A DNA stretch of 64,000 nt from Streptomyces sp. YIM 121038 (GTDB taxonomy: Bacteria > Actinomycetota > Actinomycetes > Streptomycetales > Streptomycetaceae). The translations under genes and the position numbers were made by a program. Shown piece after piece: positions 1 to 64,000 of this stretch. The notes beneath the pieces are model-generated. The model was given only the letters and a program-made list of their open reading frames with translations. It was not told the DNA's origin and searched no databases. Position 1 is the first letter of the stretch. Each line of letters opens with the position of its first letter. The DNA is taken from positions 9,670,001 to 9,734,000 of the forward strand of contig NZ_CP030771.1 in NCBI RefSeq assembly GCF_006088715.1. Reading direction: 5' to 3'.

Positions 1-120
1 CGGCTCGCCTCGGCCCTGCTCCGGGGGAGGGCTTGTCGGCGGCGCGGCTGGGGTCTGCTGGGGTTCAGAGGGCGTGGCGCGCGGGAGTGGGGCAGGGGGG
101 GCGATGGCGGGGCCTCCTGG

Positions 121-1262
121 TCAGAGGCGGTTTGTGATGTCTTGCTGTGGGTTGTCGAGCCAGAGTCTCTGACCGTGGGCGTCGGCGGTGAGGCCGAAGC
201 GGGTGATGTCCGGCCGTCCCAGTTCGCACCAGATGGTGAAGGCGCCCACGACCTCGTCCCACAGATTCCGCGGCCCCCATACGGTCACCGCGCCCGGCTC
301 CCACCACGCGTCGTAGCGGACCTGGGTCACGCAGGTGCCGGGCTCGTTCCACAGCTGGAGTTCCCTGTCCTGGCCCTCGCCGCGGTGCGCGAAGGAGATG
401 TCGGGCACCTGCAGGCCGACCACGAAGTCCTGCTGCCAGGTTCCCTGCATGACCTCGCCAGGATCGAGAGCCGAGGCGGTGGTGCGGGCCTCGCCGAGTT
501 CGCCGATCCTGCGTCCAGGACGCTGGGAACGCACCCACATGTACGAGCAGCCGCCCACGAAGCGGCCCGATGCGACGCCGTCACGCAGCGTCAGCTTGAG
601 CAGTCCGGCGTTGGCGTACGCGGTGCCGAACGGCGTGACGATGATCCCGCCGTCACTCATCTGCTCTCGCCACGCGGTGGGGATTCGGTTGCGCAGCGCG
701 GCCGTGGAGATCAGCCGGTCGAACGGGGCCCGCTGCGCCCACCCCTCCAGTCCGTCCCCGCACACCACGGCCGGGGTGTACCCGGCGCGCTTGAGGTTGG
801 CCAGGCCGGCAGCAGTGAGCCCGGGGTCGACTTCCTTGGCGGTGACCTGCTGCGAGCCGACCCGCTCGCACAACAGGGCCGTATGGAAACCCAGTCCGGA
901 GCCGACCTCGAAGACCCGCTGGCCTGCGGCGAGTTCCAGGTGGCACAGCTTCTCGAAGGCGATGTCGGGGGCGGAGACCGAGGACGTGAAGTCCCCCGGG
1001 CCGGTCCGGTCGGTGCGACGGCCCCGTCGTCGATCTGCGTGATGCACGAGCGGTGGGAGTCGTAGACGGCGCGCAGCCAGGTTTCCTCGTCACGCTCACG
1101 GTCCACCAGGAGGTATCGGCCCGCACTGTCCTTCTCCGGCACCCAGAACCGTGAGGGCACGAACGCGGTGCGGTCCACCGCGTCGAACGCGTCCCGCAGC
1201 CACGCTGTGCGGAAGACGCCCTTGGCCTCCAGGACTGTCCGGCACCACGCCTTGTGGTCCAC
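121..1262 (-). pseudogene. PIMT-like SAM methyltransferase with an internal frameshift
   Basis: Protein-L-isoaspartate-methyltransferase-like enzyme of the kind that partners RiPP precursors. The N-terminal part begins at GTG 1262 (DHKAWCRTVLEAKG...) and reads through ITQIDDG. The reading frame then breaks near positions 1000-1005, and the rest continues in another frame as GDFTSSVSAPDIAFEKL, the SAM-binding VFEVGSGLGFHTALL, and a C-terminal domain ending at 121. One extra G in the run of Gs read on the minus strand (Cs on the given strand) near 1000 would restore a protein of about 380 aa, normal for the family. Both halves keep coherent family sequence, so this is either a recent inactivation or a one-base sequencing error in a homopolymer. 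The gene follows the 33-aa peptide gene by 14 bases. Family assignment is firm; the substrate is inferred from context. Confidence 0.8.
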
Positions 1263-1276
1263 CGTGCCTGCCCCGC

Positions 1277-1378
1277 CTATTTGCCGCCGGGCTGCCCGTC
1301 CGGATTGGGCTCCGGACTGGGCGGGGTCCACGGCTTGATCGGTGCGGGCTTGCCCTTGTGCTTGCTTTCGGCGGTCAA
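1277..1378 (-). CDS. 33-aa Lys/Pro-rich peptide, candidate substrate of the adjacent methyltransferase
   Basis: This small gene starts at TTG 1378. An excellent ribosome binding site (GGAAGGAGGG) sits 6-8 bases upstream. The peptide has a basic N-terminal stretch (KHKGK), one tryptophan (PW) and a C-terminal NPDGQPGGK. Its only aspartate is followed by glycine, the sequence most prone to aspartimide formation. It ends at TAG 14 bases before the GTG of the PIMT-like methyltransferase, so the two look like one transcript. Known imiditide RiPPs consist of a precursor and a PIMT-like methyltransferase that turns a specific Asp into aspartimide; assigning this peptide to that class is inference. 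It could instead be a translational leader for the methyltransferase. Confidence 0.55.
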   Translation of the reverse strand: MTAESKHKGKPAPIKPWTPPSPEPNPDGQPGGK

Positions 1379-1642
1379 CGCACGCCCTCCTTCCCTCTGG
1401 GCTGGTGATACGGGCCAGTGTGGGGCATCCATGGCCGCACCGGCAGACCACGCGTCAGGCGTCCTCCGCCTGCGCCCGCCCTCTGGGTTGCCGCTGCCAG
1501 TCGGATTCGACGAGCTGGGCTCAAGGGCATGTTCGGCCGGGTTCAGCCCGGCCGGAGTGGTGGGCGGTCATGACACGAAGCCCGCGATCGGCTGGGTGGG
1601 CCGGTCGCGGGCTGGGGTGTCGCGGGGGAGGGGAGCTCGCTG

Positions 1643-1990
1643 TCAGGCGGTGTAGCCGAGGACGAGGGCGGCGACGACCGGGGCGAGGTAGAGGACGGGG
1701 AAGGCGACGGTCTTGTAGGAGCGGGCGCGCAGGACGGTGATGACCGCGCCGGCGAAGTAGAGGATGAGGCCGATCGCGGCCGCCACTCCGATCGCGGGTA
1801 CCGCGAAGCCCACCAGCAGGCCGATGGCTCCGGCGGTCTTGGCCAGGCCGAGCGGGGTCCACCACGCCTGGGGTACGCCGTACTGGGTCAGGGGTTCGGT
1901 GACGAAGGCGGCCTTGCGCAGCAGCGAGAAGCCGGAGAAGCCGACCCAGGCGGCGGTGAGCACGGTGACGATGGTGGCGGTGGTGGACAT
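1643..1990 (-). CDS. DoxX-like small membrane protein
   Basis: 115-aa protein with four hydrophobic segments (about residues 5-25, 45-65, 67-88 and 95-113), matching the DoxX/DoxX_2 family of small quinone-associated inner-membrane proteins. Start ATG 1990 is preceded by GAGGAG at good distance. It is the last gene of a minus-strand series that also contains an NmrA-like reductase and a membrane protein downstream of MarR operators, so a role in redox or electrophile stress is likely, though only inferred. Confidence 0.85.
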   Translation of the reverse strand: MSTTATIVTVLTAAWVGFSGFSLLRKAAFVTEPLTQYGVPQAWWTPLGLAKTAGAIGLLVGFAVPAIGVAAAIGLILYFAGAVITVLRARSYKTVAFPVLYLAPVVAALVLGYTA

Positions 1991-2133
1991 GGGGACTCCT
2001 CGGGGAACTGCTGAGCGGATCGGTGCTTGCTGCGACGGCCTCCCAGCGTTGCTGGCCTCGCCGTCATGGGTCTGACGCGGCTGCGCCCGAGAATGTGACA
2101 GGCCCAAGACGGGACAGACGGTTGGGCGGTCGT

Positions 2134-3000
2134 TCAGACGGTCTTGGTGAACGTGTGGAGATGTTCGCGGAGGAAGGTCCGCAGTGTCCTGGCGGGGCGG
2201 CCGAGGACGGTCTCGATGGTGTCGTTCGGAGATTCCGGGCGCGCGATGGCCAGTTGCTGGATCTCCACCACGTGGCTGGCGAGCCAGGGCGGCATATGTG
2301 CGGTCGACAGGAGATGGCTGTGGAACTCGCTCGGCGGCAGGTCGAGGTAGCGAACGGGGCGGCAGGTCAGCTCGCCGAGCAGACGGGCGAGCTCGGGGTG
2401 GCTGAAGGCTCGCGGGCCGGTCAGGGTGTAGGTGGCGCCGGCAAGGCCGGGGCGCAGGAGGGTCTCGGCGGCGACGTCGGCGATGTCTCGGACGTCGATG
2501 TAGTTACAGGGTGCCTCGCGCATGGCCCCGATGAGTACGCCCTCGGCGATCGCTGGGGCGTTCAGGAGCAGCTTTTGCATGAATGCGTAGGGCCGGAGCA
2601 CCGTAGCCGTCATTTCGGTTTTCGCCAGGTGTTCCTCGACCCGCCAGTGGCCGCGCGAGATGGCCACCGGTGAGGCGGGCTCGGCTGCCGGGGCGGAGAG
2701 TTTGACCACGTGCCGTACCCCGCAGTGGGCTGCGGCGTCTATCACGTTGGTCTCCAGCTCGGCTTGGCGCGGGCTGTTGGCCATGGCCAGGAACAGTTGC
2801 GTGGATCCCTCGAACGCGTCGCGGAGCGTCTGAGGGGCTGCGGCGTCCGCACCGACGATCTCGACCGGCGTGCTCGTGCCGAGGGCGGCGCGCAGATGGT
2901 CGGGCGTACGGCTGACGGCGCGGCAGGGGACTTCGAGTTCGACGAGCCGCCGGAGCAGGGCACTGCCGGTGGCGCCGGTGGCGCCGATGACGGTGATCAC
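2134..3000 (-). CDS. NmrA/QOR2-like NAD(P)-binding reductase
   Basis: 288-aa atypical short-chain dehydrogenase. The N-terminal VIGATGATGSALL carries the glycine-rich GxxGxxG dinucleotide motif (residues 4-16), followed by a Rossmann fold and an NmrA-like C-terminal half with a NYIDVRDIADVAAETLL segment. Proteins of this group reduce quinones or sense NAD(P) ratio. Start GTG 3000 follows GAAAGG; a longer reading frame upstream overlaps the preceding gene and is not needed. It lies 52 bases after the membrane protein and before DoxX, so the three probably form one MarR-controlled operon. Confidence 0.88.
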   Translation of the reverse strand: MITVIGATGATGSALLRRLVELEVPCRAVSRTPDHLRAALGTSTPVEIVGADAAAPQTLRDAFEGSTQLFLAMANSPRQAELETNVIDAAAHCGVRHVVKLSAPAAEPASPVAISRGHWRVEEHLAKTEMTATVLRPYAFMQKLLLNAPAIAEGVLIGAMREAPCNYIDVRDIADVAAETLLRPGLAGATYTLTGPRAFSHPELARLLGELTCRPVRYLDLPPSEFHSHLLSTAHMPPWLASHVVEIQQLAIARPESPNDTIETVLGRPARTLRTFLREHLHTFTKTV

Positions 3001-3052
3001 AGTGTGCCTTTCGTGAGTGAGGCGTCTGGAGAATCGGGTGGGAAGGGCCGGG

Positions 3053-3514
3053 TCAGGCCTGTTGCCGGGATGTCGTGCCGTGCCACCGCCAGGTGACGAT
3101 GGCGGCGGCCAGGCCGGCCGACAGCGGCAGGTCGATCCGCAGCCGCTCCAGCCATCCGGCATCGGGCACGGGTGTGTGCGACGGCAGCCAGGCGGATCCG
3201 AACCATCCGGCCAGGCCGGCGATTCCGGCCGCTGTCATGGCAAGTCCGAGGGTGAGTACCGGTCGTGGCACCGAGGCTGTCCAGCGCCGGGGTCGGCCAC
3301 GGCGGCGCAGCCACACGCCGACGATGCAGGCCACCAAGGCCGATGTGGCCCCGATGGAGGTGAAGGCGGCCCTGGTCAGTTCGGGCTGGCCGCTGAGGAA
3401 TCCGCCGAGCCCGGCGGTGAGCGCAGGGGCCAGGTAGGCGGTCGCGACTTCCTTCCACAGGGTGAACGGACGCGTGGCGGAACCGCGCTGGGCGGTTCTG
3501 GGAGGGGGACTCAT
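3053..3514 (-). CDS. Four-segment membrane protein of unknown function
   Basis: 153-aa protein with hydrophobic stretches near residues 27-43 (YLAPALTAGLGGFLSG), 51-68, 85-107 and 128-142, so probably four membrane passes. No family motif recognised. Start ATG 3514 is preceded by TTGGAGGAGTTAC, a strong ribosome site. The MarR-type palindromes at 3534-3565 lie directly upstream, making this the first gene of the probable operon with the NmrA-like reductase and DoxX. Confidence 0.8.
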   Translation of the reverse strand: MSPPPRTAQRGSATRPFTLWKEVATAYLAPALTAGLGGFLSGQPELTRAAFTSIGATSALVACIVGVWLRRRGRPRRWTASVPRPVLTLGLAMTAAGIAGLAGWFGSAWLPSHTPVPDAGWLERLRIDLPLSAGLAAAIVTWRWHGTTSRQQA

Positions 3515-3533
3515 GTAACTCCTCCAAAATAAA

Positions 3534-3565
3534 TTAGCTGGCTAACCAGTTGATTAGGTGGCTAA
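3534..3565. promoter_or_regulatory. Two MarR-type operator palindromes
   Basis: TTAGCTGGCTAA (3534-3545) is an inverted repeat TTAGC-N2-GCTAA; TTAGGTGGCTAA (3554-3565) is a second, slightly weaker copy 20 bases away, so the two lie about two helical turns apart on one face. They occupy the promoter of the membrane protein/NmrA/DoxX operon, between it and the MarR gene. A half-site GGCTAAC recurs at 4170-4176, upstream of marR itself, suggesting autoregulation. Confidence 0.7.
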
Positions 3566-3632
3566 CTACTGGGGTGCAGGAAAGGCTGCCGCGCGATCGA
3601 GGCCGCCGCCCCGCGCGGAAGTGCTGCCGCGG

Positions 3633-4154
3633 CTATTCCGCTGTCAGTGCGCCGATCCGCTGAGTGATCCGCTCCAGGAGGTCGAGGAACAGCCCGCGTT
3701 CGTCGTCGGCCAGCCCGCCGACCAGCGCCTCAAGCCGTGCGAAGTGGTCCGCGGCCATATCGCGCAACCGCTGACTGCCGCGCGCCGTGAGGACGACTAC
3801 TGCGCCCCGCCCGTCCTCCGTCGAGGCGCGGCGAGCCACCAGGCCCTCTCGCTCCAGGCCGACGACCAGGCCCGTCACTGTGGCGCGCGAGACGCCAAGA
3901 CTCTTTGCGAGCTGCGACGGCGACTTCTCCCCGTCACTGTCCTCGAGATCCACCAGGAGGCGGTAGCGTCCGGTCGACAGCCCGGAACGCGCAAAGTGCA
4001 CTTCGGACGCCCGGTCCAGGCGCGCCCCGGCAGCCATCAGGCGCACCGCGACAAGCACCGCCTGCGGATCGGCCTCAAGCCCGTACCGCGCGATCTGCTT
4101 CCGCGCCTGTGCGAGCGTGGGTGCGGCGCCGGGGTTCGCGTCCTCGTCACTCAT
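3633..4154 (-). CDS. MarR family transcriptional regulator
   Basis: 173-aa winged-helix repressor. The core is SPSQLAKSLGVSRATVTGLV (recognition helix, about residues 78-97) followed by the wing RRASTEDGRGAVVVLT with the family's conserved Asp-x-Arg (DGR), and a C-terminal dimerisation helix. It lies just upstream of a membrane/NmrA/DoxX operon whose promoter carries matching palindromes. MarR proteins usually release DNA on binding phenolics or on thiol oxidation; no cysteine is visible here, so a small-molecule ligand is more likely. The ribosome site at ATG 4154 is weak. Confidence 0.88.
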   Translation of the reverse strand: MSDEDANPGAAPTLAQARKQIARYGLEADPQAVLVAVRLMAAGARLDRASEVHFARSGLSTGRYRLLVDLEDSDGEKSPSQLAKSLGVSRATVTGLVVGLEREGLVARRASTEDGRGAVVVLTARGSQRLRDMAADHFARLEALVGGLADDERGLFLDLLERITQRIGALTAE

Positions 4155-4370
4155 GAGAAGTAATATGGCGGCTAACTACCTGCCGGTCAAGTCGCCGAGA
4201 GCCTCGCAGCCGCAGCCGCCGGACGGCTCCGCCCCCGACTGCGGCCCGCCGCGCCGGGGGCCTCACCGCAGACCTGGTCACCGGTGCCATGACGAGGGTG
4301 ACGTGCCCAGTCGTCTGCGGATGTCTCCTGTCATGGCCCGGTGCTGTCGCCTCAAGGACGTGTCACTTCC

Positions 4371-5639
4371 TCAACTTGAGGCTTCAACTCGACTGCGTTG
4401 CGGCAGGCTGGGGTAGTCGGGGAGCTGCCAGTCGCCTCCGCGCTCTTCCTTCGCGAAGCGCGCGGTGAGGTCGGGAATGCGCAGGAGGCAAGCCAGGGCC
4501 GTGACGGCCTGGAAGGCGCTGATCGCGCGCTTGTTCATGGGCATGCCGACGCGTAGCAGACGGGGGTTCACTTGGGCTTGGATCTCGTCGATGAAGGGCC
4601 GTAGCACGCTGTCGTAGTTCGCCAGGGCGGTGGGCAGGTCGTCCGCGTGCCGGTTGATCTCGCCGGCCAGGACGTAGGCGCCGACCAGACCGCCGGAGAT
4701 GCCCATGCCGCTGTAGGGGGAGGCGCAGTGTGCGGCGTCACCGGCCAGGGCCACCCGCCCCTGGGACCAGGTGGCGGTGCGTACCTGGGCGATCTCCTGC
4801 GAGTAGAAGAAGGGACTCGTCTCCATGCCCGCGATGAACCGCTCGGTCTGCCAGCCCGCATCGCGGAAACGGCCGGCCCAGAAGTCCTGCTGCCGCTCGA
4901 CGGGGGCGCGGTGGATCGCGGAGGCTTCCGCCGACTCCTCTCGCATCACGAAGTAGACCTGGGTCTCGGCCGGGTCGTGGCTGCGCCGCATGATCTGGCG
5001 GCCTCCCGGGACCATGTAGGTGTCGCGGATGTTGCTGTCGGAGGCGATGCGCGGGACGAACCAGTAAGCCATGTGGATGCCGACGCGCCAATACGGGTCG
5101 AAGCCCTCCGGGAGGAGCGCCCGGCGGATGCGTGAACCCTGGCCGTCGGCGCCGATCAGCACGTCGTACGCGCCGGACGTGCCATCGGAGAAGTGGGCGG
5201 TGACCTGGCGGTCGTCCTGATCGAAGCCGTCGACGCTCTTGCCGAAGACGTACGCGGCGCCGTCCTTGGCCGCGTCGTGGAGGATGCGCACGAGGTCGCC
5301 GCGCATGATCTCGTACTCCGAGGTGAGGGTCTGGCGGCCCTTGCCGGAGGTGTTGGCCATGATCGTCGCCTTCGGCTTCCCGCGGGAGTTGACGAAGGCG
5401 ACGCCCGCCTCGTCCACGAGCCGACTGCGGACGGTGTCGAGCAGCCCCATCCGCTCGACCGCTTCGATGCCCTGCCCGCGGAGGTCGACCTGCGCCCCCG
5501 AGGCGCGCAGCGCCGGAAAGCGTTCGATGACCGTCACCTGGTGGCCGCCGCGGGTGAGCCAGAAGGCCAGCGCCTGCCCGGTGACGCCGCCACCGGCGAC
5601 GAGAATCCGCAGAGAGCACTTCGTGATCTTGTTCGTCAT
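4371..5639 (-). CDS. TetX-like FAD-dependent monooxygenase
   Basis: 422-aa class A flavoprotein hydroxylase. Visible motifs are the FAD-binding GGGVTG (16-21), the VDLRGQGIEAVERMGLL segment (51-67) that resembles TetX, RGDLVRIL (113-120), GADGQGSR (163-170), and GDAAHCASPYSGMGISGG (300-317), which binds the FAD phosphates. ATG 5639 follows GGGGGTGA. A TTG further upstream lies inside the operator and is less likely. The gene is divergent from a TetR-class repressor whose DNA- and ligand-binding residues resemble tetracycline TetR, so the substrate may be a tetracycline or similar polyketide (inference). Hydroxylases of this family also act on rifamycins and other aromatics. Confidence 0.88.
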   Translation of the reverse strand: MTNKITKCSLRILVAGGGVTGQALAFWLTRGGHQVTVIERFPALRASGAQVDLRGQGIEAVERMGLLDTVRSRLVDEAGVAFVNSRGKPKATIMANTSGKGRQTLTSEYEIMRGDLVRILHDAAKDGAAYVFGKSVDGFDQDDRQVTAHFSDGTSGAYDVLIGADGQGSRIRRALLPEGFDPYWRVGIHMAYWFVPRIASDSNIRDTYMVPGGRQIMRRSHDPAETQVYFVMREESAEASAIHRAPVERQQDFWAGRFRDAGWQTERFIAGMETSPFFYSQEIAQVRTATWSQGRVALAGDAAHCASPYSGMGISGGLVGAYVLAGEINRHADDLPTALANYDSVLRPFIDEIQAQVNPRLLRVGMPMNKRAISAFQAVTALACLLRIPDLTARFAKEERGGDWQLPDYPSLPQRSRVEASS

Positions 5640-5655
5640 GTCGATCACCCCCAAA

Positions 5656-5701
5656 TCTATCGGTGATTGATTCCTTTCGAGATTCTTCTATCACCGATAG
5701 A
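5656..5701. promoter_or_regulatory. Pair of tetO-like operators between monooxygenase and tetR
   Basis: TCTATCACCGATAGA (5687-5701) is a perfect palindrome around ACC and differs from the classical tetO core (TCTATCACTGATAGA) at a central base. TCTATCGGTGATTGA (5656-5670) is a second copy with one mismatch. The centres are 31 bases apart, close to the spacing of O1 and O2 in Tn10. The two copies are mutually inverted: 14 bases at 5654-5667 and 5690-5703 are exact reverse complements. They overlap both divergent promoters. Confidence 0.85.
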
Positions 5702-5709
5702 TTGTCAAC

Positions 5710-6312
5710 GTGACCAAGATGAACCGTGCGACCGTCGTCACTGAAGCGTTGGATCTGCTCGACGAGGTGGGCCTGGAGAACGTCAGCACGAGGCGGCTGG
5801 CACAGCGCCTCGGCGTCGAGCAGCCCTCGCTCTACTACCACTTCCGCACCAAGAAGGACCTGCTCGCGGCCATGGCACAGGCGGCTATGGCCCCCCACGC
5901 CGACGCACCGCTCCCCGCGCCCGGGGACGACTGGCGCGAGTGGTTTCTGGAGAACACGCGCAGCTTCCGGCGCACGCTGCTCCTGCGCCGCGATGGCGCA
6001 CGCCTCCATGCCGGCAGCGCCCCGACCGGCGACCTCGACCGGATCCGCCACAAGATGACCTTCCTCATCACCTCCGGCGTGCCAGAACGGGACGCACAGA
6101 TGGCCATGTTGGCCGCCAGCCGCTATACGGTCGGCAGCGTCCTGGAAGAGCAGGCCGACACGGACTCCGGGGACGTCACGGAGCGACGGGCCGGCGTGCC
6201 GGAGATCGACCACGAATCGGCGTTCGAGGAGGGCCTCGCCCTCATCCTGGGCGGCCTCGTGCAACGCACCGCAGCGGCTGGATCCCGGGCCCAGCAGGAC
6301 CCCGGACGCTGA
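5710..6312 (+). CDS. TetR-class repressor of the tetracycline-sensor type
   Basis: 200-aa repressor resembling Tn10 TetR along its whole length, unlike most actinobacterial TetR/AcrR proteins, which share only the HTH. By eye in TetR numbering, the DNA-contact residues T27, R28, Q38, P39, Y42 and H44 are all present (VEQPSLYYHF; T40 is Ser). Of the drug and magnesium pocket, N82, F86, H100 and E147 are present, T103 is Ser, Q116 is Met and H64 is shifted to residue 63. The GTG start lies almost within the operator with no ribosome site, so it is probably leaderless; ATG 5719 is an alternative. It should repress itself and the divergent monooxygenase. Confidence 0.9.
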   Translation: MTKMNRATVVTEALDLLDEVGLENVSTRRLAQRLGVEQPSLYYHFRTKKDLLAAMAQAAMAPHADAPLPAPGDDWREWFLENTRSFRRTLLLRRDGARLHAGSAPTGDLDRIRHKMTFLITSGVPERDAQMAMLAASRYTVGSVLEEQADTDSGDVTERRAGVPEIDHESAFEEGLALILGGLVQRTAAAGSRAQQDPGR

Positions 6313-6463
6313 TCGCCGCCGAGGCAGCACTGGCGAGTCGGTTCGGCCGAGCTTGACTCCGTCCGCTGGCGCTCGCCGCTGTCGCTGTGGCGGACTGGCG
6401 CCCCCAGCAGGCGGCCGAGATACGCAGCCTGGCGTATTGGGCCCCGTCGCACGACCGGTGACG

Positions 6464-6817
6464 ATGAACCCTATGCGTACGCAGCCCCGGACGCGGGCCG
6501 AACTCAGGCGTGCCGCCTTCCTCCTTCTAGGCATCGGATTCCTCCTCCTGTTCACCGGAAACTTCCTCCTCGCCGACTACCAGGACCGCCCGCGGGGCCT
6601 CAACTTCTGCCTGAGCCCCTGCGAGCCGCCCGAGGATCCCGGCCCGGCCCAGTCGAGTGAAGCCTCGGATGTCATCAACGCTCTTGGAACGCTCGCCACG
6701 GGCGCGGGGACCTTCCTGACCGGCGCCGCGGCGTTCCGTCTGGCAAAACGCCGCGAGCTCCCGCCCCTCGCACGCCAGGAACGATCCGAGCCCCGAGAGA
6801 ACACCACGCCGGAATAG
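6464..6817 (+). CDS. Small membrane protein of unknown function
   Basis: 117-aa protein from ATG 6464 (ATG 6473 is also possible). After a basic N-terminus there is a clear membrane segment AAFLLLGIGFLLLFTGNFLLA (about 17-37), then a loop with two cysteines (CLSPCEPP), a second weaker hydrophobic stretch (ALGTLATGAGTFLTGAAAF) and a charged tail. Predicted topology is two passes with both ends inside. A longer upstream frame has no ribosome site. No family recognised. Confidence 0.65.
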   Translation: MNPMRTQPRTRAELRRAAFLLLGIGFLLLFTGNFLLADYQDRPRGLNFCLSPCEPPEDPGPAQSSEASDVINALGTLATGAGTFLTGAAAFRLAKRRELPPLARQERSEPRENTTPE

Positions 6818-7465
6818 GGTCCGCCTCCCGACCGCAGCCGTTGTGCCGCTATGTTCTGAGACCGCGCCACACGCCGGTGCCCTGTGTTGTGGGGGCCCGC
6901 CGTCCGGGGCTCCGGCACGCGCGGCTCCACCACTTTCGGTGCGGAGGGCGTTTACACCGCCCGCGCCGCTCTTGTCCGGGTGGCGTTGCCTGTCGCTTGT
7001 CGCCGTCGTCTCTCGCACTGCCAGCGGACGCGGTCCACGTGGTGGGCGGGTTACGTCGTTCACGGGACGGTGGCCAGGTTCGCGCGGGGGGCCAGCGGCT
7101 GCGTCACCGGCCGGGTGCAGGCGCCGGCGTCGGGCCCAGCTGCGAACGACGAGGTCTGCACGCTGTTCCGCGTGAGAACGCGTTGTGTTTGGCATCCCAG
7201 CACCTCCCGGCGTGCCGGAGAGCGCCTTGGCGCCACGCAGTGAACGGAAAGGGAGGAGCAGCCGTCGTGACCGGTGAGGGCCTCACTGCGCAGGAAGGCA
7301 AGTCGGCTTGTGAGAACGGAGACGCTCTGGCCGTACACGGCCGAACGGCTTGTGGGGACCTGACAGCGAGCGCTGCGCACTGGATGTGCACGGCGTTACG
7401 AGCTGCTGCCCGTTCGTGCTGCTCAGGCGGTACTTCACCGTGCGGCCATAGGGAACAATTGGATC
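6818..7465 (+). other. 648-base stretch with no convincing gene
   Basis: No frame here gives a recognisable protein, and base composition is more even than in neighbouring genes. The one notable signal is a strong ribosome site (GGAAAGGGAGGAGC) ahead of GTG 7267. That start opens a 93-codon frame rich in Cys, Ala and Arg which runs into the GNAT gene in another frame and looks like no known family. It may be the remains of a decayed gene. Confidence 0.4.
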
Positions 7466-7972
7466 ATGCGTATCCGAGTGGTCGACCCCAGCGAATTCCC
7501 CCTGCTCCAGGACATCGAGAGGGCCGCGGGCCGCTCGTTCCGTGACGTCGGCATGCCGGAGATCGCCGATGACGAGCCGCCCACACCCGAAGAGCTCGCG
7601 CGGTACCAGCGGGCGGGGCGCGCCTGGGTCGCGGCCGACGACGCCGACCGGCCCGTCGCGTACCTCCTCGCGGACCACGTCGACGGCGATCTGCACATCG
7701 AGCAGGTGTCCGTGCACCCCGACCACGCGCGGCGCGGCGTCGGCCGCGCCCTCATCGAGCACCTGGCCGACACCGCCAGGGCCGGTGGGTTCCCCGCGCT
7801 GACCCTCACGACCTTCGCCGAGGTGCCGTGGAACGCGCCGTACTACGCCCGCTGCGGCTTCGAGACCGTCGACGAGGCGACGATCGGCCCACAGCTGCGA
7901 GCGGTGCGGCAGAACGAGGCCGCCCACGGCCTGGACCGGTGGCCGCGGGTGTGCATGCGGCGCCCGGTGTGA
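7466..7972 (+). CDS. GNAT family N-acetyltransferase
   Basis: 168-aa acetyltransferase. Motif A of the acetyl-CoA site is seen as IEQVSVHPDHARRGVGRAL (about residues 75-93), with the preceding strand VAYLLADHVDGDLHI and the C-terminal motif B region around NAPYYARCGFETVDE. The acceptor substrate cannot be read from sequence. Start ATG 7466 has no good ribosome site. A candidate promoter for the next gene begins soon after its stop. Confidence 0.9.
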   Translation: MRIRVVDPSEFPLLQDIERAAGRSFRDVGMPEIADDEPPTPEELARYQRAGRAWVAADDADRPVAYLLADHVDGDLHIEQVSVHPDHARRGVGRALIEHLADTARAGGFPALTLTTFAEVPWNAPYYARCGFETVDEATIGPQLRAVRQNEAAHGLDRWPRVCMRRPV

Positions 7973-8001
7973 AGCCGTGGCACAACAGGCTCATTGAAGT
8001 C

Positions 8002-8031
8002 TTCAGTAACGCCGCGGTCCGGACCTAGGAT
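8002..8031 (+). promoter_or_regulatory. Probable promoter for the 8040 gene, leaderless
   Basis: TAGGAT (8026-8031) is a good -10 hexamer with TTCAGT at 8002-8007 as a weak -35, spacing 18. The ATG of the next gene is at 8040, so transcription would begin at or next to the start codon. Confidence 0.5.
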
Positions 8032-8039
8032 CGGGCGGC

Positions 8040-8444
8040 ATGAGCGGGCGACAGCTCAGGACCCGGCGCGGCGCGCGGTACACCGGCGCGCGCGGCGCGG
8101 GCCTGTGTCTGCTGGCGCTCGTGGTCTGCCTGCTCACCGTGTGGGGCTCGGGCGCGGCGTCGGTCTCCTCCGGGGCGGAGAAGACCGACCACGCGCGCAC
8201 GACAGGTCCCTACAGCCCGGCCGTCGAGGCCTCGGTGGGCCCCGACACCAGCGGTTGCCAGGACGGGGACGCCCAGGACGCGCCCCGGGGCGCGGTGCTG
8301 CCCCGGCCCGACCAGCCCTGCGCGCCCGTGCCCCGGTCCGCGCCGACGAGCGGCGACGCGGTGCCCGTCGCCACCGCGCCGAGCCCGAAGGGCGCGGACG
8401 CCACCACCGTCGATCTCTACAGAACCCGCGTCATCAGAACGTAG
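8040..8444 (+). CDS. Small secreted or membrane-anchored protein, unknown
   Basis: 134-aa protein. A basic N-terminus (RQLRTRRGARYTGARG) precedes one hydrophobic segment AGLCLLALVVCLLTVWGSGAA (about 20-40), followed by a Pro/Ala/Ser-rich exported tail with two cysteines. It reads as a signal anchor with an extracellular disordered tail. Start ATG 8040 fits the leaderless promoter just upstream. No domain recognised; the opposite strand is also open here but has no such signals. Confidence 0.65.
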   Translation: MSGRQLRTRRGARYTGARGAGLCLLALVVCLLTVWGSGAASVSSGAEKTDHARTTGPYSPAVEASVGPDTSGCQDGDAQDAPRGAVLPRPDQPCAPVPRSAPTSGDAVPVATAPSPKGADATTVDLYRTRVIRT

Positions 8445-8579
8445 AGGGCCCTCTCCTCCCTCGACGCTTCCCGCGCCACGGACGCGGCGTCCGACCGCTC
8501 CACCGGGCGTCCCCGCCCGCGCGGTGTCCGACCGCGCGGCTCCCTCGGCAACCCCCTGTGCACCAAGGAGAGTTCCAGC

Positions 8580-9167
8580 ATGTCTTCGTCCCCTTCGCGT
8601 CCCCCCGCCCCGCCCGAGGGCCTGATCGCGCCCGGCGCGCCGGCCGCACACCGGGCCGTCCCCGGCGCTCCCGCGCTCCAGCCTGGCACCGACCTCGGGC
8701 TGCTGCTCCTGCGCGTCGCCGTCGGCTTGACCATGGCCGGTCACGGCACACAGAAGCTGTTCGGCTGGTTCGACGGCGGCGGCTTGAACGGCACCGCCGA
8801 CCACTTCGCCGCGGACGGCTACAAGGCCGCCAAGACGATGGCGTGGGTCGCCGCCCTCACCGAGACCTTCTGCGGCCTCGGCCTCGCCATCGGCCTGCTC
8901 ACCCCGCTCGCGGGTGCGGGCATCCTCGGCATCATGCTCAACGCCATCGCCACCAAGTGGGGCGGCGGCTTCTTCGCCCCCGAGGGCGTCGAGTACGACC
9001 TGGTCCTGCTCGTCGGCGCCGTGGCCCTGGCCCTGACCGGACCCGGCCGCGTCGCCGCCGACCACCTACTGCCCGGGCTGCGCGACCACCGGTTCACCAG
9101 GGGCGTCGCGGCGGTCGCCCTCGGCGCGCTCTCAGCCGCGTTCGTCCTGGTCGTCCTGCGCGACTGA
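8580..9167 (+). CDS. DoxX family membrane protein
   Basis: 195-aa DoxX protein. A Pro/Ala-rich leader of about 35 residues precedes four membrane helices, the first being LGLLLLRVAVGLTMAGHGTQKLFGWF, whose H-G-x-x-K-L-F-G-W pattern is characteristic of DoxX. Clear ribosome site AAGGAG nine bases before ATG 8580. It is longer and more typical than the DoxX_2-like protein at 1643-1990, so they are not recent duplicates. DoxX proteins are linked to membrane redox and detoxification complexes. Confidence 0.9.
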   Translation: MSSSPSRPPAPPEGLIAPGAPAAHRAVPGAPALQPGTDLGLLLLRVAVGLTMAGHGTQKLFGWFDGGGLNGTADHFAADGYKAAKTMAWVAALTETFCGLGLAIGLLTPLAGAGILGIMLNAIATKWGGGFFAPEGVEYDLVLLVGAVALALTGPGRVAADHLLPGLRDHRFTRGVAAVALGALSAAFVLVVLRD

Positions 9168-9328
9168 GGCGGTACTCCCGGCAGGACCGGGGCGGCGCCC
9201 GCGGCCATGACCGCGGCCGCCGCCCCGGCGTGGGCCGACGCGAGGAGAACGTACTTGACTGCGGAACGATCTCCGCTTTGGGTGGAAGGGCCCACCGCCG
9301 GGCCCGTCGCCCTCGATCAGGAGCCGTC

Positions 9329-9943
9329 ATGCACGCAGAGGAAAGCCAGGACGAAGCACCGGCACGCGTGCCGATGACCGCCGAGAGCATCGCGGCGGCC
9401 ACGGTCGGTGAAGTGCCCCGGCTCGACGGGCAGGTGACGCTCAGGGAGTACGATTCGCGCTGGCCCGAGGCCTTCGCGCGGGAGGCGGCGCGCATCCGCG
9501 CCGCGCTTGACGCGACACCCCACGAGCTGGAGCACGCCGGGTCCACCTCTGTGCCGGGCCTCACCGCCAAGCCGATCGTCGACATGGTGCTCACCGTCCC
9601 CGACCCTGGAGACGAGGAGGCGTACGTACCGGCCCTGGAACGGATCGGATTCCGGCTCGCTATCCGTGAACCCGAGTGGTACGAACACCGCGTACTGCGC
9701 AAGCAGGACCTGGGGCCCGGCGCCGATTCGGCGAACCTGCACGTGTTCCCGCGCGGCTGCGCCGAGGTGACCCGCATGCTGCTGTTCCGCGACCGGCTGC
9801 GCGCCCACCGCGACGACCGGGACCTGTACGCCCGCACCAAGCAAGCACTCGCCGCCCGCACCTGGACCTATGCGCAGAACTACGCCGACGCCAAGTCGGA
9901 CGTGGTCGCGGAGATCATGGAGAGGGCGGCACGGGAGGGCTGA
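9329..9943 (+). CDS. GrpB family protein (nucleotidyltransferase fold)
   Basis: 204-aa GrpB/UPF0157 protein. After an acidic leader it has VTLREYDSRWPEAFAREAARI, the signature HAGSTSVPGLTAKPIVDM (about 70-87), which forms the GS-containing nucleotidyltransferase-like active site, then NLHVFPRG and a C-terminal YAQNYADAKSDVVAEI helix. ATG 9329 follows CAGGAG. An in-frame extension runs far upstream through the DoxX gene and is a shadow. Members are sometimes fused to CoaE; the reaction is not firmly known. Confidence 0.9.
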   Translation: MHAEESQDEAPARVPMTAESIAAATVGEVPRLDGQVTLREYDSRWPEAFAREAARIRAALDATPHELEHAGSTSVPGLTAKPIVDMVLTVPDPGDEEAYVPALERIGFRLAIREPEWYEHRVLRKQDLGPGADSANLHVFPRGCAEVTRMLLFRDRLRAHRDDRDLYARTKQALAARTWTYAQNYADAKSDVVAEIMERAAREG

Positions 9944-10142
9944 GCACGGGCGGGGCCGCGCGGCCGGGGGCAGGTCCGTGTGGCGGGGCAGCCGCGAGTC
10001 GGGTGCGCTGCAGCCGGAGTTGAGCCCCTTGTGGCTCCGTCGACGGGGACAACGGACGAGCGCGGCAGAAGTGCCGTGCGGCGACCCGGGCGGTGGAACC
10101 CGGCCTGATGGCGTCGCCCGGCGGCTGGATCGCGCGGAGCCG

Positions 10143-11720
10143 TCAGGAGGTCGGTGAGCCGGTGACCGCCGCGAGGGCCTGGCGGAGCGTGGCCTCGCTC
10201 GGCGGGGCGGCGGGCCAGCGGGCGGCGACGTGGCCGTCGGGCCGGACGAGCAGCGCCCCCTGCGGGCCCAGGCCGCAGGGCTCCGTGTGCGCGCGGGGGA
10301 GGGCCTCGACCCGCAACGGCCAGGGCGCGGTGGGCAGATGCTCCCACCGGGCCGGGTCCGGGGTGAGCAGGGTGAACCACTCGCCGCAGGCGTCGAGCGT
10401 GGAGCGGCCCGGGGCGAGCCAGAAGTGGGGCATGCGGTGGCCCGGCTCCGCGGTGGGGACGTAGTCCGTGCCCCCTTCGGAGGAGCCGGATGCCTCCGGC
10501 GGAGCCGGGCCGTCGGCGAGGACCGCCCCGGAGCGATACGCGACGCCGAGCACCAGGCCGAGCTGCGCGAAGTACCGCTCCGACCAAGGGAGTTCGACCG
10601 GGTCCTCTGCCGCCGCGCCGGACCGGAGCTGCTCGTTGCGGCGCGTCTGCACCTGGACCATGAGCCGGGTGGCGGCCACCGTCTGGTCGAGCGTCCGATG
10701 AGCGACGGGCAGGCGTTCCGTGCCGTAGGTGTCGAGCAGGCCCGGCCCCGCCCATCCGCGCAGGACGCCCGCCAGTTTCCAGCAGAGGTTGTGCACGTCG
10801 GCGACCCCGGTGTTCATGCCCAGGCCGCCGGTGATGGGCAGCGCGTGCACGGCGTCACCGGCGAGCACCACGTGCCCCTGCCGGAAGCGCTCGGCGACGA
10901 ACGCGTTCATCACCCAGTGCTGCACCCGCAGCACCTCGGGCCGCACCCCGGCGCGCGGCCCGAGCGCACGGGAGACGAGACCGGGCCAGTCGGTGTGCGC
11001 GGCGTCGTCCGGTGTGAGCCCGAACCAGAGCCAGCCGCCCTCGGGGTGGACGGGACCGAACGACCCGTGCGCGGTGAAGTAGACCCCGGCGGGCTGGCCG
11101 GCGCTCCAGCGGCCGAGGTCGGCGTCGAACACCACGGTGGTGAAACGGCCCAGCTCACCAGGGCCGGTGGTGGCGATGCCCAGGAGCGGCCGGAGGGTGG
11201 AGTGGGCGCCGTCGGCGGCGAGGACGTACCGGGCACGGACCCGGGTGCGCTCGCCGCTGCCGTGGTCGGCGAGCACGGCCACGGCGCCCTCGGCCTCTTC
11301 CACCAGGTCGACGAGTTCGACCCCGAAGCGCACCGGTGCGTCGGCGGCCGCCAGCAGGGTGGGTTCCAGGCGGTCCTGCGAGGTGAGCACGCCGATCACG
11401 GGGCTCTCGGGCACCGGCTCGTTGACCCCGATCATCGCGGCCGTGGCGAAGTCGCGGTCGTACAGGGTGTCGCGGAAGCGGATGCGGCCGTACTCGGGCG
11501 CGAACGCGCGGTCCGCGATCCGGGCGGCGAGGCCGAGCCCCCGGTAGATCTCCATCGAGCGCACGTTGACGAGCCGGGACCGGGGGAAGGGCGAGAGGCC
11601 GGTGCGCTTCTCCACGAGCAGCGTCCGCACGCCCCAGCGCGCGAGCAGCGCGCGGGCGGTGAGCCCGACGGGACCGCCCCCGACGATCAGTACTGCCGTC
11701 TCGGCGTCCACTGCGGGCAT
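10143..11720 (-). CDS. FAD-dependent aromatic hydroxylase (PheA/TfdB type)
   Basis: 525-aa class A flavin monooxygenase. The N-terminal VLIVGGGPVGLTARALLARWG binds FAD; YVLAADGAHSTLRPLLGI is the DG motif; GHVVLAGDAVHALPITGGLGMNTGVADVHNLCWKLAGVLRG is the GD motif with family-typical helix. A thioredoxin-like C-terminal domain of about 150 residues follows, as in phenol hydroxylases and polyketide oxygenases such as those acting on rifampicin or anthracyclines. Stand-alone gene with no polyketide cluster nearby, so a xenobiotic or antibiotic substrate is more likely than a pathway intermediate. Confidence 0.9.
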   Translation of the reverse strand: MPAVDAETAVLIVGGGPVGLTARALLARWGVRTLLVEKRTGLSPFPRSRLVNVRSMEIYRGLGLAARIADRAFAPEYGRIRFRDTLYDRDFATAAMIGVNEPVPESPVIGVLTSQDRLEPTLLAAADAPVRFGVELVDLVEEAEGAVAVLADHGSGERTRVRARYVLAADGAHSTLRPLLGIATTGPGELGRFTTVVFDADLGRWSAGQPAGVYFTAHGSFGPVHPEGGWLWFGLTPDDAAHTDWPGLVSRALGPRAGVRPEVLRVQHWVMNAFVAERFRQGHVVLAGDAVHALPITGGLGMNTGVADVHNLCWKLAGVLRGWAGPGLLDTYGTERLPVAHRTLDQTVAATRLMVQVQTRRNEQLRSGAAAEDPVELPWSERYFAQLGLVLGVAYRSGAVLADGPAPPEASGSSEGGTDYVPTAEPGHRMPHFWLAPGRSTLDACGEWFTLLTPDPARWEHLPTAPWPLRVEALPRAHTEPCGLGPQGALLVRPDGHVAARWPAAPPSEATLRQALAAVTGSPTS

Positions 11721-11867
11721 GTCGGCTCCTCAGGCGGCGGTGCGGCGGCCTGGGCGGCGGCCGAGCCGGCATGAGGTCAATTTCCCGGACCCGGTGGCGG
11801 GCCGCAACGCCCGTGCCGCCGATTGCGCCCGAACGTGTTCAGGAGGCCGGGCCGACCGGCAGCCCGC

Positions 11868-12872
11868 TCAGGACAGGGGGCGGCTGGAGCCTCGTACCAC
11901 CAGGTCGGGGGCCAGGTGTATGGTCCGCCGCGGTCCGCCGCCGTCGGCGCCGAGGCGGTGGCCGAGCAACCGCGTCGCCTCGGCGGCCAGTTCGGCGACC
12001 GGCTGGCGGACCGTGGTGATGCCGGGGGCCGCGAGCTCCGCCATCGGGATGTCGTCGAACCCGGTGACGGCGACTTCGCCGGGCACGTCCGCGCCCAGCT
12101 CCCGCAGCCGCTGGAGCACCCCGATCGCGATGAGGTCGTTCGCGCAGACCACGGCGTCGGGACGCGTTTCCCCCAGCGCGTCGACGGCGGCCCGGCCCCA
12201 CGCCACGGAGAAGTCGCCGAGCGCCACCCGCTCCGGCGCCCGGGGGTCGAGCGCGCCGGAACCGGTCGCGTACGCCGCGCGCCGTTCAGCCGCAGCCGAC
12301 GCCGTGCCGTGCGCGCCGACGAAACAGGGCCGTCGGCGCCCGGTGGTCGCGAGGTGGTCCAGGACGAGGGCCATGCCCGTGGCGTTGTCGACGGCCACGG
12401 AGTCGGCGACGCCGGGACCGCACCGGCGGTCCAGGAGGACCAGCGGCACCCGCGCCGCCGCCGCGGCCACCGCGTCCCGGCTGCGCCGCTCGTCGGCAGG
12501 GATCACCAGGAGCGCGTCGACGCGGCGGCTGAGCAGGTCGTCGATGCGCTCCGCCTCCGCCACGGGGTCGTCGTCGCAGTCGGCGAGCAGCACGGCGCGC
12601 CCCTCGGCCTGCAGCGCGTGCGTCAGCTCGCGGACCAGGGCCGGGTAGAAGGGGTTGGTGATCTGCGGCAGGACGAGGCCGACCGTGCCGGTGGCGCGGC
12701 TGCGCAGGGCGCGGGCCGCGTGGTTGGGCCGGTAGCCGAGGCTCGCCGCGGCCGCCCGGACGCGGCGGGCGGTGTCGGCGCCCACGGGCCGGGTTCCGGC
12801 GAGGACCCGCGAGACGGTGGCGACGGAGCAGCCGGAGGCCCGCGCCACGTCCCTGAGCGTCACGTCAGCCAC
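11868..12872 (-). CDS. LacI family repressor of the nucleoside hydrolase/MFS locus
   Basis: 334-aa LacI regulator from GTG 12872, preceded by GGAAGGGGG. The HTH is VTLRDVARASGCSVATVSRVL with the LacI hinge helix RPNHAARALRS (about residues 50-60). The effector domain includes GLVLPQITNPFYPALV and the C-terminal PDAVVCANDLIAIGVL and GFDDIPMAE motifs of the sugar/nucleoside-binding PBP1-like fold. Start choice removes 64 spurious upstream codons that run across the promoter. Identical-core palindromes lie before this gene and before the divergent nucleoside hydrolase, so it likely represses both and senses a nucleoside or ribose. Confidence 0.92.
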   Translation of the reverse strand: MADVTLRDVARASGCSVATVSRVLAGTRPVGADTARRVRAAAASLGYRPNHAARALRSRATGTVGLVLPQITNPFYPALVRELTHALQAEGRAVLLADCDDDPVAEAERIDDLLSRRVDALLVIPADERRSRDAVAAAAARVPLVLLDRRCGPGVADSVAVDNATGMALVLDHLATTGRRRPCFVGAHGTASAAAERRAAYATGSGALDPRAPERVALGDFSVAWGRAAVDALGETRPDAVVCANDLIAIGVLQRLRELGADVPGEVAVTGFDDIPMAELAAPGITTVRQPVAELAAEATRLLGHRLGADGGGPRRTIHLAPDLVVRGSSRPLS

Positions 12873-12902
12873 GCCCGTGCCCCCTTCCCTCGGCAATGTC
12901 CG

Positions 12903-12914
12903 GAGAACGTTATC
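12903..12914. promoter_or_regulatory. LacI-type operator near lacI start
   Basis: GAGAACGTTATC, a near-palindrome centred on AACGTT, 31 bases upstream of the repressor's start codon. It shares 11 of 12 bases with the site at 13075-13086, which supports an autoregulatory operator. Confidence 0.7.
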
Positions 12915-13040
12915 AACGGCCACAGGGCTCGCCCGGAGGCGCCGAAGAGGGGCAGGGTCCCGTACCGCCTCGCCCCATGTCTGACGTAATACCAGGTCAG
13001 AGGCGTAGGACGGGCACATGGACGGGGATGCTCCGGATCG

Positions 13041-13086
13041 TTGACATAATGCGCACCCGTGCACAAAGTCTTCGGAGAACGTTTTC
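13041..13086 (+). promoter_or_regulatory. Nucleoside hydrolase promoter with LacI-type operator
   Basis: A consensus -35 TTGACA lies at 13041-13046, with only a weak -10 about 17 bases on. GAGAACGTTTTC (13075-13086) follows, the partner of the site at 12903. The operator would lie at or just after the transcription start, where a LacI protein blocks elongation or open-complex formation. Confidence 0.65.
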
Positions 13087-13136
13087 CCGAGGTGACGCCC
13101 GCCAGCGCCGCCTCAGCCGAACAAAGAGGTTCCGCG

Positions 13137-14084
13137 ATGGCCAGAAAGATCATCCTCGACTGCGACCCCGGGCATGACGACGCGATCGCCATGCTGCTGG
13201 CGCACGGCAATCCCGACGTCGAGCTGGTCGCGGTCACCACCGTCGTCGGCAACCAGACCCTGGAGAAGGTCACCCGCAACGCCCTGTCGGTGGCCCGCAT
13301 CGCCGACATCACCGGCGTGCCCTTCGCGGCGGGCTGCCCCCGCCCCCTGGTGCGCGACGTCGAGGTCGCCGAGTCGATCCACGGCGAGAGCGGCCTGGAC
13401 GGCCCCGTCCTGCCCGAGCCGACCCTGGAGCTCGACGGCCGCCACGCCGTCGACCTCATCATCGACACGGTGATGTCCCACGAGCCCGGCGAGATCACGA
13501 TCGTCCCGACGGCCGGTCTGACCAACATCGCCCTGGCCGTGCGCAAGGAGCCCCGGATCGCCGAGCGCGTCCGCGAGGTCGTGCTCATGGGCGGCGGCTA
13601 CCACACCGGCAACTGGAGCGCCGTCGCCGAGTTCAACATCAAGATCGACCCGGAGGCCGCGCACATCGTCTTCAACGAGCGCTGGCCCCTCACCATGGTC
13701 GGCCTCGACCTGACGCACCAGGCGCTCGCCACCCCCGAGGTCGTCGCGCGCATCGCCGCCGTGGGCACGCGGCCGGCCGCGTTCGTGAACGAGCTCCTGG
13801 ACTTCTTCGGCTCCATGTACCTGCGGGAGCAGGGCTTCGAGCACCCGCCGGTGCACGACCCGTGCGCCGTCGCGTACGTCATCGACCCGAACGTCATGAC
13901 GGTGCGCAAGGCCCCCGTGGACATCGAGCTGACCGGCACCCTGACCCTCGGCATGACCGTGGCCGACTTCCGCGCGCCCGCCCCCGCCGACTGCCACACC
14001 CAGGTCGCCGTCGACCTGGACCACGACAGGTTCTGGGACCTCGTCGTCGACGCCCTGGAGCGCATCGGCGAGGTGCCCGCGTGA
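13137..14084 (+). CDS. Inosine-uridine preferring nucleoside hydrolase family protein
   Basis: 315-aa enzyme that hydrolyses the N-glycosidic bond of ribonucleosides. The N-terminal KIILDCDPGHDDAIAML holds the calcium-binding DxDPGxDD motif (about residues 8-15); TTVVGNQTLEKVTRNAL, the active-site EFNIKIDPEAAHIVF and the C-terminal HDPCAVAYVIDP (catalytic Asp-His region) complete the family pattern. ATG 13137 follows AAAGAGG; a longer upstream frame crosses the operator. Its stop overlaps the MFS start by four bases, so nucleoside uptake and cleavage are translationally coupled. Confidence 0.93.
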   Translation: MARKIILDCDPGHDDAIAMLLAHGNPDVELVAVTTVVGNQTLEKVTRNALSVARIADITGVPFAAGCPRPLVRDVEVAESIHGESGLDGPVLPEPTLELDGRHAVDLIIDTVMSHEPGEITIVPTAGLTNIALAVRKEPRIAERVREVVLMGGGYHTGNWSAVAEFNIKIDPEAAHIVFNERWPLTMVGLDLTHQALATPEVVARIAAVGTRPAAFVNELLDFFGSMYLREQGFEHPPVHDPCAVAYVIDPNVMTVRKAPVDIELTGTLTLGMTVADFRAPAPADCHTQVAVDLDHDRFWDLVVDALERIGEVPA

Positions 14085-15526
14085 ACGCCTCCTCCACCGG
14101 GTCCGCCACCGCGACCGCGCCGGGCAGCCGCCCGGTGCGGATCTGGGTCCTCGTCACCGCCCTGCTCGTGGCGTGCTTCGCCTTCCAGCTGAACGCGAGC
14201 ATGCTCAGCCCGGCGCTGAAGAACGTCGAGGACTCCCTCGGCGCGACCACCGCCGAGGTCGGCCTGACCCAGACGGCGTTCTTCACCTCCGCCGCGCTGT
14301 TCTCGCTGTTCCTGCCGCGCCTGGGTGACCTCGTCGGCCGCCGCCGGGTGCTCGCCGCGATGATGGTCCTGATGGCCGTGGGCTGCGTCGTGGCCGCGCT
14401 CGCGCAGAGCGTGCCGATGCTGTTCGCAGGGCGTGTCATCCAGGGCGTGTCCGGGCCGACGGTCCCGCTCTGCCTGATCATGCTGCGCAACGAGGTCCAC
14501 GAGCCCAAGCGGTACGGCACCCTGCTCGGCGTCATCACCGCCGTCAACGGCGGCATCGCGGGCGTCGACTCCATCGCGGGCGGCAAGCTCGCCGACCACT
14601 ACGGCTTCCACTCGGTCTTCTGGGTGATGGCCGTCGTCGCCGCTCTCGCCGCCGTCCTGGTCGCCGTGCTCACCCCCGAGTCGACCGCCGCCAACGCCGC
14701 CGAGACCCGCATGGACTGGCCCGGCGTGGCCATCCTGGTCGTCTCCGTCGGCGCGGCCCTGATCGCCCTCAACGAAGCGGGGAAGCTCGGCGACGCCAAC
14801 TGGCCGCTCGTGGCCGCTCTCGCCGTCGTCGCCGCGGCCGCCTTCGCCGTGTTCTGGCGCGCCGAGGACCGCAGCAGCCACCCGCTGGTGGCGACCCGGC
14901 ACCTGCGCCAGCGCTCCACGTGGGCCCTGCTCCTGACGACCGTGCTCACCATGACCGGCGTCTTCGCCGTCATGAACGGCATGATCCCCGCGTTCGCGCA
15001 GAACGCGGACGCCGGATTCGGCATGAGCGCCGAGCAGTCCGCCTGGTGGACCCTGACCCCCTACGCCCTCGCGGGCCTGGCCATGGGCCCCCTCGCGGGA
15101 CGCCTCGCGGCCACCCTCGGCTACGGCAAGGTCCTGCGCTTCGGCCTCGTCGGCTCGGCCGCGACGGTCGCCCTGATGCTCGTCACGCTCCAGGCCGACT
15201 CGCGCGCGCTGCTGCTCGTCTCGTCGATCCTCATCGGCGTGACGTACGCGGGCGTCGCCAACATCGTCCTCAACGGCCTCGGCATCGTCCTGTCCCCGAA
15301 GGAGGGCCCCGGCGTCCTGCCCGGCCTCAACGCGGGCGCGTTCAACCTGGGCGCGGGCCTGAGCTTCGCCGTCCTGTTCGCCGTGCAGACCGCGGCGGCG
15401 CCCGCGGACAAGACGTCGGTGGCGGGCTACTCGGCGGGCATGATCGCCGGAGTCGTTCTCATCGCGGCGGCGTTCGTGACGTCCTTCCTGATCCCGAAGC
15501 CGGTGACGGCGGAGGAGCACGCCTAG
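14081..15526 (+). CDS. MFS transporter, probable nucleoside uptake or drug export
   Basis: 481-aa major facilitator. Start GTG 14081 overlaps the hydrolase stop (GTGA). About 12-14 hydrophobic helices are visible; the loop 2-3 signature appears as LPRLGDLVGRRRVLAAMM, and GRVIQGVSGPTVPLCLIML resembles motif C of the DHA2 branch. Coupling to a nucleoside hydrolase under one LacI repressor argues for nucleoside import, although the sequence family itself is better known for export. This conflict is worth keeping in mind. Confidence 0.9.
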   Translation: MNASSTGSATATAPGSRPVRIWVLVTALLVACFAFQLNASMLSPALKNVEDSLGATTAEVGLTQTAFFTSAALFSLFLPRLGDLVGRRRVLAAMMVLMAVGCVVAALAQSVPMLFAGRVIQGVSGPTVPLCLIMLRNEVHEPKRYGTLLGVITAVNGGIAGVDSIAGGKLADHYGFHSVFWVMAVVAALAAVLVAVLTPESTAANAAETRMDWPGVAILVVSVGAALIALNEAGKLGDANWPLVAALAVVAAAAFAVFWRAEDRSSHPLVATRHLRQRSTWALLLTTVLTMTGVFAVMNGMIPAFAQNADAGFGMSAEQSAWWTLTPYALAGLAMGPLAGRLAATLGYGKVLRFGLVGSAATVALMLVTLQADSRALLLVSSILIGVTYAGVANIVLNGLGIVLSPKEGPGVLPGLNAGAFNLGAGLSFAVLFAVQTAAAPADKTSVAGYSAGMIAGVVLIAAAFVTSFLIPKPVTAEEHA

Positions 15527-15590
15527 CCGCCCCGCGTCCCTCAGGGGCTCACCCCCCCTCAGGGGCTCACTCCCCCCACAGCGGGGCGAG

Positions 15591-15662
15591 GCCGACGCAC
15601 GGGAGACGGCCGACGCACGGGAGACGGCCGGCGCACGGGAGACGGCCGACGGGCGGGAAGCG
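15591..15662. repeat. Four 18-bp tandem repeats downstream of the MFS gene
   Basis: The unit GCCGACGCACGGGAGACG occurs at 15591-15608 and 15609-15626, then with one and several changes at 15627-15644 and 15645-15662. Just before it (about 15539-15580), CCCTCAGGGGCTCAC is duplicated. Non-coding on the plus strand; on the minus strand it would read as repeating G-R-L-P-C-V in a shadow frame. Confidence 0.8.
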
Positions 15663-15667
15663 GTCGA

Positions 15668-15731
15668 ACACAGTCCGTAGACGGACAAGAGCGAGACTCT
15701 TTGTCAGGACGGACTGTGTCTGCCCTAGGAT
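15668..15731 (+). promoter_or_regulatory. Promoter of the LAL regulator inside an 11-bp inverted repeat
   Basis: ACACAGTCCGT (15668-15678) and ACGGACTGTGT (15709-15719) are exact reverse complements 30 bases apart. The second arm lies between a -35-like TTGTCA (15701-15706) and the -10 TAGGAT (15726-15731), ten bases from the ATG. A bound dimer or tetramer would control transcription directly. The binding protein may be the LAL regulator itself. Confidence 0.65.
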
Positions 15732-15740
15732 CTCGACCAA

Positions 15741-18536
15741 ATGAACGTGCACGGACGGGACTTCGAGAAGGCCACGTTCGCCCGCGTCCTGCGAGGAGCG
15801 CGCGAGGGCAGCGGCGCGACGCTCACGCTGTGGGGGGACCCCGGCATCGGCAAGACGGCGCTCCTGGAGCATGCCGCCGCCACGGCGACCGGGTTCACCA
15901 CGCTCTCCTGCCGCGGCACCCGTGTGGAGGAGCCCCTCGCCTTCGCCGCGCTGCACGCACTGCTGCGGCCGGTGGCCGACCGGATCGACGCGTTGCCCGC
16001 GGCCCAGGCGGCGGCCCTGGGCGCGGCGCTCGGCCGCGGCGGCGCGCGCCCCGACCGCTTCCTCATCGCCGTCGCCACCCTCACGCTGCTGTCCGAACTC
16101 GCCGCGGAACAGCCCCTCCTGATCACCGTCGACGACGCGCAGTGGCTCGACGGGCCGACCACCGCGTGCCTCGCCTACGTGGCCCGCCGACTGGACCGCG
16201 AACCGGTCGCCCTGCTCGTCGCCACGGGTCAGGAGGCGCCCACGCCCGGCGGCCCCTGGGACGGCGGCACCGCCCTGGAGATCGGCGGGCTCGACGACAC
16301 CGCCGCCGCAGCGGTCGTCCGCGAAGCCTCGCCGCACGCCGACGCCGAAACCGTCCGCCGCACCCTGCGCGCGGCGGGCGGCAACCCCCTTGCCCTGCGC
16401 GAGCTGCCCGGCTCCGGCGCGGCCGACGGGCCGGAAGGGCGGACGGCCCCCGTTCCACTTCTGCACCGGGCCATCGCCGCGCGCGTCGCCCAGCTCGCCG
16501 CGCCCACCCGCACCCTCCTCCTGGTCGCCGCCGCCGAGGACCGCGGCGACCACCGCGCCGTCCGTGCCGCCGCCGCCCTGCTCGGCGCCACCGAAGCAGC
16601 CTGGCAGGACGCCCTGGCCTCCGGGCTCCTTGACATCGAGGGCGACCGCGTCCGCTTCCACGCGCCACCGGTCCGTACGGTCGTCGACGACCACGCCCCG
16701 CCCGCCGAGTGCCGCCGCGCCCACCGCGCCCTCGCGGACGTCCTGACCGGCGAGGGCCGCGCCGACCTGGGCGCCTGGCACCGCGCGGCCGCCGCCGAAG
16801 GCCCCGACGACGACGTCGCCGCCCAGCTGGAGGAATGCGCCCGGCAGAGCGGACGGCGCGGCGGCCACGCCTCGGCCGTCGCCGGTCTGCGCCGGGCCGC
16901 CGACCTCACCACCGCGCCCCACGGCAAGGGCCGACGCCTCGCCCTGGCCGCTCGTGCCGCCTGGGAGGCCGGGCAGGTCCCCGCCGCACGCGACCTCCTC
17001 GACCAGGCCGAACGGCACGCCTCCGAGGAGGTCGTCGCAGGGATCAGCGGTGGCCTGCGCGGCCTCATCGCCCACGCCCACGGCGGCCAGGAGAGCGCAC
17101 ACCGGCTGCTCCTGCGGGACCTGCGCGCCGTCGCCGACCGGGGCCGCGCCGTCGAGCTGGCCTGCGTCGCCGTGCGGGCGGCCTGGTCCGCGGGCTCCGG
17201 CGACCGGCAGACCGAGGCCCTGCGCGTCCTGGCGGGCCTCGCCACCGACGGCGATCTGCCCGAGGCCGCGCTGTTGCCCGCGCTCAACCAGTGGTGGGAC
17301 ACCGACCGCGAGACGTCCGCCGCCGCGCCCCTCACCGACGACGCCGTCGCCCGCCTCGGCACCGTCTCCTGGCCGCTGCTCCCGCCTGCTCCGCTCGCCC
17401 TGGCCCGGGGCGCGGAGACCGCCCTCGCCGACGCCCTGCGCGCCCGGCTCGCCGCTCTGCGCGCGACCGAACCCACCGGCGCGCTCGTGCGCACCGCCCC
17501 GCAGACCGCCCCCCTCGACATCGCCCGCGGCCACTGGACGGAGGCCACCGCCGACGCCACCGAAGCCCTGCGCGTCGCGGAGGAGACCGGTGCCGACCAC
17601 GCCGCGTCCCTGTGCCGCGCCGCCCTCGCCCGTCTCGCCGCGCTGCGCGGCGAGACGCCCGCCGTCACCGCGCTCACCGACCGCGTGCTGGAACGCTCGG
17701 TGCCGTGCGGCACGCGCGACCTGACGGCCACCGCGTACTGGGCCCGGGGCCAGGCCGCCCTGTTCGCGGGCCGGGACACCGAGGCGCTGGCGTGGCTGCG
17801 CCGTCTCACCGAGCCCGGCCACGCCGCCGCGCACCCCACCCTCGCGCTGCTCGCCGCGCCCGACACCGCGGAGGCGGCACTCCGCGCCGGTGCGGAGGCC
17901 GACGCGCGAGCCGCCCTGCGGCCGCTGCGCGCCTGGGCCGACGGCACCGGCGCCGCCTGGGCACAGGCCGCGGCCGACAGCACCGCCGCGCTCCTCACCA
18001 CGGACCCGGACGAGGCCGAGGCGCTCTTCCGCCGGGCCCTGGAGGCCTCCGGCGCGGCCCGGCGCCCGTTCGACCACGCCCGTACGCGCCTGCTGTACGG
18101 CGAGTGGCTGGGCCGGGCCCGACGGCGTACGGACGCCCTCGTACAGCTCGTGGACGCGGCCGAGACCTTCCACCGGCTCGGCGCCGTGCCCCTGCTCGAC
18201 CGCGCCCTGGCCGAGCAGGAGCGGGCCGGGGAGCGGATCCGCCGCCCCGCGCCGGAGCCGCGCGGCGGGCCGGTGCTCACGCCGCGCGCGTGGCAGGTGG
18301 CCCGCCTCGCCGCCGAAGGCCTCACCGACCCCGAGATCGCGGCCCGGCTCCTGCTCGGCCCGCGCACGGTCCACCACCTCGTGACCGACGCGCTCGCACG
18401 GCTCGGCGTCGCGGCCCGCGCCGACCTCGCGCGCGTGGACTTCACTGACGGGACGTACGCGAAGACCGACGGGACGTACGCGAAGACCGACGGCACGTAC
18501 CCGAAGGCCGACGGGACGGACCCGAAACCGGAGTGA
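15741..18536 (+). CDS. LAL-type LuxR family transcriptional regulator
   Basis: 931-aa Large ATP-binding regulator of the LuxR family. An N-terminal AAA-type domain has Walker A GDPGIGKT (32-39) and Walker B LLITVDDAQWLD (126-137). A long alpha-helical, TPR-like middle region of about 600 residues follows, then a C-terminal LuxR HTH (VLTPRAWQVARLAAEGLTDPEIAARLLLGPRTVHHLV, roughly 845-885). The protein ends in four 7-residue repeats of the form TDGTYAK (902-929), unusual for the family. LAL regulators activate secondary metabolism or sugar use; no biosynthetic cluster adjoins it, so the target is open. Confidence 0.92.
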   Translation: MNVHGRDFEKATFARVLRGAREGSGATLTLWGDPGIGKTALLEHAAATATGFTTLSCRGTRVEEPLAFAALHALLRPVADRIDALPAAQAAALGAALGRGGARPDRFLIAVATLTLLSELAAEQPLLITVDDAQWLDGPTTACLAYVARRLDREPVALLVATGQEAPTPGGPWDGGTALEIGGLDDTAAAAVVREASPHADAETVRRTLRAAGGNPLALRELPGSGAADGPEGRTAPVPLLHRAIAARVAQLAAPTRTLLLVAAAEDRGDHRAVRAAAALLGATEAAWQDALASGLLDIEGDRVRFHAPPVRTVVDDHAPPAECRRAHRALADVLTGEGRADLGAWHRAAAAEGPDDDVAAQLEECARQSGRRGGHASAVAGLRRAADLTTAPHGKGRRLALAARAAWEAGQVPAARDLLDQAERHASEEVVAGISGGLRGLIAHAHGGQESAHRLLLRDLRAVADRGRAVELACVAVRAAWSAGSGDRQTEALRVLAGLATDGDLPEAALLPALNQWWDTDRETSAAAPLTDDAVARLGTVSWPLLPPAPLALARGAETALADALRARLAALRATEPTGALVRTAPQTAPLDIARGHWTEATADATEALRVAEETGADHAASLCRAALARLAALRGETPAVTALTDRVLERSVPCGTRDLTATAYWARGQAALFAGRDTEALAWLRRLTEPGHAAAHPTLALLAAPDTAEAALRAGAEADARAALRPLRAWADGTGAAWAQAAADSTAALLTTDPDEAEALFRRALEASGAARRPFDHARTRLLYGEWLGRARRRTDALVQLVDAAETFHRLGAVPLLDRALAEQERAGERIRRPAPEPRGGPVLTPRAWQVARLAAEGLTDPEIAARLLLGPRTVHHLVTDALARLGVAARADLARVDFTDGTYAKTDGTYAKTDGTYPKADGTDPKPE
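18444..18527 (+). repeat. 21-bp in-frame tandem repeat, four copies, at the 3' end of the LAL gene
   Basis: Units at 18444, 18465, 18486 and 18507 encode TDGTYAK, TDGTYAK, TDGTYPK and ADGTDPK. The period is a multiple of three, so copy number could vary without frameshift. The tail follows the HTH directly. Confidence 0.9.
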
Positions 18537-18558
18537 CCGGTGCGGCTTCCGGGAGGGC

Positions 18559-18589
18559 TTGACTTCAACCGCACTTGAGGTCGGAGGAT
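18559..18589 (+). promoter_or_regulatory. MerR-type promoter with long spacer and dyad
   Basis: A -35 TTGACT (18559-18564) and a weak -10 GAGGAT (18584-18589) are separated by 19 bases, the spacing typical of MerR/SoxR-activated promoters. The imperfect dyad ACTTCAACCGCACTTGAGGT (18562-18581) fills the spacer, as MerR operators do. No MerR gene is in the window. Confidence 0.55.
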
Positions 18590-18619
18590 CACGGCACGTC
18601 TCGCGAAAGGAGCCGGGGC

Positions 18620-19183
18620 GTGCCCTCGTACCCCGCACCGCACGGTTCCCACGGGTCGCTCGTGGAGGCCGACCGGGCCCGGCGGCGCGCCGAGCCCGCC
18701 GACCACGCCGAGCCCGCCGACCACGCCGAGCCCGCCGACCGCGCGGGCCGGGAGGCGACGCGCAGGGGCGTCGCACTGGTCCGTGCCTACGCCCGAGGCG
18801 ACTCCGCGACGATCGCCGCGGCCCTCGACACCCCGGACCCGGCCGTGCGGTCCCAGCTGCCGTCCGTCACCGGTGACGTCCTGCGCCTCGTCGTCGGCGT
18901 CGTCCTGTCGGGCCCGCGCACCCTCACCCCGGCCGACGTGGTCAGCACCGCCGACCGGCTCGCCGCCGCGGGCCCGCCGCACCACGAACTGGCCGCCACC
19001 CGGGCGGTCCGGGCCTGGGCCGCCCGCGACGACGCGGCGCTGCGCACCTCCTGGCGGGACGAGGCCGGTGGCGCGCACGGCACGGCGGTGCTCGCGGCGG
19101 CCCTCGCGGTCGCCGCGTGGGGCGAGGCCCCGTTCCTGGACCTGCTCGCGGCCTTCGACGAGCTGACCGCCGTCGGCGGCTGA
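18620..19183 (+). CDS. Hypothetical alpha-helical protein with AEPADH repeats
   Basis: 187-aa protein. GTG 18620 is chosen because AAAGGAG lies seven bases upstream. Near the N-terminus an 18-bp unit occurs three times (18692-18745), giving AEPADHAEPADHAEPADRA. The remainder is helical and Ala-rich (GVALVRAYARGDSATIAAAL..., FLDLLAAFDELTAV) with no recognised domain. It follows the LAL gene by 83 bases but has its own MerR-like promoter. Confidence 0.7.
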   Translation: MPSYPAPHGSHGSLVEADRARRRAEPADHAEPADHAEPADRAGREATRRGVALVRAYARGDSATIAAALDTPDPAVRSQLPSVTGDVLRLVVGVVLSGPRTLTPADVVSTADRLAAAGPPHHELAATRAVRAWAARDDAALRTSWRDEAGGAHGTAVLAAALAVAAWGEAPFLDLLAAFDELTAVGG

Positions 19184-19286
19184 AACCGCCCGGTCAGGGC
19201 CTCCGGTCGCGGGCCGCGCCCGGCCTGTCTAGCGTGAGAGCGCACATCACTCACCGGGGGGCGCGGAACGAACAGGTGGAATCGCC

Positions 19287-19985
19287 ATGGCAGGCAAACC
19301 GGCCGTAGTCCTCGTGCACGGATTCTGGGGCGGCGCCGCCCACTGGGCGAACGTCATCGTGGAGCTGAACAAGCGCGGCTTCGACGATCTGCACGCGGTG
19401 GAGAACCCGCTGACCTCCCTCGCCGACGACGCCGAGCGCACCCGCAAGATGGTCCGGCAGATCGACGGACCCGTGCTCCTGGTGGGCCACTCCTACGGCG
19501 GCGCGGTCATCACGGAGGCGGGCGACCTGCCCAACGTCGCCGGACTCGTCTACATCGCGGCGTTCGCGCCGGACGCGGGAGAGAGCCCGGGGCAGATCAG
19601 CGAGGAGAAGCCCCCGGCCGCCTTCGACAACATCGCCCCGGACTCCGACGGCTATCTGTGGATCAAGCAGGACGCCTTCCACGAGAGCTTCGCCCAGGAC
19701 CTCACACCCGAGGAGGCGCTGGTCATGGCCGTCACACAGAAGGCGCCGCTCGGCTCGACGTTCGGCGACACGATCACCGCCCCGGCCTGGCGCGCCAAGC
19801 CGAGCTGGTACCAGGTCTCCACCGCCGACCGCATGATCCACCCCGACAACGAGCGCCGCATGGCCCAGCGCATGAACCCGCGCAAGACCATCGAACTCGA
19901 CGCCAGCCACGCCTCCCTGGCCTCCCAGCCGGGCCCGGTCACCGACCTCATCGAGGCGGCGGCCGACGAGGTCGGCGCGGCCTGA
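19287..19985 (+). CDS. Alpha/beta hydrolase
   Basis: 232-aa esterase-like enzyme. The oxyanion-hole strand VVLVHGFWGGAAHW (about 7-20), nucleophile elbow GHSYGG (67-72), acid region around MIHPDNERRM and catalytic His in DASHASLASQP are all in the order expected of the fold. The short lid resembles that of plant-like methyl esterases and haloperoxidase-type hydrolases. Converges with the methyltransferase at 19998 with only 12 bases between stops. Confidence 0.9.
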   Translation: MAGKPAVVLVHGFWGGAAHWANVIVELNKRGFDDLHAVENPLTSLADDAERTRKMVRQIDGPVLLVGHSYGGAVITEAGDLPNVAGLVYIAAFAPDAGESPGQISEEKPPAAFDNIAPDSDGYLWIKQDAFHESFAQDLTPEEALVMAVTQKAPLGSTFGDTITAPAWRAKPSWYQVSTADRMIHPDNERRMAQRMNPRKTIELDASHASLASQPGPVTDLIEAAADEVGAA

Positions 19986-19997
19986 CGCCCGGCCCGC

Positions 19998-20858
19998 TCA
20001 GCCCGCCGGCTTGCGGAGCGCCAGGACGTGGTAGTCCGTGTGCCGGCGGGTGAAGGAACGGAACGGGCCGATCAGCGGGTCGGTGTGGGTGAGTGCCTCC
20101 TTGCCGAACCGCTGCTCGATCTCCTCGCGCCGGTCCTGGTAGAGCACGCCCATCAGCTCGCCGCACAGCACGGCGTTGGTGGTCATGTCCCGCACCAGCT
20201 CCACCTGGAACCCGGCCTCCTCGACCTCGCCGATCAGCGCGGCGAAGGGCCGCAGCGGCGGACACGCCCACAGCGTGGTGTACGCGGACATCTCCGCCTC
20301 GCTGGGCGCGCCCCGCACCGTGAACTCGGTCAGCAGGAAGCGGCCGCCGGGCTTCAGCACGCGCTGCGCCTCCCGGAGTCCCAGGGGGCGGTCGGACAGG
20401 TGCGGTACGCAGTCGATGGACCAGGCGGCGTCGAACGAGGCGTCGGCGTGCTCCAGGGCCATGGCGTTGCCGTACGCGAACTCCACGCGGTCCGCGGCCG
20501 GATGCCCCGTCCGCCGCTCCTGGCACCGGTCCAGCTGGCTCCGGCTCACCGTGATGCCGGTGACGCGGCACCCGGTGCGCTCCGCCAGGCGCAGCGCGGG
20601 AGCGCCGGTGCCGCAGCCGATGTCGAGCACGCGGCTGCCCGGCACCGGGTCGAAGGTGTCGATGAGGAACTCGGTCTGCCGGTCCTGCGCGACGTCGGCC
20701 ATGTCGACGAGCGAGGCCGCGGGCGTGCCGTGCGGCACGAACATGCCGATGTGCACGGCGCTCGACCCGAGCAGATGCGCCAGCAGATCGCCGTACTGGT
20801 CGTACATCGCCCCGACCTCGTCGGGGGTGGGAGCCGTGCCGTGTGCCTCCGCTGCCAT
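19998..20858 (-). CDS. SAM-dependent methyltransferase (UbiE/SmtA-like)
   Basis: 286-aa methyltransferase with motif I VLDIGCGTGAPAL (about 78-90), motif post-I VTGITVSRSQLDRC, motif II AWSIDCVPHLSD and motif III LKPGGRFLLTEF. The fold and long C-terminal region resemble small-molecule C- or O-methyltransferases near the cyclopropane-synthase branch. ATG 20858 follows GGGAGGAG; an upstream frame is unsupported. Substrate unknown. Confidence 0.85.
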   Translation of the reverse strand: MAAEAHGTAPTPDEVGAMYDQYGDLLAHLLGSSAVHIGMFVPHGTPAASLVDMADVAQDRQTEFLIDTFDPVPGSRVLDIGCGTGAPALRLAERTGCRVTGITVSRSQLDRCQERRTGHPAADRVEFAYGNAMALEHADASFDAAWSIDCVPHLSDRPLGLREAQRVLKPGGRFLLTEFTVRGAPSEAEMSAYTTLWACPPLRPFAALIGEVEEAGFQVELVRDMTTNAVLCGELMGVLYQDRREEIEQRFGKEALTHTDPLIGPFRSFTRRHTDYHVLALRKPAG

Positions 20859-21137
20859 GGTGCGTCTCCTCCCGGTGGGTGCGGATGCCGATCCTCCGCA
20901 CGTACAAGGACATTGCACCTGTCACCCGTGCGGTTCGTGAGGGCGTAGTTGAGCCAGGAATGTGCCCTCCGACGGCGGTTCGGCGATGACGTCCGCCGAG
21001 GCTCGCCTTCGCCCAGCGGCCGGTGCCGGGCTCCATGCGGGGCCCGGTCGGTCCGCCGTCACGCTGGCCGTATCCGGCGCCGACCGCCGCCGGGAGCTGC
21101 GTTAAGCTCCGCAGCGGTCGACCCCGGGAGGGCCCTC

Positions 21138-21932
21138 ATGTCGTACGATCCCACGCTGATCAACAGCAACGTGCCGCACTCCGCACGCATCTGGAACTAC
21201 TGGCTGGGCGGCAAGGACTGCTACGAGGTCGACCGGCAGGTGGGCGACCAGATCTGCGCGGCCAACCCGGGGATCATCGAGATCGCGCGCGCCCAGCGGC
21301 ACTTCCTCGTGCGCGCCGTGAGCCACCTCGTCGAGGACGCGGGCGTCCGCCAGTTCCTGGACGTCGGTACGGGCCTGCCCACCGCCGACAACACCCACGA
21401 GGTCGCCCAGCGCCTCGCTCCCGACGCGCGGATCGTCTACGTCGACCACGACCCGATCGTGCTCACCCACGCCGAGGCGCTGCTCACCAGCACCCCACAG
21501 GGCGCGACGGGTTACATCGACGCCGACCTGCGCGACCCGGACGCGATTCTCGAACAGGCCGCCCACACCCTGGACTTCACCCGGCCCGTCGCCCTGATGC
21601 TGCTCGGGATCACCGCGCACATCACCGACGACTCCGTCTACGCCATCGTGGGCCGCCTGGTGGACGCCCTGCCCTCCGGCAGCCATCTGGTCCTGTGCGA
21701 CGACACCGAGGTGCTCGACCCCGAGCGGATGCGCGAGATGATCGAGCAGTGGAACGAGGCGAGCGACAACCCGCGCGTCAACCGCAGCCCCGAGCAGCTC
21801 GCCCGCTTCTTCGACGGCCTGGACCTCCTGGAGCCCGGCCTGGTGTCCGTCTCGCGCTGGCGGCCCGAGCCGCACAAGGGCCGACTGCCCGCGGAGGTCG
21901 ACGACTTCGGGGGCGTGGCGCGCAAGCCCTGA
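21138..21932 (+). CDS. Methyltransf_19 (DUF574) SAM-dependent methyltransferase
   Basis: 264-aa member of a family that is greatly expanded in Streptomyces. Diagnostic features are the N-terminal HSARIWNYWLGGKDCYEVDRQVG, the SAM site FLDVGTGLPTADNTHEVAQ, VYVDHDPIVLTHAEALL and MLLGITAHITDD. ATG 21138 follows CGGGAGG. Divergent from the preceding methyltransferase. Substrates of this family are mostly unknown. Confidence 0.92.
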   Translation: MSYDPTLINSNVPHSARIWNYWLGGKDCYEVDRQVGDQICAANPGIIEIARAQRHFLVRAVSHLVEDAGVRQFLDVGTGLPTADNTHEVAQRLAPDARIVYVDHDPIVLTHAEALLTSTPQGATGYIDADLRDPDAILEQAAHTLDFTRPVALMLLGITAHITDDSVYAIVGRLVDALPSGSHLVLCDDTEVLDPERMREMIEQWNEASDNPRVNRSPEQLARFFDGLDLLEPGLVSVSRWRPEPHKGRLPAEVDDFGGVARKP

Positions 21933-21997
21933 GGCCCCCGGCCGCGTTCGAGTGACGGCCGGGCCCGCGCTCGGGTGACTCCGGGGAGGCGCGCGTC

Positions 21998-23434
21998 TTG
22001 CGGGGCGGTTGTGGTGTGCATGACCATACGTCCATGGCGAATCCGAAGGGCACCCCTCGGCGCACCCTCCTCACCGGCGCCGCCGCCACCGCGGCCGCCG
22101 CCACCGTCCAGGCCGCGGCCCCGGCCGCCGCGGGCGAGCGGATCCGGCTCGCTCCACGGCCGCCCTCGCGCGAACTGCGCGCCCTGCTGCGGGAGATCGA
22201 CCACCGCCGCATCGAGGCGACCGTACGCCGCCTGGTCGCCTTCGGCACCCGGCACACCCTCTCCGCCCAGGACGACCCGGAGCGCGGCATCGGCGCCGCG
22301 CGCGACTGGATCCTCGCCCGGATGCGGGAGTACGCCCGCGACTCCGGCGGCCGGATGACCGTCGACCTCCAGTCGTACGTGCAGCAGCCGGGGCCGCGCA
22401 TCCCGACGCCGACCCGGATCTCCAACGTCGTCGCCACGCTGCGCGGCACGACGTCCCCCGACCGCGTCTACGTCGTCTCCGGGCACTACGACTCCCGCGC
22501 CGGCGACCCCATGGACCACACCAGCGACGCCCCGGGCGCCGACGACGACGCCTCCGGGGTCGCCGTGGTCATGGAGCTGGCCCGTGTCCTCGCGACCCGG
22601 CGCACGGGGGCGACGCTGGTGTTCGCCGCCGTCGCCGGGGAGGAGCAGGGGCTGTACGGCGCCGCCCACCTCGCGCAGAGCTACAAGGACCAACGGGCCG
22701 ACGTGCAGGGGATGTTCACCAACGACATCGTGGGCAGCTCCACCGCCGACGACGGCAGCCGCGACCCGCACACCATCCGGCTCTTCGCCGAGGGCGTGCC
22801 CACCGCCGAGACGCCGCAGGAGGCCGAAGTGCGGCGCTCCGTCGGTGGCGAGAACGACTCGCCCGCGCGGCAGCTCGCCCGCTTCGTGCGCGAGGTCGCC
22901 CACCCCGACGCGACCGGCATGAAGGTCCGTGTGATCTACCGCCGCGACCGCTATCTGCGCGGCGGCGACCACATCCCGTTCCTCGAGCGCGGCTACCCGG
23001 CGGCCCGGTTCACCGAGCCCGCGGAGGACTACGCCCACCAGCACCAGGACGTACGGGTCGTCGACGGCAAGCAGTACGGGGACCTGCCCGAGTTCTGCGA
23101 CTTCCCGTTCGTCGCGCGTGTCGCCCGGGTCAACGCCGCGGCCCTGTGGAGCCTGGCCCTGGCCCCGGGCACGCCCCGCGGTGCGAAGATCGTGACCACG
23201 GCCCTCACGAACGCGACGGAGCTGGTCTGGGAGCGCGGCGGGGAGCCGGACCTGGCCGGGTACGAGGTCGTGTGGCGCGAGACGACCTCGCCCGAGTGGA
23301 CGCACGCGGTCCGTGTGGGCGACACCACCCGCCACACCGTCGACCTCTCCAAGGACAACGTGTTCTTCGGCGTGCGCGCGGTGAACCGGGCCGGACTGCG
23401 CAGCCCGGTGGCCTTCCCGGCGCCGCAACGCTAG
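21998..23434 (+). CDS. Secreted M28 family zinc aminopeptidase with C-terminal FN3-like domain
   Basis: About 478 aa. A Tat-like signal ([20 protein letters not shown]) leads to an M28 peptidase domain with zinc ligands recognisable in [24 protein letters not shown] and the late HQHQD segment; the peptidase domain ends near residue 380 and is followed by a short beta domain ([20 protein letters not shown]) of fibronectin-III type. TTG 21998 has GGGGAGG eight bases upstream, while GTG 22016 and ATG 22034 have none, so TTG is preferred. Releases N-terminal residues from peptides outside the cell. Confidence 0.9.
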
Positions 23435-23519
23435 GGGCCGTCCCGCGCCCCTGCGCTGAGCTGGGGATTCCCTGGCGGCGCGGATTGACTTTGCGTGCTC
23501 TTTACTGTTGTCTGCGCAC

Positions 23520-23936
23520 ATGAAGAGAACGATCCGCACCGCCGCGTGCGCGCTCGCCGCCGCCGGTCTCGCGCTGACGCTCGGCGCCTGCTCCGAGGCC
23601 GAGAAGAAGGCCGTCGACGCCGTCGACAAGGCCGTCAACGAGAAGTACGAGGTGACCTACGAGGTCTCCGGCAAGAACGTCGACGAGATCGAGTTCGCCG
23701 CCGGTGCGGGTTCCGCCGCCAACCCCAAGCTGGAGAAGGCCGCCAAGCCGGAGCTGCCGTGGAAGAAGACGGTGACGCTGCGCGGGATCATGCCGCCCAC
23801 CGTCGTGCCGATCTCCACGGACCCGACGGGTGCGGACCTCACCTGCAAGGTGATCTACAAGGGCGAGGTCATCAAGGAGGCCTCCGGCGAGAACGTCGTG
23901 GCGGGCTGCGTCGCGGTCTCGCCGGTCGCCAAGTAG
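23520..23936 (+). CDS. MmpS-like small lipoprotein
   Basis: 138-aa lipoprotein. Signal peptide MKRTIRTAACALAAAGLALTL ends in lipobox LGAC (Cys at about residue 24). The mature part starts with a helix (EAEKKAVDAVDKAVNEKY) and then a beta domain with two cysteines (LTCKVIY, VAGCVAV) resembling the MmpS extracellular fold. No MmpL transporter is adjacent. Family assignment is tentative; lipoprotein nature is clear. ATG 23520 follows an upstream TTGACT hexamer. Confidence 0.75.
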   Translation: MKRTIRTAACALAAAGLALTLGACSEAEKKAVDAVDKAVNEKYEVTYEVSGKNVDEIEFAAGAGSAANPKLEKAAKPELPWKKTVTLRGIMPPTVVPISTDPTGADLTCKVIYKGEVIKEASGENVVAGCVAVSPVAK

Positions 23937-23955
23937 CGCCCCGCGAGAAGTGCCC

Positions 23956-23997
23956 GCGGGGGCGCGCCCCGGACTCGGCTCCGGGGCGCGCCCCCGC
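23956..23997. terminator. Bidirectional terminator, 18-bp perfect stem
   Basis: Arms 23956-23973 and 23980-23997 are exact reverse complements with a six-base loop CTCGGC. It lies between the convergent lipoprotein and sugar dehydrogenase genes and should serve both; no U-tract is evident, as is usual in Streptomyces. Confidence 0.9.
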
Positions 23998-24021
23998 GCG
24001 CGTGCGGCCCGGCCCCTGGCC

Positions 24022-25134
24022 TCACCGACGGGCGGCGCCGCCCGAGTACACGACGTCGACGAGCAGGATCTGGTCGTTGCCCGGGGAGTTGTCCCTGTCG
24101 ATGGACGTGGTCAGCCAGATGTCCCCCTGGGGGTCGACCTCGACGGTGCGCAGCCGGTTGTACGTGCCCTGGAAGTACGTCCGCTGGTCGGTCAGGCCCA
24201 AGTTCGCGTCGATGCGCAGCCGGTACACCCGCTGGCCCCGGGTGGTGGCGACGAAGACGTGGTCGTTGATGATGGTCAGGCCGCTGGGCGAGCCGGAGGC
24301 CACCGGCCAGGTCTTCTTCGGCGGGATGGTGCCGGAGCAACTGCCGCTGGTGCCCTCACAGTTGGGCCAGCCGTAGTTGCCGCCCTTCTGGACGAGGTTG
24401 ACCTCGTCCATCACGTTGTTGCCGAACTCGGCCTGCCACAGGCGTCCCTGCGAGTCGAAGTCGAGGCCCTGCGGGTTGCGGTGGCCCAGTGACCACACGG
24501 CGTTGCCGAAGGGGTTGTCGGCGGGGATGGAGCCGTCGGGGTTGATGCGCAGGATCTTGCCGTTGAGGGAGTTCCTGTTCTGCGCGAGCGCGCCGTTCTG
24601 TGCGTCGCCCATGCCCGCGTAGAGCTTGCCGTCGGGGCCGAAGCGCAGCCTCCCGCCGTTGTGGGCGCGGTTCTTGGTCATGCCGCTGAGGAGCACCTTG
24701 TACCCGGTGAGGGTGTTGTTCTCCAGCGTCATGCGGGCGATGCGGTTGCCGTCGGTCGAGGTGTGCAGGAAGTACAGGAAGTGGTCGGTGACGAAGGTCG
24801 GCGAGATCTCCAGGCCCATCAGACCGCCTTCGAGGCCGGTGGTCTGGGAGTAGGGCACCTTGCCGAGGAGCGTCTTCTGGCCCGTCTTCGTCAGGCGGTA
24901 GACGTTGAAGGTGTTGCGCTCGGTGAAGATCGCGGCGCCGTCCGGCAGGAACGCCAGGCCCCACGGCACGTCGAGACCGCTGGCGAGGGGGGTGACGGTG
25001 CCGGGGTCGGGGGTGCCCGGCTCGGCCCGCGTAGCGGCGTCGGCCGAGGTCAGGGTCGCGCAGAGCGAGACGGCGGTGGCCGCGGCCACCAGCGCGCCCA
25101 GGGTCCGGGACGGGTGGCGTCGGGTGCGTGACAC
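24022..25134 (-). CDS. Secreted PQQ-type glucose/sorbosone dehydrogenase family protein
   Basis: 370-aa exported beta-propeller. The signal peptide ends near residue 33 (ADAATRA). Family motifs include GLDVPWGLAFLPDG, LEGGLMGLEISPTF, RAHNGGRLRFGPDGKLYAGMGD, SLGHRNPQGLDFD, and NYGWPNCEG. GTG 25134 follows GGAGGA. Related soluble aldose dehydrogenases oxidise sugars with PQQ; I see no pqq genes here, so the cofactor may be acquired or absent. Confidence 0.9.
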   Translation of the reverse strand: MSRTRRHPSRTLGALVAAATAVSLCATLTSADAATRAEPGTPDPGTVTPLASGLDVPWGLAFLPDGAAIFTERNTFNVYRLTKTGQKTLLGKVPYSQTTGLEGGLMGLEISPTFVTDHFLYFLHTSTDGNRIARMTLENNTLTGYKVLLSGMTKNRAHNGGRLRFGPDGKLYAGMGDAQNGALAQNRNSLNGKILRINPDGSIPADNPFGNAVWSLGHRNPQGLDFDSQGRLWQAEFGNNVMDEVNLVQKGGNYGWPNCEGTSGSCSGTIPPKKTWPVASGSPSGLTIINDHVFVATTRGQRVYRLRIDANLGLTDQRTYFQGTYNRLRTVEVDPQGDIWLTTSIDRDNSPGNDQILLVDVVYSGGAARR

Positions 25135-25408
25135 GGTGTCCTCCAGGGGGAGTGGGGGGAGTTGACGGCCCTGGCAGGGAGGAAGCTTTCCTGTTGGGTG
25201 GGGGCACCGTAGGAGCGTGTGATGTACCTGTCAACGCGGGCGATCGGCCGTTCTCGGGGATTCGGATGAGGCTTCTCGGCGGCCCCGGTGCGGCGCCCGC
25301 CGCACCGCTTTCATATGGACGATCTTGTTCCGCCCCATGGGCCCGCCGCGTTCCTTATGATCACCGCGGGCCTCCAGGGGGGAGGCCGCCATGGTCAGGA
25401 GGGGAAAC

Positions 25409-25783
25409 ATGTCCGGAGTCTCCAGAAGATCGCTCCTTGGCTACTCGGGTTCGGCCGCGGCGGGCGCGGTGCTCGCGTCGGCCGGTGCCGCGCAGGCGGA
25501 GGACGGCAAGGTGGCGCAGGCCGCCGACACCGGCACGTCCGCCGAGCGGACGCAGGCGGCGGCGGTCGCCTTCGCGCCGGGCACGGAGTTCACCGGCCGG
25601 GTCCAGCACGGCACCGGCTACGCCGAGCTGTCGATGACCTTCACGGTCAAGACCGAGGAGTCGCCCGCCCAGTACGACGTCTCGCCCGCGGAGATCGCGG
25701 AGGCCCTCAACGAGGTCGCGGCCAAGCGCGGCTGGCCCCGCATGACGTTCTACGGCACGCCCCCGAAGGCACCGCTGAACTGA
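25409..25783 (+). CDS. Small Tat-exported protein, unknown
   Basis: 124-aa protein. ATG 25409 is preferred over 25391 because AGGAGGGG lies just before it. SRRSLLGYSGSAAAGAVLASAGAAQA is a Tat signal with cleavage near residue 27. The mature domain has a beta start (FTGRVQHGTGYAELSMTFTVK) and a C-terminal helix (SPAEIAEALNEVAAKRGW). No domain recognised. Followed by its own terminator. Confidence 0.75.
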   Translation: MSGVSRRSLLGYSGSAAAGAVLASAGAAQAEDGKVAQAADTGTSAERTQAAAVAFAPGTEFTGRVQHGTGYAELSMTFTVKTEESPAQYDVSPAEIAEALNEVAAKRGWPRMTFYGTPPKAPLN

Positions 25784-25795
25784 CGCCGCGCGCGA

Positions 25796-25835
25796 GCGGC
25801 CCCCGCACCGGACGCCGAGCCGGTGCGGGGGCCGC
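25796..25835. terminator. Bidirectional terminator, 16-bp perfect stem
   Basis: Arms 25796-25811 and 25820-25835 are exact reverse complements around an eight-base loop, between the convergent small Tat protein and the M6 protease. Confidence 0.88.
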
Positions 25836-25888
25836 CGCGTCGTTCCGGGGGCTCCGCACGCGGCGACGCCCCCGGACCTGGGATGGAT

Positions 25889-27967
25889 CTAGTGGTGTTT
25901 GCCCTTGTTCACCTTGCAGACGGCCTTCGCGGTCTTGCCCGGATCGCTTTCCGAACGGGCGGTGAGCACCACCTTGCCGTTCCGGTCGGCGTCGCGCCGC
26001 GCGCTCACGGCGACGTCGACCTCGACGGACTGGCCGGACCGCGCGGTGGCGAGGCGGTTGGGCAGCCACGCGGACCAGCCGTCACCGGACGCCTTGGCGG
26101 ACAGCCGGTAGACGTCGGAGCGCAGATAGCGGTCCACGTTCTCGGGGTGCCCCGGACGCGGGGGAACGCCGCGCCCGGTGTTGGCCAGGTCGAAGGAGCA
26201 CACGGCCCGGCGCTCCGCGCTGCCCTTGGCGTGTCCGCGGTCCAGCGCCACGCCCCGGCGCTGCGGGCCCGCGCCGTCGAGGGACTTGACGGCGATCGTG
26301 TACGACAGGACACCGCTCGGGGTGCGCTCCAGGTCGAGGACGTAGAAGTGCAGGCGGTTGGCCTCGTCGACGTACTCGTACTCGCTGCCGGAGTTGGCGC
26401 CGGCGTGCAGCAGGGCGTCGCTGAGCTGCCGGTAGTCGCCCATGGTGATCTTCTGCTGGGTGCCGTCGGGGCGCTTGAAGTCCACCATGTCGATGTCCTC
26501 GGGGTGCGCGTCGACCACCCACGCGAACGGGGCCTGGTCCTGGTTCTTCGTCTTGGACAGCAGCACGCCGTTGTCCGGGGTGAAGGAGTCCATGCCCATG
26601 CGGTCGACGACCTCGACGGTGTAGTTCTGATAGCCGCCGCCGTCGCACAGGGGATCGGTGGCCGGATCGCAGGCGCGCGCCAGGTCGCGGCTCATGCTGA
26701 TGTTGACGCCGCTGAGCCCCTTGGCGCCGGGCGGCGCGGAGCGGGCCGTCACCCGGGCCACGACGGTGCCGGAGCCCTTGAGCGCGTCGCGGTCCAGGCG
26801 CAGCACGTTCTTCTCGTCGACGATGCCGAGCTTGAGCTTGTCGCGCAGGATGTGCTGGGAGCCCATCGACCCGCCGTTGGTGGCCGGTATCTGCCAGCGG
26901 GTGTGCGGGCCTCCGGGGCCGTTGAAGGAGCCGCGCGAGAGCATGCTCCAGATGCCGGTGTAGGCGCGGCGCAGCGGTTTGCCGTACGGGTTGTTGTAGT
27001 TGTCGCCGATCCCCAGGATGTGGCTGAGCTCGTGCGCGTACACGCCCATCCCGGAGCTCTCGGCCTGCGTGGACGAACCGGCCGTCGCGTTGGGCCAGAT
27101 GCGGGCCGCGGCCGCCCAGGACGTCCACGGCACGTAGCGGGTGCTCGCGGAGTTGCCGCCCGAGGTGATGGGCGCGGGCGGGCCCCACGCCGACGGCACG
27201 CTCTGCGGCGAGGCGAACTTCATCTGCCCGAACTCCTGCCACACGGACGACTCGTCCTGCCCCGCGGTCAGGAAGAAGACGAAGTCGTACTTGGCGGTCT
27301 CGCCGCCGCCCACGTCCGCGGTCCAGGCGGCCTTGCCGTCCGCGCGGATGTCCTTGCCGCAGCTGCTGCCGCGCGGACAGGCGCCCGGGTTCATCTGCGG
27401 CTCGATGCCGTACTGGAAGGACTTGTACGGCATGCGGTAGACGCCGAAGGCGGTCAGGTCGACGCCGATGCGGCCGCCGGAGTCCTCCATCCAGTACTCG
27501 TTGATGGTGTGGCCGCGGTTGAGCGCACCGGGCTTGTTGAGGAAGTCGCGGTAGAAGGACGGCAGTTGGGCGCGCGGGATGTTGGCGGCGCTCGGCTGGG
27601 GATTGCCGAAGAGGCTGGATCCGGCCGGTTTACTGACCGTGAACTCCTCGTCGGGGTAGTCCAGGAGCACCAGGGCGCCCTTGAAGGTGCGCTTGGTGGG
27701 CTTGAGATCGGGGTTGGCCCAGTCGGTGCCGGGCACGGACCGGTGGTCGGCCCACGTCATGGAGTCGGGGTTCTGCCAGCGCTGCGGGTCGATCGGCTGG
27801 ACGAGGGGAGGACGGGCCGTGGGCTCGGGGTTCGCCCGGGCGGGGCCGACGGCGAGGGCGGAGGCGGTGAGTCCCAGGAGCGCCGTGAGGAGACCGAGAC
27901 GGCGGACCGGGAGACGGCGCGTGCTGGCGCCGTGCGCATTTCTACGACGGGTGCGACGGAGGAACAA
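25889..27967 (-). CDS. Secreted M6 family (immune-inhibitor-A-like) metalloprotease
   Basis: 692-aa extracellular zinc protease. An Arg-rich n-region and signal peptide end near residue 46. The zinc motif HELSHILGIGDN (312-323) fits HExxHxxGxxD, the M6 pattern. GALVLLDYPDEEF (98-110) is a typical M6 N-terminal strand, and two C-terminal beta domains follow (about 450-690). The start is TTG 27967 after GAGGTGA, consistent with the reading frame entering the signal peptide; no ATG alternative exists nearby. Such enzymes degrade host or environmental proteins. Confidence 0.9.
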   Translation of the reverse strand: MFLRRTRRRNAHGASTRRLPVRRLGLLTALLGLTASALAVGPARANPEPTARPPLVQPIDPQRWQNPDSMTWADHRSVPGTDWANPDLKPTKRTFKGALVLLDYPDEEFTVSKPAGSSLFGNPQPSAANIPRAQLPSFYRDFLNKPGALNRGHTINEYWMEDSGGRIGVDLTAFGVYRMPYKSFQYGIEPQMNPGACPRGSSCGKDIRADGKAAWTADVGGGETAKYDFVFFLTAGQDESSVWQEFGQMKFASPQSVPSAWGPPAPITSGGNSASTRYVPWTSWAAAARIWPNATAGSSTQAESSGMGVYAHELSHILGIGDNYNNPYGKPLRRAYTGIWSMLSRGSFNGPGGPHTRWQIPATNGGSMGSQHILRDKLKLGIVDEKNVLRLDRDALKGSGTVVARVTARSAPPGAKGLSGVNISMSRDLARACDPATDPLCDGGGYQNYTVEVVDRMGMDSFTPDNGVLLSKTKNQDQAPFAWVVDAHPEDIDMVDFKRPDGTQQKITMGDYRQLSDALLHAGANSGSEYEYVDEANRLHFYVLDLERTPSGVLSYTIAVKSLDGAGPQRRGVALDRGHAKGSAERRAVCSFDLANTGRGVPPRPGHPENVDRYLRSDVYRLSAKASGDGWSAWLPNRLATARSGQSVEVDVAVSARRDADRNGKVVLTARSESDPGKTAKAVCKVNKGKHH

Positions 27968-28144
27968 GGCTCACCTCTTGCCTGGTGGGTGTGGACAAGA
28001 ACATGACAAGCCGGTCAGCGGTACCCTCCGCCGGGCACCTTTGGGGTGTCAACAGTCTTTTGGGACGGATTTGCCTGGTGGGGTGGGGCGGTTGGGCCCG
28101 GCGGGGCGGTGGACGCGGCTGAGCCCCACCGGGCGCCGCCCACC

Positions 28145-28304
28145 GGGCCTGCTGCCCGCCGGGCCTGCTGCCCGCCGGGCCTGCTGCCCGCCGGGCCTGC
28201 TGCCCGCCGGGCCTGCTGCCCGCCGGGCCTGCTGCCCGCCGGGCCTGCTGCCCGCCGGGCCTGCTGCCCGCCGGGCCCGCGCCCGCCGGGCCCGCCCTCC
28301 CGCC
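28145..28304. repeat. 16-bp minisatellite, eight perfect copies plus degenerate tail
   Basis: GGGCCTGCTGCCCGCC is repeated exactly eight times from 28145 to 28272, followed by shortened GC-only variants to about 28304. Each unit contains GGGC-N5-GCCC and can form a small hairpin. The period is not a multiple of three, so it is not coding. It lies between the stop of the sigma-CAP gene and the start region of the M6 protease gene, both on the minus strand. The rest of 27968-28315 shows no gene. Confidence 0.95.
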
Positions 28305-28315
28305 GGATCAGACCA

Positions 28316-30055
28316 TCAGCCCCGCGCCCCGAAGTTCTGCGTCCACCACGGGCCGCCTTCGCCCTCCTCGACCCCCGTGCCCAGCTCCTTGAAGGCGCAG
28401 TTGAGGATGTTGGCGCGGTGGCCCTCGCTGTTCATCCAGGCGTCCATCACCGAGGCGGCGGTCTGCTGGCCGCGCGCGATGTTCTCGCCGTAGGTGCTCC
28501 ATTTGTAGCCCGCGGCCGTGATGCGCTGCCCCGGGTCGGTGCCGTCCGGCGAGGTGTGGTCGAAGTAGTTGCGCGACCGCATGTCGGCGGAGTGGCGCTG
28601 CGCGGCCGTGGCCAGCTTGCTGTTGTGGGTGAGGGGACCGCACCCGGCCTTGGCGCGCTCGGCGTTGACCAGGCTGAGCACCTGCTGCGCGTTCGACCCG
28701 GAGGGTGCGGGCGGCGCGGGCTTCTTGGTCGTGGGGCGCGGCGCCGCCTTCCGGGAGGGTGCGGGCCGCGGCGGCTCGGCCGTCTTCTTCCTGCTGGCGC
28801 GCGAGGGGCTCGCGGTCGGCGAGGGCTTCTTGGTCTTCGTGGCCTTCGACGGCGACGCGGACGGGGACGGCGACCGGCTCGGCTCCTCCGTGACCGTCGG
28901 CGACGCGGAGGGCTCGCTCGACTCCAGCGCCACCGCCGAGCCCTTGTCCGACGGGCCGGGCGAGTCGTCGGCGAGCTGCATGACACCGGCGAGCGCGGCG
29001 ATCGCGGCCACACCCGCGCCCGCACCGACCGCCTGCCGCCGCCGACGCACGCTGCGCCGCCCCTGCCGCAGCCGCGCGCGGGAGCCCGGGGTACCCGTCG
29101 AGGAGAGGGGGGTCACGTCAGGGGCCCCACCGTCCCGGAGGCCGACATCAGCAGAAGGCGCCGTTTCGTCCTGATGCATGGCTTGTGTGCTCGCCTCACC
29201 GTCGCCCGCGTACGCGACGGACGCCATGGCGTCGGCCCCGGCGCCCGCGCCGGAGAAGTGTCCGGCCCCCATGACCAGCAGCGGCGGCACGAGAGCGATC
29301 CCGGCGAGCAGCCCCTCCGCGGGCGTGAGGCGCGCGCCGAGGCCCCCGCAGGCCGCGCAGTCACGGGTGTGCCGCACCAGGCGCTTGCGCCACAGCGCGG
29401 ACGGCCTGCCGTCCCAGCCCGACGCCGCCTGCGCGAGCACGGGGCAGCGCGGCTCGGCGGCCAGGGCGCGCACGACCACGCGTGCCGCCTCCAGCTGGGC
29501 CTTCATGCGCTGCACCCGGACGGCGGTGTGCTCGGGCGTCAGCTCCAGGGCCGCGGCGACCTCGCCGCGGGACAGCTCACCGGCGGCCTCCAGCCACCAC
29601 AGCGCGAGCAGCTCCCGGTGGTCGTCGTCCATCCAGCGCGTGGCCCGGGCGACCTCCTTGCGCTCCCCGGACAGACCGAGCCGGAGGATCGTCACGTCGG
29701 TGAAGTCCCCGCCCGGGTCCGGGACGTCGTACGCGTCCTGGAGGCCGCTGTCGACCGGCGCGGGCCGCTGGTGGCGACGGGTCTCGTTCATGGCGATGGC
29801 GACGAGCCAGGAGCGGAACGAGTCCGGGTCGCGCAGGCCGGGAAGCCCTCTGAGCATCCGGACCATGACGTCCTGCACCAGGTCGTCGACGTCGGCGTGC
29901 CCGCTGAGGGCGCGGCCGACGATGTTGTACACGAGCGGCAGGAACGCGGCGACCAGCTCGTCCTGGGCCCGCGCGTCCCCGGCCCGGCCCGCGACGACGA
30001 GAGCGGTGAGGCCGGTGCCGTCCCCCTGCTGCGGCTCCCACTGATCGTGCTGCAC
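28316..30055 (-). CDS. ECF sigma factor fused to zinc anti-sigma motif, membrane segment and CAP domain
   Basis: 579-aa fusion. Residues 30-98 are sigma region 2 (DDLVQDVMVRMLRGL, SFRSWLVAIAMNETRR). Residues 138-190 are sigma region 4. HTRDCAAC (229-236) fits the HxxxCxxC motif of zinc anti-sigma factors. RRSVRRRRQ followed by GAGAGVAAIAALAGVMQL (343-361) is a positive-inside membrane anchor. Residues 362-453 are a Ser/Pro/Lys linker, and 455-579 a CAP/SCP domain (FDHTSPDGT, YGENIARG, NSEGHRANIL). The sigma part would be cytoplasmic and CAP extracellular; an earlier hydrophobic stretch (248-266) leaves the topology slightly uncertain. GTG 30055 follows AGGAG. Confidence 0.9.
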   Translation of the reverse strand: MQHDQWEPQQGDGTGLTALVVAGRAGDARAQDELVAAFLPLVYNIVGRALSGHADVDDLVQDVMVRMLRGLPGLRDPDSFRSWLVAIAMNETRRHQRPAPVDSGLQDAYDVPDPGGDFTDVTILRLGLSGERKEVARATRWMDDDHRELLALWWLEAAGELSRGEVAAALELTPEHTAVRVQRMKAQLEAARVVVRALAAEPRCPVLAQAASGWDGRPSALWRKRLVRHTRDCAACGGLGARLTPAEGLLAGIALVPPLLVMGAGHFSGAGAGADAMASVAYAGDGEASTQAMHQDETAPSADVGLRDGGAPDVTPLSSTGTPGSRARLRQGRRSVRRRRQAVGAGAGVAAIAALAGVMQLADDSPGPSDKGSAVALESSEPSASPTVTEEPSRSPSPSASPSKATKTKKPSPTASPSRASRKKTAEPPRPAPSRKAAPRPTTKKPAPPAPSGSNAQQVLSLVNAERAKAGCGPLTHNSKLATAAQRHSADMRSRNYFDHTSPDGTDPGQRITAAGYKWSTYGENIARGQQTAASVMDAWMNSEGHRANILNCAFKELGTGVEEGEGGPWWTQNFGARG

Positions 30056-30417
30056 GGCACATCTCCTGTCCTGATCGCTGCGTGGTGCTGAGTACGCCCA
30101 CTGCATCGGAGATCCTGCGGGGCGCGGGGGGATAACAGAAACCGCGCAGATCACTTTGAGACCCGAGTCACGTCACGCGGTGCGAGACCGGAGTCGCTTC
30201 GGGTGACGCGTGCGAGGCCTGGGACGAGCCGGCTGGCACGCGGGGTGCGCGTCGGAACGTGTCGGCCGACGGGGGTTGTCCCCACCCCCGCCGCACCGGC
30301 CAGCCGGATGGCCGCGCCGGGCCGCGTGCGGGACCGTGATGCCGACGCGGATCGCGTCACGCGCCCGCGTCACCGCACCCCTTCACGCCACCCGCCCCTT
30401 ACCCGGAAGGCTCCACC
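30056..30417. other. Intergenic region between divergent sigma-CAP and S41 peptidase genes
   Basis: About 360 bases without a credible gene. It must contain both divergent promoters, but I find no clear -35/-10 pair on either strand. A string GAGACC/GAGTC recurs imperfectly near 30159-30193. Confidence 0.5.
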
Positions 30418-31803
30418 GTGCGCATCGCCACCGCCACCGCCGTCGTCCTGGCCCTCGCCGCGGGCGTCGCGCCGAGCGCCGTCGCGAAGGACCGTCCCGC
30501 CACCGGCGAGGAGCGGCCGACCGTCGACGGCTACTGGCGCATGGACGGCTACGGCACCGTCCTCGCGCTCCGGAACGGAACCTTCCAGGAGTACCAGACG
30601 ACCGCCGTGAGCTGTCTCAAGGGCGAGTCGGCCCGACGCACGGGCGCCGGGCGCTACACCACGCGGGACAGCGCCGTAGTCACCGTGCGCACCGGGCCCG
30701 ACGGGCAGCGCGCGACCCTGAGCTTCGACAGCTCCGTGGGCCACCGCGCCCTGCGGCGCCTCCAGGCGCTGCCGGACGACTGCACGCGGCAGGGCCCGAA
30801 GGGCCCCCGGGCGTCCTTCGACGTGTTCTGGCAGTCGTTCGCGGAGAACTACCCGTTCTTCGCGGCCCGGGGCATCGACTGGGACGCCGTACGCGACCGC
30901 TACCGGCCCCAGGTGCACGCGGACACCACGAGGAAGGAACTGTTCTCGATCCTCAGCCGGATGGTGAAGCCGCTGTACGACGCCCACGTCGCGGTCATGG
31001 ACGGCGACCGCGTCTACGCCGAGGTCCGCCCCGGCACGGTCAACCCCACGAAGAAGCTGGACGCCAAGGTCAAGAAGTTCGTCGAGAGGCGCGACCTGAA
31101 GCACGCCACGTACCGCAAGGACTTCGCGGGCGGCCGGATCACCTACGCCGATCTGCCGGGCGGCCAGGGCTATCTGCGGATCTCCGGCTTCGCCGGGTAC
31201 GTGCCCGCGGGCGCCCCCTTCTCCGCCCACGCGGCAGAGCTCGACCGGGCGCTCGACGCGATCCTCACCAAGGACCGCACCCGGCGGCTGAAAGGCCTCA
31301 TGATCGACCTGCGCGTCAACGGCGGCGGCTCCGACGTCCTCGGCATCCGCATCGCCGAGCGCCTCACCGACACGCCCTACGTCGCCTACTCCAAGCGGGC
31401 CCGCAACGACCCCGCCGACCCGGGCGAGCACACCCGCCCCGAGCCCATCCGCGTCCGCCCGGCCGACGCTCCCCGCTACACCGGCCCGATCGCCGTGCTG
31501 ACCGGCGGCTCGACCGTGAGCGCGGGGGAGACCTTCACCCAGGCCCTGATGGACCGGCCCGGCAGGGTCGTCCGCGTCGGGCAGGCCACCCAGGGCGTGT
31601 TCTCGGACGTCCTGGCGCGCAACCTCCCCAACGGCATGGTCGCCTGGCTGCCCAACGAGGAGTTCCTGACCCGCACCGGCCGCACCTTCGACGGCACCGG
31701 CGTTCCGCCGCACCTGAGCGAACCCGTCTTCACCAAGGAGGAGTTCGCCAAGAACCGCGACTCGGCCTTCGACCGCGCCCTGCGCGTCCTGAAGGCGCAC
31801 TGA
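30418..31803 (+). CDS. Secreted S41 family (tail-specific-like) serine peptidase
   Basis: 461-aa exported protease. The signal peptide ends at about residue 23 (AVA-KD). A tricorn/TSP-like helical region (FDVFWQSFAENYPFFAARGIDWDAV) precedes the S41 catalytic fold: GLMIDLRVNGGGSDV, the nucleophile segment LTGGSTVSAGETF with Ser near residue 367, and QATQGVFSD. No PDZ domain is evident. GTG 30418 follows GGAAGG. It probably processes extracellular peptides. Confidence 0.9.
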   Translation: MRIATATAVVLALAAGVAPSAVAKDRPATGEERPTVDGYWRMDGYGTVLALRNGTFQEYQTTAVSCLKGESARRTGAGRYTTRDSAVVTVRTGPDGQRATLSFDSSVGHRALRRLQALPDDCTRQGPKGPRASFDVFWQSFAENYPFFAARGIDWDAVRDRYRPQVHADTTRKELFSILSRMVKPLYDAHVAVMDGDRVYAEVRPGTVNPTKKLDAKVKKFVERRDLKHATYRKDFAGGRITYADLPGGQGYLRISGFAGYVPAGAPFSAHAAELDRALDAILTKDRTRRLKGLMIDLRVNGGGSDVLGIRIAERLTDTPYVAYSKRARNDPADPGEHTRPEPIRVRPADAPRYTGPIAVLTGGSTVSAGETFTQALMDRPGRVVRVGQATQGVFSDVLARNLPNGMVAWLPNEEFLTRTGRTFDGTGVPPHLSEPVFTKEEFAKNRDSAFDRALRVLKAH

Positions 31804-31829
31804 GCCTCGCGACCGGTGCGGCGCGAGGC
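31804..31829. terminator. Stem-loop after the S41 peptidase gene
   Basis: GCCTCGCG (31804-31811) and CGCGAGGC (31822-31829) pair across a ten-base loop immediately after the stop codon. Confidence 0.6.
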
Positions 31830-31891
31830 GGCGGACGGAAGGGTCCAAGGACCGCGAGCGGAACGCCAACCAAAGCCTCACGCACATGTCT

Positions 31892-31949
31892 TGATGGACC
31901 ATCAGTCAGCGGGTTGGATGGCGCGAACACCTTGACACCCAGGGTGTTC
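31892..31949 (+). promoter_or_regulatory. Two dyads upstream of the GH5 gene
   Basis: TGATGGACCATCA (31892-31904) is a perfect 6-bp-arm palindrome. GAACACC (31925-31931) and GGTGTTC (31943-31949) form a second dyad 11 bases apart, around a TTGACA (31933-31938) that may be the -35. Either could bind a repressor of the glycosidase gene. Confidence 0.55.
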
Positions 31950-31972
31950 CCGTCCACCACCGGAGGTCCGCC

Positions 31973-33445
31973 ATGGCCCCGCGCCGCATGGCTCTGGCCG
32001 CGCTCCTCGCCGTCGCCCTCCTGGGCGGGGCGCTGACCCCCGCTGTCCAGGCCCGTCCCGCCGCCATGGCGGACGGCCCGCGCGGCGGAGCCGTCGGCGC
32101 GTCACGCCCGGCGGACACCACCGGCATCCCGCGCCTGACCGACCGCCGGGGCCGCACCCTCACCCTGCGCGGCTGGAACGTCGAGGACAAGACCCACCAT
32201 GGCGCCGAGGCCCTCAGCGCCATCACGGAACGCCACTTCAGCGATCTGCGCGCCCGCGGCTTCAACGTCGCGCGGCTCCTCGTCCTCTGGGACGACCTGG
32301 AGCCGCGCCGCGGCCACTACAGCGAGGGCTATCTGCGCAAGATCCAGCGGATCCTCGGCTGGGCCCACAAGCACCGGATCCAGGTCGTGCTCGACGCCCA
32401 CCAGGACGTGTTCGGACCCGCTTTCGGCCACCGCGGGATCCCCCGCTGGGCGACGCGCACCGACGGGCTGCCGTTCACCCCGCACCCCGACGACTGGTTC
32501 GCCGAGTACTTCGAGCCCGCCGTCCAGCGCGCCTTCACCCACCTCTACGAGGACGCGGACCTGCGCACCGCCCAGGCCCGCGTGTGGCGCCTCCTCGCCG
32601 CCCGCTTCGGCGGCCATCCGGCGCTGCTCGGCTACGACCTCATCAACGAGCCGATGGGTGAACTGCGCCCCGGCGAGGACCTGGCGAGCGCCGCCCGCCG
32701 CATCGAGGCGACCCAGCTCACCCCCCTGTACAACCGCCTCGCGGACGCGATCCGCACCCGGGACCGCTCGGCCTGGCTGTTCGTCGAGCCGACCCCGATC
32801 GTCGGCGAAGGCGTCCCCACCGGCCTCGGCCGCGTGGACGACGAACGGGTCGTGTACGCGCCGCACTTCTACAACACCGCGATGGAGGCGGGCGCCGACT
32901 ACGATCCGTCGGCCGGCTGGATCGAGGCGTACGAGCGGGCCGTCACCGCCTACCCGCGCGAGCACTCCCTGCCGGTCGTGGTGGGGGAGTGGGGCCCCCT
33001 CAACAGCGGCCTGCCGCACATGCGCCGCTTCTACGACGACGCCCTCGCCTCCCTGAACCGCTACTCCTCCGGCTGGGCGGGCTACGTGTGGTGCTACGGC
33101 GGCGGTTACTGCGCGCTCGACCCCGAAGGGCGCTTCCGCACGAACAAGGAGCGCACCGCCACGCCGTACGCTCCCGCGGTCGCCGGAGCCGTACGCGAGG
33201 ACGCCCACGACCCGGCCACCGGCACCTACCGCCTCGCCTACCGGGCCGCGCGCCGCCCCGGCACCACCGAGCTGTCCCTGCCGCCGAGCCCCACCGGATG
33301 GCGCGTCGAGGTCACGGGGCGCGGGGCGCACACCAGCACCGACGGCGTGCCCGCGGGACGGGCGGGCCACGTGAAGGTGTGGGCCGCCCGGCACGCGGAG
33401 GTGGCCGTGCGGGTCACACCGGGTCCGGGCGGCACACGTAGCTGA
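31973..33445 (+). CDS. Secreted GH5 glycosidase, endoglycoceramidase-like
   Basis: 490-aa exported glycoside hydrolase with signal peptide to about residue 28. Family features are LRGWNVEDKTHH, VVLDAHQDVFG (about 138-148), acid/base Glu in DLINEPMG (near 225), APHFYNTAMEAG, and nucleophile Glu in VVVGEWGPLN (near 339), followed by a small C-terminal beta domain. The DAHQDV motif is typical of endoglycoceramidases, which release glycans from glycolipids. ATG 31973 follows GGAGG. A sphingomyelinase-like enzyme is encoded at 51219, so sphingolipid use is a possible theme. Confidence 0.88.
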   Translation: MAPRRMALAALLAVALLGGALTPAVQARPAAMADGPRGGAVGASRPADTTGIPRLTDRRGRTLTLRGWNVEDKTHHGAEALSAITERHFSDLRARGFNVARLLVLWDDLEPRRGHYSEGYLRKIQRILGWAHKHRIQVVLDAHQDVFGPAFGHRGIPRWATRTDGLPFTPHPDDWFAEYFEPAVQRAFTHLYEDADLRTAQARVWRLLAARFGGHPALLGYDLINEPMGELRPGEDLASAARRIEATQLTPLYNRLADAIRTRDRSAWLFVEPTPIVGEGVPTGLGRVDDERVVYAPHFYNTAMEAGADYDPSAGWIEAYERAVTAYPREHSLPVVVGEWGPLNSGLPHMRRFYDDALASLNRYSSGWAGYVWCYGGGYCALDPEGRFRTNKERTATPYAPAVAGAVREDAHDPATGTYRLAYRAARRPGTTELSLPPSPTGWRVEVTGRGAHTSTDGVPAGRAGHVKVWAARHAEVAVRVTPGPGGTRS

Positions 33446-33452
33446 AAACCCG

Positions 33453-33800
33453 TCAGAAGAAGATCACGGAGCGGAGCTTGAGGCGTTCGGAGCCGTACCC
33501 GGTGCGCGGGCGCAAGGTGAACGAGTCGCCCGTGCAGTCCGGCTCCGTGAAGACCTCGGCGTACGCGTCGGTCCGGTTGCGCGGCGAGTGGGCCGGGGAG
33601 CTGGAATCCGGGTCCGCCACCTCCGGCAGCGTGACGCACTTCCAGCTCTCCGGGTCGTCGATGACGGCGACCTGCGGCCTGCCGTCGAGCCCGCTGTAGG
33701 TGTACTGGAACTGGCCGTCGGCCGCGGTGGCCGAAGCGGGCAGGGTGACGATCAGGGCAAGAGCGCCCGCGGCGGCGGCCAGGGCGGTGCGGAAGCGCAT
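33453..33800 (-). CDS. Small secreted two-cysteine protein, paralog A
   Basis: 115 aa from ATG 33800 after GAAAGG. Signal peptide MRFRTALAAAAGALALIVTLPASATA; mature domain of about 88 residues with one cysteine pair (WKCVTL, EPDCTGD), and motifs IDDPE, NRTDAYAEVF and RSVIFF at the end. It aligns over its full mature length with the divergent gene at 34048, so the two are duplicates. The size and pattern suggest a compact beta fold such as a crystallin-like domain, but I do not recognise a family. Confidence 0.8.
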   Translation of the reverse strand: MRFRTALAAAAGALALIVTLPASATAADGQFQYTYSGLDGRPQVAVIDDPESWKCVTLPEVADPDSSSPAHSPRNRTDAYAEVFTEPDCTGDSFTLRPRTGYGSERLKLRSVIFF

Positions 33801-34047
33801 ACGCGCGGTCCTTTCGCAGTGGTGAGGGCAACGGGCCTTCGCTTCCCCTGCGTATGTCCGCATATGCCGGTCCTTTCGGCACTCACCCGGACGAGGGAGC
33901 CGCTCGGCGCGCGGTCCGTACGCTGCGGACGAGGGGCTCCCGGGGCGCACGCGGGGGGCGTGCGAATCAGCTGCCCGCTCCGACTTCCCGGCTCTCTGGG
34001 AGCGTGTCCCCTGGGTGACTCCACCCCCGTGCGGAACCGTGGCACCC

Positions 34048-34386
34048 ATGACCGCCACACGCATGACGTCGGCACGCATCAGGCGCGCGGCCCTGGCCGC
34101 CGCTGCCGCCCTCGCCGTCTTCACCGCGCTGCCCACCAGCAGCGCCCACGCCGCCACCGGCACCTTCTTCTACCACTCGTCCCAGTCCGGCGACCTGGAG
34201 ATCGACGACCCGGACAACGGCGAGTGCTACCTCCTGCTCCAAGGCGCGACCAGCGTGCGGAACCGCACGGACGCCGTCGCCCGGGTGTACTACGACCAGG
34301 GCTGCGAGGAACTCGCGGACACCCTGGTTCCCGGGGACGGCCGCACCTTCACCGACCCTCTCGCGCGCAGCGTGATGTTCGGCTGA
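34048..34386 (+). CDS. Small secreted two-cysteine protein, paralog B
   Basis: 112 aa from ATG 34048 (GTG 34015 and ATG 34063 are alternatives). Signal peptide ends at about residue 36 (AHA-AT). The mature part shares with paralog A the pattern GxFxY, IDDP, a Cys after about 5 residues, NRTDA, a second Cys, L-x-P-x-x-G and RSVMF. The pair are divergent with about 250 bases between starts and probably share regulation. Confidence 0.78.
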   Translation: MTATRMTSARIRRAALAAAAALAVFTALPTSSAHAATGTFFYHSSQSGDLEIDDPDNGECYLLLQGATSVRNRTDAVARVYYDQGCEELADTLVPGDGRTFTDPLARSVMFG

Positions 34387-34401
34387 GAGCCACCCCCCCC
34401 C

Positions 34402-34437
34402 AGGACGGCGGGGCCGCCCCTCCTTGGCCCCGCCGTC
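34402..34437. terminator. Bidirectional terminator, 13-bp perfect stem
   Basis: GGACGGCGGGGCC (34402-34414) pairs with GGCCCCGCCGTCC (34425-34437) between the convergent small secreted protein and sirtuin genes. Confidence 0.88.
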
Positions 34438-34461
34438 CACCCCTCGCGCGGCGGGAGCGGC

Positions 34462-35187
34462 CTAGGCGGCAAGCTCCCGCAGCAGCTCCGGCAGCGCCGT
34501 GCCGATCGGCTCGCGCACCACCTCCGCGGCCCGGTCGTCGTACGGGGTCGGCTCGGCGTTCACGATGACGAGACGCGCCCCGAAGTCGGCGGCGAGACCC
34601 GCGAGGCCCGCCGCGGGCTGCACCTGGAGGCTCGTGCCCACCGCGATGAACACCTCGCAGGCCTTCGTGATCGCCACGGCCTCGCCGAGCACCTCCGGAT
34701 CGAGCCGCTCGCCGAACATCACCGTCGCCGACTTGAGGACACCGCCGCATGCCGTGCACGCCGGATCCGGATCGCCCGCCTCGACACGGGCGAGCGCCTC
34801 CTCCATCGGCCCGCGGGCACCGCACCCGGTGCACACCACCGACCGCGCCGAGCCGTGCAGTTCGAGCACCTTGCGGTCCGGCATCCCGGCCAGCTGGTGC
34901 AGCCCGTCCACGTTCTGCGTGATCACCCGCACCGGGACGCCGGAGCGCTCCAGTTCGACCACCGCGTGGTGCGCCGCGTTCGGACGGGCCAGCAGCGTGC
35001 GGTTCTCCCGCCGCATCCGCCAGGCCCTGCGCCGGACTTCCGGATCGCCCATGTAGTACTCGTACGTCACGAGCTTCTCGGCCTCGGGATCACGCCGCCA
35101 CAGGCCGTTCGGCCCGCGGTAGTCGGGGATGCCGGAGTCCGTGGAGATGCCGGCTCCGCTGAGAAGGGCGACGAGGGGCTTGCTCAT
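34462..35187 (-). CDS. Sir2 family NAD-dependent protein deacylase
   Basis: 241-aa sirtuin. ALLSGAGISTDSGIPDYRG (8-26) binds NAD, ITQNVDGLHQLAG holds the conserved Gln-Asn-x-Asp, ELHGSA the catalytic His, and two Cys-x-x-Cys pairs (CTGC, CTAC) form the zinc site. VGTSLQVQPAAGL and IVNAEPTP complete the fold. ATG 35187 has TAGGCT a few bases upstream, consistent with a leaderless transcript. Full length for class III-type bacterial sirtuins, acting on acyl-lysine in cytoplasmic proteins such as acetyl-CoA synthetase. Confidence 0.93.
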   Translation of the reverse strand: MSKPLVALLSGAGISTDSGIPDYRGPNGLWRRDPEAEKLVTYEYYMGDPEVRRRAWRMRRENRTLLARPNAAHHAVVELERSGVPVRVITQNVDGLHQLAGMPDRKVLELHGSARSVVCTGCGARGPMEEALARVEAGDPDPACTACGGVLKSATVMFGERLDPEVLGEAVAITKACEVFIAVGTSLQVQPAAGLAGLAADFGARLVIVNAEPTPYDDRAAEVVREPIGTALPELLRELAA

Positions 35188-35667
35188 GCCGCCGAGCCTA
35201 GGGCGCGCGTGCGCGCACCGGCGAACGGATTCCGCCGGGCGCACCGCTCCGCGCCCGCGCACCGATCCGGCGCCGCGCCCGGCGCCACCCCCGGCTCGCC
35301 CAATGGGGTGAGCTGCGCGTATGGAGCGCCGCGCGCCCCCGCCGGGCGGGGATCCTGGGACGGAAGCGGCGTGCGGGCAGGAGCTGGCATGAAGGCCGAA
35401 ATTGACAGCGACGACAGCCTCCGGCGTGCGATAGAACCATGGATCACACATCCCAGGGCGCATCTCACCTCGCTTCAGTGGCGGCTCAGCCACGCCTCGC
35501 TCCGTCGACGGCGCGGGCACGCCACCCCCTCCCACCACACGCCAGGCGGGTCGGCCGTGACGCCGACGTCCTGACGCACCTCCCTCCCTCACTTTCGCCC
35601 TTCCCGCCACTTCCGCGACACACCATGCCGCCCTACGGGGTCCTCGGACCCGGCAACGGGGGAACCC
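35188..35667. other. Intergenic region upstream of the giant gene pair
   Basis: 480 bases without a credible gene. It holds the leaderless sirtuin promoter at its left edge and, near 35402, a TTGACA hexamer without a well-spaced -10. The promoter of the giant pair must lie here. Frames that read through it from the right are extensions of the 39363 gene's frame and have no start signal. Confidence 0.5.
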
Positions 35668-38600
35668 ATGTCCGTGCCACCGCCTCCGCAGCCCTACCGT
35701 CTGCTGCGCGCCACCGACCTCCTCGACCTCCACTTCCGCTTCCTGGGCCTGCGCCTGGAGAAGCCCCTGCTCGAACCCCGCCGACTGGTCCGCCAGAAGC
35801 CGGACCAGCCGGGCTACCTCGTGGTCACCTTCGGCCCCCAGCACGTCGTCGAGCGGGCGTTCTTCGAGATCACCCCCGGCATCCCGGAAGGCGCCTCCCT
35901 CGCGGGGGACGAGCCGCACGAGCCACCGCCCGTGGCCTCGCGCATCGGCGGCCGCAGCGTCCTGGTGTTCGGCGTGGGCGCCCAGGCCTTCGTCACCTAC
36001 ACCGAGAAGGGCCTCCTCGACGCGATGCGGGAACTCCCCCTGCGCGTCGTGGACGCCGCCAGGGAACCGGCCGCCGCGGCCGGCCTGCACCACGCCGTGA
36101 CCGAGGCTCCCGACAACGTCTTCCACGCCCTGCGCCTGGCCCGCACGGTGGCGGAGCTCGCGGCGCGGCACGGCACCGACGCGCCCGTCGACGCGGGGCT
36201 GCTCGCCGCCCCGGCCGCGGACCTCGCCGCCGGAGCCCGGCCGGAGAACCCGCTCGCGAACCCGGACGACCCGAAGACCGGCATCGAACTGCCCTACCGG
36301 CTCCTGCTGTCACCACCCCAGGGCGCCACCTGGTCGCACAGCAGCGAACTCGCCGACCCCACGGGCCGCGTCGAGCTGTGGCACACCCGGCTGCCCGCCA
36401 CCGGCGCCCGTGCCGTCTGGACCCGCGACCCCGGCTTCGACCCCGCGAGCCCGCACCCGCTGCCCCCCGACGGCAACGAGTTCACCATGGCGATGACCCC
36501 CGAGGACCGGTCGTCCGTGGTGCACCTGACCTCGAACACCGGTCTTCCGGGCGGTTTCCGGCCGACACCGCTCACCGGCGACAACCTCATGCTGTCCAGC
36601 ATGGGAGGCTGGCTCGACTCCCTCGGCCGCTGGGACCGGCCGCCCGAGGGATTCCAGGTCACCCAGTGGCGCCACCGCGCCTCCCTCGGCCGCGACCACT
36701 ACGTACGCGTCATGTACCGGGGGCGGCTCTTCCCCTTCGGTCACCTCGCGGACCTCGTGAAGGTCACCGAGCGCAAGTTCGACCACAAGCGGCCGGACAA
36801 CGCGGCCTACCTCAACCAGCGGTTCTTCATCATGGTGCGCGAGCCGGTCCGCCGCTACGGAGCGCCGGAGGACACCGAGGAACTGAAGCGCCTGCGCCGC
36901 CGCTTCCCGTTCACCAGCGTCCGTCTGCTCACCCTCGTCACCCCCGACCTGCACGAGCCCCGCCCCATCCCGGGCCTGGCCACCGACCCCCAGCACCCCA
37001 ACGAGAAGCTCGCCTTCTTCCCGGAGACCGACGGCGACGTGCCCTTCCAGTTCCAGGTGAGCATGACCGACCTGGACGGCCGGCTCGTGGAGTTCCGTAC
37101 GCCCATGGCCTTCGTCGGCAAGAACCTGTACGGGAACCGGGCCGACGTAGGGACGATCATCACCTACTACACGCCGGACGAGACGAAACCGAGCCCCACC
37201 GAGCCCGACCTGACCCAGGGCGCGGTCACCCGGGCCCTCGCCGACGTGCGCGGCCAGGCCGTCGCCTACGCGCCGAGCAACAAGCCCGACGACACGACGC
37301 TCTCCACCGGACGGCTGATCTGGGGCGCCGCGCTCGCCCCGGAGCCGGTCGCCGCCGAAGAGCCCCTGTTCCTGCCCACCGTGCGCTGGGCGCGAGCCGT
37401 CGTGCCCGCCCTCAGCCGCTTCGGCACCGGCGTGGGCGGCGACCAGCCGAAGTCGGTGTTCCACCCCGAGCCGTACGTGCGCGACGCCTTCACCGACGCC
37501 AACAAGGGCCAGCTGTTCATCGAGCTCGTCGAGCCGTTCCCGCTGACCTTCAGCTCGGCAGGGCAGAGCGCCGGAGCCCTCGCCCAGCCGAACTTCTCCG
37601 TCGCGGGCCTGTCCCGGCTGACCGGCCCGGTCGCCGCCGTCCCCACCACGGCCCTCGGGCCCGCCGCCGACCCGGCCGACAAGTGGGTCAACCTCCTCCA
37701 GGGCCGGTTCAACCCCCTCGACTACTTCAAGCAGATCGCCGACGCCAAGCTCTTCGGCATGTTCCCGCTGTCGGCGATCCTCAAGGAGGCCGGCCTCGAC
37801 AAGCTCAAGGCGCCGAACTTCCTCACGGCGACCGTCAACGCCGTCACCGGGTTCCTCAACGACCTGCGCGGTCTGCGCGACACCCTGGCCGCCGTCCAGG
37901 AACAGTTCCCGCAGACCGCCGACCGCGTCATCCGCGTCGTCGACACCGCGACGCGCTTCGTCGAGGTGCTCCTCGCCTACATCACCAGCAATCTGGAGCA
38001 CGCCCCCAACCCCACCCGCATCGAGGACGTCGACAACGCCTTCCGCGCCTTCGCCGACGCCCTCAGGGAGCTGCGGGTGGGCCTGCCCGCCGGGGTCGAG
38101 ACCGGTGTGCGGCAGCTGCTCACCCGCATCGCCGAGGCGACCGCCACGTACGAGAACGGGGCGGGCGAGGTCATCGCGCTGCGGGACGCCATCAAGATGG
38201 CGGCGCTCGGCGCCAAGCTCCCGGACGTCGTCAACTCCCGCATCCAGTGGCAGCCGGACATCAAAGCGTGGACGCCGGGCAGGACGGACCCTCCGGAACA
38301 CGAGAAGGACGCCGTCTTCTGGCCCATCGGCAAACTGAGCCTCGTCGCCGACCTGCGCGGCTCACTGCGGCCCGACGTGCCCCAGGCAGCCGACGTCACC
38401 TGCACGCTGGGCCGCTTCAAGCTGCGCATGGTCCCCGGATTCGAAGCGATCGCCCTGGACTTCGAACGGATCCGCTTCACCATGCGCGCGGGCCAGAAGC
38501 CCGACGTCGAGGTGAAGTTCGGCGGCGTCGACTTCATCGGGCACCTGGAGTTCATCCAGACCCTGCGCAACCTCATCCCGCTCGACGGCTTCAGCGACCC

Positions 38601-39360
38601 GCCCGCCCTCACCGTCGACGCCTCCGGCATCCACGCCAACTACTCGATGCAGCTGCCCAACGCGGCCGTGGGCGTGTTCAGCCTGGAGAACCTCTCCCTG
38701 AACGCGATGCTCTCGGTGCCGTTCATCGGGAACACCCCGCTCCAGGCGGGCTTCTCCTTCTGCCGCCGCGAGGCACCCTTCCGCCTCACCGTGTCGATGC
38801 TCGGCGGCGGCGGCTACTTCGGCATCGTCCTGAACCCCAAGGAGATCGCCGTCCTGGACGCCGCCATCGAATTCGGCGCCGCGGTGTCCATGAACTTCGG
38901 CGTGGCCAGCGGCAGCCTGTCCGTGATGGCGGGCGTCTACTTCCGGCTCGAACTCGTCGACGTCACGCCCGACCCGGGCAGGCCCGACCAGAAGGAGACC
39001 CGCCCCAGCGTCAAACTCGTCGGCTACCTCCGCGCCCGCGGCGAGGTCGACGTCCTCGGCATCGTCTCCGCCTCCATCGAGCTCTACCTCGAACTCGGCT
39101 ACGAAGGCGGCTACGCCGTCGGTCGCGCCCGGCTCACCATCAGCATCGAGATCGGCTTCTTCTCGAAGTCCGTGACGATCCGCTGCGAGAAGAAGTTCGC
39201 GGGCAGCGGCAAACTCACCGGATTCGCGGGCGCCGCGGCCGAACCGGAGCTCACACCGCCGTCCTTCGCCGACCTCATGTCGCCGTACACCGACCCGGTC
39301 ACGGGCGCCCGCGTCGACCCCGTCCTCGACTACTGCACGGCCTTCGCGGAGGTGGACTGA
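35668..39360 (+). CDS. Giant protein A of a two-gene unit, unknown function
   Basis: 1230 aa; no signal peptide and no membrane helix, so cytoplasmic or exported by an unusual route. I recognise no family. Visible: a Pro-rich start, a mixed N-terminal half, a helical section around residues 680-850 (NDLRGLRDTLAAVQEQF, VDTATRFVEVLLAYI), and a strongly beta C-terminal third (about 890-1200) of alternating hydrophobic strands, such as GSLSVMAGVYFRLELV and ARLTISIEIGFFSKSVTI, resembling an elongated beta-sheet or groove. ATG 35668 follows ACGGGGGA. The stop overlaps the ribosome site of giant protein B, so the two are made together. Confidence 0.85.
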   Translation: MSVPPPPQPYRLLRATDLLDLHFRFLGLRLEKPLLEPRRLVRQKPDQPGYLVVTFGPQHVVERAFFEITPGIPEGASLAGDEPHEPPPVASRIGGRSVLVFGVGAQAFVTYTEKGLLDAMRELPLRVVDAAREPAAAAGLHHAVTEAPDNVFHALRLARTVAELAARHGTDAPVDAGLLAAPAADLAAGARPENPLANPDDPKTGIELPYRLLLSPPQGATWSHSSELADPTGRVELWHTRLPATGARAVWTRDPGFDPASPHPLPPDGNEFTMAMTPEDRSSVVHLTSNTGLPGGFRPTPLTGDNLMLSSMGGWLDSLGRWDRPPEGFQVTQWRHRASLGRDHYVRVMYRGRLFPFGHLADLVKVTERKFDHKRPDNAAYLNQRFFIMVREPVRRYGAPEDTEELKRLRRRFPFTSVRLLTLVTPDLHEPRPIPGLATDPQHPNEKLAFFPETDGDVPFQFQVSMTDLDGRLVEFRTPMAFVGKNLYGNRADVGTIITYYTPDETKPSPTEPDLTQGAVTRALADVRGQAVAYAPSNKPDDTTLSTGRLIWGAALAPEPVAAEEPLFLPTVRWARAVVPALSRFGTGVGGDQPKSVFHPEPYVRDAFTDANKGQLFIELVEPFPLTFSSAGQSAGALAQPNFSVAGLSRLTGPVAAVPTTALGPAADPADKWVNLLQGRFNPLDYFKQIADAKLFGMFPLSAILKEAGLDKLKAPNFLTATVNAVTGFLNDLRGLRDTLAAVQEQFPQTADRVIRVVDTATRFVEVLLAYITSNLEHAPNPTRIEDVDNAFRAFADALRELRVGLPAGVETGVRQLLTRIAEATATYENGAGEVIALRDAIKMAALGAKLPDVVNSRIQWQPDIKAWTPGRTDPPEHEKDAVFWPIGKLSLVADLRGSLRPDVPQAADVTCTLGRFKLRMVPGFEAIALDFERIRFTMRAGQKPDVEVKFGGVDFIGHLEFIQTLRNLIPLDGFSDPPALTVDASGIHANYSMQLPNAAVGVFSLENLSLNAMLSVPFIGNTPLQAGFSFCRREAPFRLTVSMLGGGGYFGIVLNPKEIAVLDAAIEFGAAVSMNFGVASGSLSVMAGVYFRLELVDVTPDPGRPDQKETRPSVKLVGYLRARGEVDVLGIVSASIELYLELGYEGGYAVGRARLTISIEIGFFSKSVTIRCEKKFAGSGKLTGFAGAAAEPELTPPSFADLMSPYTDPVTGARVDPVLDYCTAFAEVD

Positions 39361-39362
39361 CC

Positions 39363-42300
39363 ATGGTGGACAGCATCCGATGGACCGTCCTCCCCGACGG
39401 CGTCATCGAGGGCGACACCGTACGCGTGTCCGTCCTCGTCACCCCGAACCTGACCGGCATCACCCAACTCGGCCAGTCCGAGGCGTTCATCCGCTGGCCC
39501 GAGCGGCTCGCCACCCTGCTGGCCGGGCTCTGGTTCGAGTTCGACAAGCCCGAACACACCTACGTCACGCAGCACGAGCCGACGGGCCACCACCCCCCGG
39601 CCGACCTCGACACGTGGAAGGCCCTGTTCAAGGACACCACCCTGGTGTCCCCGCCGGAGCAGGCGACCGCGCTGGCCGCCGAGGCACCGGACACGCTGCG
39701 CTCCTTCCCCGGCAAGCTGGTGCACGACGAGATCACCGACGTGTACCGGGCCGTCGCCGTGACCACGACGCGCAGCCGCCTCGGCGGCGAATGGGCCCGC
39801 CAGGAGAGCGTCCTGTGCGAGGAGCCGCCGACGGACCACCGCGGCTGGGAGACGCCCGCCCTGTATCTGATGCCCGACATCATCACCAGCGAAGTCCTGG
39901 CCATGGGCCGCAACCTGGCCAAGGGCTACGAGGCGGTGAAGCTGGCGTTCAACCAGCACAGCGACGTCCCGCGCGCCGCCGCGGACGACCTCGCTCCCCG
40001 GGTCATGGACCGTACGACCCCGCTGTACACCAGCGAGGAGTACAAGCACATGCTGCCCCTGGCCGAGACCGCCCTGTTCTACGACCGGCCCAGGCCGTCC
40101 GCCGAGGCCCTGGCCGCCGAGGAGGAGGAAGAGCACCGCGTCGACTTCCACGAGGCGTGCGGTCTGCTCGGCGACTACCCGGAGCTCCAGCGCAGGTTCG
40201 GCCTCGTCGTCGACCGCCGGTTCACGCTGCCCGCGAGCATCCCCGACGGGGCCCGCGTCCGGGTGCGCTTCGACAACGGCGTGCCCCACGCCGACGATCT
40301 CAACGCCGAGCCGCTCCGCCCCTGGACGACCCTCCGGATCGTCCGGGGCAGCGTCTTCGAAGCGGGCGCCGCCACCACCGGCCTGATCACCGGCAGGATG
40401 CTGAACCTGGGCGCCCCCGACACCTGGCACCTCACCGAACTGGACGTGGACGGGGCGGCGCTCAAACACCTCGACTACGCCCGCACCATCGCGGCCCTGC
40501 ACGACCGTGACGTGCCGTCGAGCCCCGGCTCCGTCGCCCACCAGGTCGCGGGCACCGCCACCCCGGCCGCCCGCGGCGGCGGCATCACCCTGATGCACAC
40601 CGTCCGCGACCACTACCTCGCCGGGCAGATCGGCACCGACCTCAAGCGCCGCACCAACGGCGAAGTGGCCGAACTGACCGCGGAGAACCTGGTCCGCGGC
40701 TACCGCGTGGACATCGGCACCGTCGACCCGGCCACCGGAGCCGTCCGCCAGTGGCAGTCCCTGCTGCGCCGCCGCGGCCGCTACACGATCCGCTGGCCCG
40801 GACAGCAGCCCATCACCCTCCAGGTCCGCCCCGACGAGGGCCTGGTGCGCGCCAGCGCCGTGACGGCCGTCTCCGCCACCTCCAAGGTGCTCTACGGTCA
40901 CCAGGCCGTCTGCGGCTGGCACGGCTGGAGCCTCGCCGCGCCCCGGCCGGGCCGCACCATCGGGCTCGACAACGAGCCGGAGGCACCCGCCCCGCCCGTG
41001 TCCCCCGACGTGCCCCTGGAGACCCGGTTCACGGCGGAGCCCGGCTCGCTGCCCGCCCTGCGCTTCGGCCGCACGTACCGCATGCGCGCCCGCGTCGTCG
41101 ACCTCGCGGGCAACGGCCTCGACCACACCGCGAGCACCCCCGACGCCGTCCGGTCCGACGCGATCACCTACGGCCGCTGGGAACCCGTCCCGCAGCCCGT
41201 GGTGGTGCCGCTGCTGCCGTTCAACGAGGGCGAGTCCACCGAGCGCATGGTCATCCGCAGCACCGTCACCGACGACGGCCGCCAGATCTCGCCCGACGAG
41301 TACGTCCTGTGGCGCTCCGACGTCCCCGACCACAAGGCGCGCTCCGACGTCGACGGCCTGGACCGCCAGTACAAGCCGATCGCGGAACGACACGTGGCAC
41401 CGCCGAAGACGGCCCTGCAGATGGCCGAGGAGCACGGCGTGTTCGACGCCGCCTTCGGCGCCACCAAGCCCGACCGGGTGCGCGCGGAGTACTTCGCGGC
41501 CGCCTCCCGCGAATCCGGGTCCTTCCTGGACACCGTCGTCCGCGACCCGCAGTGGCCGCACCTCCCGCACGACCTGCTGCTCGAAGGCTCCATCCACATC
41601 GCCAAGCACGACGTGCACGACCCGCTGGCCGTCACCCCGCTGCCGCTCGCGCGCCGCGGCGCGGGGCTCAAGCGCGGCGAGTTCGTCGTGCACGACACCC
41701 ACCAACTGCGCCTGCCGTACCTCCCGGACGTCCTCGCCGAGGGCGTCATGCTGCGCGGCCTGCCCGGCGACCGGGAGAACCGCAAGATCCCCTTCCCGGG
41801 ACCCTGGCCGCAGGCCCAGCCGTTCAGGATCCGCATCCGGGAGGGCAGCGGCGAACCGCACTGGGACGGCCTCACCCAGCGCGTCCTGGAGGTGTACCTG
41901 CCCAAGGGCGAGATCGCCACGGTCCGCCTGAGCTGCTATCTGGACCCGGCGAAGCTCCCCCTGCTGCGCCAGTGGGGGCTGCTCACCGAGTCCTCCTTCT
42001 GGAAGGACCTGCGCGAGCGGGACAGGGCGTTCCTCACCCGGGCCACCGCCGACGGTGAGAACTGGATGCTCACGCCCTGGACCGAGGTCACGCTGGTGCA
42101 CGCGGTGGAGAAGCCCGTCCAGCCGCCCCGCCTCGCCGAACTCAGCGCCTTCCGGACGGCCGAGCAGACCGCCGCCCACATCGCCATCCAGGTCACCAGC
42201 CACGCCGAGAGCACCGGCCACGTCGAGGTGGACGCCCGCTGGAGCGAGTGGCTCGACGACGTCACCCAGCCCGCGCCCACCCGCGTCGACGGCCACAAGC

Positions 42301-43502
42301 AACTGGAGGACATCACCCTCGCTTACGCCGACGACGAGGAACGGGTCACCCGCACCCACGAGTTCGGCGACACCCGGCACCGCAACGTCCGCTACACGCC
42401 GACCGCCGTCACCCGCTTCCGCGAGTACTTCCACCCCACCATCACCGAAGACCGCGCCAACGTCACCCGCCTCGGCCCGACCGCGGCCCCCCTGCCGGTG
42501 CCCAGCTCCCGCAGGCCCGAGCCGCCCGCCGTCGCCTACGCCGTACCCACCCTGCGCCACGACCGCAGCGTCGACCAGCAGCGGGCCACGGTCACCCAGC
42601 GCCGCCGCCCCGCGGGCCTGCGCGTCTATCTGAACCGCCCCTGGTACTCCTCCGGCGACGACGAGATGCTCGCCGTGGTGCTCGACACCGGCACCGCCCT
42701 GCCCGACACCGTCGCCACCCGCTGGGGCGTCGACCCCGTCTGGTCCGACACCACCGTCCTGCCGCGCCCGCAGGCCACGCACTTCCCGAACCCGGAGAAG
42801 CGCCCGACCGGTCTGCGCCTGCCCGGCTCACCCGACGCGGAACCGGTCCTGGTCGACGCGGCGGCCTTCACCCCCGCGTACGACACGGCACGCAGGCTCT
42901 GGTACGTCGACATCGACGTGGACTTCGGCGGCGGCGCGGCCACCGCCTACTTCCCCTATCTGCGCCTCGCCCTCGCCCGCTACCAGCCGTACGCGGTCGA
43001 CCCGCTGCACCTGTCGAAGGTGGAACGGGCGGAGTTCGCCCAGCTCCTGCCGCCGCGCACGCTCACCGGGCGGCGCGAGGGCAACCAGCTCACGGCCACC
43101 CTCACCGGCCCGGCCACGTACAACGAACTGGGTGAGACGAGCGGCACCGGCGTCACCGCCGCGGCCGCGTGCCGCCGGGTCACGCTCACCCTCCAGAGCC
43201 GGGCGCTCGCGGGGGAGGACGACATGGACTGGAAGGAGCTGGGCACGCCGGCGGACCTGGTCTGCCGTGCCGACGGCACGGGCTTCGCCTGGTCCGGCGG
43301 CATCGCGGCCCCCACCGGTCAACCCCTCACCCTGTACCGGCTGCTGGTCCAGGAGCACGAGCTCTACCGCACCGACAAGGACACGGCCACCGACACGGTC
43401 ACCGTCAACGGCGCCCCGGTACCGGCCGCCCGGCGCCTGGTGCACGCCGACTACTTCGAGCTGACGGTCGGTCTGCTGGGCCGGATCGACTTCAAGCTGT
43501 AG
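39363..43502 (+). CDS. Giant protein B of a two-gene unit, unknown function
   Basis: 1379 aa from ATG 39363, whose ribosome site GGAGGTGG spans the end of gene A; the stop-to-start gap is two bases. The frame stays open for another 3.9 kb upstream, but that part is a shadow of gene A. No signal peptide or membrane helix. The sequence looks like many beta domains: an Ig-like strand pattern near 566 (FGRTYRMRARVVDLAGN), YLPDVLAEGVMLRG near 785, and a C-terminal FN3-like segment. An acidic patch AAEEEEEH occurs near 255. No catalytic motif is visible. Structural or binding role is inferred only from composition. Confidence 0.85.
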   Translation: MVDSIRWTVLPDGVIEGDTVRVSVLVTPNLTGITQLGQSEAFIRWPERLATLLAGLWFEFDKPEHTYVTQHEPTGHHPPADLDTWKALFKDTTLVSPPEQATALAAEAPDTLRSFPGKLVHDEITDVYRAVAVTTTRSRLGGEWARQESVLCEEPPTDHRGWETPALYLMPDIITSEVLAMGRNLAKGYEAVKLAFNQHSDVPRAAADDLAPRVMDRTTPLYTSEEYKHMLPLAETALFYDRPRPSAEALAAEEEEEHRVDFHEACGLLGDYPELQRRFGLVVDRRFTLPASIPDGARVRVRFDNGVPHADDLNAEPLRPWTTLRIVRGSVFEAGAATTGLITGRMLNLGAPDTWHLTELDVDGAALKHLDYARTIAALHDRDVPSSPGSVAHQVAGTATPAARGGGITLMHTVRDHYLAGQIGTDLKRRTNGEVAELTAENLVRGYRVDIGTVDPATGAVRQWQSLLRRRGRYTIRWPGQQPITLQVRPDEGLVRASAVTAVSATSKVLYGHQAVCGWHGWSLAAPRPGRTIGLDNEPEAPAPPVSPDVPLETRFTAEPGSLPALRFGRTYRMRARVVDLAGNGLDHTASTPDAVRSDAITYGRWEPVPQPVVVPLLPFNEGESTERMVIRSTVTDDGRQISPDEYVLWRSDVPDHKARSDVDGLDRQYKPIAERHVAPPKTALQMAEEHGVFDAAFGATKPDRVRAEYFAAASRESGSFLDTVVRDPQWPHLPHDLLLEGSIHIAKHDVHDPLAVTPLPLARRGAGLKRGEFVVHDTHQLRLPYLPDVLAEGVMLRGLPGDRENRKIPFPGPWPQAQPFRIRIREGSGEPHWDGLTQRVLEVYLPKGEIATVRLSCYLDPAKLPLLRQWGLLTESSFWKDLRERDRAFLTRATADGENWMLTPWTEVTLVHAVEKPVQPPRLAELSAFRTAEQTAAHIAIQVTSHAESTGHVEVDARWSEWLDDVTQPAPTRVDGHKQLEDITLAYADDEERVTRTHEFGDTRHRNVRYTPTAVTRFREYFHPTITEDRANVTRLGPTAAPLPVPSSRRPEPPAVAYAVPTLRHDRSVDQQRATVTQRRRPAGLRVYLNRPWYSSGDDEMLAVVLDTGTALPDTVATRWGVDPVWSDTTVLPRPQATHFPNPEKRPTGLRLPGSPDAEPVLVDAAAFTPAYDTARRLWYVDIDVDFGGGAATAYFPYLRLALARYQPYAVDPLHLSKVERAEFAQLLPPRTLTGRREGNQLTATLTGPATYNELGETSGTGVTAAAACRRVTLTLQSRALAGEDDMDWKELGTPADLVCRADGTGFAWSGGIAAPTGQPLTLYRLLVQEHELYRTDKDTATDTVTVNGAPVPAARRLVHADYFELTVGLLGRIDFKL

Positions 43503-43518
43503 CGAGCCGGCCGCCGCC

Positions 43519-43556
43519 AGGGGCCCGGGCCGCGGGGGAACGCGGCCGGGGCCCCT
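43519..43556. terminator. Terminator after the giant gene pair
   Basis: Arms 43519-43534 and 43541-43556 pair over 16 bases with one mismatch around a GGGGAA loop. It separates the giant pair from the flavin hydroxylase. Confidence 0.8.
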
Positions 43557-43637
43557 CGCAGCACGTCGGGAAACGGCCACCACTGCTGCTACTCTCTGTC
43601 GTCGCATGGTCATCGTGAGCAACTTGCAGAGGTGTAC

Positions 43638-44861
43638 GTGAAGGTCACCTGCGTCGGTGGCGGCCCCGCCGGTCTCTATCTCTCCATCCTCCTGAAGCGA
43701 CAGGACCCGGCCACCGAGATCACCGTCCACGAGCGCAACCCGGAGGGCTCCACCTACGGCTGGGGCGTCACGTACTGGCGCGGGCTCCTCGACAAACTCC
43801 ACGAGCACGACCCCGAGTCCGCGCGCGCCGTCGAGGAGGCATCCGTGCGCTGGCGCGACGGCGTCGCCCACGTGGGGGACGCCGTCACGCGCCACCGCGG
43901 CGACGAGGGCTTCGGCATCGGCCGCCACCGCCTCCTCGAACTGCTCGCCGCCCGGGCCCGCTCCCTCGGCGTACGCCTGGAGTTCGGCCAGGAGATGACC
44001 GCCGACGCGCTGCCCCGCGACGCCGACCTGGTCGTCGCCGGTGACGGCCTGCACAGCACGCTGCGCGGCGCGCACCCCGAGCACCACGGCACGCACGTCA
44101 CGGCCGGGCGCAACCGCTACATCTGGCTCGGCACCACCAAGGTCTTCGACGCCTTCACCTTCGCCTTCGTGGAGAGCGACCACGGCTGGATCTGGGCCTA
44201 CGCGTACGGCTACGGCACGGAGGGCAGCACCTGCGTCGTCGAGTGCGCCCCGGAGACCTGGACCGGGCTCGGCCTCGACCGTGCCGACGAGGCCGAAGGC
44301 CTGACCCTCCTGGGCAAGCTCTTCGACCACCTCCTGGACGGGCACCCCCTGATCGGCCGCTCCTCCAGCGACGGCCGGGCCCAGTGGCTGACCTTCCAGA
44401 CCCTCACCAACAAGCGCTGGTACCGCGACAACGTCGTCCTCCTCGGCGACGCCGCCCACACCACCCACTACTCCATCGGCGCGGGCACCACCCTCGCCCT
44501 GGAGGACGCCATCGCGCTGGCCGCCGCCCTGCGCGGCCACTGCGCGGTCCCGGAGGCGCTCGCCGCCTACCAGCGGGAGCGCGCGGCCGCCCTCCTGTCC
44601 GTGCAGAGCGCCGCCCGCTACAGCGCCCGGTGGTACGAGAGCCTGCCGCGGTACGTCCACCTGCCGCCGCACCGCATGTTCGCCCTGCTCGGCCAGCGCC
44701 ACTCACCGCTGCTGCCGTACGTGCCGCCCCAGCTCTACTACGGCCTCGACAAGGCCGCCGGACAGGTCGAGGCACTGCGCAGGTTCAAGCGCTGGCTGGG
44801 GCCGAAGCTCGCCCGCACCGCGCACGCGCGGACCGCGCCGGGCCGCGACCGGCGCCCGTAG
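43638..44861 (+). CDS. FAD-dependent hydroxylase, salicylyl-CoA/tryptophan hydroxylase-like
   Basis: 407-aa class A flavoprotein. VKVTCVGGGPAGLYLSILLKR binds FAD. The following HERNPEGSTYGWGVTYW matches the unusual subgroup containing salicylyl-CoA and anthraniloyl-CoA hydroxylases and VioD. VVAGDGLHSTLRG and VVLLGDAAHTTHYSIGAGTTLALEDAIAL are the DG and GD motifs. GTG 43638 sits behind AGAGG; GTG 43632 is possible but too close to it. No CoA ligase or other pathway gene adjoins, so substrate is open. Confidence 0.88.
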   Translation: MKVTCVGGGPAGLYLSILLKRQDPATEITVHERNPEGSTYGWGVTYWRGLLDKLHEHDPESARAVEEASVRWRDGVAHVGDAVTRHRGDEGFGIGRHRLLELLAARARSLGVRLEFGQEMTADALPRDADLVVAGDGLHSTLRGAHPEHHGTHVTAGRNRYIWLGTTKVFDAFTFAFVESDHGWIWAYAYGYGTEGSTCVVECAPETWTGLGLDRADEAEGLTLLGKLFDHLLDGHPLIGRSSSDGRAQWLTFQTLTNKRWYRDNVVLLGDAAHTTHYSIGAGTTLALEDAIALAAALRGHCAVPEALAAYQRERAAALLSVQSAARYSARWYESLPRYVHLPPHRMFALLGQRHSPLLPYVPPQLYYGLDKAAGQVEALRRFKRWLGPKLARTAHARTAPGRDRRP

Positions 44862-44875
44862 CGCACGAGGACCCC

Positions 44876-44901
44876 GTGGTCCGGGCCGTGGCCCGGACCA
44901 C
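44876..44901. terminator. Bidirectional terminator, 12-bp perfect arms
   Basis: GTGGTCCGGGCC (44876-44887) and GGCCCGGACCAC (44890-44901) between the convergent hydroxylase and MT0933-type genes. Confidence 0.85.
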
Positions 44902-44913
44902 TCGGTGCCTCGA

Positions 44914-45108
44914 TCAGGACTGCGGCGGGTTCTGCTGCCCCTGGTCGCCGCCCAGCTGCTCCTTGAGCTTCTCCTGGGCGGTGTCGACCTGGCTGCTGTA
45001 CTTGCCCTGCGTCTTGTCGTCGACGAAGTCTCCCGCCTTGTCGATGCCCTGGCCCGCCTTGTCCTCGTGGCCCTTCAGCATCTGCTTGAGCTTGTCCAGC
45101 ACAGACAT
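44914..45108 (-). CDS. MT0933/Rv0909-like antitoxin family protein
   Basis: 64-aa hydrophilic helical protein. DKLKQMLKGHEDKAGQGIDKAGDFVDDKTQGKYSSQVD matches the MT0933_antitox family, whose mycobacterial member Rv0909 is paired with the SRPBCC protein Rv0910. ATG 45108 follows AAGGAG. The Gln/Asn-rich tail is typical of Streptomyces members. In Streptomyces this family is often found alone and may act as a stress protein like CsbD, so antitoxin function is not established here. Confidence 0.85.
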   Translation of the reverse strand: MSVLDKLKQMLKGHEDKAGQGIDKAGDFVDDKTQGKYSSQVDTAQEKLKEQLGGDQGQQNPPQS

Positions 45109-45164
45109 GGGATGTCTCCTTGCGGTTCGCCCCTGGTTCCAGGTTCACCGCGCTCCGACCGATC

Positions 45165-45203
45165 CGCATCCCGTGCGGGGAAAACGCATCCCGTGCGGGG
45201 GAA
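45165..45203. repeat. Two 20-bp-period direct repeats between divergent genes
   Basis: CGCATCCCGTGCGGGG followed by A-rich bases occurs at 45165 and again at 45185; each holds a CCCG-N2-CGGG mini-dyad. The copies are two helical turns apart in the space between the antitoxin-like gene and the methyltransferase, which suits cooperative regulator binding. Confidence 0.7.
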
Positions 45204-45245
45204 ACCCCCGTGCGTCACCCACGCCCCGGGCGCTACCGTCCCGGC

Positions 45246-45992
45246 ATGCTCCCTGAGGACGGACACTTCGCTGAGGACGTAGCCGCCACCTACGACGAGT
45301 CGTCGGCCGACATGTTCCGCCCGGAGGCGGTGGACCCCGTCGTCGACCTCCTCGCCGACCTGGCGGGCGACGGCGAGGCGCTGGAGTTCGGCATCGGCAC
45401 GGGCCGCATCGCCCTGCCGCTCTCCCGGCGCGGCGTCCCGGTGCGCGGCATCGAGATGTCCCGCGCCATGGCGTCCCGGCTGCGGGAGAAACCCGGCGGC
45501 GACGCGGTGCCCGTGACCATCGGCGACTTCGCCACCACCCACGCCGAGGACGCGCGGTCCGCCGCGGTGGTCTACCTCGTCTTCAACACGATCAACAACC
45601 TCACCACGCAGGACGCCCAGGTGGCCTGCTTCCACAACGCCGCCGCCCATCTGCGCCCCGGCGGCCGCTTCGTCATCGAGGTCGGCGTGCCCGATCTGCG
45701 CCTCCTGCCACCCGGGCAGACCGCCGTGCCGTTCCACATCAGCCCCACCCGATGGGCGTTCGACACCTATGACGTGGCCACCCAGGCGCTGAGCTCGCAC
45801 TACGTCACGATCGTCGACGGCCGCGCCGAGCACCGCTCCATCCCCTTCCGGTACGTGTGGCCCGCCGAGCTCGACCTGATGGCGCGGCTCGCCGGACTCC
45901 GCCTCCGCGACCGCTGGGAGGACTGGCACGGCAAGCCCTTCACCGGCGAGAGCACCCAGCACGTCTCGGTGTGGGAGAAGCCCCTCGACTGA
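45246..45992 (+). CDS. SAM-dependent methyltransferase
   Basis: 248-aa class I methyltransferase. Motif I is ALEFGIGTGRIALPL (about 44-58), then VRGIEMSRAMASRL, VYLVFNTINNLTT, and LRPGGRFVIEVGVPDL. The WEDWHGKPFTGES C-terminal segment is shared with a common Streptomyces methyltransferase group of unknown substrate. The ATG has TACCGT just upstream and no ribosome site, consistent with a leaderless transcript. Confidence 0.88.
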   Translation: MLPEDGHFAEDVAATYDESSADMFRPEAVDPVVDLLADLAGDGEALEFGIGTGRIALPLSRRGVPVRGIEMSRAMASRLREKPGGDAVPVTIGDFATTHAEDARSAAVVYLVFNTINNLTTQDAQVACFHNAAAHLRPGGRFVIEVGVPDLRLLPPGQTAVPFHISPTRWAFDTYDVATQALSSHYVTIVDGRAEHRSIPFRYVWPAELDLMARLAGLRLRDRWEDWHGKPFTGESTQHVSVWEKPLD

Positions 45993-46003
45993 CCGGGCCC
46001 GGG

Positions 46004-46444
46004 TCAGCGCCCGGCGAGCAGCGCGTCGACCGCCCGGCCGAACAGCCACGCCGCCGCCCGCGCCACCACGGGATCCAGCACCCCGGGCAGCCACCGCACC
46101 CGCAGCTCCTCGCGCCAGACCACCCGCGCACCCGCGCCGGCCTCCCCGGGGCCCACCTCAATCTCGGCCCACCCGGTGACGAACGAGCCGCGCTTGACCA
46201 GACGGCAGATCCCGCGCCTCCCTCGCGGCGGCTGCCAGAGCACGACCTCCATCACGTCGTCGAACGCCAGCGGCCCGACCCCGGACCGCGCGGTCAGCAG
46301 GGCACCCGCACCCCCGGACTCCGCTCCGGAGACCGTGACCCTGGTCAGGGGCATCACCCGGCCGTGCCGCTCCCAGTCCGTCAGCCGCCGCCACGCCTCG
46401 TCGGGACCGAGCGGCGTGGTGCGTACGAGGCGGAAGAGGGCCAT
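46004..46444 (-). CDS. SRPBCC family protein (polyketide cyclase-like fold)
   Basis: 146 aa. An SRPBCC helix-grip domain, recognised from FRLVRTTPLGPDEAWRRLTDWERHGRVMPLTRV, a middle beta sheet, and a C-terminal helix VARAAAWLFGRAVDALL. Rv0910, a proposed toxin, is of the same fold and is paired with Rv0909, the family of the 44914 gene. ATG 46444 follows TACGAT closely, again leaderless. It may equally be a lipid- or polyketide-binding protein. Confidence 0.85.
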   Translation of the reverse strand: MALFRLVRTTPLGPDEAWRRLTDWERHGRVMPLTRVTVSGAESGGAGALLTARSGVGPLAFDDVMEVVLWQPPRGRRGICRLVKRGSFVTGWAEIEVGPGEAGAGARVVWREELRVRWLPGVLDPVVARAAAWLFGRAVDALLAGR

Positions 46445-46487
46445 ACGCCGATCGTAGACAGCGCCACCGGGCTCCGCGGCCCCGGCC

Positions 46488-47417
46488 TCACCGAGCCCAC
46501 TGCGGCTTCCAGACCCCGGTGTCCGGCTCGGCCGGCCGCGCGGAGACGAGGTGGTCGCGCAGCGTGGCCAGGGCCGGATGCGGGTTGTCAGCGCGCCAGA
46601 GCAGGGAGTGCGGATAGACCGGAGTGGGGTCGCGCAGGGGGATGAGCCGCAGGTCGTGGCCGACGGGCCAGACGAGGGGAGTGCGCTCGCTGAGGAAGGT
46701 CGCGACCGCAGCGGAGTCGACGATCGTGTCGAGGAGGGCCTCGACGCCGAAGTCGGGGCCGATGGCGTCGATGGACAGGCCGAAGGCCTCGGCGAGCGCG
46801 TCGTAGTACGCGGCCCACTCGGTGCCCGGAGCGTTGCCGGGCATCCAGATGCGGTGCCCGGCCAGCTCGGCGAGCGCGACCGAGGACGCGGCGGCGAACG
46901 GGTGGGCGGGCCCGGTGAACAGGCGCAGCGGCTCGTCGAGCACGGGCAGCGCCCCGATGCCCTCCGGAAGCTGCCGGCCCGGCATGGTCACGGCCCGGAA
47001 CGTGGCGTCGATGGTGCCGGACGCGAGGGCCTCGACGGCCGCGTCGACGCCGTACAGCGTGACGACGTCGAGCTCCACGTCCGGGTGCGCGCGGTGGAAG
47101 TCGCGCACCAGGCCCGCGGTGGCGACCCGGCGGCCGACCACGTCCACGCGCAGGGCGCGCCGCCCCGGGCGCACGGATGCCGCCGCCCGCTCCTCGGCCA
47201 GGAGCAGCGCCCGGGCGTGCGGCAGGAACGCCTGCCCGTCGATGGTGAGCCGGGCCCCGCGCGGGGTGCGGGCGAAGAGGCGCACGCCGAGTTCCTCCTC
47301 CAGGGCGGCGACGCGCTTGGACACGGCCTGCTGGGTGAGCGACAGATCGACGGCGGCCTTCTGGAACTGCCCGGCGTCCGCGGCGACGACGAAGGTGCGT
47401 ACGGAGTTGAGATCCAC
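46488..47417 (-). CDS. LysR family transcriptional regulator
   Basis: 309 aa. The N-terminal HTH (FVVAADAGQFQKAAVDLSLTQQAVSKRVAALEEELG) is followed by a periplasmic-binding-like effector domain from about residue 90. GTG 47417 lies a few bases after TAGGCT, so it is leaderless, and the palindrome at 47435 covers the promoter. No obvious metabolic target is divergent; the next gene in that direction is dnaE. Confidence 0.93.
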   Translation of the reverse strand: MDLNSVRTFVVAADAGQFQKAAVDLSLTQQAVSKRVAALEEELGVRLFARTPRGARLTIDGQAFLPHARALLLAEERAAASVRPGRRALRVDVVGRRVATAGLVRDFHRAHPDVELDVVTLYGVDAAVEALASGTIDATFRAVTMPGRQLPEGIGALPVLDEPLRLFTGPAHPFAAASSVALAELAGHRIWMPGNAPGTEWAAYYDALAEAFGLSIDAIGPDFGVEALLDTIVDSAAVATFLSERTPLVWPVGHDLRLIPLRDPTPVYPHSLLWRADNPHPALATLRDHLVSARPAEPDTGVWKPQWAR

Positions 47418-47434
47418 ACCGCCCAGCCTACTGA

Positions 47435-47451
47435 CACAACACGTGGTTGTG
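47435..47451. promoter_or_regulatory. Probable LysR operator
   Basis: CACAAC (47435-47440), ACGTG, GTTGTG (47446-47451): perfect 6-bp arms around five bases, just upstream of the LysR -10. Confidence 0.65.
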
Positions 47452-47600
47452 GCTCGCCGGTCCGATGGTTGTTTGATCCGCAGGCCAGACGCTCGCTTGG
47501 ATGACGCGGGTCAACGAAAGGTTGCCCGGACCGGCCGACCGGGAGCGCGCTGCTCCCGGGCCGGGGGCGCCTTGCCCCGCACCCCGGAGGTGACGCACCC

Positions 47601-50600
47601 GTGCCCGACTCCTTCGTCCATCTGCACAACCACACCGAGTACTCGATGCTGGACGGCGCCCAGAAGCTGCGGCCCATGTTCGCCGAGGTGGCCCGGCAGC
47701 GGATGCCCGCCATCGCCATGAGCGACCACGGGAACATGTTCGGCGCCTACGAGTTCGCCCAGGTGGCGAAGGAGTCCGACGGCATCCGGCCGATCATCGG
47801 CATCGAGGCGTACCTGGCGCCGTCCTCACGCTTCGCGCGCAAGCAGGAGTTCTGGGGGCCGGGCGGCCGCCGCGCCGTCGGCGACGGCGGCGAGGGCTCC
47901 AAGGACGTCTCCGGCGGCGGCCGCTTCACCCACATGACCATGTGGGCCCGGAACGTCCAGGGCCTGCGGAACCTCTTCTGGCTCAGCACCCGCGCCAGCT
48001 ACGAGGGCCAGTTCCCCGCGGGCAAGCCGCGCATGGACCGGGAGCTGATCGCCGAGCGCCCGGACGGCATCATCGCCACCACCGGCTGCCCCTCCGGCGA
48101 GATCCAGACGCGCCTGCGACTGCACCAGTACGACGAGGCCAGGGCCGCCGCCGCGGCCTGGCAGGACCTCTTCGGGCGCGAGAACTACTTCCTGGAGCTG
48201 ATGGACCACGGCCTGGACATCGAACGCGACGTGCGCGACGGCCTGCTGCGCCTGGCCGACGACCTGGCGATCCCGCTGCTCGCCACCAACGACGCGCACT
48301 ACGTCACCGAGGACCAGGCCGACGCCCACGACACCCTGCTGTGCATCGGCGTCGGCAAGAACAAGGACGACCCCCGGCGCTTCCGCTTCAACGGCTCCGG
48401 CTACTACCTCAAGAGCGCCACCGAGATGCGCGCGCTGTTCGCGGAGCTCCCGCAGGCCTGCGACAACACCCTGCTGATCGCCGAGCGCGTCGAGTCCTAC
48501 GACGAGGTCTTCGACCACGTCGACGAGATGCCGCGCTTCCCGGACGTCCCCGAGGGCGAGACCCAGGAGTCATGGCTGCGCAAGGAGGTCGCCCGGGGCC
48601 TGGTCCTGCGCTACGGCGACCCGGTCCCCGCGCACGTCATGGACCGCTTCGAGACCGAGATGGCCGTCATCGGCCCCATGGGCTTCAGCTCGTACTTCCT
48701 CGTCGTCGCCGACATCTGCCGCCACGCCCGCGACAACAGGATCCCCATCGGGCCCGGCCGCGGCTCCGCGACCGGCTCCCTCGTCGCCTACGCCACGCGC
48801 ATCACCGAGCTGTGCCCCCTGGAGCACGGCCTGCTCTTCGAGCGCTTCCTGAACCCCGAGCGCATCAACCCGCCGGACGTCGACCTCGACTTCGACGACC
48901 GCCAGCGCGACCGCATGGTCCGCTACGTCACCGAGAAGTACGGCGACGAGTACACCGCCTTCGTGAACACCTTCGGTACCATCAAGGCCAAGAACGCGAT
49001 CAAGGACTCCGCACGCATCCTCGGCTACCCGTACGCCCACGGCGAGCGCATCACCAAGGCGCTCCCGCCGGACCAGAACGGCAAGTCGGCCCCGCTGGCC
49101 GCCGTCTTCGACCCCGCCCACCCGCGCCACGCCGAGGCCGGCGGGATCCGGCAGCTGTACGACGCCGAGGCCGACGTCAAGCGGGTCATCGACACCGCAC
49201 GCGGCGTGGAGGGCCTCACCCGCGGCACCGGCGTCCACGCCGCGGCCGTGATCCTGTCCAAGACACGGCTGACCGACCGGATCCCGCTGCACATGCGCGC
49301 CGCCGACGGCGCGCGGATCACCGGTTTCGACTATCCGTCGTGCGAGGCGATGGGCCTGGTCAAGATGGACTTCCTGGGGCTGCGCAACCTCGGCGTCATC
49401 GACCAGGCCATCGAGAACGTCCGCGAGAACCGCGGCGTCCGGCTGGCCACCGTCGACCCGGGCGACGGCGACCCGGCCACCGTCGTGATCCCCCTCGACG
49501 ACGCCAGGACGTACCGGCTCCTCGCCGACGGCAACACCTTCGGCGTCTTCCAGCTCGACGGCGGCGGCATGCGGGCCCTGCTCAAGCTCATGGAACCCAC
49601 CCGCTTCGAGGACATCGCGGCCGCCAACGCCCTCTACCGGCCGGGCCCCATGGCCGCCAACGCCCACACCAACTACGCGCTGCGCCAGAACGGCAAGCAG
49701 GAGCCCGCCCCCATCCACCCCGAGCTGAAGGAGGCCCTCGACCCGATCCTCGGCTCCACCCACCACCTGCTGATCTTCCAGGAACAGATCATGGCCATCG
49801 CCCGGCAGCTCGCCGGATACACGCTGGGCGGCGCCGACATGCTGCGCCGCGCGATGGGCAAGAAGAAGCCGGAGGTCCTCGCCGCCGAGTGGGAGAAGTT
49901 CCACGGCGGCATGCGCGCGAACGGCTACTCCGACGAGGCCGTCAAGGCCCTCTGGGACGTGATGCTGCCCTTCTCCGGCTACGCCTTCAACAAGTCCCAC
50001 ACCGCCGGATACGGCCTCGTCTCGTACTGGACCGCCTACCTCAAGGCCAACCACCCGGCCGAGTACATGGCCGCCCTGCTCACCTCGGTCGGCGACGACA
50101 AGGACAAGGCCGCCGTCTATCTGGCCGACGCCCGCAAGAACGGCGTCCGGGTCCTGCAGCCCGACGTGAACGAGTCCCTCGCGGAGTTCACCGCGATCGG
50201 CGACGACGTGCGGTTCGGACTCCGGTCCGTGCGCAACGTCGGCGACAGCGTCATCGAAGCCGTCGTCGACGCCCGCCGCCGCAAGGGGAAGTTCACCTCC
50301 TTCCCCGACTTCCTCGACAAGGCCGATCTGCCCGCCCTGTCCAAGAGGGCCGTGGAGTCCCTGATCAAGGCCGGCGCCTTCGACTCGCTCGGGCACTCCC
50401 GCAAGGGCCTGACCGCCGTCCACGAGGACGCCATCGACGCGATCACCCCGGTGAAGAAGGCGGCTGCCTTCGGCCAGGACGACCTGTTCTCGGGGGCCAC
50501 GGGCGCACAGGACCCACAGACGCCGTCCTTCGGCCTCGACTTCCCCCTCGACCCGACGGAGTGGCCGCGCCGACAACTCCTCGCCACCGAGCGCGAGATG

Positions 50601-51200
50601 CTCGGCCTCTACGTCTCCGCCCATCCGCTCGACGGCGCCGAGCACATCCTCGCGGGAGCGCGGGACCGCTCCCTCGCCGACCTCCTCGCCTCCGGCAGCT
50701 CCGGCGCCGACGTCCGGCTCTCCGGGCTGGTCACCGGCGTCCAGCGCAAGGTGACCAAACAGGGCAACGCCTGGGCAGTCGTCCACCTCGCCGACCGCGA
50801 CGCGAGCGTCGAGGTCCTCTTCTTCCCCGCCGCCTACCAACTCGTCCAGCACGCCCTGGCCGAGGACAACGTCGTCTCCGTCAAGGGCAGGGCCGAGGAC
50901 CGCGACGGCACCCTGACCGTCTTCGGCCGGGAGCTGACGGTGCTCGACGTGTCCGCCGCCGAGCACGGCGGCAGGCCCCCCGTCCTCCTCGCCCTGCCCT
51001 CCCACCGCGTCACCCGACGGTCCGTGGCCGACCTCAAGAAGATCCTCGCCGCCCACCCCGGAGACAGCCCCGTCCACCTCACCGTCCGCGGCCCCCGCAA
51101 GACCACCGTCTACGCCCTGGAGGCGAGGGTGAACGCCGCCACCCTCGCCTCCGACGTCAAGGGCACCTTCGGGGCCGACGCGTGGACGGGCGCCACGTGA
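47601..51200 (+). CDS. dnaE: DNA polymerase III alpha subunit (DnaE), probably a second copy
   Basis: 1199-aa replicative-type polymerase. The PHP domain starts at once (VHLHNHTEYSMLDG, AIAMSDHGNMFG). The catalytic core has PDVDLDFDDRQRDR (near 428-441, first two catalytic Asp) and LVKMDFLGLRNLG (third Asp near 590). The tandem HhH and OB-fold (VRLSGLVTGVQRKVTKQGN) complete it. It is intact. GTG 47601 has GGAGGTGA in front. Surrounding genes are accessory, and there is no imuA/imuB, so this looks like an additional DnaE1-type polymerase rather than DnaE2. Confidence 0.92.
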   Translation: MPDSFVHLHNHTEYSMLDGAQKLRPMFAEVARQRMPAIAMSDHGNMFGAYEFAQVAKESDGIRPIIGIEAYLAPSSRFARKQEFWGPGGRRAVGDGGEGSKDVSGGGRFTHMTMWARNVQGLRNLFWLSTRASYEGQFPAGKPRMDRELIAERPDGIIATTGCPSGEIQTRLRLHQYDEARAAAAAWQDLFGRENYFLELMDHGLDIERDVRDGLLRLADDLAIPLLATNDAHYVTEDQADAHDTLLCIGVGKNKDDPRRFRFNGSGYYLKSATEMRALFAELPQACDNTLLIAERVESYDEVFDHVDEMPRFPDVPEGETQESWLRKEVARGLVLRYGDPVPAHVMDRFETEMAVIGPMGFSSYFLVVADICRHARDNRIPIGPGRGSATGSLVAYATRITELCPLEHGLLFERFLNPERINPPDVDLDFDDRQRDRMVRYVTEKYGDEYTAFVNTFGTIKAKNAIKDSARILGYPYAHGERITKALPPDQNGKSAPLAAVFDPAHPRHAEAGGIRQLYDAEADVKRVIDTARGVEGLTRGTGVHAAAVILSKTRLTDRIPLHMRAADGARITGFDYPSCEAMGLVKMDFLGLRNLGVIDQAIENVRENRGVRLATVDPGDGDPATVVIPLDDARTYRLLADGNTFGVFQLDGGGMRALLKLMEPTRFEDIAAANALYRPGPMAANAHTNYALRQNGKQEPAPIHPELKEALDPILGSTHHLLIFQEQIMAIARQLAGYTLGGADMLRRAMGKKKPEVLAAEWEKFHGGMRANGYSDEAVKALWDVMLPFSGYAFNKSHTAGYGLVSYWTAYLKANHPAEYMAALLTSVGDDKDKAAVYLADARKNGVRVLQPDVNESLAEFTAIGDDVRFGLRSVRNVGDSVIEAVVDARRRKGKFTSFPDFLDKADLPALSKRAVESLIKAGAFDSLGHSRKGLTAVHEDAIDAITPVKKAAAFGQDDLFSGATGAQDPQTPSFGLDFPLDPTEWPRRQLLATEREMLGLYVSAHPLDGAEHILAGARDRSLADLLASGSSGADVRLSGLVTGVQRKVTKQGNAWAVVHLADRDASVEVLFFPAAYQLVQHALAEDNVVSVKGRAEDRDGTLTVFGRELTVLDVSAAEHGGRPPVLLALPSHRVTRRSVADLKKILAAHPGDSPVHLTVRGPRKTTVYALEARVNAATLASDVKGTFGADAWTGAT

Positions 51201-51218
51201 CCCCGAGGGGCCGGTCCG

Positions 51219-52184
51219 TCAGCCGCCCACCACCGGATAGTGGTCGGAGAGGTCGGTGTACGTGTACTGCTTGCCCCAGCTCGACACCGTCCAGGGCGCG
51301 CTCCGCTCCTTGACCACGTCGTTCTTCCACCCCGAAGGACGGGCGTGCCCTTGGCGGTGCAGGACGTAGTCGAGGTCTTCGCGGGGGTCGCTCGGGTAGC
51401 GCTCGGCGGCGATCGAGTTGTCCCGCGTGTCGAAGGAGTACGGGTGCCCGGTCCGCTCGTCGGCGGGCGCGAGGCCCGCGTCGGCGAGCATCGAGGCGTA
51501 CTCCGGGCTGTGCGAGTCCACGTTGAAGTCACCCGCGACCATGACCTGCTCGTTCGCCGGGATGCCCTTGGCGTCCAGGAACGCGTCCAGCTCCTTGAAC
51601 TGCTTGGCGCGCGTCGTGGCCGCCTCGCCCGCCGAGCAGCCGGGGTCGGTGGACTGGGCGTGGGTGCCGACCACGTGCACCTTCGTGCCGTTCACGTCCA
51701 GGACGACGTAGGCGAACCCCTTGTTGGAGTGGTAGTCCGCGCCGCAGGCGTCCTTGTAGACGTACTGCTCCTTGCGCACGATCGGCCACTTGCTGAGGAC
51801 CGTCACGCCGCCGTCCTCCGGGGTCAGCGAGGAGTACGCGCCCCCGGTGGCGTCCCACCCGGACTTGCTCCGGCCCACCACCGGCGTCTGGTGCGGGTAG
51901 AGCGCCGAGGCGTTCTTCTGCAGCGCGTCGGACGCGGAGTTGTCGAACGCCTCCTGCAACACGACGACGTCGTTCCCCCGGAAGAACCCGGCGGCCGGTA
52001 TCTCCTTGGCCCGGTGGTCCTGCCCCCAGTTCGGGTACAGCGTCTTGCTGAAGAGGAAGGCGTTGTACGTGAGCACCTTCAGGCGGGGCGGCGCGTCGGC
52101 GGCCGCTGCGTTCGGGGCCGTCGCGGCCAGCGTCGCGGCCGTGGCGAGGGCCACGAGGCAGGTGCGCGGGGTGGGGTGGGGCAC
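51219..52184 (-). CDS. Secreted endonuclease/exonuclease/phosphatase-fold sphingomyelinase-like enzyme
   Basis: 321 aa. GTG 52184 follows AGGGAG. The signal peptide ends near residue 33 (NAAAA-DA). Metal site motifs: LKVLTYNAFLF, VVVLQEAFDN (catalytic Glu), VVGTHAQSTDPG, VMVAGDFNVDSHSPEY (Asp/Asn), EDLDYVLHR and the terminal YTDLSDHYPVVG (catalytic His). Length and order match bacterial sphingomyelin phosphodiesterase C. Converges on dnaE with an 18-base gap. Confidence 0.9.
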   Translation of the reverse strand: MPHPTPRTCLVALATAATLAATAPNAAAADAPPRLKVLTYNAFLFSKTLYPNWGQDHRAKEIPAAGFFRGNDVVVLQEAFDNSASDALQKNASALYPHQTPVVGRSKSGWDATGGAYSSLTPEDGGVTVLSKWPIVRKEQYVYKDACGADYHSNKGFAYVVLDVNGTKVHVVGTHAQSTDPGCSAGEAATTRAKQFKELDAFLDAKGIPANEQVMVAGDFNVDSHSPEYASMLADAGLAPADERTGHPYSFDTRDNSIAAERYPSDPREDLDYVLHRQGHARPSGWKNDVVKERSAPWTVSSWGKQYTYTDLSDHYPVVGG

Positions 52185-52321
52185 GGAGTATCTCCCTGTG
52201 GGGGGTGGGGACGGGGGCCGGCTGGAAGTACCGGCGTCGGTCATCCAAGGCGTCGTGGGTTACGGCGGGTTGACGTGCGGGTGAGCGTGGGGAGGATCAT
52301 GGCCTGCGGCTGAGCCGCAGG

Positions 52322-53488
52322 TCACGTAGGTGGCGCCTGGGTGTGCCGGACGCATTCCGTGATCACGGAGCGCAGGCTGTCGGTGCGCCGGAGGAGGTCG
52401 CGCTGGACGTGGGCCCCGGCGCCGTGGGCGAGGAGGCGTGCCGTGCGTTCGCGGGCCAGGGCGAGGTCCCCGGTGTCGTGGAGGGCGTCGCGTGCGTGGT
52501 CGAGCAGGGTGCGTACCGCCTCGGCGGCGGGCACCGGCCGCATCGACAGCGGGTGGAGGAGCGGGCCGTCAAGGCCGGAGCGCGCGGCGCGCCACGCGGC
52601 GAGCCGCAGCAGGCTGACGCCGTGCCCCAGCGGCGGCGTGCCCGCGCGCCACTCCCGCGCGGCCGTCTCGACGAGGGCCCGGCAGAGCGCGGCGATCAGG
52701 ACGGTGGTGCCCGCGTCGAGGCACACGTCCGCCACCCGGATCTCGACGGTGGGGTAGCGGTGCGAGAGCCGGGCGTCGAAGTAGACCATGCCCCGGTCGT
52801 GCAGCACCCCGGTGGCCACCATGTCGCTGACCTGCCGCTCGTACCGCTCGGCCGAGCCGAAGAGCTCGGTGGGGCCCGCCATCGGCCAGCGCCCCCACAC
52901 CCTGCTGCGGTAGCTGGCGTACCGGCTGTCCTTGCCCTGCCAGAACGGGGAGTTGGAGCTCAGCGCGACGAGGACCGCCAGCCACGGCCGGATCCTGTCG
53001 ACGACGGCCACGCCCTCCTCGTCCGACTCCACCGCGACGTGCACGTGGCAGCCGCAGGTCAGCTGCTCCTGGGTGGTGAGGCCGAACTGCTCCTCCATCC
53101 ACTGGAAGCGGCTGCCCACGTTGACGGAGGGGCTCGCGGGCAGGGGAGAGGTGGCAAGGGCGGCCACCGAGGCGCCGACGTCCCCGGCGTGCCGGGCCGC
53201 CTCCGCCCGCCACCGGACGATCTCGGCGGAGAGGCTGTCCATGTCCGACTGCGGCCGCGTGGCGAACTCGATCTGGTGGCCGTGCAGCTCCTTCTCGAAG
53301 GCGGAGTCCTCGGAGTCTTCCGAGTTCTCGGAGCCGGAGCCGGAGTCCCCGTGCTCGCTCTCCTCCGCATCGTCGTGCGCGCCGCTGTCCCTGGCCGCAC
53401 GGGCCAGGACGGCCGTCGACAGGGCCCGCGGCTCCCCACTCTCACGGTCGAACAGGAGGAGCTCCTCCTCCACACCCACGGTACGCAC
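52322..53488 (-). CDS. GCS2-type carboxylate-amine ligase (YbdK-like)
   Basis: 388 aa. TVGVEEELLLFDRESGEPRALS is the glutamate-cysteine ligase 2 start, and CGCHVHVAVESDEEGVAVVDR is the conserved metal/ATP-binding His pair. Between them is an acidic Ser/Glu/Asp-rich insert of about 25 residues (DSGSGSENSEDSEDS, near 48-62) in a loop before the HQIEFATRP strand. Actinobacteria make mycothiol instead of glutathione, so the natural reaction of these ligases is not well defined. GTG 53488 overlaps family sequence directly. Confidence 0.9.
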   Translation of the reverse strand: MRTVGVEEELLLFDRESGEPRALSTAVLARAARDSGAHDDAEESEHGDSGSGSENSEDSEDSAFEKELHGHQIEFATRPQSDMDSLSAEIVRWRAEAARHAGDVGASVAALATSPLPASPSVNVGSRFQWMEEQFGLTTQEQLTCGCHVHVAVESDEEGVAVVDRIRPWLAVLVALSSNSPFWQGKDSRYASYRSRVWGRWPMAGPTELFGSAERYERQVSDMVATGVLHDRGMVYFDARLSHRYPTVEIRVADVCLDAGTTVLIAALCRALVETAAREWRAGTPPLGHGVSLLRLAAWRAARSGLDGPLLHPLSMRPVPAAEAVRTLLDHARDALHDTGDLALARERTARLLAHGAGAHVQRDLLRRTDSLRSVITECVRHTQAPPT

Positions 53489-53632
53489 CGGACGCCGCCT
53501 CTCCGGCCCGCCTACTTCGGACTGTGGGGGCCACTCGGTACCCAGTACCCCGACGGTGGGGGCGCAGCCGTGTGCTGTCCGCCATCAGGGTTCATGGGTT
53601 TCAGTCGAGCCAGTGAGGCAAAAGCGTAGATC

Positions 53633-54598
53633 ATGGTAAAAATCGGCTACACGATGATGACCGAGCAAGCGGGACCGCGTCCCCTCGTCGAGCATCTGGT
53701 CGCCGCGGAGGGCGCCGGTTTCGACTTCTCCGTGACCTCGGACCACTACTTCCCGTGGCTGGCGGAGCAGGGCCATGCGCCGTACGTGTGGAGCGTGCTC
53801 GGCGCCGCCGCGCAGGCGACCTCGCGGATCCCGCTCATGACGTACGTGACCTGTCCGACGTTCCGCTACCACCCCGCCGTTGTGGCCCAGAAGGCCGCCA
53901 CGATGCAGCTGCTCTCCGAGGGCCGCTTCCGGCTCGGTCTCGGCAGCGGCGAGAACCTCAACGAACACGTGGTCGGTGGCGGCTGGCCCGCGCCGGAGGT
54001 CCGGCTGGAGATGCTCGAAGAGGCCGTCGGGATCATCCGGGCGCTCTTCTCGGGGGAGACCGTCCACCACCAGGGCACCCACTTCGACGTGGCGGACGCC
54101 CGCCTGTGGGACCTGCCGGACGAGCCGCCGCCCCTCGGCGTGGCCGTCTCCGGCGAGCTGTCGTGCGCCCTGGCCGGCCGCCACGCCGACCTGGTCATCG
54201 CCACCGAGGCGAAGCCCGAGCTGCTCGACGCCTTCGACCGGCACGGCGGCAGCGGCAAGCCCCGCGTGGGGCAGCTGCCCGTCTGCTACGACCCCGACGA
54301 GGGCGCGGCGATCGCCCGCGCCCACGAGCAGTTCCGCTGGAGCGTGGGCGGCTGGCCGGTCAACGCCGAACTGCCCGGCCCGTCCGGCTTCGCCGGAGCC
54401 ACCCAGTACGTCACGCCGCAGGACGTCGCACAGCAGATCCCGTGCGGCGCCGACGTCGACGCGTTCGTCGAGGCGGTACGCCCCTACGCGGAGGCCGGCT
54501 TCACCGAGATCGCCCTCGTCCAGGTGGGCGGCGACCACCAGCTGCCGTTCATCGCCTGGGCCGAGAAGGAGCTGCTGCCCGCGCTGCGCGACCTGTGA
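53633..54598 (+). CDS. F420-dependent LLM-class oxidoreductase
   Basis: 321-aa TIM-barrel enzyme close to F420-dependent glucose-6-phosphate dehydrogenase-like proteins (TIGR03557-type). Seen: KIGYTMMTEQAGPRPLVEHL, FSVTSDHYFPWLAEQGHAPYVWSVLGA (cofactor-adjacent), YVTCPTFRYHPAVVAQKAATM, GRFRLGLGSGENLNEHV, and a C-terminal FTEIALVQVGGDHQL. The substrate cannot be deduced. Followed 40 bases later by a small gene on the same strand. Confidence 0.92.
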   Translation: MVKIGYTMMTEQAGPRPLVEHLVAAEGAGFDFSVTSDHYFPWLAEQGHAPYVWSVLGAAAQATSRIPLMTYVTCPTFRYHPAVVAQKAATMQLLSEGRFRLGLGSGENLNEHVVGGGWPAPEVRLEMLEEAVGIIRALFSGETVHHQGTHFDVADARLWDLPDEPPPLGVAVSGELSCALAGRHADLVIATEAKPELLDAFDRHGGSGKPRVGQLPVCYDPDEGAAIARAHEQFRWSVGGWPVNAELPGPSGFAGATQYVTPQDVAQQIPCGADVDAFVEAVRPYAEAGFTEIALVQVGGDHQLPFIAWAEKELLPALRDL

Positions 54599-54637
54599 CG
54601 CCGCATCCGCCCATGCACGACCCGACGGGAGAACAGC

Positions 54638-55048
54638 ATGAACGACACACCGAGCACGCAGCCGCCGCCCTCGTCCCCCGACCTGGTGCAGGTGGTGCTC
54701 AGCGACTGCTCGGCCGCCGACGCGGACGCGGTCTTCGGGGCCCTGTGCACTCACTTCCGCGGCGACCGCGGTGACGACGCGCCACGCCAGACCGAGGCGA
54801 CACGGCCCGCCGTCTGGACGGGCTCCTTCCAGGCCTCCCGGGCTCCGGGCCCGGTGCCGGGAGTGCTCCTCTCGGGCTCCGTGACCGCCGACCTGCAGGG
54901 CGGCCCGGCGGCGGTCGACCGGCTGCGCGCGGTGCTCGAAGGGGCCTTCAGCGCCGCGGCCGAGGGCACGGTGTCGGGCGACCAGGAGGTGCAGGTCCAG
55001 CTGCGCCTGACGGGCGCCGACCGCGGGGCCCCGCCCGCCGGGGCCTGA
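54638..55048 (+). CDS. Small cytoplasmic protein, unknown
   Basis: 136 aa. A Pro/Ser-rich start leads to an alpha-beta domain (DLVQVVLSDCSAADADAVFGAL, VLLSGSVTADLQGGPAAVDRLRAVLEGAF, EVQVQLRLTG). No family recognised, but conserved-looking and with GC3 pattern of a real gene. ATG 54638 has GGGAG nearby. Probably co-transcribed with the LLM enzyme. Confidence 0.75.
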   Translation: MNDTPSTQPPPSSPDLVQVVLSDCSAADADAVFGALCTHFRGDRGDDAPRQTEATRPAVWTGSFQASRAPGPVPGVLLSGSVTADLQGGPAAVDRLRAVLEGAFSAAAEGTVSGDQEVQVQLRLTGADRGAPPAGA

Positions 55049-55050
55049 GC

Positions 55051-55102
55051 GGCGGCGCCCACGGCGCGCTCAGAAGGGCGGCGCCCACGGCGTGCTCAGA
55101 AG
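55051..55102. repeat. 26-bp tandem duplication at the 3' end of glutaminase
   Basis: Copies at 55051-55076 and 55077-55102 match at 25 of 26 bases. The second contains the glutaminase stop codon (minus strand), so the duplication copied the gene's very end into the intergenic space. Confidence 0.85.
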
Positions 55103-56013
55103 ACGGAGAGCCCGGTGAGCGTGGTGAAGCGGTCGAGCGCGGCGACACCCGCCACGGAGTTCCCGCGCTGGTCCAGGCCGGGGCTCCACACGCACAGGGT
55201 GCAGCGGCCGGGCACGACGGCGATGATGCCGCCGCCCACGCCGCTCTTGCCGGGCAGGCCCACGCGGTGGGCGAAGTCACCGGCGGCGTCGTACGTGCCG
55301 CAGGTCAGCATGACCGCGTTGATCTGCTTGGCCTGGCTGCGGGTGAGCAGCGTGGAGCCGTCGGCCCGTATACCGTGGCGGGCGAGGAACCCGGCGGCCA
55401 GGGCGAGGTCGGCGCAGGACGCCTCGATGGAGCACTGGCGGAAGTACTGGGCGAGGAGCTCGGGGACGGCGTTGGCGATGTTGCCGTACGACGCCATGAA
55501 GTGCGCGAGGGCGGCGTTGCGGTCGCCGTGCTCGGTCTCGCTGTCGGCGACGTGCTCGTCGAAGGTGAGGCGGTCGTTCCCGGACTCGGCGCGCAGGAAG
55601 TCGCGCAGCGCCCCGGCGGCGTCACCGGTCAGGCTCTGCAGCCGGTCGGTGACGACGAGGGCACCGGCGTTGATGAAGGGGTTGCGCGGGATGCCGTGCT
55701 CGTACTCCAGCTGCACCAGCGAGTTGAACGGATTGCCCGACGGCTCCCGGCCCACGTGCTCCCACAGCAGCTCGCCCTCCAGGCTCAGATCGAGGGCGAG
55801 CGTGAAGACCTTGGTGATGGACTGGGTGGAGAAGGGCTGCTGCCAGTCCCCGACGCCGTAGACCGTGCCGTCGAGCTCGGCGACCGCCATCCCGAACCGT
55901 CGCGGGTCCGCCGAGGCGAGCGCCGGGATGTAGTCGGCGGGGCGGCCGCGGCCCGGCAGGCGCTGGATCTCGTCAGCGATGCGGTCGAGGACCGGCTGGA
56001 GGGAGGGTGACAC
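55096..56013 (-). CDS. glsA: Glutaminase A
   Basis: 305-aa glutaminase of the beta-lactamase-like fold. The SxxK catalytic pair is in FSTQSITKVF (S65-K68); NPFNSLVQLEYEHGIPRNPFINAGALV and the C-terminal GLPGKSGVGGGIIAVVPGR are diagnostic. Hydrolyses glutamine to glutamate and ammonia in the cytoplasm. Standard length; GTG 56013. Confidence 0.95.
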   Translation of the reverse strand: MSPSLQPVLDRIADEIQRLPGRGRPADYIPALASADPRRFGMAVAELDGTVYGVGDWQQPFSTQSITKVFTLALDLSLEGELLWEHVGREPSGNPFNSLVQLEYEHGIPRNPFINAGALVVTDRLQSLTGDAAGALRDFLRAESGNDRLTFDEHVADSETEHGDRNAALAHFMASYGNIANAVPELLAQYFRQCSIEASCADLALAAGFLARHGIRADGSTLLTRSQAKQINAVMLTCGTYDAAGDFAHRVGLPGKSGVGGGIIAVVPGRCTLCVWSPGLDQRGNSVAGVAALDRFTTLTGLSVF

Positions 56014-56336
56014 GCGTACTTGCTCCGTGTTCGTGCTTCTTGCGGTGGGGCGTCAGTACCTTACGGCAGCCCACGGGCGGAAACGATCAGGGCCGGGCGC
56101 ACGCCCCGGAGGCTGCCTCCACCTGGCCTGTTCGGGCGTACGGGGAACGCATGAGCGATCGCATGTTGAACCATTGCAAAGAGCAAGAAAAATAAGTTCT
56201 AAGTACAACCAACTGGCCGAAAAGTGGTCCACACCAGAGCCCGGCCAGGGGCACTCTGGCCCTCGATCGATGAGGTGTGTGCCGACGTGACCACCACCCC
56301 ACGGCGGCACCGCGATGCCCGAGGAGGGCCCGCGAC
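56014..56336 (+). promoter_or_regulatory. nar operon leader with AT-rich promoter and dyad
   Basis: 323 bases without an established gene. An unusually AT-rich patch (about 56163-56225) carries TTGCAA (56174-56179) and a TTCTAA-like -10 about 17 bases on. Downstream lies the inverted repeat GGCCAG-N7-CTGGCC (56243-56261), in the position of an untranslated-leader operator. A 14-codon frame with ATG 56151 ends in the promoter and is unlikely to be a gene. Confidence 0.6.
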
Positions 56337-59300
56337 ATGGGCATGGGACGCAGCAGGGCGAAGGCGGAGCGCGCCGCCGCGGACGCCGCCGAGCGACTGC
56401 TCGAAATCGGCCGATTACTTCAACAGGCACCCACGACACCGGAGGGCCGAGCGGTCTTCCGCCCAGGTCAGAAGGTCAACGACCAGCCCTATCGGGAGCG
56501 GTGGGCCCACGACAAGGTGGTGCGCTCCACCCACGGCGTGAACTGCACCGGCTCGTGTTCGTGGCAGGTGTACGTCAAGGACGGCCTGATCACCTGGGAG
56601 ACGCAGGCCACCGACTACCCCTCCACCGGACCCGACCGGCCCGACTACGAGCCGCGCGGCTGCCCGCGCGGCGCGTCCTTCTCCTGGTACACCTACTCGC
56701 CCACGCGCGTGCGATCTCCGCTGGCCCGCGGTGTTCTGGTGGAGATGTTCCGGTCCGCCAAGCGGAGGCTCGGCGACCCCGTCGCGGCCTGGGCGGAGAT
56801 CACCGGGGATCCGGAGCGGCGGCGCCGCTACCAGGCGGCGCGCGGCCACGGCGGCCTGGTGCGCGTCAGCTGGCAGGAGGCCCTGGAGATCGCGGCGGCC
56901 GCGTACGTGCACACCCTCGACGCGTACGGCCCCGACCGGATCGCGGGCTTCTCGCCGATCCCGGCGATGTCGATGGCCTCGCACGCCGTCGGCGCCCGCT
57001 TCCACGCCCTGATCGGCGCGCCCATGCTGTCCTTCTACGACTGGTACGCCGACCTGCCCGTCGCCTCGCCCCAGGTCTTCGGCGACCAGACCGACGTGCC
57101 CGAGTCCGGGGACTGGTGGGACGCCGCGTATCTGATGCTGTGGGGCTCGAACGTGCCGGTGACCCGCACCCCGGACGCCCACTGGATGGCCGAGGCCCGC
57201 TACCGGGGCCAGAAGGTCGTGGTCGTGTCGCCGGACTACGCCGACGCGACGAAGTTCGCCGACGAATGGCTGCACCCGCACCCCGGGACCGACGGCGCGC
57301 TCGCCATGGCGATGGGCCATGTGATCCTGCGCGAGTGCTTCGTCGACCGACAGGTGCCGTACTTCACCGACTACGTCAAACGGTTCACCGACCTGCCGTT
57401 CCTGATCGCCCTGGACGAGCGGGAGCGGGGCGCCCACACCCCGGGGGCCTTCGTCACCGCCGTCGACGCGGACCTCGCGCGGGAGGCACAGGCCGACGCG
57501 CGGCGCTGGATGCCGGTGTTCCTCGACGCGGTCACGGGCGAGCCCGCGGTGCCGAACGGCACCCTCGGCGACCGCTGGAGCAAGGGCGGCGAGGGCCGCT
57601 GGAACCTCGACCTGGGTGACCTCGACCCCGTGCTGAGCCTCCTCGGACACCCGGGCGCCGGGACCGCGACGGTGGTCCTTCCCCGCTTCGACGCAGCCGT
57701 CGACGAGGAGGGGGCGGGCGCGACGGTCCGCCGCACCGTGCCGACCACCCGCGTCGGCGGCCGCCTGGTGACCACGGTGTTCGACCTGATGCTGGCCCAG
57801 TACGGCGTGGCACGCGAGGCCCTCGACGGACGGCCGCCCGTCCCGTACGAGGACGCCTCGGCCCCCTGCACCCCCGCCTGGCAGGAAGCCGTCACCTCGG
57901 TGTCCGCGGGGGCCGCGGTGCGCGCCGCCCGGGAGTTCGCCCGCACCGCGGAGCAGACCCGGGGCCGCTGCATGATCGTGATGGGGGCCGGGACCAACCA
58001 CTGGTTCCACTCCGACACGATCTACCGCTCGTTCCTCTCACTGCTGCTGCTCACCGGCTGCCAGGGCGTCAACGGCGGCGGCTGGGCGCACTACGTGGGC
58101 CAGGAGAAGGTCCGCCCCTACGCCGGCTGGCAGCAGCTGGCCACCGGCTCCGACTGGGCCCGCCCCTCGCGGCAGATGGCCGGCACGCCCTACTGGTACC
58201 TGCACACCGACCAGTGGCGCTACGACAGGACCACCGCGGACGCCCTCGCCTCGCCCACCGGAGCAGGGGCGCTCAGCGGACTGCACACCGCGGACCTGCT
58301 CGCCCGCTCGACCCGGCAGGGGTGGATGCCCGCCTACCCCACCTTCTCGGCCAACCCGCTGACCCTGGGGCGGCGGATCCACGAGGCGGGCGCGGAGCCC
58401 GGCCCCTGGGTGGCCGCCGAGGAGGCGGCGGGCCGCCTCACCCACGCCTTCCAGGACCCCGACGACCCCGCCAACTGGCCCCGCGTCCTGACGGTGTGGC
58501 GGGCCAACCTGATCGGCTCCTCGGCCAAGGGCAACGAGTTCTTCCAGCGGCACCTGCTCGGCACCACCGACAACGCGAGCGCCGACGAGGTCCCGCCCGA
58601 CGACCGGCCCCGGCACGTCGCCTGGCACGAACAGGCCCCGCGCGGCAAGCTCGACCTGCTGCTCGCGCTCGACTTCCGCATGACCTCCACCACGCTCTTC
58701 GCCGACCTCGTGCTGCCCGCCGCCACCTGGTACGAGAAGCACGACCTGTCCAGCACGGACATGCACCCCTACGTGCACGCCTTCTCCCCGGCGATCAACC
58801 CGCCCTGGCAGGCCCGCACCGACTTCGAGATCTTCCACGGGCTCGCCGCCGAGGTGTCACGGCTCGCCCACGGGCGCCTGGACGTCGCCCACGACCTGGT
58901 GGCCACGGCCCTCCAGCACGACACCCCCGGCGAGGCACCGCCGCCGGGGCCCACCGGGCCGCAGTACACGCTCGTCGAGCGCGACTACCGGGCCGTCGCC
59001 GACAAGCTCGCCGCGCTCGGCCCGCTGCCCGACGAACTGGGCCTCCAGGTCAAGGGCGTCACCGTCCGCACCGCCCCCGAGAGCCGCTGGCTGACGGCCC
59101 GCTGCGGCACCGCCGCCGCGGGACCGGCCCGGGGCAGGCCCCTGCTGGACACCGACGTCAAGCTGTGCGAAGCGATCCTCGCGCTCTCCGGCACCACCAA
59201 CGGCCGCGTCGCCGCCGAAGGGCTGCGCCGGCTGGCCGAACGCTGCGGCGGCGACAGCGGGCTGGAGGAACTCGCCGCGTCGGTCGCCGAGCGACGCGTC

Positions 59301-60017
59301 GTCTTCTCCGACACCCAGGCCCGCCCCGTGCAGGTCAGCGCCAGCTTCGAATGGTCCGGCAAGGAGGCGTCCGACCGGCGCTACGCGCCCTTCACGATCA
59401 ACACCGAACACCGCAAGCCCTGGCACACCTTCACCGGACGGCAGCACTTCTACCTCGACCACCCCTGGATCACCGAGTTCGGCGAACAGCTGCCCGTCTA
59501 CCGGCCGCCCCTCGACCTCGCCCTCCTCGGCGAGCGGCCCGCCACCGACGGCGACGGCACCTCGGTGACCGTGCGCTACCTGACACCGCACTCGAAGTGG
59601 TCCATCCACTCCGAGTACCAGGAGAACCTCCTGATGCAGACCCTCGCCCGCGGCGGGCCCGTCATCTGGATCAGCGTCACCGACGCCGAAGCGATCGGCG
59701 TGGCGGACAACGACTGGATCGAAGCGGTCAACGCCAACGGCGTGGTCGTCGCCCGCGCCGTCGTCTCGCACCGGATGCCGCCCGGCACGGTGTTCATGTA
59801 CCACGTGCAGGAACGCCTGGTGAACGTCCCCAAGTCGGAGCGCACCGGGCGGCGCGGCGGCGTCCACAACGCCCTCACCCGGCTCCTCGTCAAACCGACC
59901 CACCTCATCGGCGGACACGCCCAGCTGTCCTTCGCCCCCAACTACTACGGCCCGACCGGCAACCAGCGCGACGCGGTCACCGTGATCCGCCGCCGCTCCC
60001 AGGAGGTGCAGTACTGA
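56337..60017 (+). CDS. narG: Respiratory nitrate reductase alpha subunit
   Basis: 1226-aa molybdo-bis-MGD enzyme reducing nitrate to nitrite with quinol electrons at the inner face of the membrane. The N-terminal HxxxCxxxC...C (H66, C70, C74, C109) binds FS0. FYDWYADLPVASP carries the Asp molybdenum ligand near 236. No Tat signal, as expected of cytoplasm-facing NarG. ATG 56337 follows GAGGAGG; codons upstream are a shadow. The stop overlaps the narH ATG by one base. Confidence 0.96.
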   Translation: MGMGRSRAKAERAAADAAERLLEIGRLLQQAPTTPEGRAVFRPGQKVNDQPYRERWAHDKVVRSTHGVNCTGSCSWQVYVKDGLITWETQATDYPSTGPDRPDYEPRGCPRGASFSWYTYSPTRVRSPLARGVLVEMFRSAKRRLGDPVAAWAEITGDPERRRRYQAARGHGGLVRVSWQEALEIAAAAYVHTLDAYGPDRIAGFSPIPAMSMASHAVGARFHALIGAPMLSFYDWYADLPVASPQVFGDQTDVPESGDWWDAAYLMLWGSNVPVTRTPDAHWMAEARYRGQKVVVVSPDYADATKFADEWLHPHPGTDGALAMAMGHVILRECFVDRQVPYFTDYVKRFTDLPFLIALDERERGAHTPGAFVTAVDADLAREAQADARRWMPVFLDAVTGEPAVPNGTLGDRWSKGGEGRWNLDLGDLDPVLSLLGHPGAGTATVVLPRFDAAVDEEGAGATVRRTVPTTRVGGRLVTTVFDLMLAQYGVAREALDGRPPVPYEDASAPCTPAWQEAVTSVSAGAAVRAAREFARTAEQTRGRCMIVMGAGTNHWFHSDTIYRSFLSLLLLTGCQGVNGGGWAHYVGQEKVRPYAGWQQLATGSDWARPSRQMAGTPYWYLHTDQWRYDRTTADALASPTGAGALSGLHTADLLARSTRQGWMPAYPTFSANPLTLGRRIHEAGAEPGPWVAAEEAAGRLTHAFQDPDDPANWPRVLTVWRANLIGSSAKGNEFFQRHLLGTTDNASADEVPPDDRPRHVAWHEQAPRGKLDLLLALDFRMTSTTLFADLVLPAATWYEKHDLSSTDMHPYVHAFSPAINPPWQARTDFEIFHGLAAEVSRLAHGRLDVAHDLVATALQHDTPGEAPPPGPTGPQYTLVERDYRAVADKLAALGPLPDELGLQVKGVTVRTAPESRWLTARCGTAAAGPARGRPLLDTDVKLCEAILALSGTTNGRVAAEGLRRLAERCGGDSGLEELAASVAERRVVFSDTQARPVQVSASFEWSGKEASDRRYAPFTINTEHRKPWHTFTGRQHFYLDHPWITEFGEQLPVYRPPLDLALLGERPATDGDGTSVTVRYLTPHSKWSIHSEYQENLLMQTLARGGPVIWISVTDAEAIGVADNDWIEAVNANGVVVARAVVSHRMPPGTVFMYHVQERLVNVPKSERTGRRGGVHNALTRLLVKPTHLIGGHAQLSFAPNYYGPTGNQRDAVTVIRRRSQEVQY

Positions 60018-61651
60018 TGCCCCGTGACGAAGGCGCCATCGGACGCTGCATGGCACAGGTGGCGATGGTGATGAACCTCGACAAGTGCATCGGCTGCCAC
60101 ACCTGCTCGGTCACCTGCAAACAGACGTGGACCAACCGCTCGGGCACCGAGTACGCCTGGTTCAACAACGTCGAGACCCGCCCCGGCCAGGGCTACCCCC
60201 GCGGCTACGAGGACCAGGACAGGTGGAAGGGCGGCTGGCGGCTCAAGCACGGCCGTCTCGTGCCGCGCAGCGGCGGCCGCGCCCGCCGCCTCGCACGGCT
60301 CTTCGCCAACCCCGAACTGCCCTCCCTCGACGACTACTACGAGCCGTGGACCTACGACTACGACAACCTGATCAGCGCGCCCCTGGGCGACGACGTCCCC
60401 ACGGCCGCGCCGCGTTCCCAGATCGACGGCCGCCCGACGTCCGTCACCTGGGGGCCCAACTGGGACGACGACCTCGGCGGCGGGCCCCAGCACCTCGCGG
60501 GCGACCCCGTCCTGAGGGACATCGGCGAACAGGTGCGCCTGGAGTACGAGCAGGCGTTCATGTTCTATCTGCCCCGCATCTGCGAGCACTGCCTCAACCC
60601 GTCCTGCGTCGCCGTGTGCCCCTCCGGCGCGCTGTACAAGCGCATCGAGGACGGCATCGTCCTCGTCGACCAGGACCGCTGCCGCGGCTGGCGCATGTGC
60701 GTCACCGGCTGCCCGTACAAGAAGGTCTACTTCAACCACAGCACCGGCAAGGCCGAGAAGTGCACCCTGTGCTACCCGCGCATCGAGGCCGGGCAGCCCA
60801 CCGTCTGCTCCGAGACCTGCGTCGGCCGGCTGCGCTACCTCGGCGTGATCCTCTACGACGCCGACAAGGCGGGGGAGGCCGCGGCCACCCCCGACGAGAA
60901 GGACCTGTACCAGGCCCAACTGGACTGCTTCCTCGACCCCTTCGACCCCCGGGTGGCGGCCGCGGCCGAGGCGTCCGGCATCCCGCACGACTGGATCACG
61001 GCCGCCCGCCGCTCCCCGGTGTACGACCTGATCAGCCGGTACCAGGTGGCCCTGCCCCTGCATCCCGAGTACCGCACGCTGCCCATGGTCTGGTACGTGC
61101 CGCCGCTCTCCCCGGTGGTCGAGTCCCTCACCGCCACCGGCCACGACGGCGAGGACCCCGCCAAGCTCTTCGCCGCCATCGACACCCTGCGCATCCCCGT
61201 CTCCTACCTGGCCGGTCTGTTCACCGCGGGCGACCCCGCGCCCGTCGAGGCCGCGCTGTGCCGCCTCGCCGCGATGCGCTCCCACATGCGGCGCGTCAAC
61301 CTCGGCGAGGAGCAGGACCCCGCCATCGCCCGCGCCGTCGGCATGGACGCCGGGGAGGTCGAGGCCATGTACCGGCTGCTCGCCCTCGCCAAGTACGACG
61401 AGCGCTACGTCATCCCCACCGGCTACCACACCACCGCCACCGGCGACGAGCCGGACGGCTGCAGCCTCGACCACGACCACGGCCCGGGCATGTTCGACGC
61501 CGACGCCTTCCACACCCCGCCGCCCGGCACCGAGGAGCCCGAGCCCGAACACGCCGGGACCTCGCTGCGCGGCCGTGTCAACCTCCTGGACTGGAACGGG
61601 CAGGGCCGCCCCGATGGCCTCTTCCCCGGCCCCGAAGGGCACCGGGCATGA
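60017..61651 (+). CDS. narH: Nitrate reductase beta subunit, iron-sulfur protein
   Basis: 544 aa. Four ferredoxin-like clusters: CIGCHTCSVTC, CEHCLNPSCVAVC, CRGWRMCVTGC and CTLCYPRI...CSETC. The Trp in CRGWRMC replaces a cysteine, making that centre [3Fe-4S], as in all NarH. The ribosome site AGGAGGTG lies in the end of narG. Passes electrons from NarI haem to NarG. Confidence 0.96.
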   Translation: MPRDEGAIGRCMAQVAMVMNLDKCIGCHTCSVTCKQTWTNRSGTEYAWFNNVETRPGQGYPRGYEDQDRWKGGWRLKHGRLVPRSGGRARRLARLFANPELPSLDDYYEPWTYDYDNLISAPLGDDVPTAAPRSQIDGRPTSVTWGPNWDDDLGGGPQHLAGDPVLRDIGEQVRLEYEQAFMFYLPRICEHCLNPSCVAVCPSGALYKRIEDGIVLVDQDRCRGWRMCVTGCPYKKVYFNHSTGKAEKCTLCYPRIEAGQPTVCSETCVGRLRYLGVILYDADKAGEAAATPDEKDLYQAQLDCFLDPFDPRVAAAAEASGIPHDWITAARRSPVYDLISRYQVALPLHPEYRTLPMVWYVPPLSPVVESLTATGHDGEDPAKLFAAIDTLRIPVSYLAGLFTAGDPAPVEAALCRLAAMRSHMRRVNLGEEQDPAIARAVGMDAGEVEAMYRLLALAKYDERYVIPTGYHTTATGDEPDGCSLDHDHGPGMFDADAFHTPPPGTEEPEPEHAGTSLRGRVNLLDWNGQGRPDGLFPGPEGHRA

Positions 61652-62277
61652 GCGGCACACCCCTCGTCCACCAGGCCGCTTCCCTGCTCCTGCGTCACCC
61701 CGACGCGGACTGGCCGCACCGGCTCCACGCGGTCACCACGGCCCTCGCCGCCGCCCCCGGCCGGCGCGCGGAACCGCTGCTCCGGTTCTGCGCGGCCGTC
61801 ACCGACGTCCCCGTGCTCGACCTGTCCGCGCGCTATGTGGCGACCTTCGACCGCAGCCGCAGGCGCACCCTGCACCTGACGTACTACACCGACGGCGACA
61901 CGCGCCGCCGCGGCCAGTCCCTGCTGCGCTGGCAGGATCTGTACCGCGCGCACGGGTGGCAGCCGCCCGCCGACGAACTGCCCGACTTCCTGCCCCTGGC
62001 CCTGGAATTCGCCGCCCGCTGCCCCGCACCGGGGCGCACCGCCCTGCGGGAGCACCGCGCCGCCGTCGAACTCCTCCGGCTCGCCCTGCGCGACCACCGC
62101 AGCCCCTACGCCGACGTCCTCGAAGCCGTCTGCCGCACCCTGCCCGGCGCGTCGCCCACCGACCGCGCCGCCGCACTGCGCCTGGCCCGGACGGGACCGC
62201 CCACCGAGACGGTCGGACTCCTGCCCTTCCCCCGACGAACCGCTGCGCACCCGCACGAGGAGGAGACCGTCTCGTGA
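61648..62277 (+). CDS. narJ: Nitrate reductase molybdenum cofactor assembly chaperone
   Basis: 209 aa, overlapping narH by four bases (ATGA). LVHQAASLLLRHPDADWPHRL, the long helical body, and YVATFDRSRRRTLHLTYYTDGDTRRRGQ are typical NarJ. It holds NarG for cofactor insertion. Ends in a low-complexity His/Glu tail. Confidence 0.93.
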   Translation: MSGTPLVHQAASLLLRHPDADWPHRLHAVTTALAAAPGRRAEPLLRFCAAVTDVPVLDLSARYVATFDRSRRRTLHLTYYTDGDTRRRGQSLLRWQDLYRAHGWQPPADELPDFLPLALEFAARCPAPGRTALREHRAAVELLRLALRDHRSPYADVLEAVCRTLPGASPTDRAAALRLARTGPPTETVGLLPFPRRTAAHPHEEETVS

Positions 62278-63023
62278 AGCACCTGCACACCACCTTGTGG
62301 GGCGTGCTGCCCTATCTCGTCGTGGCCTTCATGGTCACGGGCACCGTGTGGCGCTACCGCTACGACCGGTTCGGCTTCACCACCCGCTCCAGCCAGCTGC
62401 ACGAGAACCGGCTCCTGCGGGTCGGCGGCCCCCTCTTCCACTTCGGTCTGCTCTTCGTCATCGCCGGACACCTCATCGGCCTGCTCGTCCCCGAGGCCTT
62501 CACCGACCGCGTCCACGTCCACGAGTGGCTCTACCACGCCAACGCGCTGCTCGTCGGCGGCATCGCGGGCCTCGCCACCCTGGCCGGGCTCGCGATCCTG
62601 CTCTACCGCCGCCTGCGCGTACCGGCCGTCCGCGGCGCCACCAGCCGCAGCGACCGCGCCGTCTACCCGCTCCTCGCCGCGGTGATCCTGGCCGGGATCA
62701 CCGCGACCGCCTCCACCGCGCCGCCCCACCACTACGACTACCGGCTCGGCGTCTCCGTGTGGGTCCGCTCCCTGTTCGCCCTGGACCCCGACGTGTCGGC
62801 CATGTCCCACGCCCCGTTCGTCTACCAGACGCACACGCTGCTCGCCATGGCGCTGTTCGCGCTGTGGCCCTTCAGCCGCCTCGTGCACGCCTTCACCGCC
62901 CCGGTCGGCTATCTGGCCCGCCCCTACATCGTCTACCGCTCCCGCGGCGCGCGGCCCGCGCCGGTGACCCGTCCCGCCCCGGTGGCCGCCCCGCCGGTAC
63001 GGGACGCCGCCGCGCGCCGGTGA
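62274..63023 (+). CDS. narI: Nitrate reductase gamma subunit, cytochrome b
   Basis: 249-aa integral membrane diheme protein with five helices. Haem-ligand candidates are in FHFGLLFVIAGHLIGL and the HAPFVYQTHTLLAMALFALWPFSRLVHAF helix. GTG 62274 overlaps narJ by four bases. Oxidises menaquinol at the outer side. The tail is a Pro/Ala/Arg extension. Confidence 0.94.
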   Translation: MKHLHTTLWGVLPYLVVAFMVTGTVWRYRYDRFGFTTRSSQLHENRLLRVGGPLFHFGLLFVIAGHLIGLLVPEAFTDRVHVHEWLYHANALLVGGIAGLATLAGLAILLYRRLRVPAVRGATSRSDRAVYPLLAAVILAGITATASTAPPHHYDYRLGVSVWVRSLFALDPDVSAMSHAPFVYQTHTLLAMALFALWPFSRLVHAFTAPVGYLARPYIVYRSRGARPAPVTRPAPVAAPPVRDAAARR

Positions 63024-64000
63024 GGGACGGGCTCCGGCTCCGTGACCGGTGCCGGTCGCTGCCACCGGCGTGCTTCGCGCCCGTCATGGCCACCGGCATC
63101 GTGTCCCGGGCCCTGAACGAAGCCGGGATCCGCACCGCCTCCACGCTGCTCTTCGCCTTCGCGTGCGCGCTCTACGCCGTCCTCCTGGTGGCGAGCGGCG
63201 CCAAGGCCCTGTTCCACCCCGCGGCCCTCCGAGCCGAACTCACCGACCCCGCCCGGGTGTTCGGCCACTTCACCTTCGTCGCGGCCTCCGGCGTCCTCGC
63301 CACCCGCCTCAGCCACGGCCCCGCACGCGGCACGGCGTACGTCCTGCTCGCCGTGGCGGGCGCGGCCTGGGCGGTGCTCGCCCTCGGCCTCCCGCGCCTG
63401 CCGCGTTCGGCCGCGCGGGAGGCCGACGGCACCTGGTTCCTGGCCGCCGTCGGCCTCCAGTCGCTGGTCCTCTGCCTCACCAGCCTGCCGCCGCGCCCCG
63501 TGCTCGTACCGCTCGCGTTCGCCCTGTGGTGGTGCGGGGTCCTGCTGTACGCGGGCACCGCCACCGTCCTCGGCCACCGGCTGCTGCGCCATCCGCCGGG
63601 CCCCGCGCGCTGCACTCCGGCGTACTGGGTCACGATGGGAGCCGTGGCCATCAGCACGCTCGCGGGCACCCAACTCCACGACCACGAAGACCTCTTGCCG
63701 CCCGCGGCCCGCGGCACGCTCGCCCTCGCCGTGGTCGTCCTGTGGAGCTGGGCGACCGTGCTCATACCGCCGCTGCTCGCCACGGGCTGGTGGCGGCACC
63801 TCCACCACCGCGTCCCGCTGGCGTACGAGCCCGCCCTGTGGTGTGTCGTCTTCCCCGTCGGCATGTACGCCACCGCCACCGCGCGCGTCACCGCCACGCT
63901 GACGCCGCACGCGCCGGGCGCGGCCGTCCGTCTGCTCGCCTGGGTCGCGGCGGCGGTGTGGCTGACGGTGCAGGGGCACGCGGTGGCGGCGCGGCGTCCC
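63020..64000 (+). CDS. TDT/SLAC1-type anion channel or transporter, 3' end outside window
   Basis: At least 327 residues; open to the window end. GTG 63020 overlaps the narI stop by four bases (GTGA), so it belongs to the nar operon. Opens with CFAPVMATGIVSRAL, the TehA/SLAC1 signature, and has about nine membrane helices plus YEPALWCVVFPVGMYATAT late on. Members carry C4-dicarboxylates, tellurite-related anions, or nitrate and chloride (plant SLAC1). Coupling to narGHJI makes nitrate or nitrite movement the obvious hypothesis; no narK is in the window. Confidence 0.9.
   Translation, partial: MRDGLRLRDRCRSLPPACFAPVMATGIVSRALNEAGIRTASTLLFAFACALYAVLLVASGAKALFHPAALRAELTDPARVFGHFTFVAASGVLATRLSHGPARGTAYVLLAVAGAAWAVLALGLPRLPRSAAREADGTWFLAAVGLQSLVLCLTSLPPRPVLVPLAFALWWCGVLLYAGTATVLGHRLLRHPPGPARCTPAYWVTMGAVAISTLAGTQLHDHEDLLPPAARGTLALAVVVLWSWATVLIPPLLATGWWRHLHHRVPLAYEPALWCVVFPVGMYATATARVTATLTPHAPGAAVRLLAWVAAAVWLTVQGHAVAARRP

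Follow-up and report, generated by a model that had tools for sequence, protein, structure and literature searches.

Possible Tat-dependent export of a giant two-protein unit, A and B, found in a Streptomyces genome and in distant bacteria

In the 64,000-nucleotide stretch of the Streptomyces sp. YIM 121038 genome analysed here (the window), two adjacent genes encode very large proteins, A and B, which are well supported as coupled partners of one unit. The explanation we lean towards is that A and B assemble as a single folded complex, which is exported by the Tat pathway on the signal of A with B as a hitchhiker, and which acts at or outside the cell surface. As many relatives of A carry a Tat signal and the B proteins do not, export of the folded complex by Tat would be the simplest account. 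These signals were seen only outside the Streptomyces branch to which the window belongs, so that the window copy may or may not leave the cell.

Gene A (35668–39360, forward strand) encodes a protein of 1230 amino acids (133.6 kDa) and gene B (39363–43502, forward strand) one of 1379 amino acids (152.7 kDa), as an earlier note made from the letters alone had described them. Between the TGA of A and the ATG of B lie 2 bases. A ribosome binding site for B (GGAGGTGG, 39348–39355, forward strand) is placed within the last codons of A, 7 nucleotides from the ATG of B and just 5' of the A stop (39358–39360); the note had this site overlapping the stop, and it was found to adjoin it with no literal overlap. 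The terminator proposed to bound the unit was recovered as a hairpin 3' of B (43519–43556, forward strand), which has no T run but is likely to terminate transcription, with a folding energy of -52.6 kcal/mol for 43500–43575 (z -3.6) that was reached by 0 of 200 shuffled sequences. GC contents at the three codon positions (0.70/0.48/0.95 for A and 0.72/0.50/0.96 for B) are those of real genes at this GC content. An open reading frame of 2687 amino acids (35439–43502) returned by the ORF finder was not taken as a gene; the frame of B is left open through A by the high GC content. Each gene is present as a single copy in the 11.1-Mb genome. In agreement with the note, neither window protein has a signal peptide by eye or a membrane helix (maximum 19-residue Kyte-Doolittle value 1.35 for A and 0.94 for B).

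Pairing was examined with reference sets of A and B in 44 loci from Streptomyces, other Actinomycetota, Rhizobiales and Burkholderiales (the window, L001–L009, L036–L054 and L062–L076). A came first and B followed on the same strand in 43 of the 44 loci, and in 42 of them B followed directly. About 1.4 kb with a 520-amino-acid open frame separates the two genes in L064, and in the very divergent L054 B was undetected with the reference set, the adjoining open reading frame being B-like by eye only. Furthermore, A is split into two open reading frames in L039, B runs off the contig in L046 and L048, the pair is partly broken in L065 and L076, and L071 duplicates the genome of L004. Over the 36 of 44 loci kept after short, split, duplicate and divergent ones had been left out, the similarities of A and of B correlate (Pearson 0.97, Spearman 0.63, no control pair). 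An additional pair was found outside the 44 loci (L082), and the same gene order is present in three annotated records of a branch with giant proteins (L083, L084 and L088).

No significant match to A or B was obtained in Pfam, NCBIfam, PHROGs, PADLOC or the PDB sequences. The best matches at E ≤ 10 were at chance level (Pfam E 0.34; PHROGs E 0.21 and 0.23; PDB E at least 0.7), and the anti-phage defence models of PADLOC gave none at E ≤ 1. Neither of the two outcomes which the earlier note had named as speaking against it, a match to a characterised family or a lack of co-occurrence of the genes, came up: the family searches were empty and the coupled pair recurs. In a protein search at E ≤ 0.001, 134 proteins related to A and 810 related to B were found, and the best 120 of each were examined. 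All of these are named 'hypothetical' or 'uncharacterized', except two B relatives called 'Baseplate protein J-like' in UniRef, and the best 120 of the 810 B relatives have no precomputed Pfam domain. Weak Pfam matches of A relatives to apolipoprotein and baculovirus PEP families lay far below cut-off in a seemingly helical part and were rejected. Among the titles retrieved in a literature search, including one by locus tags, none concerned this family. The A-B family is widespread, with hundreds of relatives, and the libraries used here offer neither a name nor a domain or function for it.

The nearest named relatives of A are from Streptomyces, with identities of up to 97%, and further relatives were found in Nonomuraea, Amycolatopsis, Crossiella, Thermopolyspora and Egicoccus, in metagenome bins labelled Pyrinomonadaceae, Thermoleophilia and Acidimicrobiia, on plasmid records of Cupriavidus, Diaphorobacter, Rhizobium and Sinorhizobium, and in Ruegeria, Ensifer, Bradyrhizobium and Agrobacterium. 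The named records span Actinomycetota and Pseudomonadota, to which an Acidobacteriota-type bin (P0084) adds a third phylum. Within Streptomyces the distribution is patchy, with B in 16 of 150 sampled genomes, the window's own included. A was present in 13 of 396 sampled genomes of the phylum (own genome included where in range), in 7 of 66 from the class to which genome G247 belongs and in 3 of 36 from the order that includes G009. Much larger versions exist in Sinorhizobium meliloti, where an A of 3052 amino acids and a B of 1766 amino acids are homologous to the window proteins by hhalign profile comparison (E 6e-52 and E 1e-28, respectively). A search with this A delineated a giant branch of 60 proteins of 2433–3319 amino acids, itself included, whose named members are mostly from Mesorhizobium.

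The A protein on S. meliloti pC has a textbook Tat signal (NCBI TAT_signal_seq 20.6 bits, cut-off 16.7), a Tat-like start was called by a fixed rule on 39 of the 60 A proteins of the giant branch and by eye on several more, and NCBI names two of the 60 'twin-arginine translocation signal domain-containing protein'. Among distant full-length A proteins of ordinary size (P0080–P0122), 8 of 34 were positive by the rule, with P0104 as a further clear case on inspection by eye. In the 44-locus set, A has a Tat signal by rule in L041, L042 and L048 and by eye in L049 and L053; the extra locus L082 has one by eye, and in L009 the rule fires falsely, inside the first domain. When ten A relatives were compared with the NCBIfam Tat model, one passed, three were below cut-off and six had no match, and the A of P0084 scored below the Pfam TAT_signal cut-off (16.0 versus 22.7 bits). 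As to the rule itself, it fires on 11 of 173 neighbouring open reading frames, and the majority of ten inspected resemble membrane or exported proteins; it also overlooks signals whose hydrophobic stretch contains N or Q, and by-eye calls are marked separately for that reason. For B, the rule was positive at none of 43 loci when checked from each B start, and among 116 B proteins it fired on two (P0175 and P0211), by eye both within conserved domain sequence. Close full-length relatives of the window A were positive in 1 of 74 cases, with the match inside the first domain. The window A itself starts with MSVPPPPQPYRLL and runs straight into the first conserved strand, and the 31 further open codons upstream of its start contain no Tat signal.

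Some neighbouring genes and domains also relate to export and the cell surface. In S. meliloti, a tatA gene lies about 50 bases 3' of B (Pfam TatA_B_E E 2e-9), and a second tatA after B was identified by motif in Ensifer; thus, tatA adjoins B in two of seven giant-branch records and in none of the other five. In L049, from an actinobacterium (G247), a B of 1909 amino acids ends in three CWB2 repeats (Pfam E 2e-46) and occurs together with the A that bears a Tat signal by eye. CWB2 was found on this one of the five B proteins scanned with Pfam and was absent from those of the window, S. meliloti, P0150 and P0170; by eye it is also absent from the B of L053 and L082, which are of the same genus as L049. 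Of the nine named Streptomyces loci in the close branch, four (L003, L004, L005 and L008) have a trypsin-like gene about 10 nucleotides after B, and its product has a signal-peptide-like start by eye; the trypsin-like call itself is based on by-eye motifs, with Pfam Trypsin at just E 0.11 for one of the four. Small C genes were seen in L051, L052, L062 and L064. The trypsin-like gene, the small C genes and tatA are each present in some branches, and no neighbouring gene shared across branches was noticed on reading the gene lists of the loci.

Structure models provide an idea of what the two proteins may look like. Mapped from the model of a Crossiella ortholog (P0078, residues 1–590), residues 1–686 of A (35668–37725, forward strand) are predicted to form a beta-rich N-terminal part. 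In the same model, residues 721–846 (37828–38205, forward strand) form a helical part, whose length varies among relatives, as judged by eye for the S. meliloti A. Residues 854–1176 (38227–39195, forward strand), which include many conserved columns, are modelled as long antiparallel amphipathic strands, between whose faces the difference reaches about 5 hydropathy units. A long amphipathic beta-sheet at the C-terminal end of A is therefore supported at the level of the model, as is a row of Ig/FnIII-type beta domains in B, among them a predicted beta-sandwich at residues 915–1049 (42105–42509, forward strand; model residues 736–870). Both predictions fit the long beta region of A and the stacked beta domains of B that had been suggested earlier.

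Taken together, A and B would be obligate partners that are produced from a single message and probably come together in the cytoplasm as one large folded complex. Tat would then move this folded complex on the signal of A, the signal-less B travelling as a hitchhiker, and the exported pair would have its function on the surface of the cell or beyond it. The amphipathic sheet of A appears suited to a hydrophobic ligand, to a membrane or to B, whereas the domain row of B might be used for contact or display. With regard to the roles proposed in the earlier note, a surface role is favoured by the Tat signals on A relatives and the CWB2 repeats on one B, lipid carrying is hinted at by a weak Foldseek resemblance of A, and storage and injection gained no support.

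For Streptomyces and its close kin, a cytoplasmic complex with a structural, scaffold or storage role, export having arisen separately in other branches, is possible although clearly less probable. It would agree with the lack of signal peptides on A and B in the window and the close branch, and with the 31 upstream codons of the window A that also contain no Tat signal. However, arrays of Ig/FnIII-type domains are characteristic of proteins that leave the cytoplasm, a gene for a secreted-looking protease follows B in the four close-branch loci mentioned above, and export signals in several branches would be easier to understand as a single ancestral state. A role of A as a lipid carrier like the large lipid transfer proteins of animals, with the C-terminal sheet cradling lipid and B as a partner subunit, appears unlikely. 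Foldseek placed microsomal triglyceride transfer protein (E 7e-6) and lipovitellin (E 2e-5) at the top for the A model and ApoB100 lower (E 2e-3), and A has the same rough order of beta, helix and beta-sheets, along with the difference in hydropathy between its strand faces. But the matches to microsomal triglyceride transfer protein and lipovitellin have TM-scores below 0.1 and rmsd values above 30 Å, and the helical part of A is a short helix bundle, whereas the large lipid transfer protein family has a long helical superhelix. VIA-align gave porins and LptD for A; the rows shown were barrels, and the absence of lipid transfer proteins from these rows does not amount to an exclusion.

The same barrel matches could be read as a two-component pore, in which the C-terminal sheet of A inserts into a membrane. 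We regard this as improbable, because Streptomyces has no outer membrane, neither protein matches a toxin family in the libraries searched, and the barrel matches are modestly above the best Z of 7 to 8 that is typical for models without a clear match. Parts of a phage tail or an injection machine, an assembly suggested in the earlier note, are very improbable. Tail-fibre chains of T5 and DT57C are among the VIA-align matches of the B model, the viral fold library gave weak porin and tail-fibre matches for A, and two B relatives are named 'Baseplate protein J-like domain-containing protein'. This UniRef name has no Pfam match behind it in either protein, and a baseplate J-like identity was not supported. 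Moreover, no significant PHROG match was obtained for A or B, no tail or sheath family was detected in ten scanned neighbours in the window, and a scan of viral contigs returned one locus.

Against export of the folded complex by Tat, which we still prefer, speak the lack of a signal in the window's close branch, the negative or sub-threshold Tat scores and off-target calls given above, the small share of B proteins and giant-branch records with CWB2 or an adjacent tatA, and the size of the cargo. A review (PMC6708511) puts the cargo size that Tat can accommodate at 150 kDa, and the combined mass of A and B exceeds this both in the window (286 kDa) and in S. meliloti (523 kDa). Since the S. 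meliloti A alone reaches 331 kDa (its B 192 kDa), well above these 150 kDa, the Tat reading is testable and would be surprising if right. A wider reading, which is more doubtful, is that these proteins belong to a new class of giant two-subunit complexes of 250 to more than 500 kDa, far larger than the cargo size cited for Tat, which are moved by Tat whole and folded, sometimes with their own TatA, and form a device at the surface, with lipid or some other hydrophobic partner bound by its amphipathic sheet. If this were true, the 331-kDa A, possibly with the 192-kDa B, would probe the width to which the Tat passage can be opened. The Tat signals offer the first testable cell biology for the family, and for annotation the pair supplies two new families with a clear order, B after A.

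Several known systems resemble parts of this unit. Arrays of FnIII/Ig and macroglobulin domains, as in complement C3/C4, alpha-2-macroglobulin and adhesins, are similar to B in being chains of beta-sandwiches, but the good matches are to single domains of about 100 residues, and longer ones superpose poorly. The large lipid transfer proteins (MTP, lipovitellin and ApoB) show a weak Foldseek likeness to A and its order of beta, helix and amphipathic beta; they differ by the lack of a sequence match in Pfam and PDB, the very low TM-score and the short helical part of A. Surface proteins that bind the cell wall by CWB2 (PF04122) are matched by the B of L049 with its three C-terminal repeats, whereas the window B and the three others scanned with Pfam have no such anchor. 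Among Tat hitchhiker complexes, the E. coli PaoABC (PMC4273604) is a redox enzyme (aldehyde oxidoreductase), whereas A-B is of far greater size and contains no domain known from enzymes or for cofactors. The window copy differs from hitchhiker complexes in having no signal, but the A-B relatives are like them in carrying the Tat signal on one partner only.

Among the 44 loci compared, A and B were found to be non-adjacent only in locus L064, where a 520-aa open frame (L064:7672-9234) separates the two genes, leaving aside locus L054, in which B was not detected. The A-like C-terminal domain of L054 (9745-14294) is very divergent and lies in a frame differing from that of the preceding long open reading frame, and it represents either a separate gene or the product of a frameshift.

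A also varies in size. By visual inspection, a helical part of about 900 residues separates two conserved blocks in the Sinorhizobium meliloti protein (L042:1744-10902), and this part is several times longer than in A of the window. Inspected in the same way, the relative P0120 carries an N-terminal tryptophan-rich repeat region resembling a lectin-type propeller, and A of L064 perhaps has the same region. No match to a propeller family of this type was obtained in Pfam.

Immediately 3' of B, one to three tandem small genes were observed in L051 (16244-17194), L052 (14781-17259), L062 and L064. Their products form a family of their own without significant matches in Pfam, and some have a C-terminus that appears by eye cysteine-rich and zinc-ribbon-like. 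In some Streptomyces loci (L065, L066, L067 and L076), B itself ends in a long tail with many His, Asp, Glu, Arg or Gly residues, possibly involved in metal binding.

On the 5' side of A-B in the window, a single minus-strand open reading frame (28316-30154) matches both sigma-70 region 2 (PF04542) and the CAP/SCP domain (PF00188) in Pfam, and an S41 peptidase gene lies at 30418-31803. Relatives of both were also seen near A-B in five other loci (L001, L002, L006, L007 and L008). On an Agrobacterium plasmid (L088:14688-26504), the A-B pair is adjoined by dpdE-H and dpdJ, which, going by the gene names, we take to be a DNA-modification system.
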